Source: Sanderia malayensis (Eukaryota; Cnidaria; Scyphozoa; Semaeostomeae; Pelagiidae). From it: a stretch of 64,000 bases of DNA. The position numbers and the translations under genes are program-made. Where the stretch lies: the NCBI GenBank assembly GCA_013076295.1, contig RQOL01000481.1, positions 1-64,000 of the forward strand, read 5' to 3'. Below the pieces are notes generated by a model that saw nothing but the letters and a program-made list of their open reading frames with translations, was not told the origin of the DNA and made no database searches. Each line of letters opens with the position of its first letter. Within the stretch, counting starts at the first letter, position 1. Below, one piece after another: positions 1 through 64,000 of this stretch.

Positions 1-490
1 CTATCCGTGGCTATCAACAAACAGACCTTGTTTGAAAGAACATTTGATTGACGCACCTCCATAGCACAATGGCCTATTATATTGCAAAGGATTTTTTAGA
101 TTTCTATCTGCTAATTCCAGAAATGACCTATTTCTCATAACTTGTTTTTGATTTCAATTGGGTTAATTAAATCCAATTTTCCCCTGAGGCAGAAGAAATG
201 GGGCGCTTGTAATTGGCCATGGCCGCTGGCTTCAATTAACATGAGTCACACTGATATTAATAGTATCACCGTAATGATACAGTGGAGTGGAGTTTGGTGT
301 TACATGAATAGCAAACGTACATCGCTGAAAATAAGCATCTTGTCCCTTATAGAACTGTTCATAGTATACAATTCACCTGATATAACAAACTTCGCTGTAT
401 ATAGAAAGCTAAACATCTGGTCTCTATGAACCAAGGAACCCCACAGCTATATCCACCTTTTTAAAAGATAGTTTGAAACAATCTTTCAGA
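1..490. other. Left flank without a recognisable gene
   Basis: I see no conserved protein in this stretch. The open frame at 142-429 has low-complexity composition and runs into the repeat at 338-430, so I do not call it a gene. The only recognisable content is that partial family C repeat. Confidence 0.5.
338..430 (-). repeat. Family C repeat, single partial copy
   Basis: A diverged copy, in reverse orientation, of the 80-bp unit found in tandem at 51690-52070, 59960-60280 and 63515-63720. The shared core here includes catagtatacaattcacc and a later aaacatctggtc. Confidence 0.7.
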
Positions 491-1407
491 TACCTTAGGT
501 GTATTTAAATTCGCGCTGTACTATTTTTCGCGCACCCCCGACTGCGCGAAAATTGAGCTTAAAATCTTGGTCGTTGAATTGAATTTGATCCGGTTCAGTA
601 TAGTAAGATTTCACTTTCTCTTTTACGCGATGACGGTCGATCGTCCTTCTTGTCTTAATGCGAAAGGCCATTGCATAAGGATCATAAGCATTGCCTCTTT
701 TCATGTACGACTTCTAGTTTTTCGTTAAGTTTGGGCGTCCAAAATTTTCTGTATTGGTGAAAACTACGAGATCCACACCTTAGCTCAAACTGCTCTCCAT
801 TATCTATCATTTCTGAAAGACCATTATTTTCTTCTAATTCTACATCATCCTCGTCATCATTGTCATCAATGGAGTACACTTCTTTGCCATCACATAACTT
901 ACACAGACCCACGATCTCAGCTTGATTCCAGCCAGTCACTTTCATCCACAAATATTGAGTATTCTAGACTTTTGTTGCAAACAAAAGCTCTGCATTTCAA
1001 GCATCGGCAAGTTCAGCAGCAAATGCAAAATAAGCAGAAAAATTAGACTGGAGAATCAGTACTTTGAAGCAGATACAGGCAAAGTGGTTTACATCTTTTT
1101 ATGACCGCATGCAAAACAGACCAGATATAGCGGTCAAAGGGCTTAAGAAGGCTGGGATTATAGATTTCTTAGGAAAAGAGCGCCAGTATGAAGACCCATT
1201 CTTATAAAAAAGTTACTTTCAGTCAAGAGTAACGTTTCAGAAATATATTTTCTTTTGAACTGAATTGTTGTATCATTCTGTCTACTTTCTCGTGTACGCG
1301 AATTCAAGACTGCGCGAAAATATGAAAGACTTGTGCGCAAATTTAAAACGCGCGAATTCAAGTACGGGCGAATTATAATACACACGAAATTTAATACACC
1401 TAAGGTA
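491..1407. mobile_element. Decayed DNA transposon with terminal inverted repeats
   Basis: The left end starts taccttaggtgtattt and the right end finishes with the reverse complement of taccttaggtgtatta, giving inverted repeats of about 25 bp, 917 bp apart. Subterminal regions on both sides share gcgcgaa-type motifs. The interior holds a broken HIRAN-like frame on the minus strand. I could not define a target-site duplication, so the superfamily is open. No transposase is visible, so this is probably a non-autonomous or decayed copy. Confidence 0.6.
495..951 (-). pseudogene. HIRAN-like protein fragment, frameshifted
   Basis: Two overlapping minus-strand frames make one broken protein. The upstream frame (951-682) starts MWMKVTGWNQ, has an acidic stretch (DDNDDEDDVELEEN) and ends in FHQYRKFWTPKLNEKLEV. 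The text continues in another frame (704-495) with GNAYDPYAMAFRI. The combined pattern of an aromatic-rich turn, WTP, an EKL strand and then GN-x-YDPYA resembles the HIRAN fold, a DNA-end-binding module also seen alone in invertebrate proteins and in transposon-borne genes. The frame break lies near 700. It sits inside the inverted-repeat element at 491-1407, so it is probably transposon cargo and not a host gene. The family assignment is from motif memory and is moderate. Confidence 0.45.
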
Positions 1408-1806
1408 CGTAGTTTTTAAATTTAGTTAGTATAAGTCTGCTGGCTGCAATAAGTCTATCCCAACCCTTCTTGGAATGCGCGAGTGGAATTTTGAAATTCC
1501 ATTTCCTTTGACATGACTGAAGCTATTTGATTTTAAAATCGTCATATGCAAATGTTAGCAATATTTCTGATCACTTTTCATTTGCTTAATAAATTTATGA
1601 TCATTGTAATACTCAAAGTGTATGACGGCAGAGCCTCGGTTGAGCAAAACCTCGTATTCAATTAATCGTTCGTTCCGTTTCACCTTTCCATTGGAAAACT
1701 TGGAAGATTGATCGTTGTTGCAGACCTCGCCTCAAAATTTGCTAAAATATTTGTAAAATTCATTTAAAAAGCAAATGCGAGCGTGGATACATGAAATAAT
1801 AACTTA
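1408..1806. other. Upstream region of PIP5K
   Basis: Non-coding stretch between the transposon at 491-1407 and the first coding exon at 1807. It must contain the 5' UTR and perhaps the promoter of the kinase gene, but I see no convincing TATA box or other core element. Confidence 0.4.
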
Positions 1807-4800
1807 ATGGCTGAAAAACCGGCGGAGTATCCTCTCGATGTTATAAGTGACGAGAAAGGTAAGCCATTTCGTTGTTGATTGTTGTATACTTGCGATGTGT
1901 CTATCGCATAAGTTTGTCATTTCGCCAAGAAATGGTTAGGCCCTCTCTTGAATGAATCGACAAGATAGGAAGTTGAAATTTAGCTGTTTTTAGATACGCT
2001 TTGCGGCAATTATGCTGAATATAGTGGTTGGTGGGAAACGCCTAGTGCATGCCATTAATTTCAAGTTATTTTAAGGTTCATCGTGGCGTAATTTTAGCTG
2101 CATTTGGTTTGATGAGGTCATGCCAAGTCTATCCCTTTTCGGAAATATACCGAAGGTGCCAGTTATTTCTATTTCTACCAAAGCTGTCAACTGCTTAGAA
2201 TACCGTCTTGTGTGTGCTATATTAAACGCTCCATCTTTACTCAACCTTAGAAATCCATACTTTTAAAGATAGAGCAAGCATACGTGTGCATCTATCAACT
2301 ATCAACTGCTTAGATTATAGCCTTAATTGTGATCAATTTATGGCCCAGCATAAGAAAGGACAATTTTTCTTGTGAAGATACATATGTGAGCAAGCACAAG
2401 TTTTTATACACAATTTTTGAAGTTTGAGCATTTAAAATTGAAATTACCTTCATGCACTCAAATTAGATTTATTAGTCCTCCTTTAAAATTGAAATGATTA
2501 CTAAGTTTTTACCCTGAAAATTTGATTGCAAATTAAATGTTTCATTAATTATTAAGGCATTTATTTAAGGAAATATTAGGAGAAAGTAATTCATCACATT
2601 ACAATCAATTTTGTTTTGTTCTGAAAAGGTTCTAATATGGTTATATTTTAAAAACTTTCACGATCTCTTTCATGTTTAAAAACAATCACAAAACAATCAT
2701 CACTATGAAATCGTCTTTCTTTGATCAAATAAATTTCTGTTATTTTTTCAGATGATGGTGAAGAAAATGAAAAAAGAGATGAAAGTGGAATGGTAAATAA
2801 ATAATGTTTTATTCCACAGAACGTTTTAAAATCTTTTGATTGTTTAAGGATTATCAATATAATGTTTCCAGGAAAATTAAGGCACCAGATGTTTAGTTTG
2901 CTATATACTATGTTAGTAGTATATTTCCAGAAAAACAGGTTTATAATTTTGTATACTTTGGGCTGTTGCTCCTGAAAGGTCCATTTAATCCAATACTAAA
3001 CAACATAAATTGACATGTTTCCAAGAGGTAAAACGTCCAACTATATTGTCTCATACTGCCACCCTGGAAGGTCCATTTGCTCCATTGATAAACAATACAA
3101 ATTTATATTTTTCGAAGAGGTCAAGTGTCTGACTATATTATCTCATACTGTCACCCTGGAAGGTCCATTTAGTCCATTGATAAACAATACAAAATTAGAT
3201 ATTTCCAGAAGGTAAGGTGTCTGACTATATTGTCTCATGCTGTCACCCTTGGAAGGCTCATTTAGTTCATTGTTAAACAATCTGAAATTTCCAGGAGCTG
3301 CTTTCACTAATGTCTGTGATGTTGTCCGTTGGTAAATGATTTGAAGTTAGGTAAATTTGATAAATCTTTTATTTTTAGTCACTGGAACGAAAGGACTCGT
3401 TTAAAGCCAGAACACTACGTAGGAGGGGTCATCTGCGAGTGAAAGAAGATGGAAAGACAACATACAAAAGGGTAAACCTTTGCTTCTTGTTGATCCTATC
3501 AAGCAAACTGTCCTCTATCTTTGATTATCTTTTCTATTTTAAGCAATCTTTTCTATTAAACAATCTTTTCCATTAAACCACCATCTCTCTTAAACCATCC
3601 TCCCTATTAAACCATCCTCTCTATTAAACTATCCTCTCTATCAAACCATTCTCTCTATTAAATCATCTTTTCTATTGAACCATTCTTTCTACTAAACCAT
3701 CCTTTCTATTAAACCATCCTCCCTATTAAACCATCCTTTGCATTAAACCATCCTCCCTATTTAACCATCCTCTCTATTAAACCATCGTCTCTATCAAACC
3801 ATCATTTCTATCAAACCATCCTCTCTATTAAACCACTTCTCAGTTGCACAGCTTATCTATTAAGAACTCTTACACTAAGTTGCTATCATTACAACTGGTA
3901 TTTTGTAAACTTAGTCATGTTGAATTGAGCAAGTTCAAATTCTCTCCCCAGACCTCAAGTCAAGCCATTATGGCTGCAATTCAACTTGGCATTGGATATT
4001 CGGTAAGATATTCTATACTGCATAGCCTCTTATTCAGTATGAGGCACAGGGCAGTGAAACAAGGATTTGTCCCAAGGAAGTTGTCTAATAATTGCACTGT
4101 TTGTGTGAACCACTAAGTACCAACTTATAAAGTCTTGTTCCTTGGCACTTTTTAGATTAATACTGTATATGTTGCATTGTGCATGGTAGAACTATCAGGC
4201 AAACTGTAGTTTTTATTAAATCCAGATATTGACACCTTGTGAATCTGGTTATGATTGTCTTTTCCAATTGAAATCATCCCAACCCGTTTTAAATCTGTTT
4301 CAGGTTGGCAGATTGTCCGCAAAGCAAGAAAGAGATATTCTTATTTCAGATTTCAACTTTGTTGAAAAAGTCTGGTTTCCAGGGTCAGTTGAGTTTTTTG
4401 CTTGCAAGGCTTACCGTATTCACTCGAGTAAATAGGGCGGCGATGCTTTTTAAAAACTTTGAATATTTGATTGTTGATGTCATTTTTGAATAAAACAAGT
4501 CAGTTTTAAACAATCTTTTAGTAGTAAAATATACAAGTTTGAAACACTTAAGTGTGTTTTGATACAAGAAAATAAAGCCCCGCTTTTACAAAGAGATAAC
4601 TGCGGCGCTCATTGGGGGGTGGCGCTCACTCGAGTAAATACGGTATTTTTATGTTATAACTTATTGTGTTTATGCTCATGTTTATGTTTATGCTCACCTT
4701 CACGTTTATGTTGATGTCTGTGCTTATGGTAATATTTTTGTTTTGTTTATGCTCATGTTTATGCTTATGTTTATGTGTATCTGTCGTAGTTCTGGTTCAA

Positions 4801-7800
4801 GAGAAACACCATCATCGATTTGTTGATTTCAAATTCAAATCATATGCACCCAGCGCATTTCGGTAAGTAACAAACAAATAAGCAAACAACAAACAAAAAA
4901 ACAATAAACAACACAAACAAACAAACACAACAAACAAGCAACACAAACAACAAATCAGCACAACAAACAAACAAACAAATAAACAAGCAAACAAACAAAC
5001 AAACAAAGCAAACAAACAAATAAACAAGCAAACAAAACAAACAAACACAATAAACAAGCAAACAAACAAACAAACAACACAAACAAACAAGCAAACAACA
5101 AATAAACACACAAACAAACAAACACAAATAAACAAGCAAACAACAAACAAACAATAAACAAGCAACACAAATAAACAAGCAAACAACAAACAAACAACAA
5201 ACAAACAACAAATAAACAAGCAAACAAACAAATAAACAAATAAACAAATAAAACAAGCAAACAAACAAATAAACAAATAAAATAAACAAGCAAACAACAC
5301 GTCTTTTAACTAAACATACAAATAACAAACATGCAACCCTTCAAAACGATGTTTTGAATAATTTTTCCTTGTTTTTGCATTTGTGAACCATGATAATATT
5401 GTGATTTATAAAGCCAAAAATGCTCCAAGGTATTTCTCGAGCATTTTCCGAAGTTTGTTTAAGATTTAAGACTGTAATTCAAGCATTGAAATTTATTAAT
5501 ATAATGGGTTACGGTCTGTAGTTCGAGGCTTCTACCGTTCGTGGGCTCGAACCTATGAAGGTCAGCTTTAAGAATACGAACCCTAGCGCCTTAACCAACA
5601 GATTACGCCACCACTCTTACTAAAACCATAGAGATGGGATATAAGATAATCTAGAGTACGAACGAGGCCAACTTCTGAGACGTCACTAGACTTAGCCCTC
5701 TAGATTATCTTATATCTCTCTGAGTAAAACGCAGTAAACAATACATTTCTTTGTGTTTTGATTTCGACTTTGCACTTTTTATTTTCAGATATTTTCGCGA
5801 ATTGTTTCGCATGTTGCCTAGCGATTTTTTGGTAAGTGTTTATTGTGTTTTCTCATGGGGATTTCGTCCTTATCCATGATAAGTGTTTCAATTTTATTCA
5901 TATTATTTCTAGAGCGGGTTAATTATTTTAATTTTGTTATTTTGTTCATCACCCGGTAGATTGATATCGATAATTTCTAACCTCTGGTGGGTCACTTAAT
6001 TTTAAAAGTTTACCCCTGGAATGTTTCCTCATTCATTGTTAAAAGTTAAACAGCGATATATTTCCAGGAGGTAAAACTATTTCAATTTAACTGACCAGAA
6101 GTCTTTGGGGTCATGATGATTGGGAGAAAATTCTTGCTCTGAAATTAACATTGATTGACAGCTACTTCAAAAGTTCCAAATCTCTTCTGTTGAAAAGTTC
6201 AAACTTTAGCTTTTAAGTGGAAATTTAAGCGATAATTTCTGTATTTCAAGAGCCTAAAGTGTCTGATAATATAGTCTCATTTTATCACCCCTGGAAAATT
6301 CATTTATTCTATTGATGAACAACGCAAAAAATATATTTCCCGGAGGTAAAGTGTCTGACTATATTCATACTGTCACCTTGGAAGGTCTATTTAGTCCATT
6401 GATAAACAATGCGAAATGATATATTTCCGGGAGGTAAAGTGTCCGACTATATTGTCTCATACTGTCACCCCTGGAAGGTCCATTTAGTCCATTGATAAAA
6501 TACGCGAAATGATATATTTCCAAGATGTAAAGTGTCTGACTATATTGTCTCATACTGTCACCTGGAAGGTCCATTTAGTCATTGATAAAATACGCGAAAT
6601 GATATATTTCAAGATGTAAAGTGTCTGACTATATTGTCTCATACTGTCACCCCTGGAAGGTCCATTTAGTCCATTGATAAAATACGCGAAATGATATATT
6701 TCCAAGATGTAAAGTGTCTGACTATATTGTCTCATACTGTCACCCCTGGAAGGTCCATTTAGTCATTGATAAAATACGCGAATGAAATATTTCCAAGATG
6801 TAAAGTGTCTGACTATATTGTCTCATACTGTCACCCCTGGAAGGTCCATTTAGTCCATTGATAAACAATACGAAATGATATATTTCCAGGAGGTAAAGTG
6901 TCTGACTATATTGTCTCATACTGTCACCCTGAAGGTCCATTTAGTCCATTGATAAACAATGCAAAATTATATATTTCCAGGAGGTAAAGTGTCTGACTAT
7001 ATTGTCTCATACTGTCACCCTGGAAGGTCCATTTAGTCCATTGATAAACAATGCAAAATTATATATTTCCAGGAGGTAAAGTGTCTGATTATATTGTCTT
7101 TAACTGTCAACCCTTTGACAGTTAACAGTGTGATACTATCGACTTTCCACTTCTAGATATTATTGTTATTATTACTTAATTATTTCAGATATCCTTGTCA
7201 AATGAAGAATTGCGAGAAGTTTCGAATCCCGGCGCAAGTGGTTCCATGTTTTTCCTTTCCGCTGATGATAACTTCATCGTGAAAACTGTTCAACACAAAG
7301 AGGCGACGTTTTTGCAACAATTATTGCCCGGTTATTATATGGTATGTGGCAGGCAATTATTAATGGCTGTTGTTTAATAGAGAGGGTGGTTTAATAGAGA
7401 GGATGGTTTAATAAAGAGGATGGTTTAATAGAGAGGATGGTTTTAGAGAGGATGTTTTAATAAAGATGATGGTTTAATAGAGAGGATGGTTTAATAGAGA
7501 GGATGTTTTAATAAAGAGGATGGTTTAATAGAGAGGATGGTTTAATAGGGAGGTTAGTTTAATAGAGAGGATGGTTTAATAGAGAGGATGGTTTAATAGA
7601 GAGGATGGTTTAGTAGAGAGGATGGTTTAATAGAGAGGGTGGTTTAATAGAGAGGATGGTTTAATAGAGAGGATGGTTCCATAGAGAAGGTGGTTTGATA
7701 AAGAAGGTGGAAAGCTTATAATTTATAATATGAAAGATACTGTTCTTAAACATTGTTATTTGACATTGTAGAATCTTCACCAAAACCCGAGAACTCTATT

Positions 7801-10800
7801 GCCGAAATTCTTCGGTCTTTACTGTTACCAGGTAAGGCTATTTTAGATCTGAGATGATGTTTTAACAATTAATTCGTTAGTTTAATTAGAATTTAAAGAA
7901 GCGTTCATTTTAAACATTATATTTTTATTTTTTCAGTCTCAAAATAGAAACATTCGCTAGCTGTTATGAATAATATTCTTCCAACCACATTCAGATGTCA
8001 TCAAATTTACGACCTAAAGGTTAATAATTTTTACTTACTTCATGTTAAGTTATCTTGCTAGTTTGGAGAAATATGGCTTGATAGTTTGCAGAGGTATAGC
8101 TTGATAGTTTGCAGTTACATTTTGATTGTTATATGTTTCTATTTATTCAAGCTAAATACTTTTTGTTGAAGGGATCTACTTTCAAACGAAAGGCCTCAAA
8201 GAAAGAACTGACAAAGAAAACTCCCACGAAAAAAGATTTGGACTTCAAGAACGATTATCCGGAAGTAAAAATTTATCAAAATTTATCATCTTTATTTGTT
8301 TTATTTGTAATTGATATTTATTTGTTTGTCTTATTGTTGTTTTGTTTTCTTTGTTTTTTTCACATTTCTTGCTTATATAATTTGTTTTTTAACTTTGACA
8401 ATTGTTTTTTATGTATTTGTTTACTCTATTTACTCGCTTATTGTTTTTGTTGTTTTCTGTTTATTTACAGAGAATTCTCCTTGACAAAGAGACTTATGAT
8501 GCAGTCGTGAAAACAATTAAGCGAGATTGCCGGGTAAATTTGTTTACTATTTACTATTTACTATTTACTTTCTTAACAACACAATCTCTTAAGGTCTTAG
8601 TTGCTTAACTGTTGTTCAAGTATAATTAATGTAATTTGATCAAGTTATGCAGATGGTTTTGTTACTTTACATTTCGTTACAAACTCGCAAATTTCGCTAA
8701 TATACTCCAAGACAATACGTAGATATTTAGCTGATGTACCATAAATTAGTTTCAGCCATATTTCGCGTTTTTACATGATCTACTTTTACGATTTTTTTCT
8801 CGCTGAGATACAACCCTCACGTCACCATGACGTCATTATATCGTTATCAATTTAACGTGACGTCATTATACCTTCACCCAGTTAACGTGAGATAATTGAG
8901 ACGTAATTAATTTTGATTGTTTCTTTTTTGTCGCAGGTGCTAGAAAGCTTCAAAATTATGGATTACAGTCTGTTGCTTGGCATTCACAATGTTGACCAAG
9001 CATTGCGCGAAAAGGTTCGTACATTACCCCCGTCAACTAATTCATCTATCCATTCACATCGCGTTTTTGTTTTGTATTAAGACGGGGGTTAAGGAATAAA
9101 ATTGTCTGTTTTTTATAGAACGTTGATTCGTCTGCCAACGATACTTCCGAGCAAGAGAACCCAGGTATTGTTTTCACGAATTTCAACCCCCCTGTTCTCG
9201 TGCTAATTTTTGCCTCAATTGAATGCGATTCGTTGTTTTCGCCGGGGTACCAATGAAGCTGTATTTATTTTATTGTAGAGCGTATTGCAAGAAGACATGA
9301 ATTCGGAGCTGCTCTGGAAGCTATTCAAATCGACAAGGTTGACGAAGTCGAAGGCAGGCCGTAAGTTCAGTGCAATGTTTATATCTCCTTGCTCTCTCTT
9401 TCTCTTTTGTCTAAACCATCCTTTTTATTAAGCCATGCTCTTTGTTAAACTATCTTCTCTATTAAACCATCCTCTTTATTAAACCATTCTCTCTATTAAA
9501 CCATTCTTTTTATTAAACCATTTCTCTGTTAAGCCTACATCTCTATTAAACCACCCTGTCTATTAAACCATCATCTCTATTGAGCCTTTATCTCTATCAA
9601 CTTTTCCCAAGTGTTGAACTCTCCATTCAGTCAGTTTCCATGACACGAGCTTTCATTGAATTTTGTAACTTTTCATCGGTTAGTTGACGTCAAATTACGG
9701 AGAAATAGTGATCATGACCCTCGTTCTTGTTTTTTTAGGCTTGGTGGTATCCCGGCGAAGTCAGCGAAAGGAGATCGACTTATCCTATTCCTTGGGATCA
9801 TCGACATATTGCAGAGTTACAGGTGGGACATCTGCTCCTTGTGCATGTTATAATTCTGATGATCGTGACCATGTTATTGCGATAGTGATATTGTTGGGAG
9901 TTTCTGATATTGGGTCATCTTCCATTGTTTTCTAGATTGGTCAAGAAGTTAGAACATAGCTGGAAATCTATTGTTCACGACGGGGTAAGATTATTTGTTT
10001 TTCTTTTTTAATATTTTTCAAGTCTTTCTTGAACAGTATTCTCCATTAAAAATTCCTTTCTGCTAAATCATTCTCTCTATCAAACCATCCTCTCTATTAA
10101 ACCATCCTCTCTATTAAACCATCCTCTCTATTAAACCACCCTTTCTATTAAACCATCTTCTCTATTAAACCATTCTCTCTATTAAACCATCCTCTCTATT
10201 AAACCATCCTTTCTATTAAACCATCCTCTCTATTAAACCATCCTTTCTATTAAACCATCCTCTCTATTAAACCATCCTCTCTATTAAACCATCCTCTCCA
10301 TTAAACTATCTTTTCTATTAAACCATCCTCTCTATCAAACCATCCTCTCTATTAAACCAACCTCTCTATCAAACCATACTCTCTGCTAAATCATTCCCTC
10401 TCTTAAACCATTTTCTCTATTGAACCACCCTCTCTATTAAACATCCTCTCCATTAAACTATCTTTTCTATTAAACCATCCTCTCCATTAAACCATCCTCT
10501 CTATTAAACCAACCTCTCTATCAAACCATCCTCTCTATTAAACCAACCTCTCTATCAAACCATACTCTCTGCTAAATCATTCCCTCTCTTAAACCATTTT
10601 CTCTATTAAACCACCCTCTCTATTAAACCATCCTCTTCATCAAGCTATTTTTTCTACTAGACCCTTTTTTATCAAGCAATCCTTTTTTAATTCGTTTTGT
10701 TTATTTTAGGACACAGTATCAGTTCACAATCCATCATTTTATGCCGATAGATTTGTAAAATTTCTTGTTACTGAGGTTTTCAAGGTCGCAGGTAAGCCAT

Positions 10801-13800
10801 CTGTACTGTTTCTAATGATCCCTAGATCCTAACCCTTTAAGTAATTCTGCGGCCATTCAACATGGTTCTTATATCTAGCTGAAAGACTAGACGTTTAGAG
10901 ACTACGTTGTAAGACCAATCACACAATGTCCTTTGTCCTTTTATCCCCTTTGACCTCTTCTATCCCCTCCAGGTTTGGGGAAATCTTCGACCAAGAAGCG
11001 AAGCATGAGAAGTCAGCCTGGGACCAGCGCAAGTTTAGGGCCAAGACATGGGGGATCTCTAACTGGTAGGTTATCCACATTTGGTCCAAAAATCTTAGGT
11101 TGTATAAATTGTTATCCTTTAGTATTATTGACCTTTTACTATTATTGACCTTTTGTTGACCTTTTTTGCCATTTACCGTTTGTTGATCTATTATTGTTAA
11201 TAATCACAATAAAAATCATTTCCTTTTGCTATGACAGACCTCTATTATTATAAACCATCCTGTTCTTTAACTAATTCTACCCTTTATGTTTTATATTCAC
11301 TTATATAGAATATTGACCTTTGAACAATATTGAATTTTTACCGACATTGACCTTTTAGTGTGGGTTCTATTAATTACGCTCCATTCGATGTCAAGTGACC
11401 TTTGATGACAGATGACCTTTGACGAGAAGTGACCTTTGATGACAGATGACCTTTGGTTACAACTGACCTTTGATGTCAACTGACCTTTGATGACAAATGA
11501 CCTTTGATGACAATTAACCTTTAATGTCAACTGACATTTAATTTGTATGGATATTTGGTTCGTGATCAGCAGTGCTTGCCTAGCTGACCTCAAACCTTTC
11601 CCTCTTTATTCTAGAATCGTTGACTCCAAGAGGGAAAGATGGAAAACCTAAATCAACTTCTGTAAAGTTTTCAGGTATTTAAACAACAAATGATTTTACT
11701 GTGTACTTCAGCTGAAGTTCATTATATCAGCTGCCATAATTTGTTGAATAAAAGGGGAGGATTATTTGTATAATTCCTAAAATGGTTAATAAATAATTCC
11801 TTCACTGCCTTATTCGAGGTAAGGGGCGGCTTTTAAAATTTGGCAATTCTTCAAAAGTTGACATAGCAAAAGCGACACAATTTTCTGTTATTATTCAAAT
11901 GCAATGAACTCAATGACGATTTTTTTACCATTTCCGTTGTCTGAATCAATCAAATTTTTGTGTTCCAAATGACTTCTGCGAATAAGGCCCTATAGGGTTA
12001 ATTTGAGACGGGGGTTAGCTGATAATTTACGATATATAGTTACCCTTTGTAAAATGTTTTTCTGTGTTTATTCATCAATGCCTGCAACTATTGTGTTGAT
12101 AGATTACTTTGTTAAAGACCCATTGTCAACCAACAAAGCAGACCCCATAAGTATGGAGCCTTCCTCTTGTTTATCAACAAAGGGCCTACGTAGTTACATG
12201 AATTTCTGGGTCAGAAATTAAAAATCGCGCAGCTACTTTGCTGTCACCAACGAAATGGCGAACGAATCCTTAACACTCACCATTTGGAAACATTAGCTCT
12301 GTTGGTAGCTCTGTTCTATGTCAGAAAATAAAAGTCGTGCAGTTACAAACAGAGTCAATGTTTCCACATGGTTAGTGTTTGGGATTCGTTCGCCATTTTG
12401 CTTGTGAAGAGAGCAGTGAGCCTAATGAACCAATTTTGCGACCGTCATTGTAAAAAGCGTAATGACTGATACGAACGATATGACAGTTATGGATTCGACT
12501 GATGCAAGCTCTGAAGCCACTGTTAGTGATCAAGATTCACTTCTTCAAAATATGGTAAGCTTGACAGCGCAATTAAGTTATTATTATCACTTAGGCATAT
12601 TTACGGCCTACCCTATAGCCTAGCCCTTCTTGGTTTAGGATTATTCCTATTTAGATTTATGATCCTATGACACGATAATATCTTCTTTGTATTCAATATT
12701 TGACATTTCGATTGACTGGCAATGCATAGCAGATAAATGGTTTTTTCTTGAAAGGTTACTTGCAATTGCAAAAACACGTGTAGCAGAAGACTGTTTAGTT
12801 TTCAATGTTACAGCCAAGTAGCTGCGCGATTTTTAATTTCTGACCCAGAAATTCATGTAACTACGTAGGCGCTTTGTTGATAAACAAGAGGAAGGCTCCA
12901 TACTTATGGGGTCTGCTTTGTTGGTTGACAATGGGTCTTTAACGAATAGCTAGTCCATGAATCTATAGCCGCGTAACCATGTATAACTATCTATCAACCT
13001 TGTTTGAATCAAATTTTGAATTGAATTGAATTGACAGAGCCAACTTACATCGATCCAGATCTACCAAAGGATGAAGAAATCATCCCGCCTCCTTACCAAG
13101 CAGAGGCCAGTTCAAGTGACGTTAAAGGAGACCTTGCAACAGGTGGAGTAGCTGAGATCGAAGGTAAGAAAGTTGTCAGTGTCGAATATGAAGGAAGCAA
13201 CAATGTCGTAAGCAAAATTGAAAGTCTGGAGCCAGAAGTTGGACCTGTTGGACCGGATGTTCGAGGTGCTGAAAGTTGTGCACCGGAAGCTGACATGGTT
13301 GTACCGGAAGTCGAGCATCATGGTTCTGGATTCGAAGTGACAGCCGTAAAAGCTGACGAATCGGAGCAACCTGTCCAGAGTATTGTACCAGAAGCGGAAC
13401 ATCCTGCCTCGCCGATTCGCGTGGCAACTCCGTTGGACGTTGTGGACCCTGATGCCGTTGTGGTCGTGGAAAAGGGGGACAAGGACAAGCAGGGACACAT
13501 AACCAGTGTGGAAGTGATCGAGACATCAATTGGCAAGAATAACGTCATTGAAACATGGGAGACCACGTACGACGTAACGGAGGAGGATGTGAATAATGAC
13601 GTCATCACTTCAACAACAGCAACAACAACTGTTGTTAAGACTGTTGTGGTGACGACTAATGGAGCGAATGAGTGGGAGGGAGAGGAAGAAATGGAGCGGG
13701 CAAAGACGACAGGTGAAGAAATGGAGTCATGTGATCAAGATCAGCATCACGTGATCGAAGATAAGGAGGAGGTATTGAAGATTTTGGCGGTAAACTCGCA

Positions 13801-13924
13801 GCCGGCTATAAAACTTAATGACGTGACTGTTCACGTTAATAGCAACAAAAATGAAACAATGGAACACGAAATAACAACAACTACATCTGATGTTGCTATG
13901 ATAGAAGAAGTGACAACTCTTTGA
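1807..13924 (+). CDS. PIP5K1: Type I phosphatidylinositol-4-phosphate 5-kinase, 21 exons, two apparent frameshifts
   Basis: Makes PI(4,5)P2 from PI4P at the plasma membrane, controlling actin, endocytosis and signalling (family knowledge). Exons: 1807-1858, 2752-2792, 3379-3471, 3952-4002, 4304-4383, 4790-4862, 5789-5831, 7189-7341, 7772-7831, 7937-8019, 8172-8264, 8471-8533, 8937-9014, 9119-9164, 9279-9360, 9739-9822, 9936-9984, 10710-10791, 10973-11065, 11615-11674, 13038-13924. The start [10 protein letters not shown] is the only ATG that splices in frame into exon 2. Family motifs in order: [52 protein letters not shown] (ATP-binding lysine), [35 protein letters not shown] (catalytic loop), [28 protein letters not shown]. 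The last exon adds about 295 acidic, Val/Thr/Glu-rich residues unlike the kinase. Exon 6 is two bases short (or one too long) after RET near 4809, and exon 10 lacks one base near 7957, though all splice sites are intact. Protein would be about 782 residues without the lesions. Sequencing error, variant allele and pseudogene are all possible. Confidence 0.9.
2215..2345 (+). repeat. Family D repeat, single copy
   Basis: Contains agatagagcaagcatacg and atcaactgcttagattatag, matching the tandem units at 30100-30420. It lies in PIP5K intron 1. Confidence 0.7.
2930..3300 (+). repeat. Family B tandem repeat, about 3 to 4 units
   Basis: Units of about 92 bp with ggtccatttagtccattg followed by a TTTCCAGGAGGTAAA-like segment and a TGTCTGACTATATTGTCTCA-like segment. 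It lies in PIP5K intron 2. Confidence 0.8.
3508..3840 (+). repeat. Family A minisatellite (17 bp)
   Basis: Degenerate tandem array of cctctctattaaaccat, about 18 units, in PIP5K intron 3. The same unit recurs in many other introns in the window, in both orientations. Confidence 0.9.
4413..4646. mobile_element. MITE-like element with TACCGTATT inverted ends
   Basis: Starts taccgtattcactcgagta and ends with the reverse complement taccgtatttactcgagtg. It is 234 bp long, has GC-rich gggcggcg-type subterminal blocks and carries no protein. It lies in PIP5K intron 5. Confidence 0.65.
4867..5301 (+). repeat. (CAAA)n-type microsatellite
   Basis: About 430 bp of caaa/caaata repeats directly after the splice donor of PIP5K exon 6. 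The long Cys/Leu/Phe-rich open frames on the opposite strand are by-products of this repeat and not genes. Confidence 0.95.
5540..5632 (-). repeat. tRNA-derived sequence (SINE head or tRNA pseudogene)
   Basis: On the minus strand an A-box-like tggcgtaatctgttggttaa is followed about 65 nt later by a B-box ggttcgagccc. These are the internal RNA polymerase III promoter elements of tRNA genes. I could not fold a convincing complete cloverleaf, so I call it tRNA-derived and not a functional tRNA. Confidence 0.4.
5638..5716. repeat. Hairpin with 19-bp perfect arms
   Basis: gatataagataatctagag at 5638-5656 is the exact reverse complement of 5698-5716, with a 41-nt loop. It directly adjoins the tRNA-derived sequence and may be part of the same small transposable element. 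Confidence 0.75.
6008..6078 (+). repeat. Family B module, solo copy
   Basis: Runs from tttacccctggaatg to atatttccaggaggtaaa. The two ends are inverted copies of each other, as in the family consensus. Confidence 0.6.
6250..7115 (+). repeat. Family B tandem repeat, about 9 units of 92 bp
   Basis: The largest family B array in the window, filling most of PIP5K intron 7. Units share gtgtctgactatattgtctc, tgtcacccctggaaggtcc and aaatgatatatttccaggag. Two subtypes differ by gataaaatacgcg versus gataaacaatgcg. Small open frames on the minus strand follow the repeat and are not genes. Confidence 0.9.
7375..7712 (-). repeat. Family A minisatellite, reverse orientation
   Basis: About 20 degenerate units of agaggatggtttaatag in PIP5K intron 8, opposite in orientation to the arrays at 3508, 9405 and 10035. 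Confidence 0.9.
8725..8930 (+). promoter_or_regulatory. Segment with CRE-like TGACGTCA sites, duplicated at 14740-14920
   Basis: Contains catatttcgcgtttttaca and then atgacgtcattat and gtgacgtcattat within about 35 bp. TGACGTCA is the palindromic CREB/ATF site. A diverged copy with the same order of motifs lies downstream of the gene. Whether this is regulatory or a dispersed repeat is undecided. Confidence 0.35.
9405..9607 (+). repeat. Family A minisatellite
   Basis: About 12 degenerate 17-bp units in PIP5K intron 15, starting about 45 bp after the exon 15 donor. Confidence 0.85.
10035..10680 (+). repeat. Family A minisatellite, long array
   Basis: About 37 units of cctctctattaaaccat filling PIP5K intron 17. 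It includes a duplicated block carrying the rarer variants aaccaacctctctatcaaa and ctctgctaaatcattccct. Confidence 0.9.
11340..11535 (+). repeat. Tandem TGACCTTTGATGACA repeat
   Basis: About 9 direct copies of an 18-bp unit, tgacctttgatgacaaa-like, in PIP5K intron 19. The core, read on the other strand as TCAAAGGTCA, matches the extended half-site bound by monomeric or DR-type nuclear receptors. Function is not shown. Confidence 0.75.
12112..12942. mobile_element. TTAA-flanked non-autonomous DNA transposon
   Basis: Both ends are TTAAAGACCCATTGTCAACC, continuing as inverted repeats of about 130 bp with only about two mismatches. The flanking tetranucleotide is TTAA, as for piggyBac-type elements. 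A second inverted pair lies inside (about 12250-12320 and 12347-12415). Near-identical arms imply a recent insertion into the last PIP5K intron. An exon-like frame at 12463-12555 is the only coding potential. Confidence 0.75.
12463..12555 (+). other. Exon-like open frame inside the TTAA element
   Basis: Begins ATGACTGATACG and reads [20 protein letters not shown] and on to QNM for 31 codons, ending exactly at a GTAAGC splice donor. It could be the first exon of the lost transposase gene or an alternative first exon. No partner exon is found inside the element. Confidence 0.3.
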
Positions 13925-14159
13925 TCCCTGTGCTATGCTCTGCTTTTCGATTATAGCTGGGACAGATAATAGCCAGGTATTCCTGTCGTACAATTTATGT
14001 GGAACAAATGTGGATCTTTTCATTTTGTTATATTTGTCAGTGGAATTTGATGTAGCGAACGCAGAAAAAGCGAACCAAATGGGAGCCAAGTAAATCATTT
14101 TATATCAGGGGGTTGTAACCAGCAAATACTTGTACGAATGAAGTACGCTTATATGAACG

Positions 14160-14365
14160 AAAGCTCGCTGAAACAAGGTTTAATTGACGAAGTTTGTTGA
14201 GTCTGGGTCAATTGTATACTATGAGGCAGTTCAACAAGGGACCAGTTGTTTAGTTAGCTACATACAGTGAAGTTCGTTATATGAGGGTGAATTGTATAGT
14301 ATGAAACAGTTCAGCAAGGGACCAGATGTGTAGTTCGCTATGCATACAGTGAAATTCGATAAGTA
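14160..14365 (+). repeat. Family C repeat, about 2.5 units
   Basis: Units with agttcaacaagggaccag and gaagttcgttatatgaggg in forward orientation. Confidence 0.75.
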
Positions 14366-14739
14366 TAGGAATCCCCATTATGTGAATGATTCGTTTGTAA
14401 TATCGATATACTGTCTGATTGTCGCTTATGATACTGGCTCATACTACCCCACATTACCGTACACTTTCTCCCCCCTTTTCACTTCTCATGCATATACGAG
14501 TAGTGTATATTGATTTGTTCCGTAAGGAATTAGGTATAGGGACTAATAGATTCACCTTAGAGATAAACACATAATCTTTTGACGTTTACGTTTTCGTATG
14601 CTGCTCCCGTGATAATAAATGAATTGCATTAGATTTACATAGGTGCGATATGCTTAACCGGGGGGTCGCGTTGCTTTATATGTTGCTACAGACTTAGAAA
14701 TTGCGTAGATTTACTCTACTAGTAGGCAGGCCTTGTATA

Positions 14740-14920
14740 GTTAACTAATTTACCATCAATTAGTTTTAATCATATTTCGCGTTTTTAGATAATCTAATTT
14801 TACTGTCATTCTTATTCAATTAGATAACTTTCAACCTTTGCGTCATTTTGACGTCGATATGACGTCATATAGTTAATGTGAAATTATTGTGACGTCATTT
14901 ATTTGGATTATTTATTTCAG
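14740..14920 (+). repeat. Diverged duplicate of 8725-8930 with TGACGTCA-like sites
   Basis: Shares taccatcaattagttttaat, catatttcgcgtttttaga, and then gatatgacgtcat and gtgacgtcattt, in the same order and spacing as the intronic copy. Confidence 0.5.
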
Positions 14921-15029
14921 GTTAATTTGATGTCATCATGTTAATTCTTGCTTAATCTGTTTGTATCACGTCACTGTGACTGCCGCTTCTCTTCGTTGCG
15001 ATTGTTATATGATGCTGGTTGATAGAGGG

Positions 15030-15085
15030 GGGGGGTCGTTTAATAGAGAGAATGGTCTGATAGGGAGGGTGGTTTAATATATTTT
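15030..15085 (-). repeat. Family A minisatellite, short array
   Basis: Three degenerate units in reverse orientation, immediately before the left foldback arm. Confidence 0.6.
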
Positions 15086-15386
15086 CATACAGATATTGTT
15101 GGCAATATAGAAACTTTAAAAATCTTGTATGTGTAGAAAATGTTGTACTTTTTAACAAAGGTACGTCTCTGTTTTTCGATTATTTATTATCTGTTTTATG
15201 TTGTTCCATCATTCATTTCATTTTATTTTCTCTTGCAGCCGACGTATACATGAGATGCCTTACGATGTTTGAAGTCAGTTATACGCATGCTCATCATACT
15301 GCATTCCCACGTCTAATTGATTGCCATCTCGGTATGTATACATCGTTGAATGTTTTGTCCAATTGCGTCGGCGGTTGCTGGGCCTA

Positions 15387-15679
15387 CAATCCTGGCCAAA
15401 AATGCTGGAACGCTGCTAATATTTTCATTCCGTTCTGCAAAATTTTCTCCCCTCCCCCCGATACAATGTTGATCTTTGTTCACTGTGTCTATTTTTCAGC
15501 GGGTAATCGCTATTCACGAGTATGCTACATGCCTTACAACCAACAACCAACATTGTTTTTTGGGGGGAGGGGAGGGAGAGGTATTTGACAAGCATTTGTT
15601 GTTTGTGCTCTAAGAGGCCGCGTATTGTGTTTCAGTTAGCAATATTTTCAACCGTTCCAAGTCTTTTTGGCAAGGATTG
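15387..15679 (+). repeat. Left terminal direct repeat (293 bp), foldback
   Basis: Identical to 20019-20311 at every base I compared. The unit is a foldback: its outer about 40 bp pair imperfectly with its own other end, and ctcccctcccccc followed by acaatgttg pairs with caacattg followed by ggggggagggg. It therefore looks like a complete 293-bp MITE with CAATCC ends at each end of the larger element. Confidence 0.9.
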
Positions 15680-16175
15680 TCTCTTACTACTGAATTGAAA
15701 ATTTTTGTTTTTACTTGCAGCTACATAAGTTATATCACCAAATAACAAGCGTGGATTACATTTGTTGATAATAGATGTATTATGAATGATCATATTTAAA
15801 AAATGACGTCACTTTTGACCACACCCTGCTTTTGACGGTCATTTCCCTGTGCATGGCAAAGCCCAACACTGCATGTTTTGCTTGCATGAAATTCTGCAGT
15901 AATATGATGGATAATGGAGTTTATAAGTTTAGTATTATCATTTTCATGAAATATATTCCAACTGTCTAACAAATGGGCTTAAGCAGGAAGTTGCATGTGC
16001 GGGAGAATAGACACAAAGTAATGACGACAGTATGCGGCAAGAGATAGTTGATGCCGTTCCAGCACTCAATGCACTGTAAATATCCACACGTTGCTAACTG
16101 AGTTGACTTTACTGGCAGGGATAATAATTTCTTTAGTTTCGATGCCTCTGTAACACGAGTGGACGTATAGATAAG
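15680..16175 (+). promoter_or_regulatory. Upstream region of the Rep gene
   Basis: Non-coding stretch inside the composite element that should contain the Rep promoter. It holds tagtattatc at about 15929, close to the conserved nonanucleotide nicked by CRESS-type Rep proteins, but only a weak 6-bp stem surrounds it. No TATA box is clear. Confidence 0.3.
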
Positions 16176-17483
16176 ATGGCTTGCAATAATAATGATGAAA
16201 TTATGAGTAACGAGGAAGATTTCGAGCCAGAACAGTTAGCTGTCAAAATGAAAAGACAGGCGTACTTAGTAACTTGGAGCAGAGCAAATACAACTGAGTA
16301 CGATAAGAAAAGATTTGCAGAGGCAGTGACATCTGCATTTGCAGAAGTGACGTCATCTTTAATTAAGCATTGGTGTTGCTGTGTAGAAGAGCATCAAGAT
16401 GGCACGCCACATTATCATATGGCTGTTTTATTAGACAGGCCAACACGTTGGAGCCGTGTAAGACAGCATATTCAGCAAACCCATGCTATTACTGTAAACT
16501 TCTCTGGGCATGGCGGGTACTATAGTGCGTACAACTACGTGAAGAAGGAAGACAGGCATGTGCTTTACAGTGATTCTCACCCAGATGTAGTTGTGAAGCC
16601 AAAGACCTATGCAGCAACAAATGTGAAGGTGACCAAAAAAATGGAAAAAAAAGGAAAACGCATGGGGAAGCTAGAGGTTGCTGAACTGATTGTGAAAAAC
16701 AGCATTCACGATAGAATTCACCTTCTGCAGCATGCTAATGCACTGAGAAAAGAAGGACAACCCGCCTTGTACAAATTTTGCATTGAAAGGTCTACAAAGA
16801 CCATTGTAGAATTTATTGCAACTGTGTGGGATGCTGAAACAGCAGAACAGACCTTGCAGAGACAGAACATGCTGAGAATGGAGATTCTAACCAATGCCCT
16901 CGATAAGCCCTGCATTTGTGATAGGCAATGGCTAAAGTGTGCTACCGAAGTGTTGGAGCGGAATGGCATTGATGTCGCAGATTTTTCTAAGGCAGTAAAG
17001 GATCTTCTGCAGAAAGGTAGGGGCAAAGGGCGGAATATCTTGCTTACTGGTCCAGCAAATTGCGGGAAGACATTTTTGCTAAACCCTCTCGTAGAGGTGT
17101 TTAACGCATTTTGTAACCCAGCTGCAGGAACATTTGCATGGGTCGGGGTGGAGCAAAAAGAAGTCATATTCTTGAACGACTTCCGCTGGGAAAGAAATAT
17201 AATATCTTGGGCAGATATGCTACTGCTACTGGAAGGACAGTTAGTTCATTTTCCTGCTCCAAAGACGCACTACTCGCAAGATATCTGCTTAATCAAAGAT
17301 ACCCCAGTTTTCTGCACAAGCAAAGCACCCCTGATATATTTAAAAAATGGGACAATTGATGAGCGGGAAACCGAAATGATGGATGTGAGGTGGAAACATT
17401 TTGCATTACGTCATCAACTTCAGGTGGATGAATGCAAAGAGGTTCCTTGCTGTGCAAATTGCTTTGCGATGCTCATTGCATAA
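16176..17483 (+). CDS. Rep-like protein: HUH endonuclease plus superfamily 3 helicase (435 aa)
   Basis: Predicted rolling-circle initiator that would nick one strand and unwind the DNA. The N-terminal endonuclease domain (about 28-135) shows motif I as YLVTWS (30-35), the metal-binding HUH motif as PHYHMAV (H79, H81) and the catalytic motif YVKK with Y121 and K124. The C-terminal ATPase (about 280-400) shows Walker A GPANCGKT (292-299), a Walker B-like FLNDF (332-336) and motif C FCTSK (379-383), where the usual Asn is Lys. A Cys cluster near the C-terminus (C420, C425, C426, C429) could bind zinc. Domain order is that of CRESS-DNA and parvovirus-type Reps. No capsid gene accompanies it, so I do not call it an endogenous virus. 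The start has a good context (aagATGG) and the frame is uninterrupted. Confidence 0.85.
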   Translation: MACNNNDEIMSNEEDFEPEQLAVKMKRQAYLVTWSRANTTEYDKKRFAEAVTSAFAEVTSSLIKHWCCCVEEHQDGTPHYHMAVLLDRPTRWSRVRQHIQQTHAITVNFSGHGGYYSAYNYVKKEDRHVLYSDSHPDVVVKPKTYAATNVKVTKKMEKKGKRMGKLEVAELIVKNSIHDRIHLLQHANALRKEGQPALYKFCIERSTKTIVEFIATVWDAETAEQTLQRQNMLRMEILTNALDKPCICDRQWLKCATEVLERNGIDVADFSKAVKDLLQKGRGKGRNILLTGPANCGKTFLLNPLVEVFNAFCNPAAGTFAWVGVEQKEVIFLNDFRWERNIISWADMLLLLEGQLVHFPAPKTHYSQDICLIKDTPVFCTSKAPLIYLKNGTIDERETEMMDVRWKHFALRHQLQVDECKEVPCCANCFAMLIA

Positions 17484-18243
17484 TACGTCAACAATGTGTT
17501 GTGGTCGAAGCTTTGTTCACGCTATCCACGGTGGCCACCGTGAAACATTTTTAGTAATTTTGTGTTTGATATAATTTTCAATATATATACTCACATATTT
17601 AGATATAGCATAACATTTTCAATCGTTATAAATCACATGTGTTGTCTATTTTTTGTCTGCTCGCATTAAAACTTCACTTATGAGGGTTTTTTGTACGGTT
17701 GCCAGTAAATAAAAAGAATAGAAACGAAGATATCAAATTTCATTTAGAAATGACTGGCCACCGTATACGTTTTGCATGAATAATGGGAGATAATTGAAAA
17801 ATACTTTTTAAAGACATGCCATAAAAACAACAGATGCATAAAGATGAGAATCTTACCTCAAAATTAGTAATATATTGCTTAATTGTACTGCTAAATATCC
17901 GCTTTGTAAATGGCCGCCGTCGTGGTAACCGTGGATATCGTTGTTTCTCTTATTTGTCATGTCATAGGAAATTTCTAGAAATGAGAAATTAGGCCTTCAT
18001 GAGCACCACATTGCTTTTTGCTAATGGTTTATACACAATTGTCAGTATGTAAACATAAACTCCGATGAGATTTCAAATCCAAGCAGTTCATGAAATACCG
18101 TGCAATAATGCGCAGAGAGCATAGCAGAATACACTTGACGAAGAGAAATACAATTAGGTTAAAAATGTCACATCGCAAAATATCAACTTGAAACGACAAA
18201 ATGAGAGATAAAATAATAAATAGACAAAAGCTCTAGTATATTT
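17484..18243. promoter_or_regulatory. Spacer between the convergent genes, with iteron-like GGCCACCGT motifs
   Basis: Contains the perfect 16-bp palindrome cacggtggccaccgtg (17527-17542), a second ggccaccgt (17756-17764) and ggccgccgt (17912-17920) followed by ccgtggata (17928-17936), which is the inverse of tatccacgg at 17524-17532. Repeated short motifs and inverted repeats are typical of Rep-binding origins, so this is a candidate replication origin. An aataaa near 17708 could end the Rep transcript. Confidence 0.4.
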
Positions 18244-19350
18244 TCAGTATTTTGTTCTGTCACCCTTAGTAGCAACAATTAACTTCATACGCTGAGGCAT
18301 GTTATCTATTGTTCTCTGTATAACGTCTTTGTCAAAGTTCCATAGTGTATCCAACACTCTTCTTGAAAACTCCTCATATGATTCTCTTGTTAATTTCTTA
18401 GCCAATGCTTGGTTCTGTAATGCACGCTTAACATTATGAAAAACGTTTTCAATTGGATTGAGGTCTGGTGATCTTGCTGGTATCCTCAATAACGTTGCAC
18501 CGATCTCGTGTAATGCATCCATGGCAAGCTTACTAGTCTGACATGGCTCATTGTCCATGACGAAGAACTTTGCCATTCTGCTTTTTCTGCACTGAACACG
18601 TGCTCCAATAAATGCACGCGGAAGCTTGCTTCTAACAAAGTCTGCAAAGAACTGTCCAGTCATTTTTTCATATGGTTCCACCATAATCACGCCTGAATTG
18701 TATGATACAGCGACAAGAACATGAAATCTTCTGCCACCGGCGAGATTCTTTGAGCCACTTGTTGTGTATCTCAGACCTTCACTTCGCTTTCTGTAAATGC
18801 GTCCTTTTGGTTTTGAGGCTTCTTGAAATGGGTTATATTTGTGTATAAATGATACGCCATCTAAGTAGAACGCCACTTCTTTTGTCCAGAAACTATCCTC
18901 GTGTTGCTTTAATGCTTGCCTAGCGAACCTTTTGCGGCTGACTTTATCTTTGACAGACAACAAGCCCTTCTTTCTTGGCTGCAACTTACGATACCCGGCA
19001 TCATTAAGTATACGGACATATGTTCTGTAGCTGCCATCCGTAACACCAGCTTCATTCATTATTTCCTTTACTGTTGGACTTCGACCATCAGCACGCAATG
19101 CATGAAATGTTCGTAAAAAGTACGAGACTTGTCGCTCTGACAAAATTCTTGGCCGTCCACGCTTCTTTTTCTCATTTCCTTGCTTCTTTGTTTTTTGAGT
19201 AGAATCTATTCCTTCAGTATAGCATCGGTAAACAGATGAATGTGAAATTTTCAGAATCCTTGATACTTCTCGAAAGCTTTTACCTTGTTGAGCAACCATT
19301 AAATAGGCTAGAGCTCGTGTTTTGGAACATATCTTCTTCTTAAAGGCCAT
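18244..19350 (-). CDS. Tc1-type DD34E transposase (368 aa)
   Basis: Predicted cut-and-paste transposase that binds the terminal repeats and integrates at TA. The N-terminus has a helix-turn-helix (about 14-45, including GKSFREVSRILKISHSSVYR), then a GRPRILS hinge and a second HTH-like part. Catalytic residues fit RNase H-fold DDE enzymes: first Asp in FYLDGV, second in FVMDNEP, and Glu in PDLNPIEN, with 34 residues between the second Asp and the Glu, i.e. DD34E as in Tc1. The length suits the family and the frame is intact. It lies convergent to the Rep gene, and the TA duplication around the element fits its action. This is clearly the IS630/Tc1 superfamily; the subfamily is not resolved. 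Confidence 0.9.
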   Translation of the reverse strand: MAFKKKICSKTRALAYLMVAQQGKSFREVSRILKISHSSVYRCYTEGIDSTQKTKKQGNEKKKRGRPRILSERQVSYFLRTFHALRADGRSPTVKEIMNEAGVTDGSYRTYVRILNDAGYRKLQPRKKGLLSVKDKVSRKRFARQALKQHEDSFWTKEVAFYLDGVSFIHKYNPFQEASKPKGRIYRKRSEGLRYTTSGSKNLAGGRRFHVLVAVSYNSGVIMVEPYEKMTGQFFADFVRSKLPRAFIGARVQCRKSRMAKFFVMDNEPCQTSKLAMDALHEIGATLLRIPARSPDLNPIENVFHNVKRALQNQALAKKLTRESYEEFSRRVLDTLWNFDKDVIQRTIDNMPQRMKLIVATKGDRTKY

Positions 19351-20018
19351 TACGAAATTAGAAGTGCGTCTCTCACTGGATCTTAATATCTACTAAACCT
19401 GTGCTGTGACCCGACATTTAACAGTTATTGTACCTGTAAACAACTAGATTCGGCACTACGTCACTGATATTGTTCTTGCTATTGTTTGTCGTTCTCTAGT
19501 GACCTCGGACTGGACAATAGATAATTTTCACGCTATTTCTATAGCTGTTGAAGCATCTCAGGGGTTTTAAACTAAAAATAGCAAAAGACGATTCAATGGA
19601 TTGCTTATTACAGATGAAATTTTGAATTTGCCACAGCTGACACTTTCTATTCTCTAGAAAAATGAGCTACTAGCGACAGCCTCGATTTCATGTTATTTTA
19701 CACATTCAACTTTTCACTCATAAACATAAAGTATAGCACAGCAGGCAATTGAAAGGCGTCCGTAAACATAAATAATCACAATTTATGAGAGCCCAGAGAT
19801 GCTAAGAACATTAAAACATAATCATTATGAGAAAGTAGGGTAAAAATGACCAAAACCCATAAAAATAGACCATTTTGGCTCCAAATGACGTCATTTTCAT
19901 TAAAGATACAGGTGAAATTGCAAAAATAATTTTATATTCGTGATTCACAGGTCTAACTTCGTGAGGTTTTTAAAAAAATTACAGGCTTCAGCACGATTTG
20001 TATTCAAAGCGTGTCAGA
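19351..20018. other. Upstream of the transposase, inside the composite element
   Basis: About 670 bp of AT-rich DNA between the transposase start and the right terminal repeat. It should hold the transposase promoter (minus strand). No further gene is seen; the short open frame entering the right repeat is a by-product. Confidence 0.4.
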
Positions 20019-20311
20019 CAATCCTGGCCAAAAATGCTGGAACGCTGCTAATATTTTCATTCCGTTCTGCAAAATTTTCTCCCCTCCCCCCGATACAATG
20101 TTGATCTTTGTTCACTGTGTCTATTTTTCAGCGGGTAATCGCTATTCACGAGTATGCTACATGCCTTACAACCAACAACCAACATTGTTTTTTGGGGGGA
20201 GGGGAGGGAGAGGTATTTGACAAGCATTTGTTGTTTGTGCTCTAAGAGGCCGCGTATTGTGTTTCAGTTAGCAATATTTTCAACCGTTCCAAGTCTTTTT
20301 GGCAAGGATTG
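20019..20311 (+). repeat. Right terminal direct repeat (293 bp), foldback
   Basis: Identical to 15387-15679 and in the same orientation. Its outer end (20311) abuts the TA duplication. The inner border (gtcagacaatcc) and the inner border of the left copy (ggattgtctctt) are not TA, so the two repeats are not two independent MITE insertions. Confidence 0.9.
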
Positions 20312-21395
20312 TAGGTGTTAAATGCTACTGGGTATTTTCGGCACTTTCGTATCGGGTAGAGCATTTGCATTCTCACTTAGAATGTAGAATTGGGGCTTGG
20401 TTGGGAGATGTAGTGCTCTGGCAAAATACGGAAATTGGGGGCATAGTAGCAGCCTTACACGGGGAAGTATACTGACCCCCCTGTGGAAGAGAGGGTTTCG
20501 CCGTTTGTGGCGAAGTTTTTTCTTCCCTGGATGTTCCTTTTACAAGTTATACCTAATTCTTTTTTCATAATAAATCCATTTTTTTTAGAAATAAATTGAT
20601 TTGTGAATATATTAACAAGCTTAGAACTTATTTCTAAGCTGGTTATTATATTCATTGTTGAAGACAATGACAAAACATTACTGAAGGAATGCCGACCATT
20701 GGCAGGGGAGCTCAATGGTTGAAATTTGCCGCACAGAAGTTTTGCTGTCTTCATTCGACTCAGCTGAAACCTGCATCGTTCATACCACATCATACCTCCA
20801 TGCATCGATTGCATGTGGGAACATCAGCAGGTACGCATGCGTTTGGTAAAACTTTATTCGCTTTATTCTATATCAGATGATGTCATCTGCTTCTAACTGT
20901 TGATATTGATCATCATTGCGCCCTATCCCGGCAGGCATTTCGCATCCAATTCAAATTTCACCTCGTACCTTTTTGCTGCTTTTTCTTGTTCTTGATTCGA
21001 ATGCAATTGATGTGCGAAGAAGGAGGATTTTTCACAACATGCTTGGCATTTATCGAAATGTGGCAGCTATCCTCTGATTTTTCTCGTTTCAAAATGTGAA
21101 TTGGCAAGTTTTCCATTTTATTTTTTGGTTTTTTCTGCTTTATCCTTCGTAAATAAAAACTTGAAGCTTCGTGACATCGAACAACAAAGATGGCGATCAC
21201 CTTCCCTTACATGAATTGAATTTATTATTCTGAGATGTTATTAAAAGGCCAACCAACTACCTCTTTTGTTCAATTGTATTTCAACTTCAATTGCATTTCA
21301 ATTTTAATTGATTTAATTTTTTATAGCTATTTCATGTTGATTTTTCTGTAGATAATTAGAAGACACGAAGAGCAAACCAGATATCTTTTAACAAA

Positions 21396-21431
21396 ATGGC
21401 CTCTGATGAAGATCTCATATTCGTTGTCGTG
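21396..21431 (+). other. Exon-like start in the foldback arm
   Basis: atggcctctgatgaagatct opens a short frame (MASDEDLI and so on) ending in a GTGAGT donor. The other arm carries the same feature at about 24418-24389, differing by an in-frame 6-bp gap. Conserved frame and donor hint at the first exon of a gene once carried by this repeat, but I find no following exon. Confidence 0.3.
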
Positions 21432-22245
21432 GTGAGTGGAAGCAACTTAAAATATATTTCGCAGAATTTATAGTTTTAACTTCGACTTGCAGCAATTTTT
21501 GCAGAAGTCAGACCCCGGGGCTCGAACACATCTCGGCAATTACCTAACTATTTGTAATGTTTCGGTTGTGTCAAAATTTTTCAAGATTTGACTAGATCTG
21601 CCCGTGTATATGTATACTCTTCGCTTGGCAAATTTTACGATCAATAGTTTTGTTTTACATGAACATCCTGAAATTTCAACGGATTTGAGTTCGAATCCCG
21701 TTTGGCGAAATTGGAAGAGTTCTTTATGACTATCGTTCAAAGAATAAAATTGAAAAGGAATACCTTTTGACTTTCGGTTGTGCATTTATATTTTTAGATC
21801 CTAATATTTGAGTTTATTAAATTCTATTTCAGTTATGACGTCACTCGAGCAAGCAGAGCCAAAAAGGGAGAAATGTCAAGTCCGCGATTGCCTTTTGACA
21901 TGGTAACTGTTTAGTTTACATTATCTTTATTGCATTAAAAGTTGTGTTCACATCTGGCCTACAAATGGGGTATCTCAGAATGTTTTTAAGAAAGGCTTGG
22001 ACACTTTTTTAACTCAATTACCCTATGGGCCTCAACTTATTGGTTACACGGCGTTTAGAATAGCGGATAGTAACTCTTTGGTTGACATGGTCAAAATTGG
22101 ACCTTTTTTCAAGGGATAGACATCTATGTGTCAATCCTTAAGATAACATATCTTTAAATCTCGTAATAATATTAATTGTACCAAGTTTTCATGATCCATG
22201 GACTCGAACCTATCCACACAGAAGTTTCGTTGTTTGCAATCTCGC

Positions 22246-23774
22246 TGCTTAGCTTCTTGCTCTGTTCAAATGACTATATTTCTATTTATTCTTATTGCAT
22301 GTTAATATTCTTCCAACATTTATATTTTCAGGTGGATAAACTGAATGTCCATTTGCAGTCTTTTCGCTGAAGATATGTCTGCCAAATTAAATGTTAAGTA
22401 AATATTATTTCGTTTTCAAATAAACATTGTATTTCCCCCAATTAAGCGCCCCCTCAACCGACCATATTCTAAAATAGGCGCCCCTCTCAAGTACCGAGTT
22501 AAAATGACATTTTTCCTTAAGATTTCTTGACTTTGCTTAGCTGAAGATTATGAAAACTATTCAATTTAAAAATGCTTGCCTGCTTGTTTCAATTGATAAG
22601 CGCCCCGGGCGCCGAATCCAAGAAGCACGAAATTCATTCACCCATGAGTTTATTGGGGCATTATTAAGACATTATTTTGCAAAGATTTCGATGCATTGCT
22701 GTTTATCATCACCCTGTTATTCATGCACAAGGTGCAACACTGTGTTCTTGTGTTATTATTAGATTGCTATATCATCTTTCTTGCAGCCCCAACTGGCTTT
22801 CAATAGTTGAGTCATGACGTTGGAGAGGCAAAGTATGCATGGCCTGCTGGTCAGAAGACAAGTGATTAATTTGCAAAGACTCGAACGCTAAAAGGTATCT
22901 TTAAATCGTTCTTTTGTTGCTATTTTTCTATTATCTTTCTTCTTCCTCCTCTCTTGTGAAGAAGAAACAGAAGAAGAAAAGAAATTAACAGATGATCTTT
23001 TCTTAATCGTCTTACTTTAACTTTAACTTTAACTTTAACTTTATTACTACTTCCGTCATTACTGTCTACATTTTTATTACATTATTGCTATTACGTCCCT
23101 CAAGGAAATATTCCCTTGGGAATTAATGTTTTCTTGGGAATTAATATTCCCATGGGAATTAATATCCTCTAGGGAATTGGTATTCTCATGGGAATATAAA
23201 TTCCCATGGGGATTAATATTCTCTAGGGAATTAATATTCTCCAGGGGACTGGTATTCCCTTGGGAATTAATCTTCTCATTACTATTCCCATGGGATTAGG
23301 CATGCCCTAGACTACACATATATATATTCCCTTGGGAATAGGACATACATCAAGAAGGGAATCAAAATAGATATTTACCTGTTTGGGTTCAAGGACATTT
23401 TGCTTCCCTGTCCCTCTAATCTCTTGTAGTCTTCACTTGTTCTTCAATTATTCTCAATCTGTAGAAAAGAGAAACAAAATTCAAAATAAAGAAATAAAAT
23501 TCTGCAATTCTGCAATTGATTTCTTCGTGCTTTTTCCCTTTGTCATAAATAGTAATCACAACAACAATAGTTAAAAAAAATAAAAGCACATACCCTCTTC
23601 TTGGACTTGATATTTCTTCGTTTTGGCTCTGCTTGACCAAATGACTGAAATAGAAATTAGTCAATTCAAAAGCAATTCAGGATAAGATGGGAGTCGAACC
23701 CGCGACCTTTGGGTTAGCCTGTTTCACAATTTAATGCATAAATATCAGCAGGGTGGTGGGTAGTGAATAGATGA
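22246..23774. other. Central spacer of the foldback
   Basis: Unique region between the arms. It contains an aagcgcccc-type element remnant (about 22436-22625), an aactttaacttt microsatellite near 23018-23042 and the palindromic tandem repeat at 23095-23345. A gggttcgactccc on the minus strand at about 23688 resembles a tRNA B-box without a matching A-box. No convincing gene. Confidence 0.5.
23095..23345 (+). repeat. Palindromic 25-bp tandem repeat
   Basis: About ten units of the type ttcccatgggaattaatatt, each with a self-complementary ttccc-atgg-gaa core. Confidence 0.85.
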
Positions 23775-25706
23775 AGAAGTTAAGCAGTGAGATTGCAAAC
23801 AACGAAACTTCTGTATGGATAGGTTCGAGTCCATGGATCGTGAAAACTTGCTACAATTGTGGGCCAGATGTGAACACAATTTTTAATGCAATAAAAATAA
23901 TGGAAACTAAACAGTTACCATGTCAACAGGCAATTGAGGTCTTGATATTTCTCCGTTTTGGCTCTGCTTGATCAAACAACGTCATAACTGAAATAGAAAT
24001 TTATAAATTTTAATATTAGAATTTTTCAAATGTAAATACACAACAGAAAGTCAAAAAGTATTCCTTTTCAATTTTATTCTTTGAACGACAGTCATAAAGA
24101 ACTCTTCTAATTCCACCAACGGGATTTGAACTCAAATCCGTTGCAATTTCAGGATGTTCATGTAGGACAGATCTTGATATTGATCGCAAAACTTGCCAAG
24201 CGAAGAGTATATATACACGGGCAGATCTAGTCAAATCTTGAAAAATTTTGACACAACCGAAACATTACAAATAGTTAGGTAATTGCCGAGATGTGTTCGA
24301 GCCCCGGGGTCTGACTTCTGCAATCATTGCTGCAAGTCGAAGTTAAAATTGTAAATTTTGCGAAATATATTTTAAGTTGCTTCCACTCACCACGACAATG
24401 AGATCTTCATCAGAGGCCATTTTGTTAAAAGATTTCTTGTTTGGACTTCGTGTCTGCTAATTTTCTACAGAAAAATCAACATGAAATAGTTATAAAAATT
24501 AAATAAATTGAAATTGAAATATAATTGAACAAACGAGGAACATCGAAGTAGTTGACTGGCCTTTTAATCATCACTCAGAATAACAAATTCAATTTATGTA
24601 AGGGAAGGTGATCGCCATCTTTGTTGTTCGATGTCACGAAGCTCCAAGTTTTTATTTACGAAGGATAAAGCAGAAAAAACCATAAAATAAAATGGAAAAC
24701 TTACCAATTCACATTTTGAAACCAGAAAAATCCGAAGATATGAGCCACATCTTGATAAATGCCAAGTAAAATGTGAAAAATTCTCCTTCTTCGCACATCA
24801 ATTTCCTTCGAATCAAGAACAAGAAAAAGCAGTAAAAAAGGTACGAGGCGAAATTTGAATTCGAGGCGAAATGCCTGCCGGGATAGGACGCAATGATGAT
24901 CAATACCAACAGTCAGAAGCAGATGACATCATCTGATATAGAGTAAAGCGAATAAAGTTTGACCAAACGCATGCGTACCTGCTGATGTTCCCACATGCAA
25001 TCGATGCATGAAGGTATGATGTGGTATGAACGATGCAGGTTTCAGCTGAGTCGAATGAAGACAGCAAAACTTCTGTGCGGCAAATTTCAACCATTGAGCT
25101 CCCCTGCCAATGGTCGGCATTCCTTCGGTAATGTTTTGTCATTGTCTTCAACAATGAATATAATAACCAGCTTAGAAATAAGTTCTAAGCTTGTTAATAT
25201 ATTCAAAAATCAATTTAGATCTAAAAAAAGTAGATTTATTATGAAAAAAGAATAAGGCATAAATTGTGTAAGGAACATCCAGGGAAGAAAAAATTTCGCC
25301 ACAAACGGCGAAACCCTCTCTTCCACAGGGGGGTCAGTATACTTCCCCGTGCAAGGCTGCTACTATGCCCCCAATTTCCGCATTTTGCCAGAGCACCACA
25401 TCTCCCCAACCAAGCCCCAATTCTACATTCTAAGTGAGAATGCTAGTGCTCTATCCCGAGACGAAAATGCCGAAAATACCCAGTAGCATTTAACACCTAG
25501 GCCCAGCAACCGCCGACGCAATTGGACCAAAACATTCAACGAGGTATACATACCGAGATGGCAATCGATTAGACGTGGGAATTCACTGTGATGAGCATGC
25601 GTATAACAGACTTCAAACATCGCAAGGCATCTCATGCATACGTCGGCTGTAAGAGAAAATAAAATGAAATGAATGATGGAACAATAAAAAACAGATAATA
25701 AAAATG
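23775..25706 (-). repeat. Right arm of the foldback structure
   Basis: Reverse complement of the left arm and uninterrupted, so it preserves the empty insertion site of the Rep/transposase element at 25496-25505. Divergence between the arms is visible throughout, so the duplication is much older than the insertion. Confidence 0.8.
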
Positions 25707-26075
25707 ATAAAATTCAATTCGTGCAAGGGAAGGTCATGGCCATCTTTGTTGTTCGCTGTCACAAAGCTTATGAATACTTTTCATTTTCGATGGATATAGC
25801 AGCAAAATCTTCAAAATTTAAGAGAAACTTACCAAATAACATTTTGAAAGCAGAAATACTGGAAAGAAATCCAAAAAATGGCAGCTACGTTTGGTAAATG
25901 GCAAGCAAAGTGTGAAAAATTCTCCATCTTCAGACATCAAGTTCCTTCAAACAAGAATAGAAAACTTAAATCAAATTTAAAAAATGTGAAATTCGAAGCG
26001 AATGCATGCCGGGATAGAGCGCAATGATGATCAATACCAACAGTCAAAATCAGATGACATGTACGCAGCAAACGT
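25707..26075 (-). repeat. Third, partial copy of the arm sequence
   Basis: Resembles 24590-24945 in the same orientation: gcaagggaaggtcatggcca, catctttgttgttcgctgtc, gaaaaattctcc and gcaatgatgatcaatacc all recur. It is more diverged than the two main arms and ends about 160 bp beyond the aconitase stop codon. Confidence 0.7.
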
Positions 26076-26236
26076 TAGATTACTTCTTACATTGAATGTT
26101 ACAGTACATAAACACAAATTTCTCCTGTATACATTCACATAGTAGATAAAAAGCAAATCTTTCGTACAATCCAGAATTTTAAATTCTCTTCAAAAGAAGC
26201 ATGAAATCAATTCTTTAATTAACCAACATTATTTTG

Positions 26237-29200
26237 TTAATTATTCAAAATTTTTCTGATCATGTAATTTAGAATTCCGCCATGTCTGAAATATAGCAAC
26301 TCGAGATCAGTGTCGAATCGACAAACAACATCAAATGATTTCCCATCATCGGTCTAAAACGAGAAAGAACCAAAATGTCAAAAGTCAAAACCTCCGTCAC
26401 AACAAAGGTAAGTCACTGATGAGCTATAGAGAATCGTATATATCCAGGGGGTAGAGCAACTCACAACAGCCATTTCACAAATCACTTCTTCACCTAGGGT
26501 AACGGGGTAATGAGGTAGGGTAATAGAGGGTAATGGGGGGTAATGAGATGGGTGATGGGGAAAATGGGGTAATATACTTGCGAGTGGAATAATGAAAATC
26601 AAAAACTAGCTCATACTGTCACCGCTGAAAGGTTTATTTAGGTTTATAAGGTCCATTGATAAACAATACGAAATGATATATTTTCGAAAGGTAACGTGTC
26701 TAAATATATTGTCTGATGCTGTCACCCCTGGAAGATCCATTTAGTCCATTGATAAATAATGTGAAATGATATATAACAAGGGGGTAAAGTGTTTAACTAT
26801 ATTGTCTAATGCTGTCACCCCTGGAAGATCCATTTAGCCCATTGATAAACAATAAAAAATACTATATTTTCCGGGGTTACACAAGTCTTACCTTGATTGT
26901 CAAACGCTGGCCGGGTTTCAGGTCAGTCGGCAAATCGATGGTGTAGGATTCCTTGCCAGTCAGTCCGAGTTTTTCGGCATTCTGGCCCGGCAAATACTGC
27001 ATTGGTACGATCCCCATGCCAACCAGATTGCTGCGGTGGATCCTTTCGAAGCTCTCTGCAATAACAGCCTTGATACCCTGTGAAAAGACAACAACAACAG
27101 CATTAGCATGACAAAGCATTGAATACCATATATCACTATTCTCACCGGATGAATTTCTATGAACTTATAATAAGGCTAAGATATGCGCCCCTAAGGACCT
27201 TTAGGGATCTCGGGGAGTTGTTTATATAACCCTCAGGGGAATTAGGCAGTATATAATGAGACACGCGTGGCAGAACAGCCCTTCTTCAGCAACTAGCAAT
27301 ATGCTGAGAACTGCCCTCCTCTCCTCCCGCAGCGACGGTAATATCTCTCTCTGCCTTTCAAACTGCGAAGCCTCCTTCGCTCTCCCCATATCTTAGCCAA
27401 ATTGAAAGGAAGAGAGAGATATTCGGTGAGGATAGATTACTGTTAGTTGCCCCTACTGTTAGTCCAAGGCTAACTTATCATGTGTCTCCTACTCTAGTAA
27501 TAGCATTGATAATAATTAATTATAATGATCCTGATTACTGACCAGCATCCATGGTCCTTTGGCTGCCCAGTCACGTGACGAGCCTGAGCCATACTCCTTT
27601 CCAGCGAGGATGATCAACGCCTTCCCCTCGTCTTTGTACCTCTGCGAGGCATCAAATATATCCATCTGCAATGAAGATGCATACAAAGGTGAGAACAATA
27701 CTACCCAACCAATGAGATAAAGCGCGAAGGCGCTAGATACCCGACTCCGCACGATTCGTGCCGACAACAGTGATGCCATTTGGCGGCCATTTTAAAGAGG
27801 AGCAAATAGCTTTTGTAAATCAATGAGTCGAAAGTAAATACCCGCTTTATAGGAAAATAATGGTAAACAAGGTTGACATATGTATTCTTTTGCAGAGCAT
27901 ACAAATGAGTATACTAGTGAAATTTCGATAATGACAAAAACGTTTCAAATATCGGTATTTTGTTTACTTCTGGGGGATCGATGAAACAGGCCTAAACTAA
28001 TCAAATGACCAAAACAGTAGTTGAATAAAAAATCTTGGATGTACTGGATAATATTTGAGCTCTAATTAAAGGTATCGATATCCCAAAAGTTTAATGAAAT
28101 ACTAGCTAATATAACAGTTCTCCAATTATATCCCTTTTACAAATGAATCAAGTCGAACAATTGTAGTGGTCTGATATTCCGTTACATACTTAAAGTCACT
28201 TAGGGTGAAGAAAATTGATTTTCCTCCTTGTGGCATCCTTTAGCAAGCAAACCCAGGTAGTGCTACATAAGTTGAAATTTTTAAATTCGTAAAGTTCTGG
28301 AATACCTCAGTAAAATCCCGTGTACCATCAACTAATATAACAAACCATGTCACTTACCTTTAATTAGAGCTTACATCTTATCCAGTACATCCAAGAATGT
28401 TGCTTTTTTGCAAGGTTGTTTGTAAATCAATAAATTTAGGCCGGGTCCATCGTTCCGCAATAAATAAACAAAATACTGATACATAGTACGGTTTTTGCCA
28501 TTCTAGCAATTTCAATAATATCACAAAATTGCATGCTTTGCAAAAATGTGTATATATCGACATCTTTCACCATTATTTTCCCCAAAACAAGCATCCAACT
28601 GTAATGTTTCTGCATTGAATTGAATTGCTGACAAACATTAGCTTTAGGCTTTATCTGGCTTCAACGCGAGTCATTCAGTACCAATAACTGCGCTACTGCG
28701 CATCCTCACCACCTTTCTCCTCCGCATGACCTAACCCTAACTGTAACCCTAACCCTAACCCTAAGCCCAATGCATCAGCCACTAAGTATAACGGCACGTC
28801 ACCTACGCTCCTGCGCAATACCAATAACTACGCCACTGCGCATTCTGACCACCTTTCTCCTCCGCATGACCTAACCCTAATTATAGCCCTAACCCTAACC
28901 CTAAGCCCAATGCATCAGCCACTAAGTATAACGGCACGTCACCTACGCTCCTGCGCAGTACCAATAACTGCGGGGTCGTGTTGTACTTACCGTATCACCA
29001 GAGGGCCAGTGCTTTGTCTTCGGTCCAGACTTGTCTAAGAACTTATTGACCAATCGGATGTTAGCAAATGTACCACGTGCCATGATTGCGTCATTTCCTC
29101 TCCTGGATCCATACGAATTGAACTCGCGAGGAGTCAGCCTATGTAAAGAAAAGACAGTCAACAACCTTGCCGAATAAAATTGCTATAGATAAACAATGCA

Positions 29201-32200
29201 AAATGATATATTTCAAAGTTCGAAATGAAATTGATGTAAAGAACCGAAGATTCCAATCGAAAAAAGATTTTCAGACTCGAAATGTTTCAAAAACAATAGA
29301 CTTCGCTCTGATTGGATGAAACATCAGATGAAATTGACAATGATTGGCATGACAGGCTCAAGTACTATCGAAACTTATCACACAAGGGAATAAGGGAGCT
29401 GTCATAAAGTATGGAACAGACCGGGCGGAAGGATCAACAGGTACCAAATATTTTGATTGTAAATGTGGCTAACAAATTATTGAAGGATAAACATGGCCAT
29501 GAAATTACTTATTAAAATGTTCAAAAAAGTTCATTCAATATTTTAACTTTTAGTCGCTAATGTCAATATCACTGTCACTGCTGCCCGTTCAGATTCTACC
29601 TCCTTGAATCATCTGATGCTTTCATTGCTGCTTTTGAAGCATTCTTTTTTTGTTTTTTCTTTTTTTTTTTGCCTTTTTCATTTATTGTTTCTGTTGTTTC
29701 AATTTATTTTTCTGTTGGATTCTTAGTCAGAACTTTACAGGGCTATCAATTTTATTAGAACTGAAATGGGCATTAAATTTTTTGATTCTTGTATTGGCTG
29801 CATATTTTGTAGTGAAATTTGAAATCCTTCCCCGTCTTTCTTACTTTATGACAGCTCCCTAATAAGGTCTATGTATATTTTGACTCTGAAAATATTTGAA
29901 GAAAAACAGATGCAGTTACCCCCGTGAAGCAAGATATCTTGCTGCAGGACTGTTCCTTGAAATGCTGCCAGCCGGGGAAATATGATCAGTCGTTACGGAG
30001 TCACCAAAATTCAACAAAACCTTTGCATCGACAATTCCTTTGAACGGTGGAAGTTCCTTTTGCTAGAGAGGGAAATGGTAATCAGAAAAATTCATCTTTG
30101 CTCGACCTTATAAACCCATACCGTGTAAAGATAGAGCAAGCATACGAGTGTATCTATCAACTATCGACTGCTTAGATTATAGCCTTGTGTGTGCTATATT
30201 CAATGCTCCATCTTTGCTGAGCCTTAAAAAACCCAAACCTTGCAAAGATAGAGCAAGCATATGTGTGCATCTATCAACTATCAACTGCTTAGATTATAGC
30301 CTTGTGTGTGCTATATTCAATGCTCCATCTATGCTCAGCCTTAGAAACCCATACCTTGTAAAGATAGAGCAAGCATACATGTGCATCTATCAACTATCAA
30401 CTGCTTGGATTATGTAACCTTATAACTCGACCATTATAGAATTCTGCAGTTATAGCCACCCTTCCGACAACTGCATAACCATAAAGATTTACTTACCATT
30501 GTATCAAAGAACGGGGGTGACTTGATATAAGTTGATTTCTCACTCCATGGATAGAGAGCAGAATCAGATGGCATCAGTGAATTCCAGGCCGAGTTTCCAT
30601 TTTTGATTGTAGAGTAGACTTCTTTAAACATGGCGGGAATGACATACTTTCTCTCCACCTCCTAAAATAAAAATGCATTGTGGTATTAGAGTTTTGTGTG
30701 GAAATGATTTAATAGAAAGGATGGTTTGATAAAGGGGATGGTTTAATAGAGAGGATGGTTTAATAGAGATGATGGTTTGATAGAAAGGATGGTTTAATAG
30801 AGAGGATGGTTTAATAGAGATGATGGTTTGATAGAAAGGATGGTTTGATAGAGAGAATGGTTTGATGGAGAGGGGATAATTCTTTGATAGAAAAAATGGC
30901 TAAATAGATAGGATAAACAAATCCAACCTGAAGTTCATCTCTTGTTGGCCAAATGTCACGAAGATAAACTGCATTGCCATCCTTTGATGTTCCTATTCAG
31001 AAAAATATAAATTATAATCATCAATCATAAACAATAATCATCAATTAAAAACAAATTATAACCATAAACAATAAAAAAATTAAGAAACCAGCATAGCAAA
31101 GTGATAAATGAACCAGCATGAAAAATAAACTAACTGAAGCAAGCAAACAGTTGAATAAAGAAATGATATAAAAAGAGCATATACCAATTGGTTCCTTTTC
31201 AAAGTCAATTAAAACTGTTCCAGCTAATGCATATGCAATTACAAGCAACGGAGAAGCCAAATAATTTGCTCTCGTCAATGGGTGAATCCTGCCTTCGAAG
31301 TTTCTATTTCCTGATAAAACTCCTGCAGCTACCAAATCACCCTGTCGCCAAAGAAAAACTGGAATATTTAACAAATATATTGATAACGGGAAAATTTAAA
31401 GACATTGCATATTTCTGGGAATGAAATGAGACGCGTAGATACTAAGTATTTACGTAATTTTTCCGACTTGAAGACTATAAATGCTTTTAACAAGTTCTTA
31501 ATATTAAAAATCTATTTTATCAACATTTACACAGCCTTGAAATGTTATTATTCTTCATTCAGAAAGCCTTAAAATGCTATTCGCAAGTTCAAAACTCTTC
31601 AACTTGAAGCCCTATACGTTATGACATGATTTGCTCATATAAAAAAACACAACACAGAATTGACATATAATGAAACCTCGCAGATAACAACGTTTACCCC
31701 TGGAATGTCCTTATTGTCAATTGTTAAACAGTATGAGCTGGCATAATTTCAGGGGGTTGTGTATGTGCGTACCTTTTCAATTGCTTGAGAAACTTCTTCG
31801 GGCAGCGGTCCACTGTTTCCAATACACGTCATGCAACCATAACCAACAATATCAAATCTATAACGGAAAAATAGAAATTTTACCCCCTGAAAGATCCATT
31901 CTGCACAATAATAAACAATACGAAATGATATATTTCCAGGAGGTAAAGTGTCTGACTCTATTGTCTTATGTTGTCACCCCTGGCAGGTCCATTTAGTCCA
32001 TTGATAAACAATGCAAAATGATATATTTCCAGGAGGTGAAGTGTCTGACTATATTGTCTAATACTTTTATCCCTGGAAGGTCCATCTTGTCCACTAATAA
32101 ACAATGCGAAATGCTACATTTCCAGGAAGTAAAAGTTTGGACTATATTGTCTCGCACTTTCACCCCTGTAAAATCCAACAAATTAATTGATAACCAGTAA

Positions 32201-35200
32201 GGTGGACTTTATACGGCCGCGTTTAGGTCATGTCGAATAGAATTTGAATTAAATGCGACATAAATGCGGCCGTATAAATTGAACATTTAATTAAGTGCAG
32301 CAACTTGAATTAAGTTCATCAGGATTTGCCGAACTTAATGCACAAGTGCGACACAAATGCGACGTGGCTTTATACGGCCGCATTTTGGTCGCATTTAATT
32401 CAAATTCTCCTTGAATTAAATCACTTCATGTGATATAATGATGAAATATGTCAAATTTCCACAGTCAAGCACTCTGCGTATGTGCAATCCTTTTTCGTTA
32501 CGTCACGATGATATGAGGAGTTGAATTAAATGCGGCAAACAAAACACGTATAAAGTGAATGTCGCACTTATGTCGCATTTAGGTCGAATCTAATGAATTA
32601 AATTAGATGCGACCAAAATGCGGCCGTAAAAAGTAAGCCTAAGAGCTTGTACATTTCAGGAGGCAAAGTAGCAATATTTCTAGGATACTTTTCAGTATGA
32701 CTGACAGGACCATTTTGAAACATACATTGATTGCCAATTTCACAACCGCAAAAATAACTTGCGGTTTGAAAACAGTCAAAGGACTAAACGATTGAAAGTA
32801 GCAGTTTGGAAATATCATCGACTTTAAATTACCCTGAATTGCACAAAAAATTAAGCAGCCTGCATAACATAATGTCTAGACATTTAATAACCATTCCAAA
32901 ATGTAGCAAAACACGTTGAATAGTAAAGCTCGAAAATTTCCTTGGAACAATAGACTTAGTTTTGATTGGCCAGTAAAGCTCGAAAGTTTCCTTGGAACAA
33001 TAGACTCCGTTTTCATTCGCTGGTAAAGGTCGAAACTCAGTTTTGATTGGTTACATAGCATACCGTATAACATCAGCTAGAATGTTTTCTCGAAGAACAC
33101 ATTGCCCCCTGAAATATCCACGCTTGCAGCCAATAAACAAAATGAAATGACCTATTCCCGGGGGTAGCGTATAAAACTTACCCGAGTTTTTCCAGATAGT
33201 TTTTCACTCCACTTGATTCTAGATAATACGTCACAACGCCAGAGCCGGGACTCAGACTCGTTTTGATATACGGTTTCGTAACGAGGCCGTGCTCAACAGC
33301 CTTCTTGGCAAGTAGTCCAGCTCCCAGCATGACAGATGGGTTACTGGTATTCGTGCAACTTGTTATAGCTGCTATTACGACTGCACCTGTGAGCAAAAGA
33401 AAAGATGTTGAACTGTTTCATAGTATACAATTCACCTTTATATAACCAACTTCACTGTATATAGCAAACTAAACATCTGGTCCCTTGTTGAACTGCTTTA
33501 TAGTACACAATTAACCATCATATAACGAAATACTTACCATGTGACAAAGTATATTCATTTCCTTGAAACGTCATTGGCACCTGAGTTTCCAGTTTGTCCG
33601 GTTTGATGGCAAATCCCTTGAACCCGATCTTGTTCTTCAGACATTGCTCAAAGTCCGACTTCATGTCCGAAACAGCAACTCGGTCGTGCGGACGCTTAGG
33701 CCCGGAACATGAGGAAACCACAGTTGCCAAATCTAACTCAACTACCTACGAGGACAATGAATGCTTACAAACCCTGGATAGAATGATTGGTGCATTGATA
33801 AGCAACGCAACATGACTTATCTCCAGGAGGTCAAGTAAATTAAATGTTGCATCCTCTACTTAAAAATTTTAACCATCTTTAGAGTATATACAACTTCTGA
33901 CCACCTTTCTCCTCCGCATGACCTAACCCTAACTGTAACCCTAACCCTAAGCCCAATGTATCAGCCACTACGTATAACGGCACGTCATTTACGCATCTTA
34001 GTGTGTTGGCCTTCGATGTGAGTGGAACAGCGATGCTTAACCCTAATTTATCAATTAGTCTATTGTTTATTATTTAGAAGCAACTTTACTGTATAAAATA
34101 AACTAAGCATTTAGTCTTTCCCACCTTTGTGAATCTCGGATCTTGCTCTGTATTTGTGAAATCTCTGAATAGCTTATTGGATTTAAAATATTCTTCAATC
34201 AACTTCAGCTGATCTTCATCACGACCTGAAAATAAATTGTAAAAATTGTTGACTTACATGCAAAACTATAGCAGATTAATGTAGAATGAAATGATGGAAA
34301 TGACAATAGATAAACGAAGCAATAGATAGAATAAGTAATATGTAGAAGAAGTAATAGGTAGAAGAAGTAATAGATAGAAGAAGCAATAGATAAAAGAAGT
34401 AATAGATGGAAGAAGCAATAGATAGAAGAAAAAATAGCAAAAACAGAGAGAATAGTTGATAAACCAAAGTTTTCAACTTACCAGTCTGCCTGAGATATGC
34501 AAGTGTCATGTTATCAACAGGGAAAAATCCGACCGTAGCTCCATATTCCGGACACATGTTAGAAATCGTGGCCCGGTCTGCTATTGACAATTGACCAACA
34601 CCGGGCCCAAAGAATTCGACGAACTTTCCAACCACGCCGATCTGACGCAAGTGCTGAAATGAGAAAAGCATTGCAACACCCGTCAACGACAGTGGAAATC
34701 AGAGAATGGCATAATAATGATAATTCCATAATAACACAAGGCTACATAATCTAAGCAGTTGATAGTTGATAAATGATATGATGGTAGAGAGAAGAACGGG
34801 GGTTTAACTTGAATTGTGGGCAGGAATTTAGTTGCGAAGTGGCCGTTATATTTTTATTTTCTGTTGGAAATAATATACATTTCCATCATTTATGGAACTC
34901 GTGTTGGCAGAAAAAGAGGAAATATTGTTTTTGTTCATACACCCTTATATACTGGCTTACATTCCAACTCTTAGTCAGTCGTATTTTATACACTTAAAAA
35001 GTTGTGAAAACATCCAGAGTATATCGGAGAAATTTCATTTTGAAAATTTTTTAAGGGTCTGCCTACTTTTAGGGATTGATACATCATATCTTCACAACTT
35101 CAAATGACTAGAACTTATAACACTGTATATAAACGTAACACATAACTAATTCAATATAGTAACACTGCATCAATAAATAAATAAAATAAATGACGGAGTG

Positions 35201-38200
35201 CTTATCGACGAATAGTGATAACCAACATACCTTTGTGATGGTTAATACAACGTCTGTTGAAGTGATGAATGGTCCCATTTCACCCGTGATCTTGTAGCCG
35301 ACTACTTCAGGTACTAACATGCTGATTGCTTGGCCTAACATCACTGCCTCAGCTTCAATACCACCGACACCTGCAACAAACACGATTAAGAAAACTCACT
35401 ATTTAATTATCCTCTTTTTTAAATAATGCTCTCTATTAAGCCATCCTCTTCATCAAACCATCCTCTCTGTTAAACCATCCTCTCTATTAAACCATTCTCT
35501 CTATTAAGCTATCCTCTCTATTAAACCATTCTTTCTATTAAAGCATCCTTTCTATTAAACCATCCTCTCTATTAAGCCATCCTCTCTATTAAGCCATCCT
35601 CTCTATTAAACCATCCTCTCTATTAAACCATCCTCTCTATTAAACCATCCTCTCTATTAAACCATCCTCTCTATTAAACCATCCTCTCTATTAAACCATC
35701 CTCTCTATTAAACCATCCTCTCTATTAAACCATCCTCTCTATTAAACCATCCTCTCTATTAAACCATCCTCTCTATTAAGCCATCCTCTCTATTAAACCA
35801 TCCTCTCTATTAAACCATCCTCTCTATTAAACCATCCTCTCTATTAAGCCATCCTCTCTATTAAGCCATCCTCTCTATTAAACCATCCTCTCTATTAAGC
35901 CATCCTCTCTATTAAACCATCCTCTCTATTAAACCATCCTCTCTTTTAAACCATCCTCTCTATTAAACCATCCTCTCTATTAAACCATCCTCTCTATCAA
36001 ACCATCCTCTCTATTAAACCATCCTCTCTATTAAACAATCCTCTCTATTAAACCATTCTCTCTATTAAACCATCTTCTCCATAAGACTATCCTCTCTATT
36101 AAACCATCCTCTCTATTAAACCACCCTCTCTATTAAACCATCCTCTCTATTAAACCACCCTCTCTATTAAACCATCCTCTCTATTAAACCATTCTCTCTA
36201 TTAAGCCATCCTCTCTATTAAACCATTCTTTCTGTTAAACCATCCTCTCTATTAAACCATCCCCTCTATTAAGCCATCCTCTCTATTAAACCACCCTCTC
36301 TATTAAACCATCTTCTCTATTAAACCATCTTCTCCATAAGACTATCCTCTCTATTAAACCACCCTCTCTATTAAACCATCTTCTCCATAAGACTATCCTC
36401 TCTATTAAACCATCCTCTCTATTAAACCATCTTCTCCATAAGACTATCCTCTCTATTAAACCATCCTCTCTATTAAACCATCCTCTCTATTAAACCACCC
36501 TCTCTATTAAACCATCCTCTCTATTAAACCATCCTCTCTATTAAACCACCCTCTCTATTAAACCACCCTCTCTATTAAACCATCCTCTCTATTAAACCAT
36601 CCTCATCAAGCCATCTTCTCTATTAAACCATTCTCTCTATTAAACCATCCTCTCTATTAAACCATTCTTTCTGTTAAACCATCCTCTCTATTAAACCATC
36701 CCCTCTATTAAGCCATCCTCTCTATTAAACCATCCTCTTCGTCAAACTATCCTCTCTAACCACCCTTTTTTTAATCACCTAATTAATACAAACAAGAAAC
36801 AATCAAAATATTTTCTCACCCCAGCCGAGAACCCCAAGTCCATTGATCATTGTCGTATGCGAATCTGTCCCAACTAGACTGTCCGGGTACAACACTGAAT
36901 CTGCATTGAACACAACTCTCGCCAGATATTCTAGGTTCACCTGTGACAGACAAAATCAACATTACACTTCATTTGGACTCCCTATGGCATAGCAATAGGA
37001 ATACAGTCACACATAAACAAAAACAACGGCAACAGCACAATTCCCAACTTGTTATTGTTAACGGCAACAAAATTTTCCCTCGTAATTGTTATTGCTCCAT
37101 CGCTATTCCTTAATTTCATCATCCCTCAGTATTCTATTCTTATAAAAATTGTAAAAAGTGTGTATTATTCAATTGAAGATCAACTGTAAACACAATAAAA
37201 TAATAATAATAATAATAAAATGATATTGGAGGACTTGTAGAGTTATGAAAATTAACAATTTATTTCTGTGTAATTTCATACCCTCGTCCTTTCCAAGCCC
37301 TCCACCTTCTTTCCTCGAAAAGAAGTAACACAAATAGGACGGATTGAAAAATGTCTTCAATCCATACAAAACTACAAGCTTTAACAATGGAGAGTGCCAA
37401 ATTTTAATTCGATTTTGGTAGCTTTTAAGCTTTATGAATCGTTAGCTTGCTTGTATTTAATGAATCCATTTTTAACATTGATTAGAAGTGTTAGAGTGCT
37501 TGGAAAGTTAAAATGTGATGGTCTTATATCTTAAAATTCACGTGGAATCTCAATATAACCGACCCCTTTTATGTAGCAAGTTTCCCTGGAGTGATCAAAC
37601 TAAACATCTGACCCCTTGTTATAGTGCTTCATTGTATACAATTTACCCTCATATAACAAACTTCCTGTATATAGCAAACCAAACATTTGGTCTCTTGTTT
37701 GAACTGCTTCATAGTTATAAACAATAAAAGATGTAACTAACTCCTGGTATCACTTTAGTTCCCTTTGGGGTTGACAATTATATTCAGATTCCAGTGTGCA
37801 TAATCAAAACTAAAAAACCTTTAAAGTGCCCCTACGGCTTTTTTTTTTATTAGCTAAAAGTATAGAATCGAATGCGCTGATTCTGATACCGTTTATATTT
37901 TTTTGATCTGATGAGTAGATGTTGAGTTACGAGAGATTGCGTTCACACTTTCGTGTCTCACTTTTAGGACTGGGTCGATCCCACTATGACATCATAGTGG
38001 GAACCCTGTAGTCAGTGGCGGCGGGCGTAGGCCTACATTGAGTATAATAGATAATGTTGTTTGCGCTTTGTCTTGTCTCGTTATGTGTATTCTGTATTCG
38101 TGGGTATTTGTGCAATTTTGGTGATCAGAATTGAATAGAAAGTTTCCATAAATTAAACATTCTTAGTCGGATAGTAGTTCATGACAGTAGGGATTGCAGT

Positions 38201-41200
38201 GCCGAGGAATGCGAAGATGGCGAAGGGATAGGATAGATTGTGTAGACCGATGATAGTGATACCGATGAGGGAGAACCTGATGCATTTGATCCTATTTGGC
38301 TGAGAACTCTTTCGCTGAAAGCTATGAAAGAAATGTGAGCGAGAAAAGAAATGTTGACAGAGAACTTTCTGGGCAATTAACTGGATCTGAACTATCATGT
38401 TTCTGTTGTGTATCTGATGAAGTAAAAGTGTATCAAAATTCTATACGTAATATGATTTAGGCCATGGCCATATCCATCCGTGTCGGTCAACCTTTGTGGT
38501 TGAAGAAACTTGAAACGATTCGATTTTCATTAGATACAGCAAGTGTAGAAAATGTGCAACACAATTCCTTATTACTAAACATGAATTTCATTACTGCACC
38601 AAAATTGATGGTTGCATGTTAGCATTTTCTAACTGCGAAGTTTAGAATTTCGTCCGTCGTTGCGAATTGATGAAATCTATCCATTTCCTTCTCGTTATAG
38701 CTTCAGGGCGATCGGCCTGATAAAGCTGAATCCTGTGAAGCTCTACAAATCTTGATTTATCCAGTGTATTTAAGCACATTGATATGGCATATTTACCCAG
38801 TCAGTTTCTCATATAAATCTAACAATTTTCAGGTCCTGTCAATTATCTGTGATCATGTTTTTGATCCTATTGATTGAATTTTTGAAATGAAATCCCGTAC
38901 TGTTTTAACATTGCACGGCCTACGCCCGCCGCCACTGAGCACACTGAGCAGCCACTACATGGGAATTTTATAATTCCTCCCCACAGCTGCAAACTCATCG
39001 CAAGCCTTTCAAACTCAAATGCCATAATGCGCCGACCTGTTTCTAATCATCAAAGTCAAAAAAACAAAAATCGAGTCCATAGTATGAGAGAAAATCGACG
39101 TCAGATTTGTTGCTTCAGTACGGAAAGAAATGGGGCTCCCACTATGATGTCATAGTGGGATCGACCCAGTCCTAAAAGTGAGACAAGGAAAATGGCGAAA
39201 ATGACGAAACATCGACACTTCCACACGTTATAACTCGTGAACTACGCGTCTGATTTAAAAATTATTTTCAGATCTGAAGTCAGTGTACCGAGTTTTATTG
39301 AATTCACAAATAAAAAAAAAAGCCGTAGGGGCACTTTAATACGTGCTAAAAGAATTAATTAATCCAACCAACACATAAACTCTGAATAAAAATAAAAACT
39401 CTACATTTGCATACCTGGTGAACTATGCCTGAACCAGGAGGAATAATCTGAAGGTTCTTGAAAGCTTTCGATCCCCACTTGAAAAAGAAACAAAAGCCAA
39501 GGTATTAAGAATAAAACAGATCAGAGTAAACTCAATCGTAAAAGAACATTTGAGTAATTGGGAATTCTAACCTTGAGAAATTCAAATCTTTCCTTGTTTC
39601 TTTCAAATTCCAGGTTCTGATTCTTTTGCAATGCTTCAGGACTGCAAAAATTTGTTAAAATAAATATTATACAAAAAAATTAAGAAAATAAAAAGATATG
39701 ATGTTGGCATAAAATTGATATTAATATTACTCCAATCAAGGATGGCTTAATAGAGAAGATGGTTTGATAGAGAGGATGGTTTAATAAAGAGGATAGTTTA
39801 ATAGAGAGGATGGTTTAATAAAGAGGATAGTTTAATAGAGAGGATGGTTTAATAAAGAGGATAGTTTAATAGAGAAGATGGTTTAATAAAGAGGATAGTT
39901 TAATAGAGAAGATGGTTTGATAGAGAGGATGGTTTAATAAAGAGGATAGTTCAATAGAGAGGATGGATTAATAAAGAGGATAGTTTAATAGAGAGGATGG
40001 TTCAATAGAGAGGATGGTTTAATAGAGAGGATGGTTTAACAGAGAGGATGGTTTAATAAAAAGGATGGTTTAATACAGAAGATGGTTTAGTAGAGAGGAT
40101 GTTTAATAGAGAAGATGGTTTAATGGAAAAGAAGTTCAAAAAGATCAACCTTCAACAAACCTTCTAGAAAAATCAGCTTGTACGGAGTGATCAATTACAA
40201 GATCAGCCGGTGAAACAGGGTTGATTTTCGATGGATCTCCACCCAGTCGTTTCACCGCATCTCTCATGGCAGCAAAATCCACAACTGCTGGAACACCACT
40301 AAAAATGGAAAAATAAAGAAAATCAATCCTTGTGCTATGATTTGACATTTAATCCAGTGATAAACAATACGAAATGATATATTTCCATGAGGTAAAGTGT
40401 CTGATTATATTGTCTCATACTGTCACCCCTGGAGGCCCACTTAGTCCATTGATAAACAATGCAAAATTATATATTTCCAGGATGTAAAGTGTCTGACTAT
40501 ATTGTCTCATACTGTCACCCCTGGAGGCCCATTTAGTCTGATGAAACATACACTAAACTTGATATTTCCAGAGCGAAAAATGTCTCGTATACATCAAAAT
40601 CTTATATTAATGATGTTTAGTTTGCCACATACAGGAAAACTTAGTGTTCTATGATTCTATGTTTTCAGATGAAGTAGAACATCTTACGTGAAATCTTGAA
40701 GAATTGTTCTTGCCGGCCTAAATGGAAACTCCACAGCTTTGCTTTGAGTTTCGCTCCAATTCAAAACAGTTTCAACATCCTTTTCACAAACTTGAAATCC
40801 GTCACAGTTTCTCACAGCCGACTCGAGCAAAACCCTCAATGAAAATGGCAATTTCTCTACAAAATAAAAAAATCACACCCTTTTAAAGTTACACCTGGAT
40901 TTGTTCCAGCTTGTTTCAACTTGAGGCAGCAATTATTTGAATATAAAGCTGGGACTAAAACGAAAAGACACTTTACAAAGGACACTTTGAAACTCAGGCT
41001 GATACTTGACAGACAAATAACAGATAAAACAATCTTTGATCAGTACAGGACTTTAAAATAGCGTTGAAAACCGGAAATATAGCGAAACATAATAACTACT
41101 AAAGCTTTTCGTCTAACACTCATCAGAGTAGTACGTCAGAAAGAGAGCGAAAATAAAAACCTAACGAATAAATAACAGATACAATAACAAATAACCCACA

Positions 41201-42238
41201 CAACAAACAAAACAAACAAAAGAGCACACATAAAACGTTGAACTGAAAGTAGAAAGCTTTAAAAAGCTTTAAAAGTTGTAATGAATCCTTTCCAACATGA
41301 CTGAGATAATGAACCCACTACTATCCTAACATATATCACCACCGATTGTAAAACTGTAGAATAAATAATAAGAAAACAAGGAAGGATTGAGGTTAAAGGG
41401 TTAGGGGGCAATTGGGTAAGCTTACCATATCTATCATCATTGAGCTTTGTAAGATCAAAATATTTGAACTCTTGGTCATTGCATTGCAATGATGAAATGC
41501 ACTGAGAATAAGGATGATCTAAATGAACAAAAAATGTTATTATTTTTAATTGTGTCTTAAATATCACTAACATAATAAAAAGTGGCAACCATGCATGGAG
41601 CAATGAATATAGCACACGCAAAGCTATATAATTTAAGCAGTCGACAGTTGACAAATGCACACGTATGCATGCTCTATCTTTACAAAGTATGGGCCCCTAT
41701 CCTAAGACTGAGCAAAGGTGGAGCATTATAGCGCAAAAATCACGTTTAGATTTAATGGAAATCAAATTCTAAAGCAAACAGAATACATTTCTTAAGATCC
41801 TTGCAGTATTCACTTTAAAATGAATCCAATATAAAGACGAATAAATCTACATTGGACCTTGACCCTACCCTCGTGCGAACTTTATTGTCATAAACACGAT
41901 ATATTTTAATGTTGTAAGTTTCCACGAATCCATCAAACATTTGGATAGCTCTAATAAGTCTCTAAACGTTCTAACATTATAAGTAGATAGGAAGCAATTG
42001 GCGAAACAAATGAGTTCACTAAATTTATTAAATTCGTGTTGGTAAAAATCATCATGCCTTACAACGCCTATGGCCTAAAGTTTGACTCTTAGAAGTTTGG
42101 CTAAGTCCTAAATCAAAGATTTTGCAGCAAAATTCCTCAATGATAACCGAGGAAATTAGCTTCGAAGTTGAAATGTCTAAAGGCAAGCACTGAAATGGAT
42201 TCAATTTGAAGCATCTTACCTTTTTGTGAAGAGTCCAT
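26237..42238 (-). CDS. ACO1: Cytosolic aconitase / iron regulatory protein 1, 21 exons, complete
   Basis: Interconverts citrate and isocitrate using a [4Fe-4S] cluster; in animals the cluster-free form can bind iron-responsive elements in mRNA (family knowledge). Exons in transcript order: 42238-42220, 41518-41426, 40856-40688, 40298-40161, 39641-39572, 39477-39415, 36940-36820, 35370-35231, 34653-34482, 34225-34125, 33745-33538, 33386-33182, 31857-31773, 31341-31185, 30992-30928, 30661-30497, 30062-29920, 29138-28991, 27665-27543, 27077-26892, 26353-26237. They sum to 2,688 nt, a frame of 895 codons plus stop with no lesion. Cluster cysteines are C442 ([10 protein letters not shown]), C508 and C511 ([11 protein letters not shown]). 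Other landmarks are [53 protein letters not shown] and [18 protein letters not shown]. The start MDSSQKDHPY has no mitochondrial presequence, and the length matches IRP1 (about 890), not mitochondrial aconitase (about 780). The last exon ends [12 protein letters not shown]. Confidence 0.96.
26605..26880 (+). repeat. Family B tandem repeat, about 3 units
   Basis: Diverged 92-bp units between aconitase exons 20 and 21, ending just before the exon 20 donor. Confidence 0.8.
27340..27423. repeat. Hairpin with 22-bp arms
   Basis: aatatctctctctgcctttc(aa) at 27340-27361 pairs with 27402-27423 with one mismatch. It lies in the aconitase intron between exons 19 and 20. Confidence 0.65.
28680..28975 (+). 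repeat. Family E repeat with telomere-like CCCTAA, two units
   Basis: Two units of about 140 bp share ctcctccgcatgacctaac, then ccctaaccctaaccctaag, then ccactaagtataacggcac. The CCCTAA runs equal the animal telomere motif, but they are embedded in a longer unit, so this is an interstitial repeat and not a chromosome end. Confidence 0.85.
29393..29860. mobile_element. MITE-like element with AGGGAGCTGTCATAAAGTA ends
   Basis: The ends are perfect 19-bp inverted repeats and both sides are flanked by AATA (29389-29392, 29861-29864). At 468 bp it has no coding capacity. It lies in the aconitase intron between exons 17 and 18. Confidence 0.75.
30100..30420 (+). repeat. Family D tandem repeat, about 3 units of 115 bp
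   Basis: Units carry aaagatagagcaagcata, atcaactatcaactgcttag and tgctatattcaatgctcca. Solo or partial copies lie at 2215-2345, about 34740-34765 and 41605-41715. Confidence 0.85.
30697..30905 (-). repeat. Family A minisatellite, reverse orientation
   Basis: About 12 units of agaggatggtttaatag in the intron between aconitase exons 15 and 16. Confidence 0.85.
31688..31757 (+). repeat. Family B module, solo copy
   Basis: From gtttacccctggaatgtcc to ataatttcagggggttgt; the ends are inverted copies. It touches the donor side of aconitase exon 13. Confidence 0.6.
31880..32190 (+). repeat. Family B tandem repeat, about 3 units
   Basis: Units with tttccaggaggtaaagtgtc and gtccatttagtccattgata, in the aconitase intron between exons 12 and 13. 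Confidence 0.85.
32206..32635. mobile_element. Foldback element with ACTTTATACGGCCGC ends
   Basis: Left end actttatacggccgcgttta, right end the inverse of actttttacggccgcatttt. Two further copies of tatacggccg occur inside (near 32262 inverted and 32371 direct), so the element looks like nested or duplicated palindromes. It lies in the aconitase intron between exons 12 and 13. Confidence 0.65.
33101..33168 (+). repeat. Family B module, solo copy
   Basis: From ttgccccctgaaatatcc to ctattcccgggggtagcg, about 10 bp downstream of aconitase exon 12 on the gene strand. Confidence 0.5.
33405..33530 (-). repeat. Family C repeat, about 1.5 units
   Basis: Reverse-orientation units with catagtatacaattcacc and ctaaacatctggtccctt, between aconitase exons 11 and 12. 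Confidence 0.75.
33893..33995 (+). repeat. Family E repeat with telomere-like CCCTAA, one unit
   Basis: Contains ctcctccgcatgacctaac, a short CCCTAA run and ccactacgtataacggcac, matching 28680-28975. Confidence 0.8.
35405..36770 (+). repeat. Family A minisatellite, longest array (about 1.35 kb)
   Basis: About 80 units of cctctctattaaaccat, the most homogeneous block being 35560-36060, with higher-order variants such as cttctccataagactat repeated in the second half. It fills most of the aconitase intron between exons 7 and 8. Confidence 0.95.
37550..37725 (-). repeat. Family C repeat, about 2 units
   Basis: Diverged reverse units with ctaaacatctgaccccttg and caatttaccctcatataac, between aconitase exons 6 and 7. 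Confidence 0.65.
37821..39339. mobile_element. TTAA-flanked foldback element, 1.5 kb
   Basis: Starts ttaaagtgcccctacggc and ends with its inverse; TTAA at both borders fits a piggyBac-type duplication. Inside, ctcacttttaggactgggtc through tcatagtgggaa (about 37968-38012) is inverted at about 39136-39182, and gtggcggcgggcgtaggcc (about 38016) is inverted at about 38920. No transposase: the largest frame, 81 codons on the minus strand at 38153-38398, has no recognisable motif. It lies in the aconitase intron between exons 6 and 7. Confidence 0.75.
39735..40135 (-). repeat. Family A minisatellite, reverse orientation
   Basis: About 23 units, many in an alternating pair pattern (gaggatggtttaataaa then gaggatagtttaataga). 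It ends about 25 bp from the donor of aconitase exon 4. Confidence 0.9.
40340..40590 (+). repeat. Family B tandem repeat, about 2.5 units
   Basis: Units with gtgtctgactatattgtctc and tgtcacccctggaggccca, between aconitase exons 3 and 4. Confidence 0.85.
41605..41715 (-). repeat. Family D repeat, single copy
   Basis: Reverse-orientation copy with gcatgctctatctttacaa and atgaatatagcacacgcaa, in aconitase intron 1. Confidence 0.6.
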
Positions 42239-44161
42239 TTTGGGTATTGGCTTCGCTGATGGTGGTTGAACGTGGCAATGGGCACGCAAGCAAGCAAATC
42301 AAATATTTTTCGCTTTGTTTAGTAATTAGTCTCCTTGTTCCTTCCTTGCCATGCGGTCCGATTGTCTTTGCCTAATTCGCGAGTTCACGCGGGTAACCCG
42401 CGCCGCGCCATCCCTTATGCAAAGCAGCTCTCGCAAAACGAGAAATTATGTACCAACGTACATTCGTTATTAAACTATCCTCATCAATAAACCACCCTCT
42501 CTATTAAACCACTGTCTCTATTAAACCATCCTCTCTATTAAGCCATCCTATTTATCAAACTATCCTCTCTATTAAACTATCCTCTTTATTAAACCGCTGT
42601 CTTTATTAAACCATCCTCTATATTAAACCATTTTCTCTATTAAACCAGCCTCCCTATTAAACCACTATCTTTATTAAACCATCCTCTCTATTAAACCATC
42701 CTCTCTATTAAACCATCCTCTCTATTAAACCATCCTCTCTATTAAGCCATCCTCTCTATCAAACTATCCTCTCTATTAAACCATCCTCTTTATTAAACCG
42801 CTGTCTTTATTAAACCATCCTCTATATTAAATCATTTTCTCTATTAAACCACCCTGCCTATTAAGCCATCCTCTTGATAAAACCATCCTCTCTATTAAAC
42901 CACTCTCTCTATTAAACCATCCACCCTATAAAACCATCCTCTCTATTAAACTATCCTCTCTATTAAACCATCCTCTCTATTAAACCATCCTCTCTAGTAA
43001 ACCATCCTCTCTATTAAACCATCCTCTCTATTAAACCATCCACCCTATAAAACCATCCTCTCTATTAAACCATCCTCTCTAGTAAACCATCCTCTCCATT
43101 AAACCATCCTCTCTATTAACCCGTCTTCTCCATCAGACTATCCTCTCTATTAAACCACTCTCTCTATTAAACCATCCTTTCTAGCCATGCTCTTCGTTAA
43201 TATCTTCAGTACTAAATTTTCTTAACCAGCAATAAAATTAATCTATTTAATTTGCTCACAACGAAAGAATAAACAAATTTTTACTCTTTTAACAACATAA
43301 TAAATATTCTTTGAAAACGAAAACAGCAGCAAAATTAGTAATCGGTCAATAAAATTAAAAAACAATACGAAATTAAAAAATAAATAAATAAATAAACTTG
43401 CATATATGTGTATATAGATAGTTAAAATTTAGAAATATTTCAAATTAGTATTAAATCATTTGTTTTTCACACCCGAGACAATTTTCGGTATTCTTGACTT
43501 TTCTTCGCAATTTTGTTGTTGTAATTTGCAAGTATATTAAGAGGGTATAGATTGTTTTATTATTGGTTGGTTCACATGGAATTTGGAGAAATGAAAATGC
43601 GAGTTCTGTCACTATTTTAACCCCCTGAAAATATATCATTTCGTATTGTTTATGAAAGGAATTATTTAGAAATTTTTCCTTGCTGGAACGGATGAATCAT
43701 TCAAATCAATTTTGAATTTTATTTCCTTCAATAAACGCTTTTTTTAAGGAATCATTTTGCGAGGAACCGGCACAAGCCCAAAATATTTAAAGAGCTTATG
43801 CCATTTAAAGGCAAAATCACAAATTTTCAATGTTAAGTATTGTTATCGTTTCACATAACTGAAAATTAAGAAGCCAGTTTCAGTTACTCGCGGTTAAATT
43901 TTCTCAAACAAAATATATTTCATGCATGCAAATTGTGCAAATGCTTTGCATAATTGCCACAGCACATCATGGTGGATAAGAAGACAGTTAAAAATAAGGA
44001 ACTGTTGAGAAAACTGTGGAACTCTAATTTGACGAAGAGAAGTCAAAGTTCACCGTGAAGAATTAAGAAAGTCTCGGGCAGAAAAGTCATGCAATTCATG
44101 CTCACAACAAATTTCAAACATTTAATTAAGAAATGATAAAATTGTGAATCAGTCCCGTTGG
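42239..44161. other. Spacer between ACO1 and the PDZ gene
   Basis: Holds the presumed aconitase promoter and 5' UTR (minus strand; a GC-rich patch lies near 42375-42405), a long family A array (42465-43195) and AT-rich DNA that should include the PDZ gene's 3' UTR. No other gene is seen. Confidence 0.5.
42465..43195 (+). repeat. Family A minisatellite, upstream of ACO1
   Basis: About 43 degenerate units of cctctctattaaaccat, with a duplicated block around the variants ctttattaaaccgctgtc and catccaccctataaaa. It begins about 230 bp upstream of the aconitase start codon. Confidence 0.9.
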
Positions 44162-47100
44162 TTACAACCCCACGTACGTTGTTGAAGACTGATATGCATT
44201 TCTGTCGACTGAAATTTGTCGTTTGACAAGGAGTAAAATTTCATTTGGGCTTGAACGAAGAATGCTAACAACATCTTTTGAAGACATCTTCTCTACAGAA
44301 ATTCCGTTGACCTGAAAATCAACAAAGATGACTCTTGAATCTATTGTTTTTATTCTAAGGTCTCGACCAATCACAACAAAGTCTATTGTTTTCATAAATT
44401 TTTGGAGCTCGAAACATATTACGTTTATCATCACTATTGACACTTCCAAAATTGCAAGATATATAAACAATAAGTACCTCAAGTAAGAAGTCACCAGCCT
44501 GAAGCTGCCCAGACTCGTCTGCGGAGGAGCCTTTAGCTATCTTTTTGATACGGACAGGTCCTACATTAAAAAAAAGAATTGCAAATTTAAATGCAAGCAT
44601 CTTCTATAAAATGCACGGTCCAATGATAATTGATTTAACCATTTGCTGATTATGTCATTTTGTAAATGTCAATTGAATATACCTTCGCTTGCTCCTCCGT
44701 AGAGGCTCATTCCAAGCCCAACTGGACCTTTGTAAAGAAGAACTTCAAACACGTGGCTGTCTGAAATTGGAAAAAAAGCTTTTGTTTTGATATCTATCAT
44801 TTTGCAAATCAAAGCGGGAAAATATTGCGAAGTTCGTTATATGAGGCTTAATTGTATACTATGAAGCAGTTCAACAAGGGACCAGATGTTTAGTTTGCTA
44901 TATAAAGTGAAGTTCGTTATATGAGGCTTAATTGTATACTATAAAGCAATTCAACAAGGGACCAGATGTTTAGTTTGCTATATACATAAAAATGGGAATC
45001 TACAGTGACGTTTATTATACAAGGGTGAATTGTATACTATGAAGTTTAGTTTAGCTACACGCAAAGAATTTCATCATAATAAAGTGACTACACCAATATT
45101 AATTCATTTTACCTGCAAAGGGTGAAAACCCAGTCGAGCTTTTTCTTGCTGCTGGTTTGGGGGGTGGTGGGGCATTCTGGTACACCCTTCCACTACCATT
45201 CTGCTTCATGCTATCAGCCACGCTCCTGACCTCGTTCTGGTTATAATCGGCCTGTTGTCGATGCTGTTGCATTGCATGCAAAGGAGGCGGCGGATATTGC
45301 TTCATTCGTTGATCTGACCACGTGGGACTGCTGCTGACACCGCTTGAAGTTTGGTTGTTGCTGCTGTTAGAGCCAGCTGATTCGTTGCGTGATACGATCC
45401 GTGTATTTTGCGGAACCGCAGACATGCTCAGAAGGCCTTGATTCTGATGTTTATTCTGGTGAGCCACGCCAGCATTTTGATGAGCCATACCAATGCCGCT
45501 TTGACCGGATGAACGGGATGATGAAATGTTACTCCGTTGTTGTTGTTGCTGTTGTTGCCGTTGCATCTCTGGGAGCCTCACACTCAAAGGCACGTCTTTG
45601 TTTACTGTTGTTCGAACAGGTGGAACAGGCGGATTGCTGGGGCCGACGGCCTGAGCGTTTACAGCAGAGCCGTACAGGCGTCCAGCACTGCGATTTTGCG
45701 CACTGCTATTGACGCCCTGTTGCTTATCGCCGGCACCAATGCTATTGTTGTACAGGCTCTGAGCGAGGCTAGCCGCACCTTGTCCACTACCCACCATCAT
45801 CAATCCACTCTGGGGCTTTATAACATCGGAGTACTGGTTGGGAGACGCGCTGCCGGTTTGTTGTTGAGTGACGATGACGCTCAGTTGCTGTTGTTGTTGT
45901 TGTTGCTGTTGTTGTTGTCGTTGCTGTTGTTGCTGCTGTTGTTGATATTGTTGTTGCTGTTGCTGTTGGTGTTGTTGTTGTTGAGGTTGCATCGATGCTT
46001 TGTGCTGCGTGGCAACAAAGATTGAGTTGTGCAGCGAGGCAAAGTCTTTTGGACGGCCTCGTTCCGGCGCTGCCGCGGCTGTTGTTGTCGTTGATGTAGA
46101 TAAGCGGGCCTGTTCTGTTGCTGAGGTTGCACTGTGAGGAATGTTGGACGCTGCATGCGTTGAATCTGCCCGCTGACCAGTGGCGTACATCGCTGGGGCA
46201 ACGGATGCAGTTGAAGAGCCTTTCAAAGGGAAAGGAAGTGACGTCACAGCCTGGTTTCGATTTTGATTTGTCTGCAGAGCGTACATGCTTCTGGGTTCTG
46301 TTGCCATGGCGAGTGCGGATGCTTTTGGTAGTGCATTCCCGGGTTTGGATGCGGAGGACTGGTAGCTAAGGTTCTGCATCGACTGGCTGCCTATTGTGTT
46401 GACAGAGGGATCCGCGGAAGAAATTCCCGATTTGCTGTAAACAAAATTGAAAACAGTTATTTTCATACAAGTAGAACGATTGTACAACATGCGAAGTCTG
46501 GTAATTCAATGGCTTATTTTTAAAGCTTTGAAGCAATTCAATAAGGGACCAGATGTTTAATTTGCTATATACAGTGAAGCTCGTTATATGAGGGTTAATT
46601 GTATATTGTGAAACAAATCAACAAGTGATCAGATACTTGTTTGTCACATAAGACTGTTCGGTTCTCTTTGGGTGCTCAGGTTACTGCATAAGACAGTCAG
46701 TTAATGGCCCCCCGTGCTGAAAGCCTAGTGTATTCGGTTGTAGAACTAGAAAAAATTGCTTGATTTCCAGGGGGTGTTACAACAACATTACAACTGACCT
46801 TGATTTTGCGTATATACTTGTGCTTGAGCCATACGACTCCATCCGACTCCCGACACCATCCGACACGACTCCATCCATCGTCTGTCTGCCAAATGTTCTT
46901 GGCAGGGTCTGCACATCCTGCCCACCCTGGGCAGCGGTGTATACAGAATTGCTGTTTGTCACGCGCACCTCCTTAAGCAAGCCACCACCGGAGCCTTGTC
47001 TTGGCATGGTTGAAGATGAGGTTGGCAGTAATGCGGTGCCTCGATCTGAAGACAAGCTTCGTTCGAGGGTGAAACTTCGGTTTGCAGTCGAGCCTCGTTC

Positions 47101-50100
47101 TCGATCGGGTGTCTCGCTTTGCTTAGCTGGGCTGTCACCAGCCAATGGGATCCATTGAAGGCCGGCATTTGCAGATTGCGATCGAATGGCTGACGACCTT
47201 GTTGAAACGTTTGTCGGCTCCGAAATGGGGCCTAAAGTAAATAAACCTCATCAGATAAAGACGTAGTCAGCAATCTTAAATAAAATAAATAAGTAACATC
47301 AATGAAGCTGATTGGTGTTATCGATATATCAAATTTGCTATAATGACTCTTATTCAATGTTGAGTTTGACAATGATGTTTCGATTCTAGCACGCTATTCC
47401 TTCGACATTTACTCGTCATTCGACCTTGACCTTCGATCTTCAAATTTTGACCTTTCTTTGACTTTCGAACTTTGACCATTCTGATCAGCCTGAGATTACT
47501 TTTACTTGCCTATCACAGCCTCGAGAGGTATAGGAAACCCATTGTCAATGTATACAAATGATGGCTATGTATTGTCTTATATTATCTTCTCTAAAAGGTG
47601 CATTTACTCAATTGGTAAATAATACGAATGACACATTTTTAGCAGGTAAAATTTATGGTTTCTAATGAGATACATACAGGTATACAGAACAAAACAGAAA
47701 CTTCACAAAAACTTTCGCGCTTCGAATAATGCCACGGCGTTTATTCAATTTTTAGTATTTAGACCGGGCGTCAATTATTAACAACTGATGAAAAAATATA
47801 TAATTAAAATGCTCGTCCAAAACAATACATATCCATACGAAGCTGTAATGTCTAAATAGATTACCTGTTTGCCCTGTAGCTCCTGAGCCAGTTTGCAGAA
47901 CTTTGACGGGGGCATCTGCATCAGATTCATTACTTGATTTTACACCGTAAATTGATTTAACCATTTGCTGATTAACAACCCGTGTCGGTGAAGATGGCTG
48001 CGAAGCTGACCTTTGTTGACCTTTGGCCTGTTGGTGCTGAAACTCCTGACCTCTGACCTGCGGCCTTTGACTCGTGATCTGACCTTGACTCCCGGGATTG
48101 GAACCACCTCGCCTTTCCATCGTTGGGGTTCCGGGCAGACTTCTCGAAACGACCGGATGAAAAGCGGACAGCGATTGACTTTGTCCGGGCACTTGCTGTC
48201 TAGGCAAGGTACAGTACGACGGTATCTGTACAGGCGGCGTCGATTGGCTCAGCTGCGAGTCGAAGCTCTGTATGCTCGATCGTGATTGGCTGAGGCTTTG
48301 CTGTGACAGGCTAAACGCAACCGAACCGCTGGTCCCTGATCTTGCGGAGCTATCTCGCTAGGAAAACAATTCGAAAGAAAACTTTACTATTTGTCCAATA
48401 CTCATACCCGAGGAGTTATGCACGTAAACTTCACTGAATATAGTAAACTAAACATTTCACCCTCGTATAATGAACTTCACTGTATATAGCAAACTAAACA
48501 TCTGGTCTCTTGTTGAACTTTTTCATAGTATACAATTCACCCTCATATAACAAACTTCACTGTTCACAAGAATGAAAACTTTATTATTTGTCCAATACTC
48601 ATACCCGATGATTGTTCTCAGTTTAATTTTTTCAATGTAATTATTTGTTAACAATCTATTACCCCCTGGCGACACTCGCATGATACATTGTTGTTGAATG
48701 AATTTCATTCAACAAACCGGGGAGGTCGTGTCTTACCTGCGCCAGTCTCCTTGGCGAGACTTTGTATCTCTCCAAAATGAACGTCGCATTTTGCGGGCAA
48801 CTTTTCAAAATATCAATAGCCTGCAAATAAAATCGTATACATAAAGTCAGCAAATCAACGTCACTTGGTATCAGATACTATATATTGTACGCAGTTACTT
48901 TTGAAGAAAAATCGCTACTAAAGTGACAACACGTTCAAGAACATTCAAGTTTAAAATTGTGCAAAACTATTAATATCAAGCCTCAACAGAAACTATCTGG
49001 TTCTTATAAAATAGAATTTATCTATGATCACGATAATACATTATATAACAGTAACAATAACAGCAAGAAAATATCTTGCTACGTCTACATGCAGTGTGTG
49101 GTTGGGGACAGGGGCGCAACTGGGGGGTGGGGGGGGGTCACACCCCGCTAAAGTTTTTAAAACCCGGTCCAAGTATGCTATTATGGTAGAATGCTTGATG
49201 CAAGTGTGTAAACATTTGATACAAGTATGTAAATATGCATCCAGTAAATAACATTTATTAGCTGCACCTGTAATTTTGAACATCCATCCAAACTTATTCC
49301 ATTTATTTCTGTAACTTTGTCGCCTGGAATTTGGGAAGATTTCGTTTATTCATAACTTGTAGAAGAGAACGTTATATTACAACGTTATATCATAACCTGT
49401 ATGTTGTATTACAATATGGTTTATAAAAGAGAAATTGCAGCTTTTGCAAGTTGCCATATTCTATAACATTAGAGAAATATATTACTCCCCAGTACAAAAC
49501 TTTCTATCTGGGTGAAACAGCATTGCTTAACTAAGGTTGGGTCATATTTTTTCAACAAATTTTCGACTTGAGGTAAGCTATGTTTGAGATAATCCACGAA
49601 AAAGCATTAATGTCTAAGTTTTCTTGTTTAGGCTTGTTACATCACATTATTCCTCTATTTAGAAACATTATAGGGAAACATTATATGATAATCAATTTTA
49701 CGCCAAGTTCGTAAACCAGAGATGAACATTCTTGGACTGGTGAAAAACTATTTTAACTTTTATGTAGAATAATATATCCACAATTATCAAGAACAAAGTT
49801 TATAAATATCCAATGGATATAAGTTAATAAATTAACAAATTCATGATAAATTTTTAAGTTTGTCTTACCAAGTTGAATTCTGCCATCAATTTCTGCCGAT
49901 CCACCGGGTAACATGGCTCTTATAAATATTCCACCAGCTTCTGGGCCACCCTTTAGAATAGAAAAGAAATTCAACATGATTAGGTTAATGCCGTCGCTAT
50001 CTTAGGGTTCCGGTGTTGGTTGGACTTACACACCAAAGGTCGTGGGGCTAAAATACCCATCTAGCCCCCAAAAGGTTGGCAGTAGTGTGGAATCATCGGT

Positions 50101-53100
50101 GAAGGAAGATAGCGGGAATCCCCGTTATAAATTTGTGTGCTCCCTCTCCCCTGGGGATAAAAACCCCTGGAAGGGTATGTGGCTGCGTCATTTGAGTGTG
50201 ATAATAAGTTACAGGGAAACATTTATACCAAGCCCATTTATGAGAAAAGTATCCCTCGAAACTTTACACTCACAAACACCCCTGCTCATGACATAATAAA
50301 CTTCTATTCTTATAATGACAATCACTGGACAAACAAACAGGAACGTATTTACAATGATGGGAGAAGTATCTCTCCAAATTTTGCACTTGAAAACCCTCCT
50401 GTTCATGACATGAGAAACCTTTATTTTTATTAACAAAGGCTTGTCTCAGCCTCAAATACTCTCAAAATGAAGTCATTGCACATGCGTATATCACTATTCA
50501 AACATAAATACTTCAGTACACATGCGCAATAACCTCATCGAGCAATCAAAACAAATCAAACGTACTGTTAGACTCAAACCGAAGCTCCCAGCAGCCTTTG
50601 CAAGATCAACCACCGTAAGAACCTGTAATGAAATTAAAATATATACATACACATTATCAAAGTGGTTTATGGATTCATAAATTTATTATCATGTTTATTT
50701 ATGGATTTATATATCATAATATATCATAATATCATGAAATTGCTTACTGTGTCCAGTGGAGGGACATCATAACCAACAGTACATCTTTCCAGATATAAAA
50801 CAACTTTATTCACAGAACTTTTCAACTTCTCCGACGCCTGAAAAGGAAATACACCCACATTATATAATATTTAACTTACTCTGACAAAGTCAAAGTCAGA
50901 GAAAGTTAAATTGTCCGTTGGCCTTAGTGAATATCAATAATTTTATTAATTCGCATACAGAAAAGATTGAAACTTGTTGTCATGACAATTTGAGTTTACA
51001 TCTATCCAAAAATGCTCAACTTCAAACGATAATAAAGCAATTTTAGATTCCCAAAATAGGACTCGGATTAAGAAACTCTTAGCAATTAAACCCTAAGTCA
51101 AATTAGCGCCAAAGCACAAAGCAAAATTGTAATGTCAAGTTAAGAAGCCATTATTAAGAAGCCTAAATGTTGATCAAGATCTCTCATAAAAACGTGTAGC
51201 TGTTTCATAATCTTATTGAAAAAATATCAAAAATATCTCATACCTGCTGTTTTGTCATTCCTTCGATTATTTTTCCATTTATAGCTGCTACCCTGTCGCC
51301 TGCAAGAAAACTCAATTTCTGAGCACAAGTCCCCCTGTATCTTAATCTATTTTATTGGCTTTAAGTGGCGCATAGAAGCAAAGAGACGGGGGTTACCTTT
51401 CTGGATTCTTCCATCATCTGAGGCAGATCCTCCTGACTGCAAAGATTTCACGAAAATTCCATCGACTTCTGGTCCGCCCTGAAATCAAAAGTAAGTGAAT
51501 ATCAACCGCACGTCTTCTAAAAGATCCGGCTGTCCGGAAAGTAGTAAACTTTGATTTGAATTCGTTTGACATGTAATCGGTGAGAGAACTCACTGATAAA
51601 TTCATTCCGAAACTATTATTCTTTTTCATTAATTCCAAAGTGAAGAAGTCCTGAAAATGAACATCAGTCAATTTAATTACTTTTCGTGTATAACGAACTT
51701 CACTGTATATAGCAAACTAAGCATCTGGTCCCTTGTTAAACTGCTTCATAGTATACAATTCACCCTCATATAACGAGCTTCACTGTATATAGCAAACTAA
51801 ACATCTGGTCCCTTGTTGAACTACTTCATAGTATACAATTAACCCTCATATAACGAACTTCACTGTATCAGCAAACTAAACATCTGGTGCCTTGTCAAAC
51901 TGCTTCATAGTATACAATTAACCCTCATATAACCAACTTCATTGTATATAGCAAACTAAGCATCTGGTCCCTTGTTGAACTGCTTCATATTATACAATTC
52001 ACCCTTATATAACGAACGTCACTGTATATAGCAAACTAAACATGTGGTCCCTTGTTGAACTTGTAGCAACAACAAATTGCGAATTAGTTATACTCACAGA
52101 TTCAGGAATAACAATTCCATCAAAAACTGCATTTCTTTCGAGCAATAAATTGATAACTTTGGATCTTTTCATCAAATCCATGGCCTAAGAAAACAAAATA
52201 CAACTGTATTAACCCCTGGACATAATGGGTCTTGCATTGATTACTAAATGACCGATGAAATTGCAAGGGGGGTAAAGTTGAATGGATTCGTGCAGATTAA
52301 ACAATTTCGGATAACTTAAACATTATCCCCCTGGCATTACTTCGATTCACATTGCTTGTCAACCGCTTGACTTGATGTTCCAGGAATTGTTATCCAATTA
52401 CATTCAAGGTCATTGTTCTTGAAAAACTTTCGACCCTGTTCAGTGCAGTGTTTACTTATAAAGTTGACATCCCCCATTTCTACTGCGTGCTAACTCTCAA
52501 ACATTCGCTTCTTCAAACGATTTTCCATTGCCCTGGTTTTTGGTACAGAGTGTTTCAGACATTTCCTATTTCGAACATTCGTTATATCTTGAACAAATTT
52601 TAATTTCCGTTTAAAAACTTGAGAAATTGGAAGTTTCAACTGTATTGTACTTCAAATTGTTATACAATAAGACAACTGAATATTTCAGGATTGAAGGCAT
52701 GGAATTTTTTAAATTACCTGATGCTTTGTAAGACCCTCAACACTGACTCCATTTATTTCAACAATCCTGTCACCTTGAAGAGAAATAAGATAGCTAACAG
52801 CTGTTTCTCAACAGAAATTACGATAAAATTACTACTCAAGAGAAGTTAGAATTGAAATTTTACGTTTAACTTTTCATACAAAGATTGGTTGAGGTATGAT
52901 AAGTTAAGTTAAGTAGTAAAGTTATTAAGAAATAAGGTTAAAAATGGATTGCAGCAATTGTGAGAATGCTTTTCATGAATAAAGGAAGATGGGTGGAAGA
53001 AAATTATTAATAAAAGAAGAAGTGAATACAAGAAGTAGATGAATTACTGTTAATAGTCGTAGAAAAATGAATATAAAGATGATGAATAAAGGAAGGGAGA

Positions 53101-56100
53101 AAATAAATGAATAAAAAAGGAATGTAAATGGATAAAAGATGAATTAAAAATGAAGATAAATAAATGAATAAAAGGAAGAAGATGAATGAAAGAAGATGAT
53201 GAATGAAGGAGGTAATGAATGAAAGAGGAAAATGATTGATTGATAAACTTAATTCACAGAGGATAAACATCGTTAACCTAACAACTAATCTTCCTCAGGG
53301 TCCTCTTGAATTTTAAATGAACATCAATAAAGAAAGAACGAATAAGATATAACGAGGAGGAGGAGAAAGTGTGGAAGAAGATGAACCGAGAAAGAAGATG
53401 AACCGAGAAAGAAGATGAACCGAGAAAGAAGATGAACCAAGAAAAAAGATGAGAGAATACCTCTGGATATTCGATCTGATTGTTCTGCTTGACTTTCTGG
53501 CATGATCCCTTTGATAAATATACCTCCCATTTCAATGCCACCCTAAAAACAAAACATGATAAAAGATTAATAAAGTATCAAATTGTAATAGAATATGCAG
53601 GTCAAAGATTATCAGATGTTAAATAACTAGAAAGAGAATAAGATGATATATAGGTAAGGAATAAAGACTTGCAATTTCAAACTTACAGTTAATGTTATTC
53701 CTAAGCCTGCATCTCCACGTCTTAGTTCGACACTGAAAAGGTCCTACAATGAAAATAGAATGGTTGTATTTATTAATGCCAAGTGGCGTAGATAGAGGGG
53801 GGTCAGGGAGGGGGTGAAAAACCCCCCTGTAGAGCTAAACTGCCATTTTGTCGGAAAATTGCTGACCTTGTCGGAAAACAAATATCCTCTGTTTACGTTC
53901 AGTTCAAGCTAATTTCCTTATCTTATATTCATAGTGTTGAAGAAACAAAAATGCTTATTAAATTTTTGTCGGAAAATCTGAATTTCTCGCCGCCCTCCCC
54001 CCTATAAAATTTCCTATCTACGCCATTGGCCAACGGTGAGCTGATAAGCAATGGGGGAAGTGATCGACTTTGGGGTAGGGGCATGTGGAGAGGGGGGTGT
54101 GTTACCCCATCCATTGACGGCATGTCTTCGACGCTGCGGAGTCTTTCAACCATCAGGAGAATGCTCTTGGGTGATTTTTTGAAGATTTCGTCGCACTGAA
54201 AGAAAATTGATTGAATTAAACTTGGATTGTGTTGGGCTGTGATTAATGTAATAGAATAATTTAACGAATAAAAATCAGTTACTTTGAAGATTGTTGCAAA
54301 GTTTCGGGCTTGAACCGTTATCAACTCATCAATATAGTTACACACGCAACTTGGATATATTGTATTGTGATGAATGTGTTTGCAATAATGAAATGGTTCA
54401 AGGGGGTGGAAGGAGACGGGGAAATTAATGAAATTTAGTTGATAAGTAAGCTAAAAAGAGAAGATTGAAAAAGATTAATAGAGGAAAGTGTTGTGGGAAA
54501 TTCCTTGTGCGCACGCGCGGCTAACTGACTCATCGAACTTCTTACTGTGATGACCTTCCACATGATCTAATGACTAACCCTTATATTACTAATTATGTTT
54601 TGATTGGATAAAATAGAGACATTTGTAACGATCTGATTGGTTTGTAGTTTAGAGAATATTACTCATTTCCTACTAAGCACGTTGAAATAATTATGAAATT
54701 TATGTATTGTTCAGTTGCGTTTTGGAGATAGAATTGAAGTGGACATGAGTGTACACTTTTGAAAAAGCTGAATTCTATTGATCAGTGTGTTTCTTCTTGC
54801 GAAATTTCTGTTCAAGCTAACAACTAGCAAATCGGAGTTAAGTTCTCCGACAAGTGTTAGTGAAGAGGGAAGTTGAATTAAAGAGGAAGTCGGATAATGG
54901 AAATTGATGGATAAAGAAGTTGGATAAAGGAAAAAGATTAGAAAAGGAAGAAAACTGATAGAGGAGGAAGATGTATAAAAAAAGAAAGATCGAGAAAAGG
55001 GCGCTAAATAAAAGAAGAGGATTGATAAGAAATTAATGATTAAAAAAAGAGAAAAATAAAGAACAAAAAGGAACAATAATAATTAATGAGAGAGGAAAGC
55101 GAAAAACAAAAGAAAATGAAAAGAAGATGAATAGAATATATGAATATCGTACTTGTGGTTTTGAGAAACCATCCATAGAAATGCCATTCATTTCGACAAT
55201 TTTATCTCCTACAAAATTAAAACAAAACATTTCTTTCAGAGTCCACCCGTAATAAACAACGCAGTGTGTTGAAATTAACTGGTTAGTCTAAAGTGTTTCA
55301 GGGGGTATAATGTTCACGACAAATACCTCTGCATATTTTGCCATCAGAAGCTCCGCCTTGCAGTACGTACTTCACGTAAATACCACCGAGTTCTGCTCCC
55401 CCCTGCGAGAAAATAAACCCAGTTTAAAAATGTTGTGTATAAACGCAAAGATCGGGGGGTAAAATGGGGAATATTTTGTCGTGAAATTCTTACCGTCACG
55501 CATAGGCCGAAGCTATCGTTTTTCTTTTGAAGTTCCACTGCCACACAATCCTGCAAATTATTGTGAAATAATTAATATTGAGTATTGTATGGTACTCCTT
55601 TAACAACTCAAGCAACTCTCTCCACTTTGACTCGATTCTGATCAGCATAGAAGACTCCTTTAACAACTCAAACAACTGTTCCTTCTTTGACTCGATTCTG
55701 ATCAGCATAGAAGACTCCTTCAACAACTTAAACAACTGTCTCTACTTTGACTCGATTCTGATCAACATAGAAGACTCCTTCAACAACTCAAACAACTGTC
55801 TCTACTTTGACTCGATTCTGATCAACATAGAAGACTCCTTCAACAACTCAAACAACTCTCTCCACTTTGACTCGATTCTGATCAGCATAGAAGACTCCTT
55901 TAACAACTCAAACAACTGTTCCTTCTTTGACTCGATTCTGGTCAGCATAGAAGACTCCTTCAACAACTCAAACAACTGTCTTTACGTTTATATCTCCTTA
56001 ACATAAAACTATGAAATATATCGCAAAATTACACTAGCAAAAGTTGGCTCAGTAAATACGAACTTCTTTGGGTACGGTCAGTTATAATTTCAAAACCTAA

Positions 56101-59100
56101 GTGCGCATGTACGATAGCTCTATCGTAGTGGAGGTTAGAGACAACAACTAATTTTCACATTAGGGATTGATAAAATAGGGACTGATGAATAAATAAGTAG
56201 CATAAAAAGGTAATAAACATAAAGAAAACAACAATGCATAAAATATAAAGCTCACCCCATCAAAACTCGACATTTGCGAGGAAAGTTGTCTGAACTGGTA
56301 GCCATATCTCTCAAAGATCAAAGTCGCCATGCCAACCGAAGACTTTAGCATTTCTACGGCCTGCAAATGAATCAAATTAATCCCCCTGAAATTTGTCATC
56401 TTGGATTGTTTACGAATGGGCGATGCAAGTAATGCACGGGGGTAAAAATTCTGCGGTTTGCGGTTGGCAATTCCCAGTTTTCAGACATCAATCACTGTCA
56501 ATTTCAGTCGGGTATTATCCAATCACAAATATTAAACAACTTTTGTGTCTAAAATGTTTTGACCACTTGAAAATTGCCTGGATATGTATTGTTCTAAGGT
56601 GTTTGAGGTTTCTCGTTAGTTTGAAACAATTTTCACTGCCCCAATGAGTCCCAAAATCTCAATTTTACGTCCTCCATTGTTCCTAGTGAAGTCAAGGAAA
56701 AATTAAATCCCTTACGTCATGCTTGCTATATCCATCCATTCGTCTGCCGTTTATCTCCACCAATCGGTCACCTGAAAATAACGGACGTAAGATACTTCAT
56801 ACTTGCGCTTAGACCTTCATTATGCGGATGGAAGTTCGTTACAAGTAAGTAAGAAGTAAATGATGTCATATCATATGGAAATTTGCAAAAACGCACATAA
56901 TTCAAATAGGTATCGAGAAAATTGCTTTATTTATTCCAAGGGGCGTTTATTAAACTCCAGCAATACTGTATGCAACATAGCATACCGTGATAGTATGATA
57001 GTCTTAGGCATGAAGTAGATGACGTAGGCAATAACGAAGCATGAATACAGGTACAAAGTGGCACGTGTAAGCGAAAGATTAAGAACTGATTGGATGAATG
57101 TGGGTACCTTTTTGTATTCGACCGTCCTGCGCAGCGGCACCGCCTGCCTGCAGCGCTTTGACAAATATCCCAGCTACCTCAGGACCACCCTGAAATATGC
57201 AAGAGAACAGCATGTAGAAAAATATCATAAATTTGCATTATTATCATATATAACATGTGAAGTTGGCTCTGGTCTTTGATAATAATTATCGTCTTACTTC
57301 AGGTCAAATAGCTTTGGGTCTTTGCTGTCCCAAATAATGTCATATCTCAGAATCAGGTAAAGAAACCTGGGGTTTTAAGTGAACTTAATTCAAGCAAATG
57401 ATAAAGCAATTTACCGTGAATCCAAGTCCAAAACTGCCTTTGATTTTTGGTAAGTCGACAACAAATACCTCAGGCTGAAAATGAAACATAAAATCCTTCA
57501 ACAACTCAAACAACTATCTCTACTTTCTTGTTTCTAAAAGCAACATAGGCGTATTACATTACCCCCTGAATAAATTCAAACCCAAATATCAATACAGCAG
57601 CAATGTCAATAAACGACGGGGGTTTCTACCTGCATTGACTGACGCTTTCCGTGCTGACTTGGCATCAATTGATTGTTATCAAATCTCTGTTGTTGTTGTT
57701 GTTGTTGAAATTGTTGTTGTTGTTGCTGCGGTTGTTGTTGTTGCTGTGGTGGTGGTCTTGATTGTCTGACGTCATTTCGGTCGTAATCGTAATCCATTTG
57801 GCTGTTGTTGTTGTTGTTGTTGCTACCGTGATTCATTGCGATATCTTGCATGGACAAAGCGAGGCCGCGAATTCCGTTCGGCTGTTGTCTGAGAAAGAAA
57901 TAACGAGAACGCGTTTAACCCCCCGTCTTCACAAGTGCTTCAACTAGGATATCAATTGATCAGACACTTGTTTTCAGGGGGTTCATATCACTCACAGCTA
58001 CACAAAGCTGCATAACTATGCGTGTCGTGTAGCTACATGTTGTATGTCGAAATGATATATTTCCAGGAGGTAAAGTGTCTGACTATGTTTTCTCATACTG
58101 TCACCCCTAAAAGGTCCATTTAGTCCCTTGATAAACCATACGAAATTATACATTTCCAAGGGGTAAAGTGTATGACTATATTCTCTCATATTGCACCCCC
58201 GAAAGGTCTATTTAGTCCCTTGATGAACAATACGAAATGATATATTTCCAAAAGGTAAAGTGTCTGACTATGTTGCTTTATGCTATCACCCCTGGAAGGT
58301 TAATTTAGTCCATTGATAAACAATGTCAATTGATCGATTTCTACAAAGTTGTTTTGAATTTCCAACTAATTTCAAACTGATTGACAGCACATCTTGAGAA
58401 ATCAATTACGGATAGTTGTAAATTACTTTGAAATATACATGCAAAATTGTCAACCAGAATTGTCTATTTTGCTCGCTGATGAAGAATAGTTTGGGAAAGC
58501 CCGAAGCATCGGATCGAAATGTTTCCGAGAACAATGGACCCGGCTCTGATTGGCTAGCATAAAGAAAACGTCGTCAGCAATGGAAAATTATATTTTCCAA
58601 AGAAGATTAGATTTTTGCAAATTTTGCAAAAGCAAAAAAGAGAAAACAGATATCGCGAAATGAAATATTGCTATATTTACCCTGATAAATATAACTTGAA
58701 ATTAATTTTCATGATATTACGTCAATACATTTGCTGATTGTGGTGCCTACTTTTTAAGGAAACAGTGAATATTTTACATTGTTAAATCTTGAAAATTGTG
58801 ACAAAAATTTGAAAGCAAAATGCTTAATATGGCTAAATATAAATGAAAAAATATACATGCTATGCAAAAATTATATTAATGAAATGCCTTCAGTTATTTT
58901 ATTTGTTCTATATAGTCTGAAATACATTACAAATATGTGATATTTCGTTTGATTTGTTTTAGGCCAAGAAATTTCGGCAAAGCTGCAGGCAATACAGCAT
59001 TATAATAAATTGTTTCATTTTGCAAGTTCAAAGAAATTATAAGTCCTAATGCACAAATGATTTCGCCATAGATAAATAAATTAATATTGTCAATGGCAAA

Positions 59101-62100
59101 TTCAAATATCAGTCTGGATGTTAAGCGGTAACGGGCACGCTCTCTGCTTTGCTACTCTCAGACTGAGAGTCGGATTCGGTTAAGGAGACCATTCGACGCA
59201 ACAAAGCACCCAGTGAAGACGAACTAAATCAAAACAGAGAAACGTGCCGTTACTAAAACGCACTTACACCCGTCCAGTCGATTCAAAATCGTTATTAATC
59301 AATGTGTGCACCTGTTATCGCACGGGGGTATGCTACGTGTGTTTTCAATTGTGTTTTGAAGGCGTTAGGTCGGTTTTAAGGCATTAATTTGCAAACAGTT
59401 GCAAAAGTGGTTGATGAATTTAATTGATTTAAAGTACATGGCACAGTTCGACACTTTAAATACTTGAAATTTCTCATTTCACATTGTGTATCGTATTGTT
59501 ATGGACAGAGAACGTGTCTTAAACAAAATCACTAATTCGCCAGGTAAAAACATCGAAATATTCAATTCAGAAACCCATGAACCGAGTTAAAAAGTTTGAG
59601 TGAAGGATGAACAGAGAGAACAATAGATTAGGTGAAATCAACCAATCAACAATCAAAGAAAACAATACCTTCTATTCTTTGTGTATCCAGTGGGCAATGA
59701 TTTGATCGAATCAGATCGGTGCATTCCATTTTCGATTGTTTGTGACGGAATTTGATTGTCAGGTGGCATGCATTTCTCAACAATTAATCTCACAGGGGAC
59801 ACAGAGTTGCGAATTACGTCCAATGCCTAGAATTCCAATCGTGAAAATATGATCAGCTACAGTTGTAGAAGAGGATAACAGTAAAATTCTGATGTAGCAA
59901 ACTTCTCAGTAAACAAATGCATGCATGGGGTAGGTTTATCTCAAGTGAGTTTGTCAAGCGAAATGTAAATTGTATACTATGAAGCAGTTCAACCAGGGAC
60001 CAGATGTTTAGTTTGCTATATACAGTGAAATTCATTATATGAGGGTGAATTGTATACTATGAAGCAGTTCAACAAGGGACCAGATGTTTAGTTTGCTATA
60101 TACAGTGAAGTTTGTTATATGAGTGTGAATTGTATACTATGAAGCAGTTCAACAAGGGACCAGATGTTTGGGTTACTATAGAGAGTTAAGTTCGTTATAC
60201 GAGTGCGAATTGCATAGTACTATGAAGCAGTTCAACAAGGGATCAGGTGTCTAGCTTTCTGTATACAGTGAAGCTCGTTATCCAAAGATTAAATTCAAAT
60301 TCTCATAAATCCGATGCATAATACATTCTAAGTTGCGATTATTCAATTACCTTTGGTCTTGTGGCAGTTTCTAAGCTGACATTATTTATAGCCACAATTC
60401 TATCTCCTATAAATAAAAAGGAGGCCTGCAATTATGCAAGTTGTTTTACATACGTTCATTGTGAAACATTACTAAAAGATCGTATGCAAGCCTGATTTCA
60501 TAAAAAAAGTTGACTTGACAAAGAGGACGGAGAGGATACTGGAACAAAGAGGGTAGGTTAATAGAGAGGGTGGTTTGACAAAGAGGGTGGTTTGACAGAG
60601 AGAGTGGTTTGACAAAGAGGGTGGTTTGACAGAGAGGGTGGTTTGACAGAGAGGGTGGTTTAATAGAGAAGGTGGTTTGACAGAGAAGGTGTTAAATAAA
60701 GAACATGGTTAAAAAAAGATAACTTTATAGATAGATGGGTTATCCATTAAAGGCAACGCATTAAATTAGATTTTGGCTGAGAAATTGATTAAACAGCAAC
60801 TTACCGACTTCTAGCCGACCATCCATTGCAGCAGGACCATTCATGTTCAAAGATTTAATGAATATTCCACCCAACTCGTGACCACCCTATGAAGAAATAA
60901 AATCATATAAATCAACTGTTTGATAGCCAGCTTAGTTGTACGTTATCAAGTGAGGATCCTAATGTAACAGTCTTTCGAGGAGAAGAAGATACTTTGTCAT
61001 ATGAGGACGTTTAGTGTTTACAAGTGTTCAGTTGTTAATTACCGTAAATCCTCGAATTGGGCCCCCTCGAATAAGCCTCCACCCCTAACATGCTGATATT
61101 TGCGTACAGCGAGTTCGAGAAAATTTTTTTTTTCTAACCGTTTTTTCACCAATATCTGAGCATTCTTCTGTTTATATGTGTATGCAAAATACTTTGCTGG
61201 AGCAACTAAACCATTTCCCGTTTATTTTCTCAGTAACAACATCAAATTTTGTGCCATATTTCAGATAGCTTTATAAGCCCCCCCCCTCTCCTCGAATAAG
61301 CCCCCTCTGAAAATGTCAAAAATAAATAAGCCCCCAGGGGGCTAATTCGAGGATTTACGGTAGTGAACAATAGAGAACAATAGACCCGGCTCAGATTGGT
61401 TAGCATAAAGCAATAGAAACAATAAAAAACAAAAGCTCTTGGGATACTTGTAAAATTACAAAAACAGTGTATTACACTGTTTTTGTAATTTGTAAAAAAG
61501 TCCCTAAAAAGGAAACTTGCCAGTTTAACTGGCAAGTTTCCTTTTTAGGGACTTTTTTCAGAATCCCCCCAACTCCCCCAAAAATTCCCTCAAGCTGACC
61601 CCTGTGATCACCACGCAAGAATAATGTTGTCTATGTCCTGTAAGATTGTCTTTCGAGACAACATTGCATGAAAGGAGGGGATGACGGATGCGTTCAAAAC
61701 TTGCAAAAATTGCAAGCGTCCCAAAGTGTCCCAAAGTGTCTCAATGCGTCTCAAAACGTTTGTCCCTTATTGTTGTTGGAATTCTGTGCACCAGTACCAC
61801 AGCTTTACAGCAGCATAGTATAAGCAGCGTTTAAACTAAAGTCTTAAGTTTACGTTTTGTCTAGTCAACATACAACAAGCCACTTACTGTGATACTGAAT
61901 CCGAGGCCTTCCTGCTTCTTCGAGAGTCCGACAGACAAAAAATTCTACAACGAAATTAATGTGATAATAGATCTGAAAATTACATGCACAACTTAATAAA
62001 AACTAGACTAATTAATCATTATAAATTTGATTAGGTATAATGATGTGATGAACCATAATCAGCTATTGCTATATGAAATTATAATTTATAATTATTGCTA

Positions 62101-63921
62101 AAATTTATTGGCAAAAATCATTGATTGATATCAATGATAATTTATTATCATCTATGGGCATTTTCCAAAATTAGTGGAGGACAAATGGAAGTACGAGTTC
62201 GGACTCTTAATATGACCTACCGGGTTTGATTTCAGAACCTTGTCAGGGTCGACATAATGGACCATATCGTTCATTGGAATCTTCTTAAATCGTTCCAAAA
62301 CGAGGGCAACAACTGCAGACGAGGTTCGCAGCATGTCTTGGACCTTAGTGAAAATGAATTGAATTTATGAAGCAAACCCAACGATGTAAGTGTGAGTCTG
62401 TAGAGACAGAGGTGAAAGGTCAAGCCCCCAATGATGGGGTCAAAGTTCAAACCCCAAAAAATAAAGATTAAAGTACATTTGTTTGAGGATTGAGGTCAAA
62501 ATTAAGGTTAAAGTTCAATTTCTTGAGAATCGAAGCTAACGTTGATGCCAATCAGGATAAGATAAGGTCAAAGGTCAAGCTTTTGAAAAATGTAAACATC
62601 TGATGAAAACCTAATGTTGAAAACCTTAATATAGCTATAGAATTTATCAAAAGTCTTAAAGTATATAGAATTTATCAAAAGTCTTAACGATTTGAAATCA
62701 AATTTCAAGTCTTTAAGACATAAAGGTTAAAGTTGGAGCCCCTAAGATCTAGAATTCAAAGTTCGAGATAACTAACTTGTTTTCGATTGAAACTTTCGAC
62801 GTTCACATTTCCAATCTGGACCAAACGATCACCTTAAAAATAAACACAGTTGTGAATAAGTTAAAACAGAATCAAGTTATCATCTATTGAGTGCTACTAG
62901 CTGCTATGTGCCATTAGAAATAAGAACTTGAATTTACCGATAGCAATTCTTCCATTGGTTTCGGCTGAGCCTCCTGGCAAAAACGACTTTATGTAAATAC
63001 CACCGAGTTCAGGCCCACCCTAAAAGAAAAGGAAACTCGTGAAACATCGGTACATGGATGTGTAACTGTATTTATGGCCTTATACTTGGACTCGTGTTAT
63101 TATGCATTCTGTGTTGGATGATTCTTCTACCCTGGCTTGGAATTGTTCTAGTAACGAAGGTCCCAGAGTCAGACTAAGCCGAAAGAAAAAAAAATGTTGA
63201 GAAATGTGTTGCAGGCTGAAAATGGAGTGAACAATGTCCAGAATGCATTGTCATTGTTTTTCTTCCTGGCGTTAACCAATCACAGTGCTTGGAAAACAAT
63301 GGAAATGCAGAAACTGCAAGAAAATCATTTATCTGCAATGGCGGCCAAAGTGTTGCAAGCTGTGAGAAAGTACTTGAAATTTGGAAACTTACTGTGAATC
63401 CAATGCCGAAATTTCCGTCTTTTTTTGGAAGTTCAACTCTCACAAATTCCTGAGAAAAAAATCAAGAACAGTCAGGAGTTCTGAAGAAAAATGGAAAATT
63501 TTTTACTTTATCAAAAGTTCGTTATATGAGGGTGAATTGTATACTATGAAGCAGTTCAACAAGGGTTGAGATGTTTAGTTTGCTATACACAGTGAAGTTC
63601 GTTATATGAGGGTGAATTGTATACTATGAAGCAGTTCAACAAGGGACCAGATGTTTAGTTTGCTATATACAGTGAAATTCGTTATATGAGGGTCAATTGT
63701 ATACTATAAAGAAGTTTAAAAAGGGGCCAACTTAACACCCATACCGATTCTCTTTCTCCACTGAGTGGGGGCACATTGTTGTTGCCAAGGGTAGCAATCG
63801 ATGAAGCAGAGAGGGTTAGTGGGGTGAGAATTGATGGATCAGCTTCTAGCAGCATTGTTTGACCAAACGTCTCAAATGTGAATTTCGATCGGTCAGAAGC
63901 ATTGCGAAGTGTGTTGATGGC
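44162..63921 (-). CDS. Multi-PDZ scaffold protein, 3' part (last 36 coding exons, 1,697 aa)
   Basis: Probably a membrane-associated scaffold binding C-terminal tails of other proteins (PDZ family knowledge). Exons in transcript order: 63921-63745, 63449-63393, 63019-62938, 62832-62777, 62343-62221, 61944-61888, 60886-60805, 60406-60351, 59826-59669, 57888-57630, 57474-57415, 57189-57108, 56771-56716, 56360-56256, 55550-55494, 55402-55327, 55208-55153, 54195-54106, 53743-53687, 53542-53461, 52773-52718, 52184-52098, 51650-51594, 51478-51397, 51299-51244, 50837-50748, 50622-50566, 49950-49869, 49323-49268, 48820-48737, 48357-47865, 47231-46799, 46434-45113, 44760-44683, 44560-44478, 44311-44162 (5,094 nt, in frame, no lesion). 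Fragment residues: end of one PDZ (1-59), PDZs at about 60, 166, 370, 471, 564, 658, 753 and 1595, a polyQ insert (about 283-369) and a Ser/Gln-rich linker with polyQ (846-1595). Typical core: GGPELGGIYIKSFLPGGSAE. It ends TTYVGL. These PDZs recall PTPN13/FRMPD2, but no phosphatase domain follows, so I give no name. Confidence 0.9.
44826..45055 (+). repeat. Family C tandem repeat, about 3 units
   Basis: 80-bp units with gaagttcgttatatgaggc, agttcaacaagggaccag and atgtttagtttgctatata, between the last large exon and the final PDZ exons of the PDZ gene. Confidence 0.85.
46515..46640 (+). repeat. Family C repeat, about 1.5 units
   Basis: Contains attcaataagggaccagatg and gaagctcgttatatgagggt. 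Confidence 0.7.
47390..47485 (+). repeat. Short TGACCTT-rich stretch
   Basis: Irregular repeats of gaccttgacctt, tttgaccttt and actttgacc in a PDZ-gene intron, similar in type to but weaker than 11340-11535. Confidence 0.4.
48425..48570 (-). repeat. Family C repeat, about 2 units
   Basis: Reverse units with aaacttcactgaatatag and ctaaacatctggtctctt. Confidence 0.75.
48660..48723 (+). repeat. Family B module, solo copy
   Basis: From taccccctggcgacactc to caaaccggggaggt; it has inverted ends and ends 14 bp before the exon at 48737. Confidence 0.45.
51690..52070 (-). repeat. Family C tandem repeat, about 5 units of 80 bp
   Basis: Clear reverse-orientation array with cttcactgtatatagcaaac, taaacatctggtcccttgtt and gcttcatagtatacaattca. 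Confidence 0.9.
52211..52276 (+). repeat. Family B module, solo copy
   Basis: From ttaacccctggacataatg to gaaattgcaaggggggtaaa, with inverted ends. Confidence 0.5.
53000..53240 (+). repeat. GAA/GATGAA-rich low-complexity tract
   Basis: Purine-rich irregular repeats of gaagatgaatgaa type. Similar tracts lie at 53350-53455, where gaaccgagaaagaagat is repeated three to four times, and at 54880-55130. They lie in PDZ-gene introns. The Ser/Phe-rich frames opposite them are by-products. Confidence 0.75.
53780..54032. mobile_element. MITE-like element with TGGCGTAGATAG ends
   Basis: Left end agtggcgtagatagaggggg, right end the inverse of aatggcgtagatagga; G-run and C-run blocks lie just inside each end. 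About 250 bp, with no coding capacity. Confidence 0.6.
55590..55995 (+). repeat. 60-bp tandem repeat, about 6.5 copies
   Basis: agcatagaagactcctttaa recurs exactly every 60 bp from about 55645. Because 60 is a multiple of three, a 142-codon frame stays open across it, but it lies inside a PDZ-gene intron on the other strand and I do not count it as a gene. Confidence 0.9.
56382..56445 (+). repeat. Family B module, solo copy
   Basis: From tccccctgaaatttgtcat to gtaatgcacgggggtaaa, with inverted ends, about 20 bp before the exon at 56256-56360 on the gene strand. Confidence 0.5.
57560..57625 (+). repeat. Family B module, solo copy
   Basis: From ttaccccctgaataaattc to aataaacgacgggggttt, ending only a few bases from the donor of the exon 57888-57630. 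Confidence 0.5.
58040..58335 (+). repeat. Family B tandem repeat, about 3 units
   Basis: Units with atatttccaggaggtaaag and gtccatttagtcccttgat, in the PDZ-gene intron between 59669 and 57888. Confidence 0.85.
58340..59120. other. Intron stretch without recognised content
   Basis: AT-rich DNA within the long PDZ-gene intron; I see no coding or repeat signal. Confidence 0.4.
59121..59223 (-). other. Possible alternative last exon of the PDZ gene
   Basis: A TTTAG acceptor is followed by 103 nt that continue the frame of exon 59826-59669 for 34 codons (SSLGALLRRMVSLTESDSQS, then to VPVTA) before a TAA. The main transcript skips to 57888 in the correct phase. If used, it would give a short isoform ending after the second PDZ of this fragment. 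Confidence 0.35.
59960..60280 (+). repeat. Family C tandem repeat, about 4 units
   Basis: 80-bp units with gtgaattgtatactatgaag and agttcaacaagggaccaga. Confidence 0.9.
60530..60725 (-). repeat. Family A minisatellite variant
   Basis: About 11 units of the variant agagggtggtttgacag in reverse orientation, between two exons of the same PDZ domain. Confidence 0.85.
61040..61362. mobile_element. MITE-like element with TACCGTAAATCCTCGAATT ends
   Basis: Left end taccgtaaatcctcgaattg, right end its inverse; gcccccc and cgaataagcc blocks repeat inside. About 320 bp and non-coding. It resembles in type the element at 4413-4646. Confidence 0.7.
61455..61489. repeat. Perfect palindrome, 17-bp arms
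   Basis: attacaaaaacagtgta is followed by one base and its exact inverse. Confidence 0.9.
61494..61558. repeat. Perfect palindrome, 32-bp arms
   Basis: A 65-bp sequence with 32-bp perfectly complementary arms around a single central base (61526); the core is cttgccagtttaactggcaa. It lies 4 bp from the previous palindrome. It may be a cruciform-prone site or the fold of a tiny foldback element. Confidence 0.9.
61700..61760 (+). repeat. Short direct repeats gtcccaaagtgt
   Basis: Three to four copies of gtcccaaagtgtc-like sequence in a row, in a PDZ-gene intron. Confidence 0.5.
63515..63725 (+). repeat. Family C tandem repeat, about 2.5 units
   Basis: 80-bp units with gttcgttatatgagggtgaa and agttcaacaagggaccaga, ending about 20 bp before the exon at 63745. 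Confidence 0.9.
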
Positions 63922-64000
63922 CTAAGAAACAAAATCACACTCGTTTAATGCACTAAAAAATATATATGAAAGTATTTGAAAGATTCTTGGAACTGTTCAC

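What the first reader, a model, noticed from the sequence alone, without database searches (positions are those of the whole stretch)
15387..20311. Mobile element pairing a virus-like Rep (HUH + SF3 helicase) with a Tc1-type DD34E transposase
Seen: one 4,925-bp unit with TA on both sides, an intact Rep-like frame (HUH H79/H81, Y121, Walker A GPANCGKT) and an intact DD34E transposase in convergent orientation. Known: Rep proteins start rolling-circle replication, whereas Tc1 enzymes cut and paste double-stranded DNA at TA. Inference: the element could amplify by Rep and integrate by the transposase. I know of no well-described transposon family with this gene pair.
Basis: partly seen in the sequence, partly recalled or inferred. 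Interest (0 to 1): 0.95.

Follow-up and report, generated by a model that had tools for sequence, protein, structure and literature searches.

The report
Jumping gene carrying a viral-type replicator
This is one young copy of an old family of animal jumping genes that carry both a cut-and-paste enzyme and a virus-like DNA-copying enzyme, with what looks like a copying start-site inside the repeats at both ends.

Summary
Window 15387-20311 is one precise insertion: another contig has the empty TA site in 1,301 bp of otherwise identical DNA. Its ends are two identical 293-bp direct repeats (LDRs). Each LDR has its own inverted CAATCC-type ends and a long C/G-rich hairpin. The inside (I, 4,339 bp) encodes an HUH+SF3 Rep and a DD34E transposase. 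Four deeply diverged families in this genome (Reps 41-48% identical) share the plan LDR-I-LDR, the inner borders AGA|LDR|TCT and the hairpin. The hairpin core occurs 491 times, against 5 for the reversed pattern. Rep and transposase trees agree, so the pairing is old, not accidental. Solo LDRs, arrays, and I-I joints with Tc1-like scars occur. Most likely mechanism (inferred): the LDRs are directly repeated Rep origins from which an LDR-I circle is released and amplified; the transposase inserts LDR-bounded pieces at TA. Nearest architectural parallel: KolobokP, which has another transposase and another nuclease. No paper with this combination was found.

The parts
15385..15386 (.). target TA, left copy
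   Evidence: empty site CCTAGG on C835, one TA
15387..15679 (+). left LDR, 293 bp, bounded by inverted CAATCCTGGCCAAAAA / TTTTTGGCAAGGATTG
   Evidence: direct repeat identical to the right LDR and inverted ends; haplotype same as right LDR
15447..15574 (.). hairpin in the left LDR (C-rich and G-rich arms around CAATGTTG..CAACATTG), candidate Rep origin
   Evidence: inverted repeat, fold, same core in families B, C, D and 491 sites in the genome
15680..20018 (+). internal part I, 4,339 bp; begins TCTCTT, ends GTCAGA
   Evidence: junctions at other copies
16176..17480 (+). Rep, HUH endonuclease + SF3 helicase, 435 aa (stop 17481-17483)
   Evidence: frame; invariant H79, H81, Y121; AF2 model and fold matches to TYLCV Rep and AAV2 Rep40
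18247..19350 (-). DD34E Tc1-type transposase, 368 aa (stop 18244-18246)
   Evidence: frame; Pfam DDE_3 4.7e-16; D164, D266, E301; Sleeping Beauty 3.4e-19
20019..20311 (+). right LDR, 293 bp
20079..20206 (.). hairpin in the right LDR
20312..20313 (.). target TA, right copy

Best explanation
A composite-like Tc1-type DNA transposon with its own replication module, TA-LDR-I-LDR-TA. I encodes Rep and a DD34E transposase. Each LDR is a mini-element: inverted transposase ends around a hairpin that is probably Rep's origin. Proposed cycle: Rep starts at the origin in one LDR, copies through I and stops at the origin of the second LDR, releasing a circle with one LDR and one I while the donor stays. 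Rolling-circle copying makes concatemers. The transposase cuts at the ends of any two LDRs, or of one, and inserts LDR, LDR-I-LDR or longer arrays at TA, often in CTAG. It also excises single LDRs, which leaves the short scars at I-I joints. In the circle of families A, B and C the two genes read away from the LDR, as Rep and capsid genes do in ambisense circular ssDNA viruses (recalled), with the transposase in the capsid's place. Shown here: anatomy, unit insertion at TA, four families with one plan, co-inheritance, LDR scars, LDR concordance. Inferred: that the hairpin is the origin, the circle, the rolling-circle step.
For: Unit insertion with TA duplication, empty site known. LDR-I-LDR with inner borders AGA|LDR|TCT in families A, B, C and D. 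Hairpin core at 184 and 307 sites against 2 and 3 for the reversed pattern. Both LDRs of an element carry the same variants in 7 pairs: 1 disagreement, mean 11.9 with swapped partners, 48 of 5,040 permutations as low, as expected if both come from one LDR of a circle. I-I joints carry TG or G (5 of 7), the remainder that Tc1-type excision of an LDR would leave; two more are small deletions. Outer flanks TA in 13 of 14 (left) and 10 of 11 (right) chromosome-facing family-A LDR ends. Rep model has a CRESS-type endonuclease fold and a parvovirus-type helicase fold. Ancient pairing.
Against: No circle or nicking was seen. Gene conversion or unequal crossover could also make the LDRs agree and make arrays, as proposed for KolobokP (PMC9587614). 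The middle LDR of the C774 array lacks a variant that both its outer LDRs have, and the middle LDR of C303, the same insertion, has one more, so LDRs inside arrays are not fully concordant. The concordance permutation ignores shared ancestry of copies. The hairpin might serve the transposase. Of 50 listed hairpin sites only 12 are within 5 kb of a listed gene: most are solo LDRs or lie by genes not in my lists. One family-C copy (C866) has CA, not TA, on both sides.
Confidence: 0.6

Rival explanations
1. KolobokP-like: the transposase alone moves the element; Rep only nicks LDR hairpins and so provokes recombination between LDRs (unequal crossover, gene conversion), which makes arrays, solo LDRs and LDR concordance. 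No rolling-circle amplification.
For: KolobokP shows solo LTDRs, multimers and INT-INT joints without a Rep (PMC9587614, abstract, section 15, passages). Middle LDRs of C774 and C303 differ from their neighbours.
Against: The protein kept for long is a complete HUH + SF3 helicase with invariant active-site residues; a nicking role alone would not need the helicase. The hairpin is kept in hundreds of sites.
Confidence: 0.25
2. The hairpin and Rep serve transposition itself, for example Rep opens or exposes the LDR ends for the transposase, and there is no separate replicon stage.
For: The hairpin lies in the middle of the transposase-bounded LDR.
Against: Tc1 transposases need no helper (general knowledge). 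The two-direct-origin layout would be unexplained.
Confidence: 0.09
3. A defective integrated ssDNA virus that captured a transposase and has lost its capsid gene recently.
For: Rep fold like AAV and CRESS Reps; ambisense layout of the circle.
Against: Four families share the capsid-less plan; no other frame above 175 aa in I; no relatives in IMG/VR by the searches made.
Confidence: 0.05
4. Accidental pairing: Rep happened to insert into, or lie beside, a plain Tc1 element.
For: Hits with only one gene exist: 27 of 87 and 48 of 108.
Against: Trees agree; 60 of 60 downstream pairs convergent; four families with both genes between LDRs.
Confidence: 0.01

Closest known systems
KolobokP (Kojima and Bao 2022, PMC9587614; abstract, section 15 and passages read)
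   Same: LTDR-INT-LTDR; LTDRs with their own short inverted ends; solo LTDRs, multimers, INT-INT joints explained by LTDR excision; a second nuclease gene beside the DDE transposase.
   Different: Kolobok transposase and His-Me homing endonuclease there; Tc1-type DD34E transposase and HUH-SF3 Rep here. LTDRs there about 450 or 660 bp, here 254-293. Rolling-circle and replication-origin terms do not occur in that paper.
Geminivirus-like transposon of the truffle Tuber melanosporum (Liu et al. 2011, PMC3198968; section 8 and passages read)
   Same: Rep-like frame together with transposase frames in one eukaryotic repeat.
   Different: Geminivirus-like Rep, two transposase frames (one interrupted, one truncated), 37-bp inverted repeats, no obvious TSD; no direct repeats or hairpin mentioned in what I read.
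IS630-Tc1-mariner elements
   Same: DD34E transposase, TA duplication, short footprints at excision sites.
   Different: Usual members have one gene between two simple inverted repeats (general knowledge); here the ends are ~290-bp direct repeats, each an LDR with inverted ends, and a second gene, Rep.
Parvovirus-like repeats DENSOV_HM and PIVE (named in PMC3198968)
   Same: Parvovirus- or papillomavirus-like helicase gene in repeats of invertebrate genomes.
   Different: No transposase mentioned there; sequences not compared here.
Helitrons
   Same: Eukaryotic transposons with an HUH nuclease and a helicase.
   Different: SF1 helicase in the same protein, insertion between A and T without duplication, no DDE transposase (recalled).

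Membership tests
IS630-Tc1-mariner | DD34E transposase | tested here: met
   D164, D266, E301 invariant in 18; Pfam DDE_3; Sleeping Beauty, Mos1, Tc3 by profile
IS630-Tc1-mariner | TA target duplication | tested here: met
   window element; 13 of 14 left and 10 of 11 right family-A flanks; one family-C copy has CA
IS630-Tc1-mariner | element bounded by simple terminal inverted repeats, transposase the only gene | tested here: not met
   ends are direct repeats that each carry inverted ends; Rep present
KolobokP | LTDR-INT-LTDR with solo LTDRs and multimers | tested here: met
KolobokP | Kolobok-type transposase | tested here: not met
   Tc1-type by Pfam and PDB profile
KolobokP | His-Me finger nuclease gene | tested here: not met
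   the only other long frame in I is Rep
CRESS-DNA virus / parvovirus | HUH endonuclease + SF3 helicase Rep | tested here: met
CRESS-DNA virus / parvovirus | capsid gene | tested here: not met
   no other frame above 175 aa in I; shorter frames not searched
Rolling-circle replicon | Rep nicks an origin; circular intermediate | not testable with these tools
   candidate origin hairpin only
Helitron | A|T insertion without duplication, SF1 helicase | tested here: not met
   TA duplication; SF3-type fold
Truffle Rep transposon (Liu 2011) | 37-bp inverted repeats, no TSD, geminivirus-like Rep | tested here: not met
   direct repeats and TA duplication here; sequences of that element not compared

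The most novel reading that the evidence does not exclude
A separate class of eukaryotic mobile element: a capsid-less rolling-circle replicon that lives in chromosomes, with directly repeated Rep origins as its terminal repeats (so that Rep releases and amplifies it as from a partial dimer) and a Tc1-type transposase as its integrase. It would copy itself out by Rep and go in by a cut-and-paste enzyme, a bridge between ssDNA viruses or plasmids and Tc1 elements.
Probability: 0.52. Interest if true: 0.95.

Novelty: new variant of a known kind. Interest (0 to 1): 0.87.

Why it matters
Cut-and-paste elements have no copying step of their own. An element that owns both a replication initiator with an origin and a DDE transposase would give Tc1-type elements a direct way to raise their copy number, and would explain direct-repeat ends, arrays and solo repeats in one scheme. 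It would be a standing example of ssDNA-virus replication fused to transposition. It also shows the KolobokP plan arising with another transposase and another nuclease, which makes the role of the nuclease in such elements testable by comparison.

Tried and rejected
Accidental nesting: rejected. Relatives outside eukaryotes: none found in IMG/VR with the Rep, the Rep profile and the transposase profile, in GTDB genomes with the Rep profile or in phages with the Rep; these scans start from short peptide patterns, except. PHROGs: 1 of 22 Reps, at E 0.01. PDB by sequence: no match for the Rep profile. The alignment of the four hairpins misplaced the right arm of D, so arms were compared by anchoring on the core. 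The motif TGACGTCA near the LDRs of A and B was dropped: it is absent from the C stretches and occurs 9 times in the window outside the element. I first took I-I joints for circle joints; LDR excision scars explain them more simply.

Contig-length matching (119 lengths from each list of 120) gave 8 shared lengths. Dropped: 1771 and 2691 (too short for both genes), 3742 and 4631 (the two proteins have different sources). With 4631 kept, r falls to 0.39 and 447 of 20,000 permutations are as good; without it r is 0.83.

Host species not identified: the COX1 search did not complete, and a search for the EukProt gene-name word found no paper. Literature: eight searches on the subject showed no paper on a Rep + Tc1 element; only open papers are held and Repbase could not be searched, so an entry there cannot be excluded. 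Read: PMC3198968 section 8 and passages; PMC9587614 abstract, section 15 and passages; PMC6668415 passages; all others search listings only.
Full report
OBSERVATION. The element is a real, young insertion: contig C835 carries the same DNA without it, 624 + 679 bp at 100% identity, the two parts overlapping by TA. C835 is probably the other haplotype, or else a near-identical duplicate.

ANATOMY. The element is LDR-I-LDR. The LDRs (15387-15679, 20019-20311) are identical. Each begins CAATCCTGGCC and ends GGCAAGGATTG. Towards I the borders read GGATTG|TCT and AGA|CAATCC; towards the chromosome TA|CAATCC and GGATTG|TA. Among 28 LDR contexts of family A, 14 left ends face chromosome (13 end in TA, 12 in CTA) and 11 right ends do (10 begin with TA, 8 with TAG); two further left contexts are LDR-LDR joints. 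They are not all independent: C303 and C774 share a right flank. Inside each LDR is a hairpin with C-rich and G-rich arms and the core CAATGTTG..CAACATTG. Apart from Rep and transposase, I has no frame above 175 aa.

OTHER COPIES IN THIS GENOME (184 Mb, unnamed). The LDR has 42 matches (40 of 80 candidates scored, a lower bound). Forms seen: solo with TA on both sides (C45, L028); LDR-I-LDR (C422, C612, C692); (LDR-I)2-LDR (C303 and C774, one insertion on two contigs); LDR-LDR with the joint GGATTAATCC (C170, C464); several I without LDR between them (C829: four I between two LDRs). Seven I-I joints were read in family A: TG three times, G twice, two small deletions; three of the different ones lie in the single C829 array. 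TG is what Tc1-type excision of an LDR would leave. Two I ends without an outer LDR read AGATG|TAG and AGA|TAG. So LDRs are, most likely, excised as units.

FOUR FAMILIES, ONE PLAN. Searches of the same genome with the transposase (112 matches) and Rep (120 matches) gave further families. Among A, B, C and D the Reps are 41-48% and the transposases 40-54% identical. B (C754, LDR 278 bp), C (C466, 254 bp) and D (C628, 263 bp) have LDRs with CAAT..ATTG ends, the borders AGA and TCT towards I, and the same hairpin core. In A, B and C the genes converge; in D both read one way, transposase first. In family B, C655 has a tandem without the LDR, with the scar ACCA|TCTGG. Of 87 Rep hits compared (of 120 rows), 60 have a transposase within 3 kb downstream, all convergent, and 27 do not; of 108 transposase hits (of 112 rows) 48 stay unpaired.

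THE HAIRPIN. CAATGTTG-N40-70-CAACATTG occurs 184 times and the N71-101 form 307 times, against 2 and 3 for the reversed pattern, which is an inverted repeat too. The loops fall into several types. In C256 and C98 the hairpins stand at about the array period. Of 50 sites taken from the capped list, 12 lie within 5 kb of a gene of my lists (all 87 Reps, 27 of 108 transposases), a zone of 0.5% of the genome. DNA folding z-scores of whole LDRs, 60 shuffles each: A -4.9, B -7.6, C -9.1, D -2.1, so D is weak.

CONCORDANCE. Family A has at least three LDR haplotypes. In seven pairs from one element or array, the two LDRs carry the same substitutions (1 disagreement in all; mean 11.9 with swapped partners; 48 of 5,040 permutations as low). 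The permutation ignores shared ancestry, but each derived haplotype still had to reach both LDRs. This is the LTR-like sign of a one-LDR template; gene conversion would also do it. Against full concordance: the middle LDR of C774 lacks a variant of its two outer LDRs, and the middle LDR of C303 carries one that the right LDR lacks.

OTHER SPECIES. 514 Rep and 840 transposase homologs at E <= 1e-3, the best 120 of each listed; the few names include Acropora millepora (Rep) and Dendronephthya gigantea (transposase). Five contig lengths above 4.3 kb occur in both lists (mean 0.08 at shifted lengths, maximum 2); for four of them both proteins come from the same source. For these four and the four families here, distance matrices agree (r 0.83, 2 of 40,320 permutations as good) and 4 of 5 splits are shared (4 of 20,000 relabelled trees reach 4). 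This is indirect: no DNA of other species was read.

MECHANISM. Two directly repeated origins around a genome are the arrangement from which a rolling-circle initiator releases unit circles (known for partial dimers of circular ssDNA viruses; recalled). This would give concordance, arrays and the kept hairpin. Transposase cuts at any two LDR ends give n = 0, 1, 2 at TA, and LDR excision gives the scars. The transposase steps rest on sequence; the Rep steps are inferred. KolobokP shows the same forms without a Rep, so recombination alone stays a serious rival.

NOVELTY. Each half has a precedent: KolobokP for the architecture, the truffle element for Rep with transposase. The combination, its conservation over four families and the hairpin in the repeats were not found in eight literature searches. 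I file it as a new variant (composite-like DNA transposon with a replication module) and keep the bolder reading in the section on the most novel reading.

Noticed in passing
L006/L008 (C170:82000-82584), L020/L022 (C464:3294058-3294642): Two LDRs abut with the joint GGATTAATCC (one base lost from each end); in C464 an I follows. Possibly a joint of excised LDR ends.
   Followed up: partly
G000 C303:1498647-1508203 and C774:2565-12150: The same three-LDR array with the same right flank on two contigs, so the assembly holds both haplotypes of some regions.
   Followed up: partly
L065/L066 (C866): A family-C copy with CA instead of TA on both sides of LDR-I-LDR: decayed, or another target.
   Followed up: no
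L062:4782-6214 and L063:1564-2583: Family B carries tandem repeats of about 355 bp in I beside the LDR, some of them resembling part of the LDR start.
   Followed up: no
C379, C381, C401, C303:3473147-3511120: Further loop types of the hairpin, spaced 3.9-4.0 kb in C381, C401 and part of C303 and 6.5 kb in C379: probably more families.
   Followed up: no
window, e.g. 8828, 8858, 14860, 14890: The palindrome TGACGTCA occurs 12 times in the window, 9 of them outside the element, well above one per 65 kb.
   Followed up: no
window 35001-37000: Strong GC skew of -0.68, a C-rich tract of unknown nature.
   Followed up: no
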